This document shows, one piece after another, positions 1-33,303 of a stretch of 33,303 nt of DNA (positions are counted from its first letter, which is position 1; every line of letters begins with the position of its first letter). The notes below the pieces were generated by a model. That model did not search any database. It worked only from the letters and a program-made list of their open reading frames with translations, and was not told the origin of the DNA. Both the position numbers and the translations under genes were made by a program. The stretch covers positions 1 through 33,303 of the forward strand of contig CAJXNO010000032.1 of assembly GCA_913057205.1 (NCBI GenBank). Direction: 5' to 3'. The DNA is from an uncultured Flavobacteriales bacterium (GTDB taxonomy: Bacteria; Bacteroidota; Bacteroidia; Flavobacteriales_G; Salibacteraceae).

Positions 1-504
1 CAGTTCAACGTAGATAGCGTCTATTACGCACGCTATTTCGGTACCAGCAGAAATAAAATCGAATTACAGGGAGGGTTAAAATGGATAGAAGGGATTGGCA
101 CGACCTCTCTCTTCGCAGAACATTATGAACATCCTGACTTCAATTTTCACAAAGAATTATTGTGCGCATTTAAGAATGGCAACAAGGTCTACGAGAATCC
201 AAGGTTAGTAGATTGGGACGGCAACTGTTATCTAACCTTCAAAACGCAGGGGCTTCAGAACTCCGCAAATACTGTGACTAGTCTTTATCCTATCCCTGCC
301 CAGAGTCAAATAACCGTTGAGCACACTACGGAGATTCAGCATCACTCAATTATCTCACCAACTGGCATCTCATTTAACGTTGATAGAAAAACAAATCAGG
401 GCCATTCCGTATTCGATATTACCCAGTTACCACAAGGAGTATACATTCTCTATTCAACACATCTTGATGGTGAGGAAAACGTAATGAAGTTTGTGAAAGA
501 GTAA
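1..504 (+). CDS. T9SS-sorted secreted protein, C-terminal part (5' truncated)
   Basis: The reading frame is open from base 1, so the start lies outside the window. The visible part is about 167 residues. It begins with a segment reading KWIEGIGTTSLFAE and then LLCAFKNGNKVYENP, a pattern often seen just before the sorting domain of Bacteroidota secreted proteins. It ends with a typical type A T9SS C-terminal domain: SLYPIPAQSQITVEH, then VFDITQLPQGVYILY and a final KFVKE. Family knowledge says such tails direct export across the outer membrane through the Por/T9SS machinery and are then cleaved. The functional N-terminal domain is not in the window, so the activity is unknown. The frame was extended upstream of an internal TTG at 160 because there is no stop between 1 and 160. 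Confidence 0.8.
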   Translation, partial: QFNVDSVYYARYFGTSRNKIELQGGLKWIEGIGTTSLFAEHYEHPDFNFHKELLCAFKNGNKVYENPRLVDWDGNCYLTFKTQGLQNSANTVTSLYPIPAQSQITVEHTTEIQHHSIISPTGISFNVDRKTNQGHSVFDITQLPQGVYILYSTHLDGEENVMKFVKE

Positions 505-656
505 AGTGAATTTTAGAATCCAAATAAGCTAAAACACTCCTACTCTCTTTGTCTTCAACATTGTAAAAGACTACAACATTCTTCTTCCTGGCCCTTCAGA
601 ACCGATTTTCAGGTAACGGTTAAACCTTAGCTCCAGCCTTATTCTTCTTCTGAAAA

Positions 657-2333
657 TCAAAAAGGCGCAGGCACCCTCAACGTCACTTCGTTTTGATCAA
701 TCGGATGAACAAAGCGCAATTGCTCTGCATGTAGATGCAGTCGGCTGTTTTTACTGCCGTAGAGATCGTCGCCAACAATCGGTGTTCCCAAGCCTGAGAC
801 ATGAGCGGCATGGACCCTCAGTTGATGGGTCCTGCCCGTTACTGGATAGAAGCGAACGCGTGAGCGACCATCAACCTTCTCCACCAACTCCCAAATCGTT
901 CTTGCAGGTTTGCCATGGTCGTAGCAGACCAACTGCCGTGGCCGGTCATTGAGGTCAACCCTCAAGGGTAAATTGATCTCACCCCCATTCTCCGTCAGTT
1001 CACCTTCCAGCAAGGCCTCATAGCGCTTCTTTACTGTACGCTTCTCGAACTGGTGTTGGATCAACTTATGTACCTCCTTGGTCTTTGCTACGAGCATGAT
1101 GCCGGAAGTACTCATATCCAAGCGATGCACCACGAGTGGACCATCGGCTTCTGGATACTTCTTACGCACACGGGTGTAAACAGAATCCTCGATCTCTTTT
1201 CCTGGGACCGACAAGAATTCGGCCGGTTTGTTGACCGCCAGCAAGTACTCATCTTCGAAAATGATGTCCAGTTCCTTTTCGTCCTGCAACCCGATGAGCA
1301 TTTCATTCGGTGCTACGTTGAGTCCTTTCAGCATGTGTCCGAGAATCGGCTCGCATTTGCTCCGACATGCGGGGTAGAACTGTTGATGCCTGCGCACTTC
1401 TGAGGGAGGAGACGGTCCCCACCAGAATTCCGCCAGAGCTATGGGCTGTAGGTCGTTGGCAAATGCATAGTGTAGCAGCTTCGGTGCTGCGCATTCACCG
1501 GCTCCCGCCGGAGGCAACCGATCACCCCACTCCTCAAAAATGGAACGCAAGGATTTAGATGCCCCGTTAGCATTTAAAAATTGGTACTGCTCGAACATCT
1601 TCGCCTGGGTCTGTGCGGAAAGTTGCTTTCGCTTGTCCTTCAGGTCTTGGATCTGCTTTTTGTGAGCATCCAAATCCGCTTTTGATCGGTCCAGCACTTC
1701 TTTCCACTGCTTGGTCAGTCGTTTGTAAGCAAACTGATCATCTTTGCTTTCCTTGATCAGTGCAGCCTCCAGCCTATCATATTCGATCGACGTCAATTGA
1801 CCATCGGCCTCTTGACGTTGGAGCTTTCGCGCCCTCTTTCCTTGCTTGATCTTGCTCCTCGCATTTTGAAGCTCAGCTTCACATTGCTCAACTTGACGTG
1901 CATACGCCGCTCTTTTAGATTGTAGATCAGGTGCCGACTCAAGTGCTTCGATTCGCGCAGTTAGTGCTTCGATCTTCTTTTCTTCTTGCCGAAAGAAACC
2001 ATCCTCAGCAAGGATGTCGTAGACCGGTGGCACAAAGGGTGCATGGTGATTGCTTCCCGCCAACTTACCGGAAAAAGCCGCTAGAAAACCAAGATTATCC
2101 TGCTGGTCTTTCACAACGAGTACGCCGAACATGATTCCGGATGTAGTGCCTTCATCCGTGTCTTGAAAGAAGGCTCGATTCCATGCTTGCTGCTGGATAA
2201 ACGCTTGCAGTTGCTCGGCAGCCAGCAAGCTCAGTTCATGCGGCTCATAGTAAAAAGGATAGGTGAATTGGGTCGGAAGCGCGATGGATGTTACATCGGA
2301 CTCAAACGGTATGAAACAATCTACTTGGCCCAT
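657..2333 (-). CDS. RluA-family RNA pseudouridine synthase with N-terminal coiled-coil extension
   Basis: 558 residues. The C-terminal third is a pseudouridine synthase of the RluA family, which isomerises uridine in rRNA or tRNA. The signature HRLDMSTSG holds the catalytic aspartate (D406), followed by VKKRYEALLEG and a GRTHQLRVH motif. The N-terminal part is long: about 110 residues with no recognised motif, then a charged, heptad-rich coiled coil at roughly residues 115-250, then a linker containing WWGPSPPSE and a Cys pair (YPACRSKC). This long form is larger than E. coli RluA (about 220 residues); I believe it is common in Bacteroidota. No S4 domain is apparent. The ATG start leaves 79 bp to the iron operon upstream. 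Substrate position cannot be told from the sequence. Confidence 0.88.
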   Translation of the reverse strand: MGQVDCFIPFESDVTSIALPTQFTYPFYYEPHELSLLAAEQLQAFIQQQAWNRAFFQDTDEGTTSGIMFGVLVVKDQQDNLGFLAAFSGKLAGSNHHAPFVPPVYDILAEDGFFRQEEKKIEALTARIEALESAPDLQSKRAAYARQVEQCEAELQNARSKIKQGKRARKLQRQEADGQLTSIEYDRLEAALIKESKDDQFAYKRLTKQWKEVLDRSKADLDAHKKQIQDLKDKRKQLSAQTQAKMFEQYQFLNANGASKSLRSIFEEWGDRLPPAGAGECAAPKLLHYAFANDLQPIALAEFWWGPSPPSEVRRHQQFYPACRSKCEPILGHMLKGLNVAPNEMLIGLQDEKELDIIFEDEYLLAVNKPAEFLSVPGKEIEDSVYTRVRKKYPEADGPLVVHRLDMSTSGIMLVAKTKEVHKLIQHQFEKRTVKKRYEALLEGELTENGGEINLPLRVDLNDRPRQLVCYDHGKPARTIWELVEKVDGRSRVRFYPVTGRTHQLRVHAAHVSGLGTPIVGDDLYGSKNSRLHLHAEQLRFVHPIDQNEVTLRVPAPF

Positions 2334-2340
2334 TGAGGTA

Positions 2341-2371
2341 CAAAGGAAAGAAGAATGCTAACGTGGGGCAA
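2341..2371 (-). promoter_or_regulatory. Candidate promoter of the pseudouridine synthase gene
   Basis: Read on the minus strand, TTG (2371-2369) is followed after 20 nt by TTCCTTTG (2348-2341), one base off the Bacteroidota -7 box TAnnTTTG. It sits 7 nt before the start codon at 2333. Weak because of the mismatch. Confidence 0.3.
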
Positions 2372-2412
2372 TGAGCGTTGCTTTGAGAGGCAAGAGCTGA
2401 AAGCGCAGCGGT

Positions 2413-2571
2413 CTACTTATTTGAGATGGAGGCCTCCCTAAACTCCTTGCCGGCACAACCGCAATCAGAAGCGCACCCCGCCTTAGAGGTGAAGGCTTTT
2501 CTGAGTCTCACCGCAAGATAACCCAGTGCTGTGGCCACGAGCAACGCTATGATGATGTACTGAATGATCAT
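2413..2571 (-). CDS. FeoB-associated Cys-rich membrane protein
   Basis: 52 residues: one membrane helix (IIQYIIIALLVATALGYLAV), a short basic stretch, then a cysteine cluster AGCASDCGCAGKEF. This is the layout of the small FeoB-associated Cys-rich family found next to feoB in Bacteroidota and Firmicutes. The role is not firmly established; a part in ferrous iron transfer at the inner membrane is the usual proposal. The start was set at the ATG (2571) that overlaps the feoB stop as ATGA; a longer frame upstream of it (to 2694) would lie inside feoB and adds nothing conserved. It is the last gene of the feoA-feoB operon. Confidence 0.85.
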   Translation of the reverse strand: MIIQYIIIALLVATALGYLAVRLRKAFTSKAGCASDCGCAGKEFREASISNK

Positions 2572-4658
2572 GAGATCAATTGATATGCGATTAAAGATAC
2601 AACGTACGCCATTGCGGTCATAACCGCGAATTGAATCAACGGCCACTTCCATGTTTTTGTTTCGCGCTTGACAACCGCCACAGTGCTCATGCACTGCATG
2701 GCCAAGGCGTAGAAAAGCAACAAGGAGATGCCGGTAGCTAGGTCAAACAGAGGTTTGCCCGTAGAAGGATATACATCTGCACTCATCTTTTCCTTGATGG
2801 AGTATTCATTCTCTGGATCGCCAACGGCGTAGATGGTGGCGATGGTACCGACAAAGACCTCACGCGCTGCAAAACTGGTCAAAAGCGCAATTCCAATCTT
2901 CCAGTCATAGCCCAAGGGCGCAATCACGGGTTCGATCTGCTGTCCGATGATACCGATGTAGGATGTTTTTAGGTCAGCAGCGCCAAGCGCATGGTCTAAT
3001 TCTACTTGCGTCCACTCCTGCGCAGCAGCTTGTTGTTGAACCGCTGTTCTTGCTTCTGCGCGCTTTGCGGGTGGACCGTAACTTGCCAATGCCCACAGCA
3101 CAATGCTGATTGCCAAGATGATCTTACCGGCACCCACCACGAAGCTTTTTACTTTCTCGTACATCGTGAGTCCGACGTTGCGCGCTTGTGGCAGTCGATA
3201 AGGCGGCATTTCGAGCATCAAGAATCCGGTCCGCTTGGTCTTGATTACCTTATTGAAAACCACAGCAGCAGAAACGGCCAGCACAAACCCGAAGACATAC
3301 ATTGCCATCAACACGAGTCCTTGCAGGTTCAGAAAGCCAAATACCTCGGTGGAGGGGATCACCAATGCGATGATGATTGTGTAAACAGGCAATCGAGCCG
3401 AGCAGGTAGTAAACGGAGTCACTAAGATGGTGATCAGTCGCTCCTTCCACGTGTCGATGGTTCTCGTGGCCATGATGGCTGGAATGGCGCAGGCCATTCC
3501 TGAGATCAGAGGAACCACGCTTTTTCCGCTGAGTCCAAAGCGCCGCATCAACTTATCCATGATGAAGACCACACGGCTCATGTAGCCGGATTCCTCTAGC
3601 AGGGCGATGAATCCAAACAAGATGGCGATCTGTGGAATAAAGACCAATACACCTGCTAAGCCAGGTAGGATTCCTTGCGCCACCAAATCAGCAAGAGGAC
3701 CACTCGGAAGCACCTCTTGGGAAAGGAGGCTTAGTTCTTCAAAGAGCAACTCGATCATCTCCATGGGCCAGGTAGACCAACTGAAGATGGCTTGGAACAC
3801 AAGCGCCAGCAAGGCAAAGAAGATCACAAAACCCATGATTTTATGGGTAAGGATAGCGTCAATGCGATCGGTAAGTGAAGCGGAGGCTGTATCCGTTTCT
3901 TCAACACTTGACTTCAGCAGCTCATCGATGATTTCGTAGCGGCGAATGGTCTCCTTCACCTGCGCACGTTTCCGGTGAAGGTCATGGTCCTTTGCCAAGT
4001 CTGATAGGTGTTGGAGGGAGAGTTTCTTGGAAGGTTCAACCAATGAAAGTCCTTGTAGCCAAGCCTTGTAGGCGTTTGGCTCATTCAATCCAGCAGCCAG
4101 CTGATCGATGTACGCAACATGCTCTTCTTTCGGGTTAAAAATCAAGGATTCCCGAGCAGTGACCTTGGCATTGGCCAACGCAGAGCGCAATTCATTCATT
4201 CCTTCGCCGCTACGTCCATTCACCACAACGGCAGGTATGCCGAGTTGACGTTCAATAGCCTCAAGGTCGATCTTCAGGTGCTTCTTCTGGGCTTCATCGT
4301 TCATGGTGAAAGCGAGCACCATAGGAAATCCGAGATCAATGACCTGCGTAACCAATAACATGTTACGCTTGAGATTGCTCGCATCAGCAATAACGACAAC
4401 CGTATTAGGAAAATCCTCACCATCCTGATTCAGCAGGGTTTGCAGCACCACTTCTTCATCTTGGGAGGAAGGATACAGGCTATAGCAACCCGGCAGATCG
4501 ATCAGTCGAACCCGCTCCTTATTTGGAAGCTTAAAGTAGCCGATCTTTTTATCGACCGTAACCCCAGGGTAATTACCCACTTTTTGATTCAGTCCGGTCA
4601 GCCGATTAAACAGAGACGATTTTCCAGTATTGGGGTTACCGACGAGCGCTAGGTTCAT
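2568..4658 (-). CDS. feoB: Ferrous iron transport protein B (FeoB)
   Basis: 696 residues. FeoB imports Fe2+ across the inner membrane, coupled to an N-terminal G domain. G1 is GNPNTGKS (residues 7-14), G3 is DLPG (54-57), and the G4 position reads TMND (118-121), where many FeoB proteins have NMMD. A soluble helical region follows. The membrane part begins around residue 270 and holds the Gate motifs, with PLISGMACAIPAIMATRTI and TPFTTCSARLPVY carrying the conserved cysteines. The protein is shorter than E. coli FeoB (773). Both ends use 4-nt ATGA overlaps: with feoA upstream and with the Cys-rich gene downstream. This indicates translational coupling in one operon. No Fur-type site was identified. 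Confidence 0.96.
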   Translation of the reverse strand: MNLALVGNPNTGKSSLFNRLTGLNQKVGNYPGVTVDKKIGYFKLPNKERVRLIDLPGCYSLYPSSQDEEVVLQTLLNQDGEDFPNTVVVIADASNLKRNMLLVTQVIDLGFPMVLAFTMNDEAQKKHLKIDLEAIERQLGIPAVVVNGRSGEGMNELRSALANAKVTARESLIFNPKEEHVAYIDQLAAGLNEPNAYKAWLQGLSLVEPSKKLSLQHLSDLAKDHDLHRKRAQVKETIRRYEIIDELLKSSVEETDTASASLTDRIDAILTHKIMGFVIFFALLALVFQAIFSWSTWPMEMIELLFEELSLLSQEVLPSGPLADLVAQGILPGLAGVLVFIPQIAILFGFIALLEESGYMSRVVFIMDKLMRRFGLSGKSVVPLISGMACAIPAIMATRTIDTWKERLITILVTPFTTCSARLPVYTIIIALVIPSTEVFGFLNLQGLVLMAMYVFGFVLAVSAAVVFNKVIKTKRTGFLMLEMPPYRLPQARNVGLTMYEKVKSFVVGAGKIILAISIVLWALASYGPPAKRAEARTAVQQQAAAQEWTQVELDHALGAADLKTSYIGIIGQQIEPVIAPLGYDWKIGIALLTSFAAREVFVGTIATIYAVGDPENEYSIKEKMSADVYPSTGKPLFDLATGISLLLFYALAMQCMSTVAVVKRETKTWKWPLIQFAVMTAMAYVVSLIAYQLIS

Positions 4659-4903
4659 GTATACGCGATGTTCTCGTTCTCCAATTCAACACTCACCCAT
4701 TCCGCCTCCTCTTTCCGCAGGGCGATGTCATACCCTTCCACCACCACATGCAGCGGGTCACCCAGTGGCGCGATCTGTTTGATGCGCACGCGGCTGCCGG
4801 GAAGAAATCCCATTTCAAAGAGTTTCTCTGGTGAGGCAAGGTCTAATGCTTTGATCCTTCCTTGCTCACCAATGCGCATTTCAGACAGTTTTCGTTCTGG
4901 CAT
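4655..4903 (-). CDS. feoA: Ferrous iron transport protein A (FeoA)
   Basis: 82 residues from the ATG at 4903 (a TTG two codons upstream is possible but less likely). A small SH3-like cytosolic protein thought to act on FeoB. The family pattern is clear: KLSEMRIGEQGRI, LFEMGFLPGSRVRIKQIAPLGDPL, then EGYDIALRKEEAEWVSVE. It is first in the feo operon and its stop overlaps the feoB start (ATGA). Confidence 0.93.
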   Translation of the reverse strand: MPERKLSEMRIGEQGRIKALDLASPEKLFEMGFLPGSRVRIKQIAPLGDPLHVVVEGYDIALRKEEAEWVSVELENENIAYT

Positions 4904-4913
4904 AACCAAGCTG

Positions 4914-4944
4914 CGAAGTTATTTAGAATGAGTCTATCTAACAA
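4914..4944 (-). promoter_or_regulatory. Candidate feoA promoter
   Basis: On the minus strand TTG (4944-4942), a 20-nt spacer, then TAACTTCG (4921-4914), one mismatch from TAnnTTTG. It ends 10 nt before the feoA ATG, so the leader would be very short. No SD sequence is visible. Confidence 0.35.
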
Positions 4945-5129
4945 CGAAACTTATGAATAGATGCAATGGTCTTTCGAGCAGATGTTCAACATGCAGGGAT
5001 ATCGTCAATGAACCTCATCAACCCATTGTGTTTCATCATCCTAAAATAACAATAGAGCTATGTAATAAAACGAATGTAAATTTAAAGTTGGTGTTGCGTT
5101 GATAGCGCATCTGTTATAACCTACGACTT

Positions 5130-6331
5130 ATGATAATTCTCCGCTTCGTTAGCACCTTGTTTCTGGTACTGATTACCCTCACCTCTACGTTACAAGCACA
5201 GACAGCATGCAACATTATTTATGTGAGTACAGCCGGTTCACCTACTGCTCCTCGGACCATGGCGCAGCCGACGACTTTGGGAAATGCTTTACAACTTTCA
5301 CAAAGCGGCGACATCATAAGACTTGCAACCGGTATCTATGAATTTTCAAACGACATTTACTTGAAGGACTCCGTTACGATTGAAGGAGGTTTTGAAGAAT
5401 TCAATAATTGAATAAAAACGTCCGAGGCTGCTAGTACACGTATTCGCAGAAAAAATAAGGGACCTGTAGGACCAGCTGGAGCACAAAAGAATTACGGTAC
5501 CTAGAGGAGATAGTATTTCTGGATTTCGACTTCAAGATTTAAGAATAGCAACATATGATGCAGTTGGAAATGGAACATCAGCATATGGTATTTACTTGAC
5601 TAACTGCGGCTATTACGTTATTAATAGGTGTTGGGTTATTACTCAAAGCGGAGCTAATGGTACGGATGGAACGAACGGAGTCGATGGAACCCACGGCACC
5701 AACGGAACCGACGGCCAAATAGGCGCCGAAAACATTGCCAATGGTGGCGGTGGCGGTGGAACGGGCGGTAACGGCGGTGGTGGCGCCGTTGGCGGTACGG
5801 GCGGACTATGCTGCTCGCTGATCGGGATTCCTGGAATAAATGGAACAGCTCCTGTCGGCATCAATGGCGGTAGTGGAGCTGGTGGTGGTTCTGGTGCCGG
5901 AGGAGCAAATGATGGCGCTCCTGGTGGACTAGGAGGTGGTGGCGCCTTGGCTGGAACCGGTGGACTCGAATCTGGCTGCAACGGTGGTACCATCGATTGC
6001 ACGTCTCCTGAGTCTGGAACAAATCGTGCCAACGGATTGGACGGAACCGATGGAACAGACGGATTGGATGGTTCAGGTCCTCAACTCGTCGGTGGCTTCT
6101 GGATTCCTAGAACGCCCGGAACGGATGGAAGCGATGGTGCTGGCGGACAAGGCGGCGCTGGAGGAGGCGGTGGTACCGGTGAAGGTCTATTCGAATACCG
6201 GACAATTGGTGACTTCTGAATCGAATCTATCGGGCGTTGAAACCATCGATTTGAACGTGCAGCCGGGAGTTTATCTGATTGAATTCGAACATGACGGCAG
6301 CAAGCACTTCCAGCAGTTGATTGTACGTTAA
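5130..6331 (+). pseudogene. Decayed gene for a collagen-like/glycine-rich T9SS secreted protein
   Basis: Three reading-frame pieces look like one former gene. Piece 1 (5130-5411) has a signal peptide (MIILRFVSTLFLVLITLTSTLQA) and a beta-helix-like start (DIIRLATGIYEFSNDIYLKD, TIEGGFEEFNN), ending at TGA 5409-5411. Translation beyond that TGA stays sensible (IKTSEAASTRIRRK) until about 5487. There one extra A in a run of A shifts the frame to KRITVPRGDSISGFRLQDL. Piece 2 continues into collagen-like Gly-X-Y triplets (GTDGTNGVDGTHGTNGTDG) and then poly-Gly stretches, ending at TGA 6219. Piece 3, in the frame one base later, gives the T9SS tail (VKVYSNTGQLV, NVQPGVYLIEFEH) ending at 6331. The poly-Gly part runs straight into the tail without a spacer, so an internal deletion is likely. 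Sequencing error could explain one lesion but hardly all three. Confidence 0.7.
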
Positions 6332-6360
6332 TTTGGATCGTGCCGAAAACGAATCTGGCG

Positions 6361-8181
6361 TTAATCAAGCTGCTTGAGCACGTCTAAAAATACTCGTCCG
6401 AAACGTCGCAGTTTGCTCTGTCCGACGCCTGAAACCATCAAGAACTCCTCCTCCGTTCGGGGATGCTTGGCGCACATGTCGACCAAAGTTGCATCACTGA
6501 AGACCATGAATGCGGGTACTCCCGCCTGCGCAGCCAACTCCTTGCGTAGCTTTCGCAACTGCTCAAACATCGGTTGATCCTCAACTTCCAACTCCGTAGC
6601 ACGATGCTTAGATGTACGCGATGCTGTGGGCCTGCTGGCCCTCTCCACTTCTTTTGCCACAGCAATCTTCACGTCACGCTTTTGTTGTAGGACTTGATGA
6701 CTCGCCGGTGTCAACTGAAGTACCGGATACTTCCCCCCCGTTGTTTTCAATATGCCTTCTTGTAGAAATAGCTTGATGTAATCGCGCCACACAGCTTGAC
6801 TGTGCATCTTCCCTACTCCATACGTCGGAATCCAGGTATCCTCCTCTCGAAGGTCTTTGCTGTTGCCCCCACACAGGATCTGCACCACATAACTGATCCC
6901 CCTGCGTTGCTGCAATCGGCTCACGGCAGACAAAGCCATCTGCGCTTCTTTCGTGAGATCCAGCACATCCACCTCATCCGCTGATCGCGTGCAGTTGTCG
7001 CAATTCCCACAGGTGTTCGGTGCCTCCTCATCGAAGTAGTTGAGGAGGTACTTTCTCCGGCATGAGTTCAACTCGCAGTAGCGCGACATGTCTTCCAGCT
7101 TATCCAACATCACCTCCGTCTGCGCCTCGTTTCCTTCCACCTCGGCAAACTGCCTTAATTGGAAGAGGTCGCCCGCAGAATAGAACAGCAAAGCATCGCT
7201 CGGTAAGCCATCTCGACCTGCCCTACCCGTTTCCTGGTAGTAACCCTCGATGTTCTTCGGTAGATTCATGTGCACTACAAAGCGCACGTTGCTCTTGTCG
7301 ATGCCCATCCCGAACGCAATCGTTGCTACGATGATCTGCACATCATCCTTCAAGAAGATCTCCTGATGTTCGTCGCGTTTATCGCGCGGCAAGCCGGCAT
7401 GGTAAGGTCGAGAGCGATAACCGCTGTTGTTCAGTTTGGCGCTCAATTGTTCCGTTTGCTTCCGGCTTAAGGTATAGATGATGCCTGCATTTCCCTTCTG
7501 GGTTTCTAGGAAATCCAATAAGCGCTCAAAGCTGTTTCGCTTAGGTTCCACGCGGTAGTGAATATTGGATCGGTTGAAGCTCGAAACGAAGACCTTAGGT
7601 TGCTTCAAAGCCAATCGATCCAAGATGTCCTCACGCGTTAGTGCGTCAGCCGTAGCTGTTAGGGCAACAAATGGCACCTCCTTCAGCGACTTCCGGAGTC
7701 GCGCCAACTGGAGGTATTCCGGTCTGAAGTCATGTCCCCACTGCGAAATGCAATGCGCTTCATCCACCGCCACCAGGGCTATCTTTAGTTCTTTAACGAA
7801 CGACAAGAAATCATCGCTCCCTATCAAACGTTCTGGCGCGATGTACAAAAGCTTGATCTCACCGAGTCGCAAATTGCGGCATACCTCCCGCTGTTCTTCG
7901 TTAGACAGGGTGCTGTTCAGGTAAGCTGCCGCTACCCCATTGAGTCGTAAGGCATCCACCTGGTCCTTCATCAAAGCGATCAACGGACTGATGACCAACG
8001 TAATGCCTTCTAACGCTAAAGCTGGAACCTGGTAGCACATCGATTTACCACCTCCGGTGGGCATCAGCACCAGCGTATCACTGCCCTCGAGCACCGATTG
8101 AATGATCGCCTCCTGCTCGCCACGAAAGCTGTCGTAGCCAAAGGTTGATCGCAATATGTTGAGCGGTGTTTCCAAAGCCAA
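6361..8181 (-). CDS. recQ: ATP-dependent DNA helicase RecQ
   Basis: 606 residues, the normal length of RecQ, a 3'-5' helicase used in recombination and fork repair. In order: Walker A MPTGGGKSMCYQ (about residues 40-51); DEAH box AVDEAHCISQWGHDFRPEY; motif IV-VI region with GMGIDKSNVRFVVH and QETGRAGRDG; a zinc-binding region CRRKYLLNYF...CGNCDNC; an RQC winged-helix region; and a C-terminal HRDC domain (FEQLRKLRKELAAQAGVPAF). The start appears to be TTG at 8181: no ATG lies nearby before the conserved LRSTFGYDSFRGEQ, and a TAnnTTTG-like box (TACTTTCG) sits directly in front. The exact start is therefore uncertain by a few codons. Confidence 0.95.
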   Translation of the reverse strand: MALETPLNILRSTFGYDSFRGEQEAIIQSVLEGSDTLVLMPTGGGKSMCYQVPALALEGITLVISPLIALMKDQVDALRLNGVAAAYLNSTLSNEEQREVCRNLRLGEIKLLYIAPERLIGSDDFLSFVKELKIALVAVDEAHCISQWGHDFRPEYLQLARLRKSLKEVPFVALTATADALTREDILDRLALKQPKVFVSSFNRSNIHYRVEPKRNSFERLLDFLETQKGNAGIIYTLSRKQTEQLSAKLNNSGYRSRPYHAGLPRDKRDEHQEIFLKDDVQIIVATIAFGMGIDKSNVRFVVHMNLPKNIEGYYQETGRAGRDGLPSDALLFYSAGDLFQLRQFAEVEGNEAQTEVMLDKLEDMSRYCELNSCRRKYLLNYFDEEAPNTCGNCDNCTRSADEVDVLDLTKEAQMALSAVSRLQQRRGISYVVQILCGGNSKDLREEDTWIPTYGVGKMHSQAVWRDYIKLFLQEGILKTTGGKYPVLQLTPASHQVLQQKRDVKIAVAKEVERASRPTASRTSKHRATELEVEDQPMFEQLRKLRKELAAQAGVPAFMVFSDATLVDMCAKHPRTEEEFLMVSGVGQSKLRRFGRVFLDVLKQLD

Positions 8182-8262
8182 GCGAAAGTAGGTGAAGTAA
8201 AAGGAAGTCGATTGGTGAGAAACCGTGAAGGAACATCCGAGAGTTGCGGGGAATGCAGGGGG

Positions 8263-8304
8263 ATTAGAGATTAGACAATAGACTTTAGAGAATAGACTTT
8301 AGAC
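8263..8304. repeat. Array of six degenerate 7-bp tandem repeats
   Basis: Six adjoining heptamers with consensus WWTAGAS: ATTAGAG, ATTAGAC, AATAGAC, then TTTAGAG, AATAGAC, TTTAGAC. They lie in the 235-bp gap between the SPFH gene stop and the recQ start. The rest of the gap holds a second heptamer array at 8381. Confidence 0.85.
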
Positions 8305-8380
8305 TGGTGTAGGTTGTACGTGCCTGATATAGGTTGACCGCTTTCATACTGGCCTTGCAATTACCAAGCACATCCAGCCT

Positions 8381-8408
8381 GATAGCCGATAGCTGATAGC
8401 TGATAGCT
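8381..8408. repeat. Array of four 7-bp tandem repeats (GATAGCT)
   Basis: One GATAGCC followed by three exact GATAGCT units, ending 8 bp before the stop codon of the SPFH gene on the minus strand. The period equals that of the array at 8263-8304 but the sequence differs. Confidence 0.9.
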
Positions 8409-8416
8409 GATCAAAG

Positions 8417-9202
8417 CTATTCCGCTGTCGCGCTTTCTACCAAGAACGGCGTCTTGCCATTGGTCACGATCACCTTGGCGTTCGGACTTTCAGAGAGCTT
8501 TTCAAAGGCCTCGATGCTTCGGAATTCGAGTATTTCTGGTGTGAGTCCCTCTAAAAGGATCTGCTGGGCGTCGCGTTGTCCTTTGGCTTCGATCACCTTT
8601 CGTTCGGCTTCCAGCTTTTCTTGTTCGAGTAAGAACTGCATGCGCATCACCTCTTGTTCGGCTTCTAGTCGGCCTTCGATGGAATTGTACAATCCCGGAG
8701 GCAGTTGGATGGTCTTCATCAACACCGCTTCGATCTCGATGCCACGTTCGTTCAAATGCTCATTCATCACCATGGCGATCTCTTCTTCGATCAAGCCTCG
8801 CTTACCAGAGTGCATGTCCTTCGCCATGAACTTGGCACAGATATCCGCTGAAGCCGAACGGAATACACTACTGATAATATTCTCATAGTTGTTACCCACG
8901 CGCGATATCAACTGCGGCACCCGTTCCTCATCAATACGATACAGAATGGAAATATTCGAGTTGATGTTCAAGCCCTCCTTACTCGGCAGGTTGAGGATGA
9001 CCTCCATGTTAACGGTACGCGTTGGGGTCTTGATGATGGTTGTGGTGAACGGATTGTACGGATATGCACCTTCCTTGTACACCCGTTCAGAAAGCTTTCC
9101 GAATTTCTGTTTCAGTCCTACTTCACCCGGACGAACGATCATACAAGAGGTTAAAAACATCGACGCTAAAGCGATGGCAGAGAGGCGGATCAATGATTTC
9201 AT
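8417..9202 (-). CDS. SPFH/band-7 (prohibitin-like) lipoprotein
   Basis: 261 residues from the ATG at 9202, chosen because it gives a clean lipoprotein signal peptide (MKSLIRLSAIALASMFLTSC, lipid-modified Cys at 20). An SPFH core follows: RPGEVGLKQKFGKL, a beta-rich domain with TRTVNMEV and SNISILYRID, then VFRSASADICAKFMAKDMHS and RGIEIEAVLMKTIQLP. A long Glu/Arg-rich helix (about residues 180-230; EAEQEVMRMQFLLEQEKLEAERKV region) should form the oligomerising coiled coil. Proteins of this kind assemble membrane scaffolds. Anchoring by a lipid rather than a TM helix would place it at the periplasmic face of a membrane. An in-frame upstream ATG (9232) is possible but would spoil the signal. 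Confidence 0.85.
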   Translation of the reverse strand: MKSLIRLSAIALASMFLTSCMIVRPGEVGLKQKFGKLSERVYKEGAYPYNPFTTTIIKTPTRTVNMEVILNLPSKEGLNINSNISILYRIDEERVPQLISRVGNNYENIISSVFRSASADICAKFMAKDMHSGKRGLIEEEIAMVMNEHLNERGIEIEAVLMKTIQLPPGLYNSIEGRLEAEQEVMRMQFLLEQEKLEAERKVIEAKGQRDAQQILLEGLTPEILEFRSIEAFEKLSESPNAKVIVTNGKTPFLVESATAE

Positions 9203-9745
9203 GGTTGAATGTTTTTGGTGATCAGTTATCAATCTTTATACCAAACAAGGAATACCATAAAAGGCTTCTGGGTATGACATGGACAGGCATGCTTCGATGC
9301 AATTCAGTCAAAAGTTTAGTGCAAATGAAGAGGACATGCCATAGCCTTGAATCTTTACTCATGTCATGTTTATACTTCAGCGGTATTCGTGAGTATCCCG
9401 CCAAAGCGTGATGGTTCTTTCTATTCGATCATCCAAACACCAAACAAAACCGCCTTGGGAAGGAGGACGGTTCTAATCAAGGAAATGCAAAAAGTTGATC
9501 TTACCTTTCTTCTGGCCTTGACAAGGGATCCGTAGAATTGCCGATGGTTCTTGCGTTGACGAACCCATGTTTGAGCTCAGCCATCCACACCTATAGTGTG
9601 GTTAATGGCGTTTGCGAGTTTGGGTGAGGTAGCAAGAATTATCGTGCAATTCAAGGGAGCTTGTCACAGCCTTGAACTTTTCTTTGTTTCTTTCTTTTGT
9701 TTCAAGACAAAAGAAAGAAAGGACTGAAGAACTTAATTTGAACCC
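9203..9745. other. Gene-free region of about 540 bp with hairpins
   Basis: No convincing gene on either strand. It holds a short dyad CCACAC-CTATA-GTGTGG (9585-9601), a strong polypyrimidine/polypurine hairpin (9687-9720), and two similar pieces around AGCCTTGAA (9340-9356 and 9665-9680). This texture suggests remnants of multi-copy intergenic repeats. Confidence 0.5.
9687..9720. repeat. Perfect 14-bp inverted repeat, polypyrimidine arm
   Basis: TTTCTTTCTTTTGT (9687-9700), a 6-nt loop TTCAAG, then the exact complement ACAAAAGAAAGAAA (9707-9720). It ends 25 bp before the dipeptidase gene. It lacks a GC-rich stem and so is not a classic terminator; a dispersed repeat element seems more likely. 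Confidence 0.7.
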
Positions 9746-10429
9746 ATGACATTAAGATCATTGACCATACTACTAAGCATAGCCTTTCTAACGTCGTGCA
9801 CTACAACAAAACCTGAACACGAAAAAACCCACTTCACAGAACTAAAAACCCTCCTCCCTAACCTGAAATACGACATCCGCTACAACACCAACAACAACTT
9901 CGTCGGCAGCCGCATCAACGGCTACAACGCCTCCAAGGCATACTTAACCAACGAAGCCGCAGCAGCACTGAAAAACGTACAAGCCGATCTGAATGCAGAA
10001 GGCCTAGGCCTCAAGATCTACGATGCCTATCGCCCACAACGCGCGGTAGACCACTTCGTTCGATGGGGACAAGACCCTGACGATACCCTCACCAAATCAA
10101 CCTACTACCCCGACATTGACAAAGACAGCGTCTTTGCTTACGGCTATGTAGCCAAGCAAAGCTCACACACCCGCGGCAGCACGGTAGACCTCACCATCAT
10201 CCACCTAACAACCGGTGAAGAACTCGACATGGGCAGTCCGTGGGACTTCTTTGGGGCTATTTCTAACCACGACTCTCCACTCATAACCCCAGACCAAACC
10301 GCCAACCGCAACAAGCTCCGAAAGCTGATGCTCAAGCACGACTTCAAGGAATACCCGCAGGAATGGTGGCATTATACCCTGAAAGATGAGCCCTATCCCG
10401 ACACCTATTTTAATTGGGTAATAGAGTGA
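9746..10429 (+). CDS. D-alanyl-D-alanine dipeptidase (VanX/DdpX type, M15D) lipoprotein
   Basis: 227 residues. Signal peptide with lipobox FLTSC (Cys18), so it is probably membrane-anchored outside the cytoplasm. The M15D catalytic set is complete: AYRPQRA (R96, the counterpart of the transition-state arginine of VanX), SSHTRGSTVDL giving zinc ligands H141 and D148, and EWWHY giving the catalytic base E206 and zinc ligand H209. The family cleaves D-Ala-D-Ala. In a chromosomal setting without vanH/vanA neighbours this suggests recycling or scavenging of peptidoglycan-derived D-dipeptides rather than vancomycin resistance. It is preceded by the hairpin at 9687-9720 and followed by the paired dyads at 10437. 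No partner gene is adjacent. Confidence 0.92.
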   Translation: MTLRSLTILLSIAFLTSCTTTKPEHEKTHFTELKTLLPNLKYDIRYNTNNNFVGSRINGYNASKAYLTNEAAAALKNVQADLNAEGLGLKIYDAYRPQRAVDHFVRWGQDPDDTLTKSTYYPDIDKDSVFAYGYVAKQSSHTRGSTVDLTIIHLTTGEELDMGSPWDFFGAISNHDSPLITPDQTANRNKLRKLMLKHDFKEYPQEWWHYTLKDEPYPDTYFNWVIE

Positions 10430-10436
10430 TGTCAAT

Positions 10437-10513
10437 CGGTAACATAGTTCCGGTTTGAGCTCAAATCACTGAAAAAACGGTCAAAACAGACCTGATTCGG
10501 TAGTATACTTCCG
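10437..10513. promoter_or_regulatory. Two related near-palindromic sites upstream of the MazG-like gene
   Basis: CGGTAACATAGTTCCG (10437-10452) and CGGTAGTATACTTCCG (10498-10513) differ at 3 of 16 positions and start 61 bp apart. The second is nearly a perfect dyad (only one symmetric pair mismatched) and ends 14 bp before the TTG of the predicted promoter. This is the arrangement of a paired operator, but no regulator is known for it. Confidence 0.45.
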
Positions 10514-10527
10514 TTTTTCGTTATCAG

Positions 10528-10556
10528 TTGATATAAAACACGAAATAGTAACTTGC
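10528..10556 (+). promoter_or_regulatory. Candidate promoter of the MazG/helicase operon
   Basis: TTG (10528-10530), an 18-nt spacer and TAACTTGC (10549-10556), which resembles the TAnnTTTG box. The ATG follows 4 nt later, so the transcript would be almost leaderless. Confidence 0.4.
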
Positions 10557-10560
10557 ACCC

Positions 10561-10890
10561 ATGACGGAATTTGAAGAGATAATCGATGCCTTAATCAAGT
10601 TCAGAGACGAGCGCGACTGGAAGCAATTTCATAACCCTAAAGACCTTGCTTTGGCCATATCTATTGAGTCAGGCGAGTTACTTGAAAGCTTTCTTTGGAA
10701 GGCACATGACGAAGCCAAAAAGGAAAAAGTGAAAGAAGAACTGGCTGATGTTTTAGCCTATGCGTTCTTACTGGCAGAGAAGTACGGTTTCAATGTGAAA
10801 GACATCGTTCTAGAAAAGATCAAACAGAACGCTGAAAAGTATCCTGTAAGCAAAGCGAAGGGCTCAGCAAGCAAGTACAACGAATTGTAA
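10561..10890 (+). CDS. MazG-like nucleotide pyrophosphohydrolase
   Basis: 109 residues of the all-alpha NTP pyrophosphohydrolase superfamily, closest in look to the dCTPase/RS21-C6-like group. The metal-binding pattern EXXE...EXXD is present: E36 and E39 (IESGELLESF) and E60 and D63 (KEELADVLAYAF). The ending KYPVSKAKGSASKYNEL also matches small house-cleaning MazG proteins. These hydrolyse (d)NTPs, often non-canonical ones, to the monophosphate and PPi. Its stop codon overlaps the next start as TAATG, so it is coupled to the GIY-YIG/helicase gene. Shared expression with a nuclease-helicase suggests a role in nucleotide control during DNA damage or phage infection; this is inference. Confidence 0.88.
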   Translation: MTEFEEIIDALIKFRDERDWKQFHNPKDLALAISIESGELLESFLWKAHDEAKKEKVKEELADVLAYAFLLAEKYGFNVKDIVLEKIKQNAEKYPVSKAKGSASKYNEL

Positions 10891-11570
10891 TGCGCATGCT
10901 GGAAATTGAGGTAAGACGCTATGCATTCAGCAACGATGTAGTGCAAGCGATTGAAGACGAATTCTTTGTGCAACAGCTATGGCCCGTGGTTTACATCCTA
11001 AGCGATGGCGCACAGAAACAGGCCTATGTTGGTGAAACCACCAATACACTGGCCCGCTTTCAAGCGCATCTCAAACACAAAGAGAAAAAGAAACTCACAG
11101 CGGTGCACTTGGTTGAGAGCGGTAAGTTCAACAAGTCGGCCGCATTAGACATTGAAGCCAACTTGATTCGCTACATGTCTGGAGATGGTAAATACAAGCT
11201 TTTGAACAGCAACATTGGCATTGCCAATCACAACTACTACCAGAAAGATGAGTTGTACTGGTCACTTTTTGAGCGCCTTTGGAATGTACTGATTCAAGAA
11301 GGGATTGCCGAGAAGTCTCTGGCTGAAATCAGCAACTCAGATCTTTTCAAGTACTCACCTTACAAAGCTCTGGCGTACGACCAAATTGCCAGTATACGCA
11401 GAATTATGGAAGCCTTGCTTGATGACCTACATCCACCATTCTTGTGGAAGGTGGTGCTGGTACAGGTAAAACCATCTTGGCTACCTACCTCTTTAAGCTC
11501 CTGCACGCAGATCCGTCAGAGTTTGAGGATCATGAATTCGGTGAAGATCACGAACAAATCTTGGAGCTAG
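10890..11570 (+). CDS. GIY-YIG nuclease domain, N-terminal part of a frameshifted GIY-YIG/DUF2075/S24 protein
   Basis: The meaningful part is residues 1 to about 181; beyond HP the frame is out of phase and codes for unrelated residues up to 11570. Residues about 31-95 form a GIY-YIG endonuclease domain: VYI (34-36) for GIY, AYVGE (46-48) for YIG, R56, and E89 in AALDIEANLI as the metal-binding glutamate. A helical region with the family-like segment FKYSPYKALAYDQIASIRRI leads into the ATPase, whose Walker A lies in the frame one base back (see the next gene). Restoring one base near 11432 would join them as ...DDLHP-TILVEGGAGTGKT. ATG 10890 overlaps the stop of the MazG-like gene. As it stands this piece could give at most a free nuclease domain. 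Confidence 0.75.
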   Translation: MRMLEIEVRRYAFSNDVVQAIEDEFFVQQLWPVVYILSDGAQKQAYVGETTNTLARFQAHLKHKEKKKLTAVHLVESGKFNKSAALDIEANLIRYMSGDGKYKLLNSNIGIANHNYYQKDELYWSLFERLWNVLIQEGIAEKSLAEISNSDLFKYSPYKALAYDQIASIRRIMEALLDDLHPPFLWKVVLVQVKPSWLPTSLSSCTQIRQSLRIMNSVKITNKSWS

Positions 11571-13069
11571 CGAAGCAATTGAAACTGAAGTACCGAAGTC
11601 CGAGAACGGCCTTGGTTGTGCCCATGAGCTCTTTTCGTGCTACCATGAAAAAGGTTTTTACTACGGTAAAGGGACTAAAAGGCAACATGGTTATAGGACC
11701 TGCAGACCTATCACGAAATGAGTACGACATTGTGTTGGTGGATGAAGCGCACAGACTAAGACAGCGAGTAAATCTTGGATCTTACTTTAAGGCTTTTGAT
11801 ACGGCCAATGCGCGACTGGGTTTTGCTAAAGAGAGCGGAACCGAACTCGACTGGGTAGTTATGCAAGCAGATCGAAAGGTTCTGTTTTATGACAGTCTTC
11901 AATCCATCCGGCCTTCTGATGTGCGCAAAGAAAAGTTTGACACACTCAAACAGGCATCAAATACTTCTATACAACGCCTGAGATCACAGTTTAGGGTAAA
12001 AGCAGGCGATGATTATGTGAAGTTTGTTAATGATCTGTTGAGGAATAAACTGAGCAAAGAGTACGGACGCTATCAACCTGAAGGCTACGATCTCAAATTG
12101 TATGAAGACTTTGGCAGTTTATTCAAGGATATCCAGGCTAAAAACGATCAGCATCAACTCTGTCGTCTATTAGCGGGTTATTCTTGGGAGTGGGTGTCAA
12201 ACAAAGGTGCTGACCACGACATTGAGATTGATGGAATTAAGGTGAAATGGAATACCACCAACCAGGATTGGATCAACTCGGCCGAAAGCATCAACGAAGT
12301 AGGCTGCATTCATACATCGCAAGGCTATGATCTAAACTACACCGGACTTGTATTCGGGCACGAAATCACCTACAATCAAGCACTAGATCAGATTGAAATC
12401 ATTCCCGAAAACTACTATGACAAAGCGGGTAAGGTAAATGTAGCCGACAAGGACACGTTGAAGAATTACATCCTGAACATTTATCAAACCATGATGCTAC
12501 GGGGTATTCATGGCACCTATGTATATGCGTGTGACCCTAAATTCAGGGAATATCTAAAGCAATTCATTCCCCTTCAAGAAAAGGAACTGCCCTACAAGGT
12601 GATTCCAATAGATCAGGTAAAACCCTATCAAAACGCCATCCCGAAGTACGATATCAAAGTGGCTGCCGGCGGCTTCTCCCCTCCCCAATCGGTAGATGAG
12701 GTGGAATGGGTGCAGCTTGATAACCCGAGTTGGATGACGCGCGACTACTTCTTGTGCCAGGTCATCGGTGAGTCTATGAACAAAAAGGTGCCCAACGGAG
12801 CATGGTGCCTATTTAAGCGTTACAGCGGAGGCTCAAGAAACGGAACCATTGTTCTTGCCCAACATCACTCTTTTGGTGATGAAGGTTTCGGCTCTGGTTT
12901 CACCCTCAAAGAATACCGTAGTACCAAACAACAAAACCAAGAAAGCTGGGAACATGCTTCGATAGAATTGATTCCCTATTCTTTTGACACTTCGTTTGAA
13001 ACGATAACCTTAAGTTATTCAGAATCGGAAAGCTTTACTATCATAGGTATCTTGGATCATGTTCTCTAA
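11444..13069 (+). CDS. DUF2075 superfamily 1 ATPase/helicase with C-terminal LexA-like S24 peptidase domain (5' end lost to frameshift)
   Basis: 541 residues from a GTG at 11444; the frame is open only from just after a TGA at about 11424. Walker A GGAGTGKT (residues 3-10), Walker B IVLVDEAH (D100, E101), an arginine-rich motif QRLRSQFRV (178-185), GCIHTSQGYDLNYTGLVFG (288-306) and YQTMMLRGIHGTYVY (347-361) match the DUF2075 ATPase pattern. From about residue 400 comes an S24 domain: AAGGF with candidate scissile bond A408-G409, GESM with nucleophile S444, and FTLKEY with K489 as general base. Spacing from cleavage site to Ser (36) matches LexA (35). The N-terminal GIY-YIG partner is in the other frame upstream. 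The complete protein would be a nuclease-helicase carrying a self-cleavage module. Confidence 0.8.
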   Translation: MEGGAGTGKTILATYLFKLLHADPSEFEDHEFGEDHEQILELAKQLKLKYRSPRTALVVPMSSFRATMKKVFTTVKGLKGNMVIGPADLSRNEYDIVLVDEAHRLRQRVNLGSYFKAFDTANARLGFAKESGTELDWVVMQADRKVLFYDSLQSIRPSDVRKEKFDTLKQASNTSIQRLRSQFRVKAGDDYVKFVNDLLRNKLSKEYGRYQPEGYDLKLYEDFGSLFKDIQAKNDQHQLCRLLAGYSWEWVSNKGADHDIEIDGIKVKWNTTNQDWINSAESINEVGCIHTSQGYDLNYTGLVFGHEITYNQALDQIEIIPENYYDKAGKVNVADKDTLKNYILNIYQTMMLRGIHGTYVYACDPKFREYLKQFIPLQEKELPYKVIPIDQVKPYQNAIPKYDIKVAAGGFSPPQSVDEVEWVQLDNPSWMTRDYFLCQVIGESMNKKVPNGAWCLFKRYSGGSRNGTIVLAQHHSFGDEGFGSGFTLKEYRSTKQQNQESWEHASIELIPYSFDTSFETITLSYSESESFTIIGILDHVL

Positions 13070-13097
13070 AACGCAACTCTGGGTAGTCTGAACCAAT

Positions 13098-14570
13098 TCA
13101 ACTTATCCGTTTCCGCAACTCCCTCCAAACCTCCAGCATCGCCAAGGTATCAAGCTTACAGTACTCCCGCAGTGCTTGCATCGTAGCTTCTTGATCTCCG
13201 CTAAACTTGCCCTCGGCCATGGCTCGCCAGGTGTTGCTGGCGGTGCCGCCTTCTTTGATTTCGAGATCGTCATAGCTGAGGTTAGTCAGTGCGGGAAGCA
13301 CAGCTTTGATACTCGCTGAACCGTTCATAGCTGGCAGGTAGCACCAATGGCTGCGGAAGGGAACAATGAGGTCAACAATACGGTCGATGATGGGCATGAG
13401 GTATTGGGCATATTCGCCGTAGGTGATGGTGAGGTCGCGGATCTTGCCTTTTTCGAAACCCATGTTGTAGGTGACGATGGATCCTGATTGACCGAGGTCT
13501 TTGATCATGTTCACCATCAGCATCGGACGAGGGTCGCCCGCGTTGGGATCGGCGAGGTATTCTTTGTGTTCGGGCTCGGCACCGGGCTCGCGGATGATGT
13601 GGAGGCTGTATTGGAAGGGATACTGCTGGTAAGGTCGGGTATCGTCATAGAGTGGTACAGCCGGACCAATGGTTTCAAAGTCGAAGAAATACAAGGGGTA
13701 CTCCCATTCGTCTAGGAAGGATCGTATCGCAGGTTTGTCCCACACCTCCTCACCTGTCTGCGCACCGCGCACTTGGTTCCATTGCTTTTCGTTGAGGTCG
13801 GCATCGGTAGGAATTTCCTCCAAAGCCATGATGCCCTGCTCCATGAATTGCCAGCCGCGCTCACCGATGCGAACAATGTTGAGCACATTCGGTTGCGGCA
13901 CGTGCGCCCAGCAATGACCGATGAAGTCGCACGCAAAAGGATCATGGCAATGCGGACCGATGCTTTGCTCAGGCGCATCTGCTTGTCGCAATACCCTGGT
14001 CATGGCCGCAATGCGGTCTGGGATACCTGCTTGCAAGGGCAGCACCTGCTCCAACAAGGATTCACGGGCAAAGAGTTTGTCGAGTTCCAACTCAACATCG
14101 CGGGTGTATTCGTTGTTGATATACATCAGTTCAATATCCACCAAATCGATTCCCGCTTGCTGGAAAACGTAGTACTGAATGGCTGCATCGTTGATGTGGT
14201 AGTCTTTAACACCCGTAGAGCTCTTCACCTCAATGGCGCGCCAGCGGTCTCCTTCGCGCACCAGGATGTCCATTGCCGCATACACCCCGCCCGCGGAGAA
14301 GGCTGCTTCATAGATCACATCAGCACCTTCAGCTACCCACTGTTTGGTTTGTGCTAAGCCGATGGCAATGCCATCGCGCCGACTGTAATCTGGCGTGGCA
14401 TCCTTACCTTTTGGAAAAAGCTGTTGCGCCAATTCGCCCACATCCGAACCTTGAGCAAACAAGGCTTCTTGATTGGCAGAAAGGGCATCCCTGAGTTGGG
14501 GTTGGTGTTTATCGAGCCACAAGCGTTTTTCGCATTGCAGGCCTCTGATGTACTTAGATTTTGATAGCAT
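13098..14570 (-). CDS. DUF2779 protein: Cas4-like PD-(D/E)XK nuclease fused to DnaQ-like 3'-5' exonuclease
   Basis: 490 residues. The N-terminal half is a Cas4/RecB-type nuclease: LQCEKRLWL with C13, active-site D101 (AAMDIL) and E114-x-K116 (AIEVKSS), and C208-X5-C214-X5-C220. Together with C13 these give the four cysteines expected to hold a 4Fe-4S cluster. The C-terminal half has DEDD exonuclease features: FFDFETIGP (D297, E299), TYNMGFEKGKI, and YCKLDTLAMLEVW (D474). DUF2779 proteins occur across bacteria, often near defence or repair genes; their role is not established. The gene converges on the GIY-YIG/helicase operon with only 28 bp between stops. No CRISPR or cas gene is near. The ATG at 14570 is the only plausible start. 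Confidence 0.88.
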   Translation of the reverse strand: MLSKSKYIRGLQCEKRLWLDKHQPQLRDALSANQEALFAQGSDVGELAQQLFPKGKDATPDYSRRDGIAIGLAQTKQWVAEGADVIYEAAFSAGGVYAAMDILVREGDRWRAIEVKSSTGVKDYHINDAAIQYYVFQQAGIDLVDIELMYINNEYTRDVELELDKLFARESLLEQVLPLQAGIPDRIAAMTRVLRQADAPEQSIGPHCHDPFACDFIGHCWAHVPQPNVLNIVRIGERGWQFMEQGIMALEEIPTDADLNEKQWNQVRGAQTGEEVWDKPAIRSFLDEWEYPLYFFDFETIGPAVPLYDDTRPYQQYPFQYSLHIIREPGAEPEHKEYLADPNAGDPRPMLMVNMIKDLGQSGSIVTYNMGFEKGKIRDLTITYGEYAQYLMPIIDRIVDLIVPFRSHWCYLPAMNGSASIKAVLPALTNLSYDDLEIKEGGTASNTWRAMAEGKFSGDQEATMQALREYCKLDTLAMLEVWRELRKRIS

Positions 14571-14694
14571 GGCATTATACGTTTACATGTTCGCGAAACA
14601 GTGCTCAATCCTTTTCGCGCGAGAGCGATAAAATTGAAACAATGTTACGAAACCACAAAGTTTTGAAGGAAGAACGTAAGGTATTTATGTTTTG

Positions 14695-14715
14695 AGTACT
14701 CAGTACTTAGTACTC
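14695..14715. repeat. Array of three 7-bp tandem repeats (AGTACTY)
   Basis: AGTACTC, AGTACTT, AGTACTC in direct succession, just past the rpsA terminator (minus strand sense) and before the DUF2779 start. It is also partly palindromic because AGTACT is self-complementary. Same 7-bp period as the arrays at 8263 and 8381. The rest of the 14571-14789 gap holds only the terminator at 14732. Confidence 0.8.
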
Positions 14716-14731
14716 TTCCATAGTAAGTCCC

Positions 14732-14765
14732 AAAAAAAAATCCCCTCCGTTTCCAGAGGGGATTT
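14732..14765 (-). terminator. Rho-independent terminator of rpsA
   Basis: On the minus strand AATCCCCTC pairs with GAGGGGATT around an 8-nt loop, followed by a run of at least 9 T. It lies 25 bp beyond the rpsA stop. Confidence 0.9.
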
Positions 14766-14789
14766 GTATTTCAAATGAGGGAAGGCAGA

Positions 14790-16865
14790 TTACTTCTTAT
14801 CGTCTTTTTCTGCTTTCTCCATTTCGTCTTTCAGATCAGAAAGAACGCCCAAGTCACCGAGGGTGGTCTTCTCTTGCGATTCGTTGATCTTCTTCACAGC
14901 CTTGCTATCGCCTTTGCTGCGGGTAGAAGTCTTTCCGCGTCGCTTGTCGGTGCTGCCACCGCCAACGGAAGTATCCATGTCCGTCTCAAACGTCTTTGTG
15001 TGAGAAACGATGATCTTCTTAGCATCCTTATTGAACTCGATGATCTCGAAATCCAAGGTCTCATCTTGCTTCGCCTTGCTGCCATCTTCTTTAGAAAGGT
15101 GACGGCTAGGAGCGAAACCTTCAACACCGTAAGGAAGGTTTACCACACCACCCTTATCGTTGCGGTTGGTGATGGTTCCTTGGTGTGTAGTACCCACCGT
15201 GAATACGGTTTCGAAAACATCCCATGGATTCTCTTCCAATTGCTTGTGGCCAAGGCTCAAGCGACGGTTCTCCTTGTCGATCTCCAATACAACCACTTCC
15301 ATGTCTGAACCCGCTTTCGTGAATTCAGATGGGTGATTGATCTTCTTGCTCCAAGAGAGGTCAGAGATGTGGATCAAGCCATCGATGCCTTCTTCCAACT
15401 CAACGAATACGCCGAAGTTGGAAAGGTTGGTAACGCGACCCGTATGTTGAGATTCAACAGGGTAACGCTTCTCGATGTCTTCCCATGGATCTGGCGTCAA
15501 CTGACGTGTGCTCAAAGAAAGCTTACGCTCTTCGCGATCGATAGAGATCACTTTCGCTTCTACCTCGTCTCCTACCTTGAAGAATTGATCTGCAGTACGC
15601 AAGTGCTGCGACCAGCTCATTTCAGAAACGTGGATCAAGCCTTCAACACCAGGTGCTACCTCAACGAATGCACCGTAGTCAGCCAATACCACAACTTTTC
15701 CTTTGATGGTATCGCCTTCTTTCATCTCGGTATCAAGCGAATCCCATGGATGGCTCTCCAACTGCTTCACACCAAGCGCGATGCGCTTCTTCTCATCGTC
15801 GAAGTCAAGGATAACCACATTGATGGTCTGGTCAAGCTCAACCACCTCTTCTGGGTGATTGATGCGACCCCAGCTCAAGTCGGTGATGTGGATCAAACCA
15901 TCTACACCTCCAAGGTCGATGAACACACCATAAGAAGTGATGTTCTTCACGGTACCTTCCAGTACCTGACCTTTCTCGAGCTTCTGCATAATCTCCACCT
16001 TCTGTTGTTCGATCTCTGCTTCGATCAAGGCTTTGTGAGAAACCACTACATTCTTGAATTCTTGGTTGATCTTCACCACCTTGAATTCCATTTTCTTACC
16101 TACGTATTGATCGTAGTCACGGATAGGCTTCACATCGATCTGTGAACCTGGAAGGAAGGCCTCCAAGCCAAACACATCAACGATCAAACCACCCTTGGTG
16201 CGACACTTCACCGTACCGGTAACGATCGTATCCTCGTCACGGGCTGCATTCACACGCTCCCATGCACGGGTCATACGTGCTTTCTTATGAGAAAGAACCA
16301 GCTGTCCTTCCGCATCTTCTGTCTTCTCAACGTATACCTCAACGGTATCGCCAGGCTTCAGATCTGGATTGTGACGGAATTCTGTGGTTGGAATAACACC
16401 TTCGCTCTTGTAGCCGATGTTTACCACCACTTCTTTCTTGGTGAGGGCCACTACGGTACCATCGAGTACTTCGTGCTCTGTGATGGAGGTAAGGGTAGCA
16501 TCGTACGCCTTCTCCATTTCCTCACGCTCATCGTCGCTGTACTTGTCTGTCTTCTTATTGATCTTGGTCCAGTCAAAAGACGAACGTTGCTCTTCCAATT
16601 CAGCAGTACGCTCTTGTGGTGTCTGCTTAGCAACAGGGGCTGCTTCTGGAGCAACTTCCTCAACTACAGACTCTTCAGGAACATCAGCAGCTGGAGCTTC
16701 TACCTTCTTACGGGTACGCGCTTTCTTCGGCTTATCGTCCGCAGCTTCTGCTTTCTCGTCTTTTTTAGTGGATTTCTTGGCAGTTGTCTTTTCCGCCTTC
16801 TCAGCCTTAGGGGCTGACTTTTTTTCTTCTGCTTTTGCAGCAGATTCTTCTTTCTTTTCTGCCAT
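14790..16865 (-). CDS. rpsA: 30S ribosomal protein S1
   Basis: 691 residues. Six S1 RNA-binding (OB-fold) repeats can be followed, starting near LDGTVVALTKKEVVVNIG, VTGTVKCRTKGGLIVDVFG, LEGTVKNITSYGVFIDLGG, IKGKVVVLADYGAFVEV, HTGRVTNLSNFGVFVEL and HQGTITNRNDKGGVVNL. Before them lies an unusual 110-residue low-complexity head rich in Lys, Ala and Glu (for example KKSAPKAEKAEKTTAKKSTKK), and after them a basic/acidic tail ending EKAEKDDKK. S1 binds mRNA at the small subunit; in Bacteroidota, where SD pairing is little used, it is likely central to initiation. It stands alone, with its own strong promoter at 16956-16986, a leader of roughly 85 nt and a terminator at 14732-14765. Confidence 0.96.
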   Translation of the reverse strand: MAEKKEESAAKAEEKKSAPKAEKAEKTTAKKSTKKDEKAEAADDKPKKARTRKKVEAPAADVPEESVVEEVAPEAAPVAKQTPQERTAELEEQRSSFDWTKINKKTDKYSDDEREEMEKAYDATLTSITEHEVLDGTVVALTKKEVVVNIGYKSEGVIPTTEFRHNPDLKPGDTVEVYVEKTEDAEGQLVLSHKKARMTRAWERVNAARDEDTIVTGTVKCRTKGGLIVDVFGLEAFLPGSQIDVKPIRDYDQYVGKKMEFKVVKINQEFKNVVVSHKALIEAEIEQQKVEIMQKLEKGQVLEGTVKNITSYGVFIDLGGVDGLIHITDLSWGRINHPEEVVELDQTINVVILDFDDEKKRIALGVKQLESHPWDSLDTEMKEGDTIKGKVVVLADYGAFVEVAPGVEGLIHVSEMSWSQHLRTADQFFKVGDEVEAKVISIDREERKLSLSTRQLTPDPWEDIEKRYPVESQHTGRVTNLSNFGVFVELEEGIDGLIHISDLSWSKKINHPSEFTKAGSDMEVVVLEIDKENRRLSLGHKQLEENPWDVFETVFTVGTTHQGTITNRNDKGGVVNLPYGVEGFAPSRHLSKEDGSKAKQDETLDFEIIEFNKDAKKIIVSHTKTFETDMDTSVGGGSTDKRRGKTSTRSKGDSKAVKKINESQEKTTLGDLGVLSDLKDEMEKAEKDDKK

Positions 16866-16919
16866 GTGGCATTGCTTTGTATCTCATCCCAACCGATGCG
16901 GACAAGAGTATTTTTACAT

Positions 16920-16939
16920 ACGGGCCATCGGCAACCCGT
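16920..16939 (-). promoter_or_regulatory. Hairpin in the rpsA leader
   Basis: On the minus strand ACGG...CCGT encloses a second pairing GCC-GAT-GGC, giving a stem with a 3-nt bulge, near the 5' end of the predicted rpsA leader. S1 autoregulates through its leader in gammaproteobacteria; a similar role here is only a suggestion. Confidence 0.3.
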
Positions 16940-16955
16940 TTTTCCAAAAGGGGTG

Positions 16956-16986
16956 CAAAAGTAAGGCTTTCTTTTTCAGGAACAAA
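16956..16986 (-). promoter_or_regulatory. rpsA promoter, full match to the Bacteroidota consensus
   Basis: On the minus strand TTTG (16986-16983), a 19-nt spacer, then TACTTTTG (16963-16956), matching TTTG-N19-TAnnTTTG exactly. Transcription should begin near 16950, giving a leader of about 85 nt before the rpsA ATG at 16865. This is the best promoter match in the window. Confidence 0.75.
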
Positions 16987-17108
16987 GGATAAATCTACTG
17001 TTTTAAATACCGCTTTCTAACCATCCGTATGCCCAAAGTGCAAGGCAATCCATCTAATTGCGTTGAAATAATGTTTCCCAAGCCCATAGTATAAGTGCTT
17101 AGAGCCAC

Positions 17109-17116
17109 TACTTTTA
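17109..17116 (+). promoter_or_regulatory. Candidate -7 box of ribD
   Basis: TACTTTTA, one base off TAnnTTTG, lies 5 nt before the chosen ribD ATG at 17122. No clear -33 TTG is seen. Confidence 0.35.
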
Positions 17117-17121
17117 CATGC

Positions 17122-18168
17122 ATGCACTCGGACCAACAATTCATGCAGCGAAGCCTCGCGTTGGCACAGCTCGGCGCCGGCAATGTAGCCCCGAACCCCT
17201 TGGTGGGTGCGGTGGTCGTGTACAACAACCAAATCATCGGTGAAGGCTACCATCAGCGCTACGGCGAGGCTCATGCCGAGGTGAACGCCATTGGCGCGGT
17301 GAAGGATAAAGCACTCCTGAAAGCAGCAACGATTTACGTAAACCTGGAACCCTGCGCGCATCATGGAAAAACACCGCCGTGTGCCGACCTGATCATCGAA
17401 CATCGACTTAAGCGGGTGGTGATCGCCAATACCGACCCCTATGAAGAGGTGGCGGGAAAAGGCATTGAGCGCATGCGTCAGGCTGGCATTGAGGTAGAAG
17501 TGGGTGTATGTGAAGCGGAAGGAAGACACTTGAACCGACGCTTCTTCACCTTTCATGAAAAACAGCGTCCGTACGTTATCATCAAGTTCGCCCAGACGGC
17601 TGATGGGTTTCTAGATCGCATCCGCGCCTCACGCAGCGAAGGCGAACCTCTGAAAATCACCAGCGAGATGGCCAATCAATTGGTGCACAAATGGCGCAGC
17701 GAAGAGCAGGCGATCCTGATCGGATTGAATACGGTACAACTCGACGATCCCTCACTCACCACGCGACTTTGGCCCGGCAGTGACCCCCTCCGCCTAGTGA
17801 TCGACCCTCAACTTCAGATGGATCCAGAATCCAAGGTGCTGTCCGATGGAAAACCAACGTGGGTCTTCAATGCCGTGCGCTCCGATGTGTGTGAGGACCG
17901 GGTCTGTTATGTGCAGATCGATGACCCCGCCGACTTTGAGCATGAGATCATGGCCTACCTATATAAGAACGGCATACAATCGATGATCATTGAGGGGGGC
18001 GCTACTACCCTGCGGCGTTTTATCTCGGCTGGACTCTGGGATGAGGCACGCATATTCTCCGGACCGATGCGCATCGGTGAAGGGATACAGTCGCCACCAC
18101 TGACTGGCAAGCTCATCCAGCGCGAACACTACGGTACAGACACCCTCCATACCTACGTGCCTGAATGA
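17122..18168 (+). CDS. ribD: Bifunctional riboflavin deaminase/reductase RibD
   Basis: 348 residues from the ATG at 17122; a TTG 27 nt upstream in frame would overlap the -7 box and is unlikely. The N-terminal deaminase domain has GEAHAEVNAI (H51, E53) and EPCAHHGKTPPC (C78, C87), the zinc site of the cytidine-deaminase fold. The C-terminal reductase domain begins near RPYVIIKFAQTADGF, with ILIGLNTVQLDDPSLTTR and IEGGATTLRRFI. It converts the pyrimidine intermediate made from GTP to the ribitylamino-uracil precursor in two steps. No other rib genes are adjacent. Its TGA overlaps the EamA start (ATGA), so the two are coupled. Confidence 0.95.
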   Translation: MHSDQQFMQRSLALAQLGAGNVAPNPLVGAVVVYNNQIIGEGYHQRYGEAHAEVNAIGAVKDKALLKAATIYVNLEPCAHHGKTPPCADLIIEHRLKRVVIANTDPYEEVAGKGIERMRQAGIEVEVGVCEAEGRHLNRRFFTFHEKQRPYVIIKFAQTADGFLDRIRASRSEGEPLKITSEMANQLVHKWRSEEQAILIGLNTVQLDDPSLTTRLWPGSDPLRLVIDPQLQMDPESKVLSDGKPTWVFNAVRSDVCEDRVCYVQIDDPADFEHEIMAYLYKNGIQSMIIEGGATTLRRFISAGLWDEARIFSGPMRIGEGIQSPPLTGKLIQREHYGTDTLHTYVPE

Positions 18169-19001
18169 TCTATTTGATCCTAAGCATACTCTCCTCCGTC
18201 GGAATCTTTCTAGCCTTCCGACTTTTCAAAACCTACGCGATCCATACCCGAAAAGGGATCATGCTGAACTACCTCGTGGCAGGGGTGCTGGGATTGCTGC
18301 TCTTCCAGCCGGATTGGAGCTGGTGGGAGCGTTCGTGGTTCATTCCGTCCTGTTTGTTGGGCATCCTTTTCTATGTGGTGTTCCGAGTGATGGCAAAGGT
18401 TACCCAGGAGAATGGCCTGGCGGTATCCAGCATTGCGACCAAGATGAGCGTGGTGATTCCGGTGGCGGTTGGATTGACCGTGCTCGATGAAACGTTGAAT
18501 GCATTGAAGCTGTCCGGCATTTTACTTGGGCTGGTAGCGGTGGTGCTTTCCTCCGGCGATCATGTGAAAGCGGGGTCTTGGGTGTGGCCGATGCTGCTGT
18601 TTCTCGGGAGTGGTGTGGTAGACAGCAACCTGAAGCTCTTTCAGCATTTTCTCGTACCGGACGAGGAGATCTCTGTCTTCAGCAGCAACATCTTTCTTTC
18701 CGCGTTTGTAACCTCCTTCGTCCACCACCTCTCTCTTCCCGAACGAAGCATCCAGCTCAAAGAACTGATCGGCGGTGCTGGACTCGGCATCGTGAACATC
18801 GCTGCGCTGTATTTCATCCTTCGCTCGCTGGCACTCCCCAACTGGGAAAGCAGCCTCGTCTTCCCGATCAACAACTTCGGGATCATCGCCGGCTCCACCC
18901 TCTTGGCCATCCTCTTATTCAAAGAAAAGATCCACCTACGAGGCTGGCTCGGCATCGGCTTTGCCGTCCTCTCCATCCTCCTACTCTACCTCGCCAAGTG
19001 A
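18165..19001 (+). CDS. EamA/DMT-family membrane transporter
   Basis: 278 residues, almost entirely membrane helices (about nine to ten), in the drug/metabolite transporter style. Segments such as NGLAVSSIATKMSVVIPVAVGL and SLVFPINNFGIIAGSTLLAIL, followed by FKEKIHLRGWLGIGFAVLSI, are typical of EamA halves. The substrate cannot be read from the sequence. It overlaps ribD by 4 nt at its start and the YigZ-family gene by 1 nt at its end (TGATG), so it is translated as part of a ribD run. A link to riboflavin precursors is possible but unsupported. Confidence 0.8.
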   Translation: MIYLILSILSSVGIFLAFRLFKTYAIHTRKGIMLNYLVAGVLGLLLFQPDWSWWERSWFIPSCLLGILFYVVFRVMAKVTQENGLAVSSIATKMSVVIPVAVGLTVLDETLNALKLSGILLGLVAVVLSSGDHVKAGSWVWPMLLFLGSGVVDSNLKLFQHFLVPDEEISVFSSNIFLSAFVTSFVHHLSLPERSIQLKELIGGAGLGIVNIAALYFILRSLALPNWESSLVFPINNFGIIAGSTLLAILLFKEKIHLRGWLGIGFAVLSILLLYLAK

Positions 19002-19624
19002 TGCATCCCGATGCCTATCATACCATCCTCAAAGAAGTTCACGGAGACTTTCGCGATCGTGGCAGTAAGTTCCCGAGTGTGCTTTTCCATTGTCCGGATG
19101 AAGAAACCCTCAAAACCCGCATCGAACAGCTCAAAAAAGAACACCCGCAAGCCCGGCACTTTTGCTACGGTGCCGTGGTCGGAAGCAAAAAGCCCATTGA
19201 ACGCTCCAACGATGATGGTGAGCCCTCGGGAACAGCCGGACTCCCCATCCTCAATCAATTGCTCAGCGCTAACCTGAAGAATGTCGGCTGTGTGGTGGTA
19301 CGCTACTTCGGAGGCACTAAGCTGGGTAAATCTGGACTGATTCAAGCCTACAAGGAAAGCACCGCCAACGCCCTGGAGCAAGCCAAGACCGTGACGCAAT
19401 ACCACCGGAGCCTTCTGCGTTTCGTCTTTGATTATGACGCTACCGGCGCGGTGATGAATGCCTTGGAAAAGATCGAACACAGCAGCATTGCACACCAAGA
19501 CTATGGACAACGTTGCACACTCGATGCTTGGATACCGGATTCCCTGCTCGAAGGAAGCGTACATTTGTTTGATCACACGGATGAAGTGGACGTTAGCATA
19601 CCTGACCCTGCTCTTGGGGATTGA
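19001..19624 (+). CDS. YigZ/IMPACT-family protein (UPF0029)
   Basis: 207 residues. The IMPACT N-terminal domain is clear: RDRGSKFPSVLFHCPDEE, then ARHFCYGAVVG, SNDDGEPSGTAGLPIL and VGCVVVRYFGGTKLGKSGLIQAY. A second ferredoxin-like domain (UPF0029 C-terminal) follows. The family is widespread; the eukaryotic IMPACT relative restrains Gcn2, but the bacterial role is not defined. The ATG overlaps the EamA stop as TGATG. Its last 44 nt also encode the start of the next gene in another frame. Confidence 0.9.
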   Translation: MHPDAYHTILKEVHGDFRDRGSKFPSVLFHCPDEETLKTRIEQLKKEHPQARHFCYGAVVGSKKPIERSNDDGEPSGTAGLPILNQLLSANLKNVGCVVVRYFGGTKLGKSGLIQAYKESTANALEQAKTVTQYHRSLLRFVFDYDATGAVMNALEKIEHSSIAHQDYGQRCTLDAWIPDSLLEGSVHLFDHTDEVDVSIPDPALGD

Positions 19625-21377
19625 ATTCTCTGCCGCTGCGCAAGAGGGCATCCCACAAGGCTACCTTTCGTTATCCCCAGATCATCCCGCCCAAATCGAC
19701 CTCTCCGGCTGGCTCAGTGAACAATATGAACGAAGCGTTTCGCTGGAACGCTTTCATGCGGATTCGAGCCTGGTAGGTTTCCACCAGAGCTTCTGGCTAC
19801 AGTTTAAAGGACAGGTGATCCAAGACGCAGTAGTGCGCTTGCACAGGTACTCGGATGGCACCGCCCGACTCACCGCACCAAAACACCTCGGTTTTTTTAC
19901 ATCGCCAGTTGAGGCGAATCAAAATCGATTGATCCAAAACTGGACGAAGCAACACCCTCGTGTGGAGGTGCTCCAAGCGCAACCGCGTTGGTTCTTAAGG
20001 AACGACAGCCTCTTTGATGGCCTTTCTGTGATCTACCGAGAAAATGGCATCCAATACGAAGAGCTCTTGCTTGCCGATGGAAGCAGCGCATTGGAACGCA
20101 CCCGAAGCGCATTCGATCGGCCAGACTCCACCGTATTCGTCAACACCTACCAACCCGACCCGATCACCTTCCTGGAAACGAACTATGGTCCGGTAGAAGA
20201 TAACAACGATGCCGACTCCGAAGACCTCACTGAAGCGCTGGTACGCGACAGCATCACATTGCGCTGGAATGCCGTAGACGGTCATTGGGAACTCACCTCT
20301 GACTACGCGCATGCAGCAGACTTTCACAGCATCATTGAGTCCAGCAATCCCAAGGTAGATCCACCATCGTTCACTGCACCTAATCCAGCAGATCTCGAGG
20401 TCACCCGCTCTGTAAAGGACTTCGAATACTACCATGTTTTCTACCACCTGCATCGTACGCAATCGCTGTTGCAAGGATTGGGTTTTGAAAACCTCGTGAA
20501 CTACGCGCTTGATTTTGATGCCCACGCCAGCACCACCGATCAGTCGAGCTTTGAGCCACTCGGTATCAACTCCAGGTTGCGCTTTGGCGACGGCGGTGTG
20601 GATGACGGTGAAGACGCTGATGTGATCGTGCACGAGTATGGACATGCCATCACGCATAGCGCAGCACCCGAAACCAACTTTGGCGGGGAGCGTGCCGCCT
20701 TGGATGAAGGCTTCTGCGACTACCTGGCCATCAGCTACTCGAGACGCTACAGCGATTACCAACGCGACCTCGTTTTCAATTGGGATGGTCACAATGAATT
20801 CTGGGACGGCCGAGCGCTGACCAACGAGCGCACCTATCCGACCGACAAGACCTTCGACATCTATGCGGATGGCATCCTCTATACCTCTGCCCTTGCAGAG
20901 ATCAGCGACTACATCGGCCTCGCTACCACCGACCGCATTGCGATCCAAGCCGCATATGAGTGGTATCCGAACATGTTGTTATCCGATGCTGCTCGACTTT
21001 TCTTGCGGGCAGACACCCTTTTAAACAACGCAGAAAACTCAGAGCTGGCGAGCATCATCCTCTGCGACCGCGGATTGTTGCCCGGTTGTGAGGATACCCT
21101 CTTGAGTTCGACACCGTTTTCTGAACCCTACCTCAGCAATACCGAAGACTTCGCCTTCAGCAACGAGCCGGTGTACATCTTTCCGAATGGACTCACCATC
21201 ACCTCCATCGAGGTCATCGATCTACATGGACGGAGCTTGTTTGAACAAACATGGGAAAGCAGCGATGCCTTGTTCTACCCTTACAACGGAGAGGGGTTGC
21301 GGCAGGGCACCTACATCCTGAGGCTACACACCAACGAAGGTCCGTTCAGCTTCAAATTGATCAGAACATGGTTGTAA
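19581..21377 (+). CDS. Secreted zinc metallopeptidase (gluzincin, M36-like) with T9SS sorting domain
   Basis: 598 residues from the ATG at 19581, which gives a clear signal peptide (MKWTLAYLTLLLGIEFSAAA); upstream in-frame codons would lie inside the YigZ-family gene. A propeptide-like region (to about residue 280) includes WNAVDGHWELTSD. The catalytic part has the zinc motif HEYGH (351-355) and, 21 residues further, DEGFCDYLA with E376 as the likely third ligand, the fungalysin/thermolysin arrangement. The C-terminal about 75 residues form a T9SS tail (VYIFPNGLTITSIEVIDLHGR segment, GLRQGTYILRLH). It should be exported and act on proteins outside the cell. The stop lies 1 nt from the convergent mutS2 stop. 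Confidence 0.87.
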   Translation: MKWTLAYLTLLLGIEFSAAAQEGIPQGYLSLSPDHPAQIDLSGWLSEQYERSVSLERFHADSSLVGFHQSFWLQFKGQVIQDAVVRLHRYSDGTARLTAPKHLGFFTSPVEANQNRLIQNWTKQHPRVEVLQAQPRWFLRNDSLFDGLSVIYRENGIQYEELLLADGSSALERTRSAFDRPDSTVFVNTYQPDPITFLETNYGPVEDNNDADSEDLTEALVRDSITLRWNAVDGHWELTSDYAHAADFHSIIESSNPKVDPPSFTAPNPADLEVTRSVKDFEYYHVFYHLHRTQSLLQGLGFENLVNYALDFDAHASTTDQSSFEPLGINSRLRFGDGGVDDGEDADVIVHEYGHAITHSAAPETNFGGERAALDEGFCDYLAISYSRRYSDYQRDLVFNWDGHNEFWDGRALTNERTYPTDKTFDIYADGILYTSALAEISDYIGLATTDRIAIQAAYEWYPNMLLSDAARLFLRADTLLNNAENSELASIILCDRGLLPGCEDTLLSSTPFSEPYLSNTEDFAFSNEPVYIFPNGLTITSIEVIDLHGRSLFEQTWESSDALFYPYNGEGLRQGTYILRLHTNEGPFSFKLIRTWL

Positions 21378-21378
21378 G

Positions 21379-23502
21379 CTAAACCGCCTCGAGGTCGGCG
21401 AGCTTGGCCTTCGTCTTGAAATTACCGAAGAGCACCAATGCCTCCTTTCCTTTGATTTCTAGCACTTCCCCTTTCTGCGAGCTGTTCTTCATACGCACCA
21501 CTGAACCAAGCTCGATCGGTTTTGGCGGCGGCGGTGGCGCAGCCGGTGTTTTCTTCTTTTTCGGTCGCTTGGCGGGCGTAGTTTGCACGTATTCCGTTTG
21601 CTTGTGCTTCGCCTGTTCCTTCTTTTTGACGATCTTACTCTTCTCGATCGCCAAGAACTTCTTAACCTCCTCTAGCAGCTTCTTGTTATGGCCCTTCATG
21701 CGATAACTCTGGATGAACTGCTCCATCTTCTTGCCGTTGGAAAGCGCCTTGTTGTTCTTTTCGATCAACTGCTGTTGCTTCAGTAAGCGCTCTTCGTAGT
21801 GCGCGATCAGGTCTTCATATTCCTCCTTTGCCTCATCTGCCTCTTCCTGTGCGCGACGCGAGGCTTTGTTTAATTGCTCCACCTCAGACTTCTCTTTCTG
21901 CAGGTTCGCGATGAGCTTGTCCATTTCTACCTTATTCGCATCCAGCCGCGTTTTAGCCTCTTCGATCAGGTCTTGAGGAATGCCATTGATCTGCGCCACC
22001 TCAAAGGTGAAGGACGATCCGGGTTGTCCGACCGACAGTTGATACAACGGCTCCAAGGATTCCCGATCAAACAACATGCTCGCATTTACCGCATTCTTTA
22101 AGCGGGCCGCCTTGAGCTTGATGTTGGCGTAATGGGTAGTGATGACACCGAAACTGCGGCGGTTGTAAAGGGTTTCAAAGAAAACCTCGGCCAATGCTCC
22201 TCCCAATTCAGGGTCAGAACCTGTGCCGAATTCATCCAGGAGCAGCAAGGTGCGCTTGTTTGCTTTCGATAGGAAGTGATTCATCCGCTTCAGGCGGTAG
22301 CTGTACGTGCTCAGCTGGTTGGCGATGCTTTGGTTATCACCGATGTCTGACAAGATGTGATGGAACCAACCAAAGGTGCTGGAAGGATCACATGGAACGA
22401 GCAATCCCGATTGCACCATGATCTGCATCAGTCCCACGGTCTTCAAAGTGATGGACTTACCACCCGCGTTCGGACCCGAGATCACCATCATGCGGCAGAA
22501 CTTATCCATGTAGAGGCTCTGTGGGATGGTGTTGAGTCCGGCATCCTTGTTGCTCAGGAGTAAGAGTGGATGGTACGCTTTGATCAATTCCAATTGCGGT
22601 TCATCGAGTAAGGCGGGTCTGCTGGCACCTAAACGCTGCGCCAAGCGAACCTTGGCTTGGATAAAATCAAGGGTGGTTAGGATGAACTGGTATGACCTTA
22701 CCAAGTCGATGTGCACCCGAAGCGTATCGGTGAGCACTTTGAAGATCTTTCTGATCTCCGCACGCTCGTCATCCAAGAGCATTTCGAGCTCATTGTTGAG
22801 CGCCATGTTCTCTTTGGGTTCGATGTAGGTGAAGCTGCCCGTCTTTGAGGCGCCTACCACATTCCCTGGTACTTGTCGCTTGTAGTTTGAAACCACCGTA
22901 AGCACGCGGCGATGGTTGATGTAGGCCTCCACGGTATCCCCTAGAAAGCCATCTCGACCGAGCTTCTTCACAACACGCTCAAAGTTCTTATTGATCTCAT
23001 TGCGGGTGCGACGGATATGCTGCCTGATCTTTAAGAGCTCGGGAGAGGCATCATCCTTCACCTGCATGCGGCGGTCCAGCACCTGTTCGATCGGATCGAT
23101 GATCTCTTTCGTGAAATAGGCCGACTGCGCAATATCAAAGAGTTGCGGGTAGTCTTCCTCGCGCTTGCGCAGAAACTGCATGATGTCGTTTACGAGCCTA
23201 CTCGCATCCAAGAGTCGAATGATCCCTTCCAGTTCAAGGATGGAAGCTGTGATACCCAGCTGCCTGATCTCCGCCTCCAATTCTTCGAACTCAAGGCGTG
23301 GAAATCCATCCTCCTCGTTGCGGATCGCCAGCAATTCTGCCGCAGCATCCAGCGCATCGTTCGCCTCATGCAAGCGCTCTAGCGGCTCAAGCTGCTCCAT
23401 GCGCGATTTGGCCGTTTCGCCATAGCATAAATCTACCAGCATAGAACGGATCGCACGGAACTCCAGGTCTTGAATGGTTTGTATGTCGATCTCAGGTCGC
23501 AT
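21379..23502 (-). CDS. mutS2: MutS2-family ATPase lacking the Smr domain
   Basis: 707 residues. The MutS ATPase core is intact: Walker A SGPNAGGKSITLKTVG (about residue 342), DIGDNQSIANQLSTYSY, Walker B LLLLDEFGTGSDPELGGAL, and VITTHYANIK. It is preceded by the MutS2-type core/lever helices and followed by a long coiled coil (EKSEVEQLNKASRRAQEEADE region) and a Lys/Pro-rich linker. It ends with a KOW-like domain (VRMKNSSQKGEVLEIKGKEA). MutS2 proteins usually carry a C-terminal Smr endonuclease domain after this point; here the protein stops. MutS2 acts on recombination intermediates or collided ribosomes in other bacteria; without Smr the cleavage step would need a separate partner. Confidence 0.9.
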   Translation of the reverse strand: MRPEIDIQTIQDLEFRAIRSMLVDLCYGETAKSRMEQLEPLERLHEANDALDAAAELLAIRNEEDGFPRLEFEELEAEIRQLGITASILELEGIIRLLDASRLVNDIMQFLRKREEDYPQLFDIAQSAYFTKEIIDPIEQVLDRRMQVKDDASPELLKIRQHIRRTRNEINKNFERVVKKLGRDGFLGDTVEAYINHRRVLTVVSNYKRQVPGNVVGASKTGSFTYIEPKENMALNNELEMLLDDERAEIRKIFKVLTDTLRVHIDLVRSYQFILTTLDFIQAKVRLAQRLGASRPALLDEPQLELIKAYHPLLLLSNKDAGLNTIPQSLYMDKFCRMMVISGPNAGGKSITLKTVGLMQIMVQSGLLVPCDPSSTFGWFHHILSDIGDNQSIANQLSTYSYRLKRMNHFLSKANKRTLLLLDEFGTGSDPELGGALAEVFFETLYNRRSFGVITTHYANIKLKAARLKNAVNASMLFDRESLEPLYQLSVGQPGSSFTFEVAQINGIPQDLIEEAKTRLDANKVEMDKLIANLQKEKSEVEQLNKASRRAQEEADEAKEEYEDLIAHYEERLLKQQQLIEKNNKALSNGKKMEQFIQSYRMKGHNKKLLEEVKKFLAIEKSKIVKKKEQAKHKQTEYVQTTPAKRPKKKKTPAAPPPPPKPIELGSVVRMKNSSQKGEVLEIKGKEALVLFGNFKTKAKLADLEAV

Positions 23503-23539
23503 TGGGCCGCAAAGGAAGAAAGAACCTGTGAGCGGAGTA

Positions 23540-23570
23540 TTGGTTCGAAGAGAAAAGAGTTGTACTTTTC
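23540..23570 (+). promoter_or_regulatory. Candidate promoter of the hypothetical gene at 23576
   Basis: TTG (23540-23542), 20-nt spacer, TACTTTTC (23563-23570), one base off the -7 consensus, 5 nt before the ATG. It lies in the 73-bp divergent gap shared with mutS2. Confidence 0.5.
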
Positions 23571-23575
23571 CTACA

Positions 23576-23974
23576 ATGGAACAAAGGGATTACCTCGAGC
23601 GGCAGATCGAAGCCTTGGGCAAGGTGCTGCGCAACATGATGCATTGGCTGGCCACCGGCGAATTACCGAGCAGCAGCGAAGCGCTTTCACAGTCCTTCCA
23701 AGAAAAACTCGAGCTTCCCCTCTCCTATTTTGATCCAGATGCGTTGCGGGCGCTTTTAGATGAACCAGCGTGGGATGAACAAAACCTAGAGACCTTGGTC
23801 CGCTGCTACCTCACCCTCGCCAACAGGAGCGACCAGGACGTTGCAGGTATAGCCCTTCAATGTGCCCGAAGCATCCTACTCGAGCTAGAAGAGCGCGCAG
23901 ACACCTATTCCTTCGACCGTGCAGCGATGCTGGAACGGGTGGAGCTACAAATGATTGAGTATGGGCTAAGGTGA
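23576..23974 (+). CDS. Hypothetical protein (132 aa, helical)
   Basis: Start set at the ATG directly behind the promoter-like box; longer frames to 23474 would run into mutS2. No signal peptide or membrane segment. The sequence is acidic and predicted mostly helical: it opens MEQRDYLERQIEALGKVLRNMM and later has LETLVRCYLTLANRSDQDVAGIALQ, which looks like a TPR- or helical-repeat style fold. The opening resembles small DUF6483-like proteins, but I cannot assign the family with confidence. It is divergent from mutS2 and followed by a 457-bp gap. Confidence 0.7.
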   Translation: MEQRDYLERQIEALGKVLRNMMHWLATGELPSSSEALSQSFQEKLELPLSYFDPDALRALLDEPAWDEQNLETLVRCYLTLANRSDQDVAGIALQCARSILLELEERADTYSFDRAAMLERVELQMIEYGLR

Positions 23975-24187
23975 ATGGCTGGCGCAGGCGAAAGCCGGCA
24001 TGGTCTTGCAGTCCTGAAAATCATCTTTTGAATAGCAACCGTAAATCGCGATGACGATCGGGATATGTGGATGCTCACAGGAAGTATGCTTCGGATTAAT
24101 AGCGAGCTGTCCTTCGTTTCACTGCCAAGTAGGATTTAGCTCTGTACGGTACTTTTTTTTTTTAGAAAAAAATTATCCAAAAAAATC

Positions 24188-24280
24188 GGAGAACTCAAGC
24201 CCTTCGGTGTTTTGCCCACGAAGCCCCATCGCCGCTTGGCTAAACGCCCCCACCCGCAACGCTGCCGCGCTGAGTTCTCC
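24188..24280 (-). ncRNA. Candidate structured RNA or hairpin repeat element
   Basis: Minus strand: GGAGAACTCA (24280-24271) opens a perfect 10-bp stem closed by TGAGTTCTCC (24197-24188), extended by two more pairs across a 1-nt bulge. Directly after it comes GA and seven T (24185-24179), as in an intrinsic terminator. Inside are several possible small hairpins: GCA-GCGT-TGC, GCC-AAGC-GGC, and CTTC/GTG pairing with CAC/GAAG. The GC-rich interior contrasts with the A/T-rich flank. It is not tRNA, SRP RNA or another RNA I recognise. It may instead be a multi-copy intergenic repeat. Confidence 0.4.
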
Positions 24281-24394
24281 AATCGGCCCGCATGTCGAGG
24301 TGAAGTTGATGTTAGCACCTTCGATCAATCACGTCTATGAATGCCGCACATACTGATGCAGACTGGAAACTGCTGACGTACATGGATCAATGCG

Positions 24395-24423
24395 CTTACG
24401 ATGAATCGCAATCTGTACCTTTG
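24395..24423 (+). promoter_or_regulatory. Candidate mtaB promoter
   Basis: TTA (24395-24397), 18-nt spacer, TACCTTTG (24416-24423), an exact TAnnTTTG box, 8 nt before the mtaB ATG. The -33 element is imperfect. Confidence 0.5.
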
Positions 24424-24431
24424 CCGGCCTT

Positions 24432-25760
24432 ATGCAACCGTATAAAACTGTCGCTTTTTACACGCTAGGCTGTAAGCTGAATTTTTCAGAGACCAGCACC
24501 ATTGCTCGGCTCTTTGAACAGGGCGGCTATGCCAAGGTGGAATTTGATGAGCGCCCGGATGTCTATGTGATCAACACCTGCTCGGTGACCGATCATGCAG
24601 ATAAAAAGTGTCGCAACTTGGTGCGCCGGGCCAAGCGCAATAATCCAGATGCCTTCATTGCGGTTGTTGGATGCTATGCGCAGCTCAAGCCTCAAGAGAT
24701 CGCGGAGATCGAGGGGGTGAATGTGGTGTTGGGTGCAAATGAGAAGTTCAACATCATTGAATACCTTGACAAGCAGCCCGTGAATGGTGTTGCGCACATC
24801 GAGAACGGACACATCAAGGAAGTCAAGGAGTTTGTTCCTTCCTTCTCGGCAAACGACCGTACGCGCACGTTCTTGAAGGTGCAGGATGGCTGTGACTATT
24901 TCTGTTCGTTCTGTACGATTCCGCTGGCTCGCGGGCGTAGCCGCAACCAAAGCATTGAAGATACCATGAAGGTGGCGCGCGAGGCGGCTGAAGGTGGTGT
25001 GAAAGAGATCGTTTTGACCGGGGTAAACATCGGTGACTTCGGACAAGGCGGAGAGGAGAGCTTCCTGCAATTGATCCAGCAACTCGATACCATTGAAGGT
25101 GTTGAGCGTTTCCGTATTTCAAGCATTGAACCCAACCTACTCAGCGATGAGATCATCGATTTCGTTGCAAAGAGCAAGAAGTTTGTTCCGCATTTCCATA
25201 TCCCGCTGCAAAGTGGTTCTGATCAAATGTTGGCAGACATGCGCCGACGTTACCGTACGGAACTGTATCGCAATCGTGTGGAGCACATCCGTCGAGTGAT
25301 GCCGGATGCATGCATTGGCGTAGACGTGATCGTTGGGTTCCCAGGTGAGACCGATGAAGAGTTCATGAAGACCGTAGACTTCATCCACTCGATCGACGTC
25401 AACTACCTGCACGTATTCACCTACTCAGAGCGTGCGAACACCACGGCCTTGCGCATCGATGAAGTGATCCCGATGCAGGTGCGCCAGGAACGCAACAAGG
25501 TATTGAGCAACATCTCGCACAAAAAGAAGCGTGCCTTTTACGAAGCCCAATTGGGCAGCACACACGAGGTACTGTGGGAAGCCAGTGAGAATGAAGGCAT
25601 GATGCAGGGATTCACGGAAAACTACGTGAAAGTTCAGCGTCCTTTTGATCCTGCATTGGTCAACAGCACCCAGCGCGTGCAGTTGGAGCAGATCGAGCGC
25701 AACGGCATCGTATCTGCGGGCGTGGAAGCGGATATGATGTTGGTAGGAGAATCCGCTTGA
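24432..25760 (+). CDS. mtaB: tRNA t6A37 methylthiotransferase MtaB
   Basis: 442 residues, normal length. This radical-SAM enzyme adds a methylthio group to t6A at position 37 of ANN-decoding tRNAs. The N-terminal UPF0004 domain has the auxiliary-cluster cysteines C14 (TLGCKLNFSE), C50 (NTCSVTDHADKKC) and C81 (VVGCYAQLKP). The radical-SAM motif CDYFCSFC supplies C154, C158 and C161, followed by LTGVNIGDFG and HFHIPLQSGSDQML. A C-terminal TRAM-like region ends the protein. TLGCKLN and the plain RGRSRNQS segment favour MtaB over MiaB or RimO. The following LuxR-type gene has its own promoter overlapping the mtaB stop. Confidence 0.93.
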   Translation: MQPYKTVAFYTLGCKLNFSETSTIARLFEQGGYAKVEFDERPDVYVINTCSVTDHADKKCRNLVRRAKRNNPDAFIAVVGCYAQLKPQEIAEIEGVNVVLGANEKFNIIEYLDKQPVNGVAHIENGHIKEVKEFVPSFSANDRTRTFLKVQDGCDYFCSFCTIPLARGRSRNQSIEDTMKVAREAAEGGVKEIVLTGVNIGDFGQGGEESFLQLIQQLDTIEGVERFRISSIEPNLLSDEIIDFVAKSKKFVPHFHIPLQSGSDQMLADMRRRYRTELYRNRVEHIRRVMPDACIGVDVIVGFPGETDEEFMKTVDFIHSIDVNYLHVFTYSERANTTALRIDEVIPMQVRQERNKVLSNISHKKKRAFYEAQLGSTHEVLWEASENEGMMQGFTENYVKVQRPFDPALVNSTQRVQLEQIERNGIVSAGVEADMMLVGESA

Positions 25761-25784
25761 TTTCATTCCATCACACTATGTTTG
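25757..25784 (+). promoter_or_regulatory. Promoter of the LuxR-type regulator
   Basis: TTG (25757-25759, overlapping the mtaB stop), 17-nt spacer, TATGTTTG (25777-25784), an exact TAnnTTTG box. The ATG begins 4 nt later. Confidence 0.55.
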
Positions 25785-25788
25785 TTTC

Positions 25789-26256
25789 ATGAGCATCAGC
25801 CGCCATGGATACCTTCTTGCCTATGCCCTTCTTTTGGGTTGTTCGCTGGTCGTTTTCAAGCTGCTTGATGCCTCCTTGATCAATCGATCGATGAACTGGC
25901 AGGTCTATGCTGGAATCATCGCATTGGTCTTTACCAGCTTAGGAAGCTGGGCAGGGCTGAAGTTCAGGTCGACCAATTGGTTGTCTGACAAGCCATCGGA
26001 AATCAGCTTCAATGCAGCGCGCCAATCGGAGTTCGGCATCAGCAGAAGAGAGTTAGAAGTTTTGGAGTGCATTGCAAGCAGCAAGAGCAACCGTGAGATC
26101 GCAGATGCGCTCCTCATTTCGGAAAACACGGTCAAGACCCATGTATCATCTCTCCTGCAAAAACTAGATGCGAAACGCAGAACCGAAGCCTTACATATTG
26201 CACGCTCCAAAGGCTTATTGGTACCTTCGGCGGATGACAATCACCCGAAAGTATGA
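25789..26256 (+). CDS. Membrane-anchored LuxR-type transcription regulator
   Basis: 155 residues. Two hydrophobic helices at the N-terminus (about residues 6-28 and 38-57) are followed by a linker and a LuxR/GerE HTH domain (84-144). The HTH has the usual marks: GISRRELEVLECIASSKSNREIA, then SENTVKTHVSSLLQKLDAKRR. There is no receiver, PAS or autoinducer domain, so sensing must come from the membrane part or a partner. The next gene, 56 bp on, is a DUF4199 membrane protein; the pairing suggests that the two work together, but the signal is unknown. Confidence 0.85.
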   Translation: MSISRHGYLLAYALLLGCSLVVFKLLDASLINRSMNWQVYAGIIALVFTSLGSWAGLKFRSTNWLSDKPSEISFNAARQSEFGISRRELEVLECIASSKSNREIADALLISENTVKTHVSSLLQKLDAKRRTEALHIARSKGLLVPSADDNHPKV

Positions 26257-26312
26257 GTCACAATCCTCGCTAGCAAGAGAGTTTTGCCTCAAACTTTAAC
26301 ACACAAGAAAAC

Positions 26313-26852
26313 ATGAAAAAAGTAGCGCTTATTTACGGTGGCATCGCAGGTTTGATCACAGGCGGAATGTTCTTCATCATGCATCCATCGGATGGACAGA
26401 TAGACTTTAAAGGAAGCGAAGTAGGCGGATACGTCACGATGATCGTAGCGCTTACCGCCATCTTTTTCGCAGTAAAGCACCATCGCGACAAGAACTTAAA
26501 CGGCAAGATTTCATTTGGAAAAGCCTTTGGGGTTGGACTGCTGGTGACCCTTGTGGCATCCGTGATCTACGTTGCTTCTTGGGAAACCTACTCCGCTACC
26601 ATCGGAGGTGATTTTGCTGATCAGTACATGGCCTTCATCCAGCAAGAATTAGGCGAACAAGCCAAGTCAGATGAAAAGATCCAAGAAGAGATCGAGGCAA
26701 CAGCAGAAATGATGGAGATGTATAAGAACAACGCCGCTTATCGCATCGGATTGACCTTCATCGAGATCTTCCCAATCGGATTCATCATCTCGCTGTTCAC
26801 GGCGATCGCTTTCGCATTCCTCCTGAAAAAGAAAACACCGCAGCCTCAATGA
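26313..26852 (+). CDS. DUF4199 membrane protein
   Basis: 179 residues with four predicted membrane helices: about 4-22, 42-56, 73-92 and 147-172. A hydrophilic, Glu/Met-rich segment (GEQAKSDEKIQEEIEATAEM) lies between the third and fourth. This is the pattern of the DUF4199 family of Bacteroidota, whose function is unknown. The start ATGAAAAAAG follows an A-rich leader. The 3' end overlaps the next gene by 4 nt (ATGA), which couples it to the phosphatase. Confidence 0.85.
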   Translation: MKKVALIYGGIAGLITGGMFFIMHPSDGQIDFKGSEVGGYVTMIVALTAIFFAVKHHRDKNLNGKISFGKAFGVGLLVTLVASVIYVASWETYSATIGGDFADQYMAFIQQELGEQAKSDEKIQEEIEATAEMMEMYKNNAAYRIGLTFIEIFPIGFIISLFTAIAFAFLLKKKTPQPQ

Positions 26853-27661
26853 CCGCGTCGTCTTTAGCACAACTAACGCAAGCGGTTGCTGATCTGGCCA
26901 GCGCTGCACGTTCAACGGTCATCCTTCCAAAAGTGGAAGCTCAAGATTGGAAGCGGCACGACAAGGATGGAGAAGGACGCAACTACGTAACCGACATCGA
27001 CCTTACCACGGAGGCCTACTTGATCAAAGGACTCCGCAGATTGCTCCCTGGAGCCGGAGTGATCGCCGAAGAAAGCAAAGACGAAGCGCAGCCCGACAGC
27101 TTCGAATGGGTAGTCGACCCCATTGATGGCACCACCAACTTGATGCACGGGCTTCCACCCTATTGCATTTCCATCGCCTTGCTGGAGCATCGAAAACCTG
27201 TGATCGGAGTCATTCTGGAAATCCACGCCAATGAGGCCTTCACCGCTTGGCGTGGAGGTGGCGCTTATTTGAACGGGAAAGCCATCCGGGTATCCTCTGC
27301 TGCCAAGATCAGCGAATCCCTGCTCTGTACGGGTTTTCCTTACGATCAATCTGATGAAGCCTATTTTGAGCAATGGATACAGCTCTACAGTACATTGGCA
27401 CGGAATAGTCACGGTGTGCGACGACTCGGTGCAGCAGCGGTTGACCTCGCTTATGTAGCGGCAGGCCGGTTGGATGGATTCTACGAATACAACCTTGAAC
27501 CCTGGGATGTAGCGGCAGGTATGCTAATGGTAGAAGAAGCGGGCGGCAGCATAAGCAACTTTGAGGGAGGCGACGAGGTGCTTTTTCGAAAGGAAATGAT
27601 CGCTACCAACGGAGCGCTGCACCCTGCACTACTGGAAAGGATACGGTCTTACATGGGTTGA
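26849..27661 (+). CDS. Inositol monophosphatase family protein
   Basis: 270 residues. The metal-dependent phosphatase signature is complete: IAEESKDE (E74), WVVDPIDGTTNLMHG (D90, I91-D93) and EPWDVAAGMLMVEEAGG (D220). The family includes SuhB, CysQ and histidinol-phosphatase-like enzymes; the segment ISIALLEHRKPVIGVI and the length fit a general SuhB-like inositol monophosphatase. The substrate cannot be fixed from sequence. The start overlaps the DUF4199 stop. Confidence 0.92.
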   Translation: MTASSLAQLTQAVADLASAARSTVILPKVEAQDWKRHDKDGEGRNYVTDIDLTTEAYLIKGLRRLLPGAGVIAEESKDEAQPDSFEWVVDPIDGTTNLMHGLPPYCISIALLEHRKPVIGVILEIHANEAFTAWRGGGAYLNGKAIRVSSAAKISESLLCTGFPYDQSDEAYFEQWIQLYSTLARNSHGVRRLGAAAVDLAYVAAGRLDGFYEYNLEPWDVAAGMLMVEEAGGSISNFEGGDEVLFRKEMIATNGALHPALLERIRSYMG

Positions 27662-27713
27662 AGCGTAGGAATGCTTCCGAAAGCTTAGTTTTACATCAAC
27701 CCAAACCCTAAGC

Positions 27714-28664
27714 ATGCTAGAAATCTTCCAAGAGATCGACCAGGCGCAGCTGAACTTTTCTGCGTCGGGCAAACAGGTGTTGAACACTACCATAGCCTTC
27801 ATCATGTTTGGCGTAGCACTCGAATTGACGCTGAAGGATTTTAAGGATTTGCTGCAGAAACCCAAACCCGCATTGGTTGGGGTATTGTCGCAGTTTGTAT
27901 TGATGCCCTTGCTCACCTTTCTCATTGTCATTGCAATCCATCGCTTCATTTCTCCTACCATCGGCATGGGGATGATCTTGGTCTCTGCTTGTCCGGGCGG
28001 AAACGTTTCCAACTTCATCAGTTCGCTGGCCAAAGGCAACATTGCACTCAGTGTAAGCTTAACAGCCGTTTCAAGCCTGGGAGGGATCATCATGACGCCG
28101 TTCAACTTCGCGTTTTGGGGAGGATTGTATTTGAAGGTCATTGAGTCTAAGCAAAGCGAGCTGGTGCAAAACCTAACGATCGATGTCTGGGAAGTACTGC
28201 AGACAATTGGATTCATTCTGGCACTGCCGCTTGTTATTGGCATGCTGATGCGTCACTACCAACCTGACTTTACCAACAGGATCTTGACTGGAGTCAAGCA
28301 CTTTTCGCTCTTCATTTTCATAGGAATCATTGTTGCCATCTTCAGTTCCAATGTGGAACTTTTCATGAAGTACATCCTGTACATTTTCGGAATTGTGCTT
28401 ATTCATAATGCGCTTGCTTTTACGCTGGGCTACCAAACAGCGCGTGCTTTTAAACTGAAGCTTCAAGACCGCAAGACCATCTCGATTGAAACGGGCATTC
28501 AGAACTCTGGTTTGGCGTTGGCACTGCTATTCAATCCAGCAGTATTTCCAGCAGACATAGCCATCGGTGGAATGGCCTTCATTGCTGCCTGGTGGGGAGT
28601 TTGGCACATCATGGCAGGACTCAGCTTGGCGGGTTATTGGACGCGCGTGCAAAACGATGATTGA
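27714..28664 (+). CDS. Bile acid:sodium symporter (BASS) family transporter
   Basis: 316 residues with about nine membrane helices. The BASS hallmarks are present: MFGVALELTLKDF, then SACPGGNVSNFISSLAKGNIALSV, which is the Na+-site crossover region, and ISIETGIQNSGLALALLF, the second crossover. Bacterial members move organic anions such as pantoate, pyruvate or bile acids with Na+; the substrate is not predictable here. It starts 52 bp after the phosphatase, and the promoter of the next gene begins within its stop codon. Confidence 0.9.
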   Translation: MLEIFQEIDQAQLNFSASGKQVLNTTIAFIMFGVALELTLKDFKDLLQKPKPALVGVLSQFVLMPLLTFLIVIAIHRFISPTIGMGMILVSACPGGNVSNFISSLAKGNIALSVSLTAVSSLGGIIMTPFNFAFWGGLYLKVIESKQSELVQNLTIDVWEVLQTIGFILALPLVIGMLMRHYQPDFTNRILTGVKHFSLFIFIGIIVAIFSSNVELFMKYILYIFGIVLIHNALAFTLGYQTARAFKLKLQDRKTISIETGIQNSGLALALLFNPAVFPADIAIGGMAFIAAWWGVWHIMAGLSLAGYWTRVQNDD

Positions 28665-28690
28665 TATTTAGCGGTTTATTCTTACTTTTC
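28661..28690 (+). promoter_or_regulatory. Promoter of the lamin-tail/SprB-like secreted protein gene
   Basis: TTG (28661-28663), 19-nt spacer, TACTTTTC (28683-28690), one base off TAnnTTTG. The leader would be about 27 nt and carries a weak AGGA-like sequence before the ATG. Confidence 0.5.
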
Positions 28691-28722
28691 GTCGACACAA
28701 TCCAATTTTTAATCGATAGGAC

Positions 28723-30474
28723 ATGAAAAACCGTTTACTCTCTTTATTGATTCTTCTACTTCCAAGCTTAGCGCTTGCACAACTCAACACCATTGTTACC
28801 TCAACAGACATTTCCTGTTTTGGCGACAGCAATGGAACGGCTACGGTCATTGGCAATATTCCGGGTGCTGGTCCGCCCGTGGTAATCTCGCAGATAGATC
28901 TCGGCTCGCCCGATTATATCGAATTGACGAACGTAAGTGGCGCACCAGTAAACACTTCGGGCTGGTTCGTTATTACGAGTAATTCATATACCAATATCAA
29001 TACTGCAAACAGCCTTCAGTGGAATTTACCTGCATCCGTACCAGCTGGCTGGGTAGACTATCGTGAAGACGTAACTGGGACGAATTACTGGGGAAACAAC
29101 CTATTCTACAATCCTGGTAACTACCCATCCTACACTGGTTGGGTGTTGCTCTCCGACAACCTCGGAAACATTGTCGATTTCGTTGCATGGGAGTGGCCTG
29201 AGAATGACATTTTGAACACCTTCAATGTTACGGCAGGAGGATTCACCTTTGACATCACACCAGCAGATTGGACAGGTGACGGTGCTGAAGGAAACTGCAC
29301 ACAAGCAGTAACCAGAAGCGGTAATTCAGACAATGATGATGCGACCGACTGGTCTTGTTTGGCTGGAAACAAAGGCATCTTGAATGGCTCAATGACCCTA
29401 CCATTCACTGGTGTAGGCCTGAGCGTAGAGTACCTATGGAGTACCGGTGACACCACCAGTACAATTACCGATCTTGGTCCAGGTACATACACGGTAACCA
29501 CTACTGGTAACAACACTACGGTGATCGATACAGTGGTCATCACCGAGCCGCCATTACCTCCTTTCGATATTCCATTTGAAGACACTGTGGTCTGCACCGG
29601 AAACGCCTTGTTGGTAGATGCAGGACCTGGGTGGAACTCGTATGACTGGAGCAATGGTAACATCAGTCAAACCACCATTATAACCCAACCGGGCACCTAC
29701 TCCATTACGATCACGGATTCTAATAACTGTCCGGCTGTTGACAGCTTCAATGTGTCGCAAGGAGTTACACCAGAACCAAACCTCGGTGGAGATACCACCA
29801 TCTGTGCGGATGAATGGTTACTGGATGCTGGTTTCGGTGTAAGTTACATTTGGAACACAGGAGGAACTTCATCTACTTGGACCGCTACCCAGAGTGGGAA
29901 CTACGCCGTTACCGTAACCAGCAACGATGGATGCATCGGAGTGGCTGATGTTGACCTTACCCTCTACCCCGTTCCAGATCCAGACCTTGGAGACGACTTC
30001 GTGTTGTGCTATAATTTCAATCAAACGGCATTCTTGAACACAGGAGGAAACTTCTCCATCTATCAATGGAGCGATGGTTCAAGCAACGCTGTGCTCTTGG
30101 TTGGTAGCGGAGTGAACGCTGCTGGAAATCAGAACTACTCTGTTACAGTAACTGACAATAACGGCTGTACAGCCAGTGACACCGTGCGCGTTACCTACGC
30201 GAATTGCGTTGGAACCGGCGAAGAGCCTTCATCGGATGCATGGACGATCTTCCCAAATCCTGCGAACGACTTTGTAGAGATCAATGCGCAACAAGCCGAT
30301 GCTCTCGAACGCATCGAGGTTATGGATGTTACCGGCAAACTGGTACTGCACAGAGCGGTGAACAGCAACAGTACATCAACTCGACTTGATCTGAGCGAGA
30401 TCGAAGCTGGAACCTATTTCGTCCGACTCTATGGCGGCGATCAAGAACAGACGATACGCTGTGTGAAGCAGTAA
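28723..30474 (+). CDS. T9SS secreted protein with lamin-tail domain inside a SprB-like repeat and Ig-like repeats
   Basis: 583 residues. Signal peptide MKNRLLSLLILLLPSLALAQ. Residues about 27-50 (STDISCFGDSNGTATVIG) are the first half of a SprB-type repeat. About 52-228 is a lamin-tail-like domain (VVISQIDLGSPDYIELTN, SGWFVITSNSYTNIN, GWVLLSDNLGNIVDFVAW, NGSMTLPF). About 233-275 is the second half of the SprB repeat (EYLWSTGDTTSTITDLGPG, YTVTT). Three Ig/PKD-like repeats follow, each with a YxWS/xxG and GxYxVTVT pattern. The last about 80 residues form a T9SS type A tail (WTIFPNPANDFVEI, AGTYFVRLYGG). It is expected at the cell surface or outside, perhaps in adhesion. A terminator lies 30 bp downstream. 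Confidence 0.88.
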   Translation: MKNRLLSLLILLLPSLALAQLNTIVTSTDISCFGDSNGTATVIGNIPGAGPPVVISQIDLGSPDYIELTNVSGAPVNTSGWFVITSNSYTNINTANSLQWNLPASVPAGWVDYREDVTGTNYWGNNLFYNPGNYPSYTGWVLLSDNLGNIVDFVAWEWPENDILNTFNVTAGGFTFDITPADWTGDGAEGNCTQAVTRSGNSDNDDATDWSCLAGNKGILNGSMTLPFTGVGLSVEYLWSTGDTTSTITDLGPGTYTVTTTGNNTTVIDTVVITEPPLPPFDIPFEDTVVCTGNALLVDAGPGWNSYDWSNGNISQTTIITQPGTYSITITDSNNCPAVDSFNVSQGVTPEPNLGGDTTICADEWLLDAGFGVSYIWNTGGTSSTWTATQSGNYAVTVTSNDGCIGVADVDLTLYPVPDPDLGDDFVLCYNFNQTAFLNTGGNFSIYQWSDGSSNAVLLVGSGVNAAGNQNYSVTVTDNNGCTASDTVRVTYANCVGTGEEPSSDAWTIFPNPANDFVEINAQQADALERIEVMDVTGKLVLHRAVNSNSTSTRLDLSEIEAGTYFVRLYGGDQEQTIRCVKQ

Positions 30475-30503
30475 AAATATCTCAATCTACTACCAAGAAA
30501 AGG

Positions 30504-30525
30504 GCCCTCTTCGGAGGGCTTTTTT
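30504..30525 (+). terminator. Rho-independent terminator with UUCG loop
   Basis: GCCCTC, tetraloop TTCG, GAGGGC, then six T. Ends transcription from the gene stopping at 30474. Confidence 0.93.
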
Positions 30526-30529
30526 CATT

Positions 30530-30545
30530 TGTGACATGTGTCACA
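30530..30545. promoter_or_regulatory. CRP-type operator
   Basis: TGTGACATGTGTCACA: an inverted repeat with 7-bp arms and a 2-nt centre, matching TGTGA-N6-TCACA exactly. The centre is about 41.5 bp upstream of the start expected from the -7 box at 30567, the spacing of class II CRP activation. No -33 TTG is present. Confidence 0.5.
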
Positions 30546-30566
30546 GTAGTCCTTCTCAACACAAAC

Positions 30567-30574
30567 TACTTTTG
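30567..30574 (+). promoter_or_regulatory. -7 box of the Kelch-like secreted protein gene
   Basis: TACTTTTG, an exact TAnnTTTG match, 4 nt before the ATG at 30579. The transcript would be nearly leaderless. Confidence 0.5.
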
Positions 30575-30578
30575 TTTC

Positions 30579-32192
30579 ATGAAATCATCACTCCTACTGT
30601 TGATGCTCGGATGCGTCCTACTCGCATCTAGCAGCAAAGCCCAAGAAGGATTTCCTTTTGAAGTTCAACTGAAGTCGGTTACCGTTGATGACCTGGATGG
30701 CTTGCACTCGTATGCCTTTGGACAAGCCGATGGCAAGTGGCTTTTGGTCGGCGGTCGACTTGACGGATTGCACGCGCGCCAACCTTTTAATGCTTTTCCG
30801 GCCAGTTCTAACAACACCGAGCTCTTGGTGGTAGACCCCGCGAATAATCAGGTCTGGCGAGCGGACATCAGTAGCCTCAGTACGTCCATGGCGGAGCAGT
30901 TGCAAGCCACGAACTTCTGCTTTCATCAGATCGCAGACACCCTCTACATCGTCGGCGGATACGCCTACAGTTCCAGTGCGGCAGATCACATTACGTTTCC
31001 ATACCTGACCACGATTCTGGTATCGGAGGTGATTGATGCGATCGTCTCCAGCGCAGACCCATCCCCTTTCATCCGTCAAGTAGAAGATCAGCGCATGGCC
31101 GTTACCGGCGGACACCTGGCACATCTAAATGGCCAGCTCATGATCGTTGGGGGACATCGTTTTGACGGAAGGTATAATCCGATGGGACATAACACCTACG
31201 TTCAGAGCTACACCAACGCTATCCGGAGCTTTGAAGTGAATAATTCGGGAAACTCACCGAGCATTAACAATTACACCGAATCAATAGACCAAGCACACCT
31301 GCACCGGCGTGATTACAACCTCGTTCCACAGCTGTTCGGCGATGGAAGTTTCGGGTACATGATCTCATCTGGGGTATTTCAAGTCAATGTTGACCTGCCC
31401 TTTCTCTATCCGGTTGAAATCACAGGCACGGGTCACCAAGCACGCACGGGATTCAACCAATACCTGAGCAACTATCACTCGGCGACAGCTACCCTTTACG
31501 ACAGTGCTAGTAGCAAGAACTACAGCATCTTTTTCGGCGGCATGGCACGCTATCAGTACATCAACGGTGAATTGGTTTCGGATGACCAGGTTCCATTTGT
31601 CAAAACCATCAGTGTATTGGCGAGAAACGGTCAAGATGAATTGGAAGAGCTGGTACTTCCCATTGAGATGCCTGCCTTGCAAGGCGCGAGTGCGGAATTC
31701 ATTCCAAACCCAGAGCTCGATTACATCGAGAATGAGATTGCCTTGGTACGGTCAGACAAGAGCGATTCTGTGCTCCTCGGCCACATCTTCGGGGGCATTC
31801 ACAGCACTCAAAACAACCCGTTTTCTAACAACAACACCGCTGCAACAACAGCTGATGATGTGATGCTAGAAGTTTGGTTGAGAACCGATGTTCCGCTCAG
31901 CGCAAAAGCGATTTTGGGCACGCACTCCTTTGAAGCGGAGCTGTATCCAAACCCCGTAAACGCAGGTCCGATCCAGGCATCCTTGAACGTACCTCACGAC
32001 GGCAGCGCCTACCTTTTGATCACAGATCAGCAAGGAAGAATGGTGAACAACCTGACCATCCATGATCTTAAGGCTGGCATGAATAGCTTCACGCTGTTAC
32101 AGGCAGAGAGCCTAGATAGTGGAAGCTACCACTTCACCTTCATTTTTGATGACGTTTACTACCACGATTGCGCGGTAATTATTCAACACTAG
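30579..32192 (+). CDS. T9SS secreted protein with Kelch-like repeats
   Basis: 537 residues from the ATG at 30579, which gives the signal peptide MKSSLLLLMLGCVLLASSSKA; an in-frame GTG at 30531 lies within the CRP-type site and is unlikely. Several Kelch-like strands appear: KWLLVGGRLDGLH, DTLYIVGGYAYSS, GQLMIVGGHRFDG, YSIFFGGMARYQ and LLGHIFGGIHS, suggesting a beta-propeller. The end is a T9SS type A tail (EAELYPNPVNAGPIQA, LLITDQQGRMV, SGSYHFTFIF). The function is unknown; such propellers often bind sugar or protein. The promoter appears to depend on a CRP-like activator. It is followed by the NfeD-type gene after 37 bp. Confidence 0.85.
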   Translation: MKSSLLLLMLGCVLLASSSKAQEGFPFEVQLKSVTVDDLDGLHSYAFGQADGKWLLVGGRLDGLHARQPFNAFPASSNNTELLVVDPANNQVWRADISSLSTSMAEQLQATNFCFHQIADTLYIVGGYAYSSSAADHITFPYLTTILVSEVIDAIVSSADPSPFIRQVEDQRMAVTGGHLAHLNGQLMIVGGHRFDGRYNPMGHNTYVQSYTNAIRSFEVNNSGNSPSINNYTESIDQAHLHRRDYNLVPQLFGDGSFGYMISSGVFQVNVDLPFLYPVEITGTGHQARTGFNQYLSNYHSATATLYDSASSKNYSIFFGGMARYQYINGELVSDDQVPFVKTISVLARNGQDELEELVLPIEMPALQGASAEFIPNPELDYIENEIALVRSDKSDSVLLGHIFGGIHSTQNNPFSNNNTAATTADDVMLEVWLRTDVPLSAKAILGTHSFEAELYPNPVNAGPIQASLNVPHDGSAYLLITDQQGRMVNNLTIHDLKAGMNSFTLLQAESLDSGSYHFTFIFDDVYYHDCAVIIQH

Positions 32193-32229
32193 CAGCAAGG
32201 GATTAACACCACGTGATTACATTTATGCC

Positions 32230-33303
32230 ATGAAGTGGTATGGATGCTTGTTGCTTTGGGTCTTTATGGCCTTTTCTCCTCTCTTGATGGGCCAAGAACG
32301 CACGGTCTATCAATTCTCCATCAAAGAAGAAATCGCGGCACCCGTGTGGCGTACGACTAAGCTGGCAATGGAAGAGGCACACACCATGAAGGCCGACATC
32401 ATCTTCATTGAAATGAATACCTACGGTGGTGCTGTGGATGCAGCTGACTCCATTCGAACGAAGATCCTTCAGAGTAAGATCCCCGTATTCGTATTGATCG
32501 AAAACAACGCCGCTTCGGCAGGTGCATTGATCGCCTTGGCTTGTGATAGCATTTTCATGCAACCCGGATCTACCATGGGTGCTGCCACGGTGGTGAACCA
32601 AACCGGTGAGCAAGTGCCTGACAAGTATCAGAGTTACATGCGAAAGAAAATGCGTGCCACGGCAGAAGAGAACGGCCGAAATCCGGATATCGCTGAGGCC
32701 ATGGTAGACCCCGATAAAGAAGTAGAAGGCATTTCAGAAAAAGGAAAAGTGGTTACCCTCACCGTGCAAGAAGCGATTGAACTGGGCTTCTGTGACGCTG
32801 AAATGAACAACATGCAGGAGGCCCTCGAATATGCCGGAATAGATGATTACACGGTGGTAAGGCAACAACTTTCCACCACCGATCAGATCATCGGTTGGCT
32901 GATCAACCCCGCTGTGAGCGGACTCTTGATCTTGGTCATCTTCGGTGGGATCTACTTTGAGCTGCAGTCGCCCGGACTGGGATTCCCGATTGTGGCTGCG
33001 ATCACCGCTGCCCTTCTCTATTTCATGCCGCTTTACTTAGAAGGACTGGCAGAGAACTGGGAGATCCTTCTCTTCTTGGCCGGATTGGTACTCATCGCAT
33101 TGGAGCTGTTTGTCATACCCGGCTTCGGGGTGGCCGGTATCGCTGGCATTGCTCTCGCCGTGACTTCCTTGGCGCTGGCCATGGTTGGGAACGTGGGCTT
33201 TGACTTTCGTCCCGTGCAGAGTGAAGTGCTGGTGCGCTCCTTCTTGATCGCGATCATCTCCTCTACCGTGAGCGTTGTAGGTTCAATTCTTTTGGCGGTG
33301 AAG
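32230..33303 (+). CDS. NfeD/ClpP-class membrane serine protease, 3' end cut by window
   Basis: The frame from the ATG at 32230 stays open for 358 codons to the last base. Signal peptide MKWYGCLLLWVFMAFSPLLMG. The first domain is a ClpP-like serine protease: FIEMNTYGGAVDAADSI, then ENNAASAGALIALACD with the probable nucleophile S96. A Lys in VPDKYQSYMRKKMRATAEENGRN (probably K132) would complete the Ser-Lys dyad known from the archaeal 1510-N protease. Four membrane helices follow from about residue 230 (GLLILVIFGGIYFEL region onward), as in long NfeD proteins. The C-terminal OB-fold domain is missing because the window ends. Relatives degrade stomatin-type (SPFH) partners; the SPFH lipoprotein at 8417-9202 is not adjacent. 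Confidence 0.9.
   Translation, partial: MKWYGCLLLWVFMAFSPLLMGQERTVYQFSIKEEIAAPVWRTTKLAMEEAHTMKADIIFIEMNTYGGAVDAADSIRTKILQSKIPVFVLIENNAASAGALIALACDSIFMQPGSTMGAATVVNQTGEQVPDKYQSYMRKKMRATAEENGRNPDIAEAMVDPDKEVEGISEKGKVVTLTVQEAIELGFCDAEMNNMQEALEYAGIDDYTVVRQQLSTTDQIIGWLINPAVSGLLILVIFGGIYFELQSPGLGFPIVAAITAALLYFMPLYLEGLAENWEILLFLAGLVLIALELFVIPGFGVAGIAGIALAVTSLALAMVGNVGFDFRPVQSEVLVRSFLIAIISSTVSVVGSILLAVK

Follow-up and report, generated by a model that had tools for sequence, protein, structure and literature searches.

A folded intergenic element in a Salibacteraceae genome, probably one copy of a low-copy modular repeat

Genomic setting and sequence features of the element

The window analyzed here, a DNA stretch of 33,303 nucleotides, is the entire contig C32 in the genome of an uncultured Flavobacteriales bacterium (G000; 2,827,823 bases in 68 contigs). 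On its minus strand, an imperfect hairpin (body B) points away from mtaB, a plus-strand gene for a protein with radical SAM and UPF0004 domains whose start lies 152 nt to the right of the body. A 166-aa open reading frame (ORF; 23474-23974, plus strand) without a Pfam match converges on the hairpin from the left and lies between a MutS-domain gene and the repeat described below. A Por_Secre_tail domain is also present in the window and points to the Bacteroidota. The gap between the MutS-domain gene and mtaB measures 929 nt and holds both the 166-aa ORF and the repeat. At four same-genus loci (L069, L070, L073, and L074), a divergent MutS-domain gene (69-73% identical) and mtaB are about 120-175 nt apart, and no such element was found in the MutS-domain/mtaB gap of the two nearest same-genus loci inspected. 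A distant homologue of the 166-aa ORF (29%, E 4e-11) precedes mtaB in one of the ten same-genus loci searched (L072). The features of the element are as follows:

24281-24406, minus strand: leader U1, decayed in this copy (sequence comparison)
24188-24280, minus strand: body B, an imperfect hairpin of 93 nt with 65% GC, the conserved core of the repeat, present in all seven full copies
24271-24280, minus strand: 5' arm of the closing stem P1, GGAGAACTCA; with small changes also in five half copies, within the body-start motif b
24256-24261, minus strand: 5' side of a possible 6-bp pseudoknot, CRTYGC type (columns 23-28)
24237-24248, minus strand: 5' side of the inner helix P3, type GGTGTTT.AGCC, with five two-sided pairs over seven copies
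24227-24232, minus strand: 3' side of the possible pseudoknot, GCGATG, identical in 7/7 copies (columns 59-64)
24206-24218, minus strand: 3' side of P3, type GG.CAAAACACC (consensus structure)
24188-24197, minus strand: 3' arm of P1, TGAGTTCTCC; P1 is paired in 96.9% of cells
24179-24185, minus strand: run of seven T, with GA between the run and P1
24148-24178, minus strand: module T, an A/T-rich palindrome of the GGATAC-T(n)-A(n)-GTATC type, diverged in this copy (mean identity 90%)
24078-24147, minus strand: module V, a poorly kept spacer (mean identity 50%)
24045-24077, minus strand: U2, start of a second leader copy past the body, weak here (E 0.003; sequence comparison)

The preliminary description of this DNA had proposed a perfect 10-bp closing stem, a seven-T run immediately after its 3' arm, and a GC-rich interior in an A/T-rich gap. 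The stem was confirmed: on the plus strand, GGAGAACTCA reads at 24188-24197 and TGAGTTCTCC at 24271-24280, and the two perfect arms enclose 73 nt. By itself this stem is ordinary: the list for the window has 11 inverted-repeat pairs of at least 10 nt whose arms lie within 120 nt, this one included. The seven T are there on the minus strand, but GA separates them from the stem; five other copies have 5-6 T at this place, and the most diverged one (C2:53226) has 4 T. The body has a GC content of 65%, against 43% at 23975-24187, 49% at 24281-24431, and 50% in the window, so that the A/T-rich gap holds for the left flank only. The minus-strand fold of 24170-24290 reached -44.2 kcal/mol (z -1.37), and 15 of 200 shuffles were as good; the plus-strand fold gave z -2.83, with 3 of 200 shuffles as good. 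Because neither the stem nor the minus-strand fold stands out clearly from chance, they show no function when taken alone. What sets the element beyond chance is that it recurs in seven full copies across the genome and that one of its inner helices carries two-sided changes.

No Bacteroidota -33/-7 promoter was found in the 300 nt preceding any of the 11 body starts examined. At 23960-24460, no sigma-70-type promoter was found, nor any terminator by a scan allowing loops of 3-8 only. At 24416-24423, 8 nt ahead of the start codon of mtaB, the window contains TACCTTTG, which matches the -7 box of Bacteroidota.

Copies, modules, and distribution

A blastn search of the own genome with E up to 10 returned 14 matches, comprising seven full copies, five half copies, and two matches of 14-15 bases (E 1.04 and 3.61) that were dropped as chance. 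The full copies, in which the body is covered, lie at C32 (the window), C37:20697, C2:91744, C1:29028, C52:1407, C1:168036, and C2:53226, and the six others are 72-88% identical to the window copy (E 8e-36 to 6e-10). The half copies, at C2:53468, C60:147, C1:29964, C37:21006, and C2:91534, contain the leader and the body start only; in these, U and motif b are joined to other sequence, mostly purine-rich. The seven bodies served to build a covariance model (R1), which they therefore match by construction; in the own genome it recovered the same seven and no eighth at E up to 0.01. A leader query gave 15 matches there. The copy number is perhaps underestimated, because one contig ends (L067, 6854-6971) and another starts (L066, 1-180) inside the repeat. 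Counting copies had been suggested as a way to separate an RNA gene from a mobile repeat; the outcome was in between, with few, diverged copies whose core is kept, neither a single copy nor many identical ones.

In full copies, the modules follow the order leader U, body B, AT palindrome T, spacer V, and at least part of U again. The better-kept leaders contain a hairpin of type ATCCCGAT..ATCGGGAT and a stretch of type GATCGGAGGTGATAGCATGAA (GGAGGTGATAGCATGAA-like), and little recognizable U precedes the body at C2:91744. Over the seven full copies, the mean pairwise identity was 60% for U1, 84% for B, 90% for T, 50% for V (a generous figure, as it comes from a gapped alignment of diverged sequence), and 71% for U2, and B exceeded V in 21 of 21 copy pairs. 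The exact T module occurs at six places in the genome, five with B and one without it (C61), and is diverged in the window copy and C1:168036. Directly before T, an extra GC-rich hairpin-like module of about 20 nt was noticed in L007 (C2:53205-53225) and in L042 (C61, just before position 1503).

The modules also occur independently of one another: the leader is found with or without the body, T without B (C61), and V types are mixed relative to B types. For example, the copies at C37 and C1:29028 agree in 95/101 positions of B and 33/33 of T and have a 7-nt insertion in common, but only in 32/62 positions of V; the V of C37 agrees in 41/62 positions with that of C32 and in 41/62 with that of C2:91744. 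The whole unit is flanked by direct (U) repeats and not inverted ones, and B alone has 10-bp inverted ends with no consistent duplication beside them. We read the mismatch between V and B as probably reflecting module exchange or separate movement, or selection on B and T, or both.

All seven full copies are intergenic according to the ORF tables, and where an ORF extends through a copy, its frame is not conserved. Before the body, the neighboring gene shares its strand in four of seven cases, namely an ORF (C37), tRNA-Pro (C2:91744), a DAO-domain gene (C2:53226), and a thioredoxin-like ORF (C52; named from reading), and it diverges in the other three, namely mtaB (C32), ribose-phosphate pyrophosphokinase (C1:29028), and an ArsC-family gene (C1:168036). 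After the body, a same-strand ORF follows at about 265-350 nt in four of seven copies (C37, C1:29028, C2:53226 with Thioredoxin_9, and C1:168036 with LPG_synthase_TM), and a converging gene follows in three (C32, C2:91744 with DUF2867, and C52). With splits of 4/7 versus 3/7 on either side, there is no systematic orientation to genes.

Outside the own genome, blastn with E up to 0.001 gave no match in 59 relatives, 12 of them from the same genus. With the R1 model, further genomes gave no match either, whether from the family (34), the order (41), or the class (294; up to 13 candidates scored per genome), and blastn found none in 394 other genomes of the phylum (up to 2 candidates scored per genome). 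These sets overlap and contain one genome per species, and weak relatives could be missed because only a few candidates were scored in each genome of the larger searches. No match came from phage or plasmid records, and viral contigs matched neither the body-start 20-mer nor the 3' pattern; such collection searches may omit entries from the own genome or from one very close to it. The 20-base body-start pattern had one match in genome contigs, in the actinobacterial Geodermatophilus, and the leader matched 24 bases in the same-genus genome G007 (E 0.009) with no leader or body recognizable by eye around them; both were taken as chance. The best reading of these searches is that the repeat appears species-restricted among the genomes searched.

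Structure and coding potential of the body

The consensus structure consists of the closing helix P1 and the inner helix P3, and 96.1% of cells were paired on this structure versus 92.9% in shuffles. Five pairs were changed on both sides, all of them in P3 (shuffle mean 1.9; 1 of 500 shuffles as high), corresponding to eight two-sided cells (shuffle mean 2.0; 0 of 500 as high), and sliding the partner gave at most one two-sided pair. Further pair types were not above shuffles, which were as high in 441 of 500. Seven of the eight two-sided cells sit in C1:168036 and C2:53226, which have three pairs in common, so that the independent covariation events are few. The eighth belongs to the window copy, in which A-U (24237 with 24218) replaces the G-C of most copies. 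No pair of P1 was changed on both sides in the seven copies. Covariation of the kind asked for in the preliminary description is thus seen in P3, mostly in two copies. Minimum-energy folds of single sequences contained P3 in four of seven copies, and it was absent from the fold of the window copy.

The possible pseudoknot was paired in 97.6% of cells with one-sided changes only, which makes its support weak. Invariant columns of B were found among unpaired positions (21/37, e.g., in GCGATG) as well as among paired ones (38/57).

At gathering score, Rfam 15 had no match in the window and matched only tRNAs at the seven copy loci, which bears out the earlier remark that the element resembles no recognized RNA class. 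Weak matches with E 2 to 3.7 (HOTAIRM1_2, mir-684, twister-P3, and snoR66) were below gathering score and taken as chance.

The best-kept leader has a Shine-Dalgarno-like GGAGGTGAT ahead of an ATG, and in some copies an open frame continues through B, such as a 104-aa ORF in L061. A small coding ORF through the body was rejected because the ATG lies at varying distances from B and a 7-nt indel puts copies in different frames. Similar predicted peptides in other Bacteroidota were not confirmed by the nucleotide searches (394 genomes of the phylum, 294 of the class, and the 20-mer with its one actinobacterial match).

Interpretation and comparison with known repeats

We assign a probability of about 0.68 to the reading that the element belongs to a modular, non-coding interspersed repeat that is species-restricted, has few copies, and is similar to BOX, SPRITE, or BrickBuilt; the folded stretch most likely represents an old DNA repeat that spread by itself, and not a dedicated RNA gene. 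Among the options raised in the preliminary description, a mobile hairpin repeat is the best supported: the element is multi-copy, modular, and intergenic, has a hairpin-forming core, occurs in one genome among those searched and not in the relatives searched, and has an orientation that is not tied to genes. The past spread of the repeat would have taken place at the DNA level, through recombination between copies or through a transposition-like, non-autonomous process, and the copies may now be mostly decaying. If a minus-strand transcript crosses it, P1 and the U run would act as an intrinsic terminator or as a hairpin stabilizing the 3' end, presumably as a side effect and not as a dedicated gene function. 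Counted against the repeat reading are the presence of only seven full copies, the far better preservation of B and T than of V and U, and the five two-sided pairs, which speak for maintained pairing; comparison of the copies also revealed neither terminal inverted repeats of the whole unit nor a target-site duplication. Plain neutral decay of one unit does not predict that B and T are kept over V and U, so that this reading also requires separate movement or exchange of B-T, or else selection.

The main rival, which we consider unlikely, holds that B and T form a multicopy structured non-coding RNA family under selection, with a branched or pseudoknotted fold, its own terminator, and several paralogous loci. 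Such a family would agree with the high identity of B (84%) and T (90%) relative to V (50%) and U (60-71%), with the five two-sided P3 pairs and their eight cells above shuffles, and with the frequent invariance of unpaired columns of B (21/37). It agrees less well with the confinement of 7/8 two-sided cells to C1:168036 and C2:53226, which may reflect few events, with the further pair types that are not above shuffles (441/500), and with a minus-strand z of -1.37 that is not unusual, the plus strand folding better, as a DNA palindrome could. Also speaking against this family are the lack of a -33/-7 match within 300 nt before the 11 body starts and of a sigma-70-type promoter at 23960-24460, and its absence from every relative searched. 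Less probable still is that B and T constitute a new lineage-specific structured RNA, about 130 nt long, in which an inner helix covaries, a pseudoknot may form, and a terminator is included, with selection keeping it in seven loci while the surrounding repeat decays; in that case, a mobile repeat would be seen in transition to an RNA gene family, or as the carrier of one. The small RNA suggested earlier keeps some of its expected features, since the copies are not identical and one helix covaries, but the repeat reading is better supported.

An ordinary intrinsic terminator or attenuator of a neighboring gene is very unlikely, even though a GC-rich stem is followed by a U run on the minus strand, 4/7 copies come after a same-strand gene or tRNA, and 4/7 have a same-strand ORF about 265-350 nt further on. 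The window fits neither arrangement, with mtaB on the plus strand 152 nt to the right and the 166-aa ORF converging; moreover, P1 encloses 73 nt, the scan of 23960-24460 (loops 3-8 only) found no terminator, and gene orientation is unsystematic. In particular, the attenuator mentioned in the preliminary description is weakly placed, as no same-strand gene follows in the window and three of seven copies are followed by a converging gene, although four have a same-strand ORF following. The flanking of a 108-aa and a 275-aa ORF by leader copies (C1:29 kb and C52) recalls a cassette-array recombination site of the integron attC type, but the RYYYAAC/GTTRRRY core sites occur in 0/7 bodies on either strand and the copies are scattered over several contigs rather than placed in one array, which leaves this explanation hardly credible. 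The least probable of all is a chance hairpin: the stem and energy alone would allow it, and the six other bodies (blastn E 8e-36 to 6e-10) refute it.

The repeat resembles BOX, RUP, and SPRITE as well as BrickBuilt in build and distribution. The pneumococcal BOX, RUP, and SPRITE elements are described as modular or hairpin-forming, nearly confined to one species, and judged parasitic and non-autonomous (PMC3049150). Like the present repeat, BOX of Streptococcus pneumoniae has a variable module content, a predicted hairpin RNA, a near species-restricted distribution that also includes close kin, and open frames through some copies (PMC3049150). It differs in its 125 copies versus seven here, in its unrelated phylum, and in its known terminal inverted repeats and target duplications, where the present unit has direct U flanks, and it is likened here by description and not by sequence (PMC3049150). 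SPRITE of S. pneumoniae is likewise interspersed and resembles a long Rho-independent terminator, and target duplication is not established there either; it has an AT-rich 18-bp duplex and a U-rich tract, in contrast to the GC-rich branched body followed by an AT palindrome in our case (PMC3049150).

The BrickBuilt MITE of Porphyromonas gingivalis, which probably belongs to the same phylum as the host of the present repeat, is also species-specific and intergenic, with leader and tail subunits, stem-loops, and no Rfam match, and it has no blastn match outside the species (PMC4596501). Unlike the present repeat, it has a 23-nt tandem minisatellite, small inverted-repeat ends, and 19 copies in one strain (PMC4596501); no minisatellite of this type appeared in our alignment of the copies. 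REP elements with RAYT transposases are palindromic repeats outside genes too (PMC3733652, PMC6006769), but their palindromes are given as 20-40 bp (PMC3733652) versus a body of 93 nt. The present repeat is thus of an ordinary kind and newly seen in this genome, and no published description of such a repeat was found in the open-access literature searched. Terminators, spurious small ORFs, and assembly breaks commonly originate from small repeats restricted to one species. The uneven decay of this one, with the core and palindrome kept and the spacer lost, offers a compact case for asking whether mobility or an RNA role preserves the structure of bacterial repeats.

Several other sequences were noticed around the copies. 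The ORFs of 108 aa (L063, 5418-5744) and 275 aa (L065, 1732-2559) that lie between leader copies at C1:29 kb and C52 are both lipoprotein-like by reading, and the 108-aa ORF has no Pfam match. The C37 copy is flanked by two small ORFs that are similar by reading and lack a Pfam match (L060, 4944-5456 and 6164-6508), which could reflect a gene duplication around the repeat or insertion of the repeat between paralogues. After two half copies, tRNA-Leu genes (taa, caa) are found (L066, 34-396; L063, 5857-6686), straight after the purine-rich sequence in L066 and about 600 nt further on in L063, with an ORF bearing a 23S_rRNA_IVP domain in between. The tRNA-Leu together with about 75 nt alongside it matches at 85% between L066 and L063.
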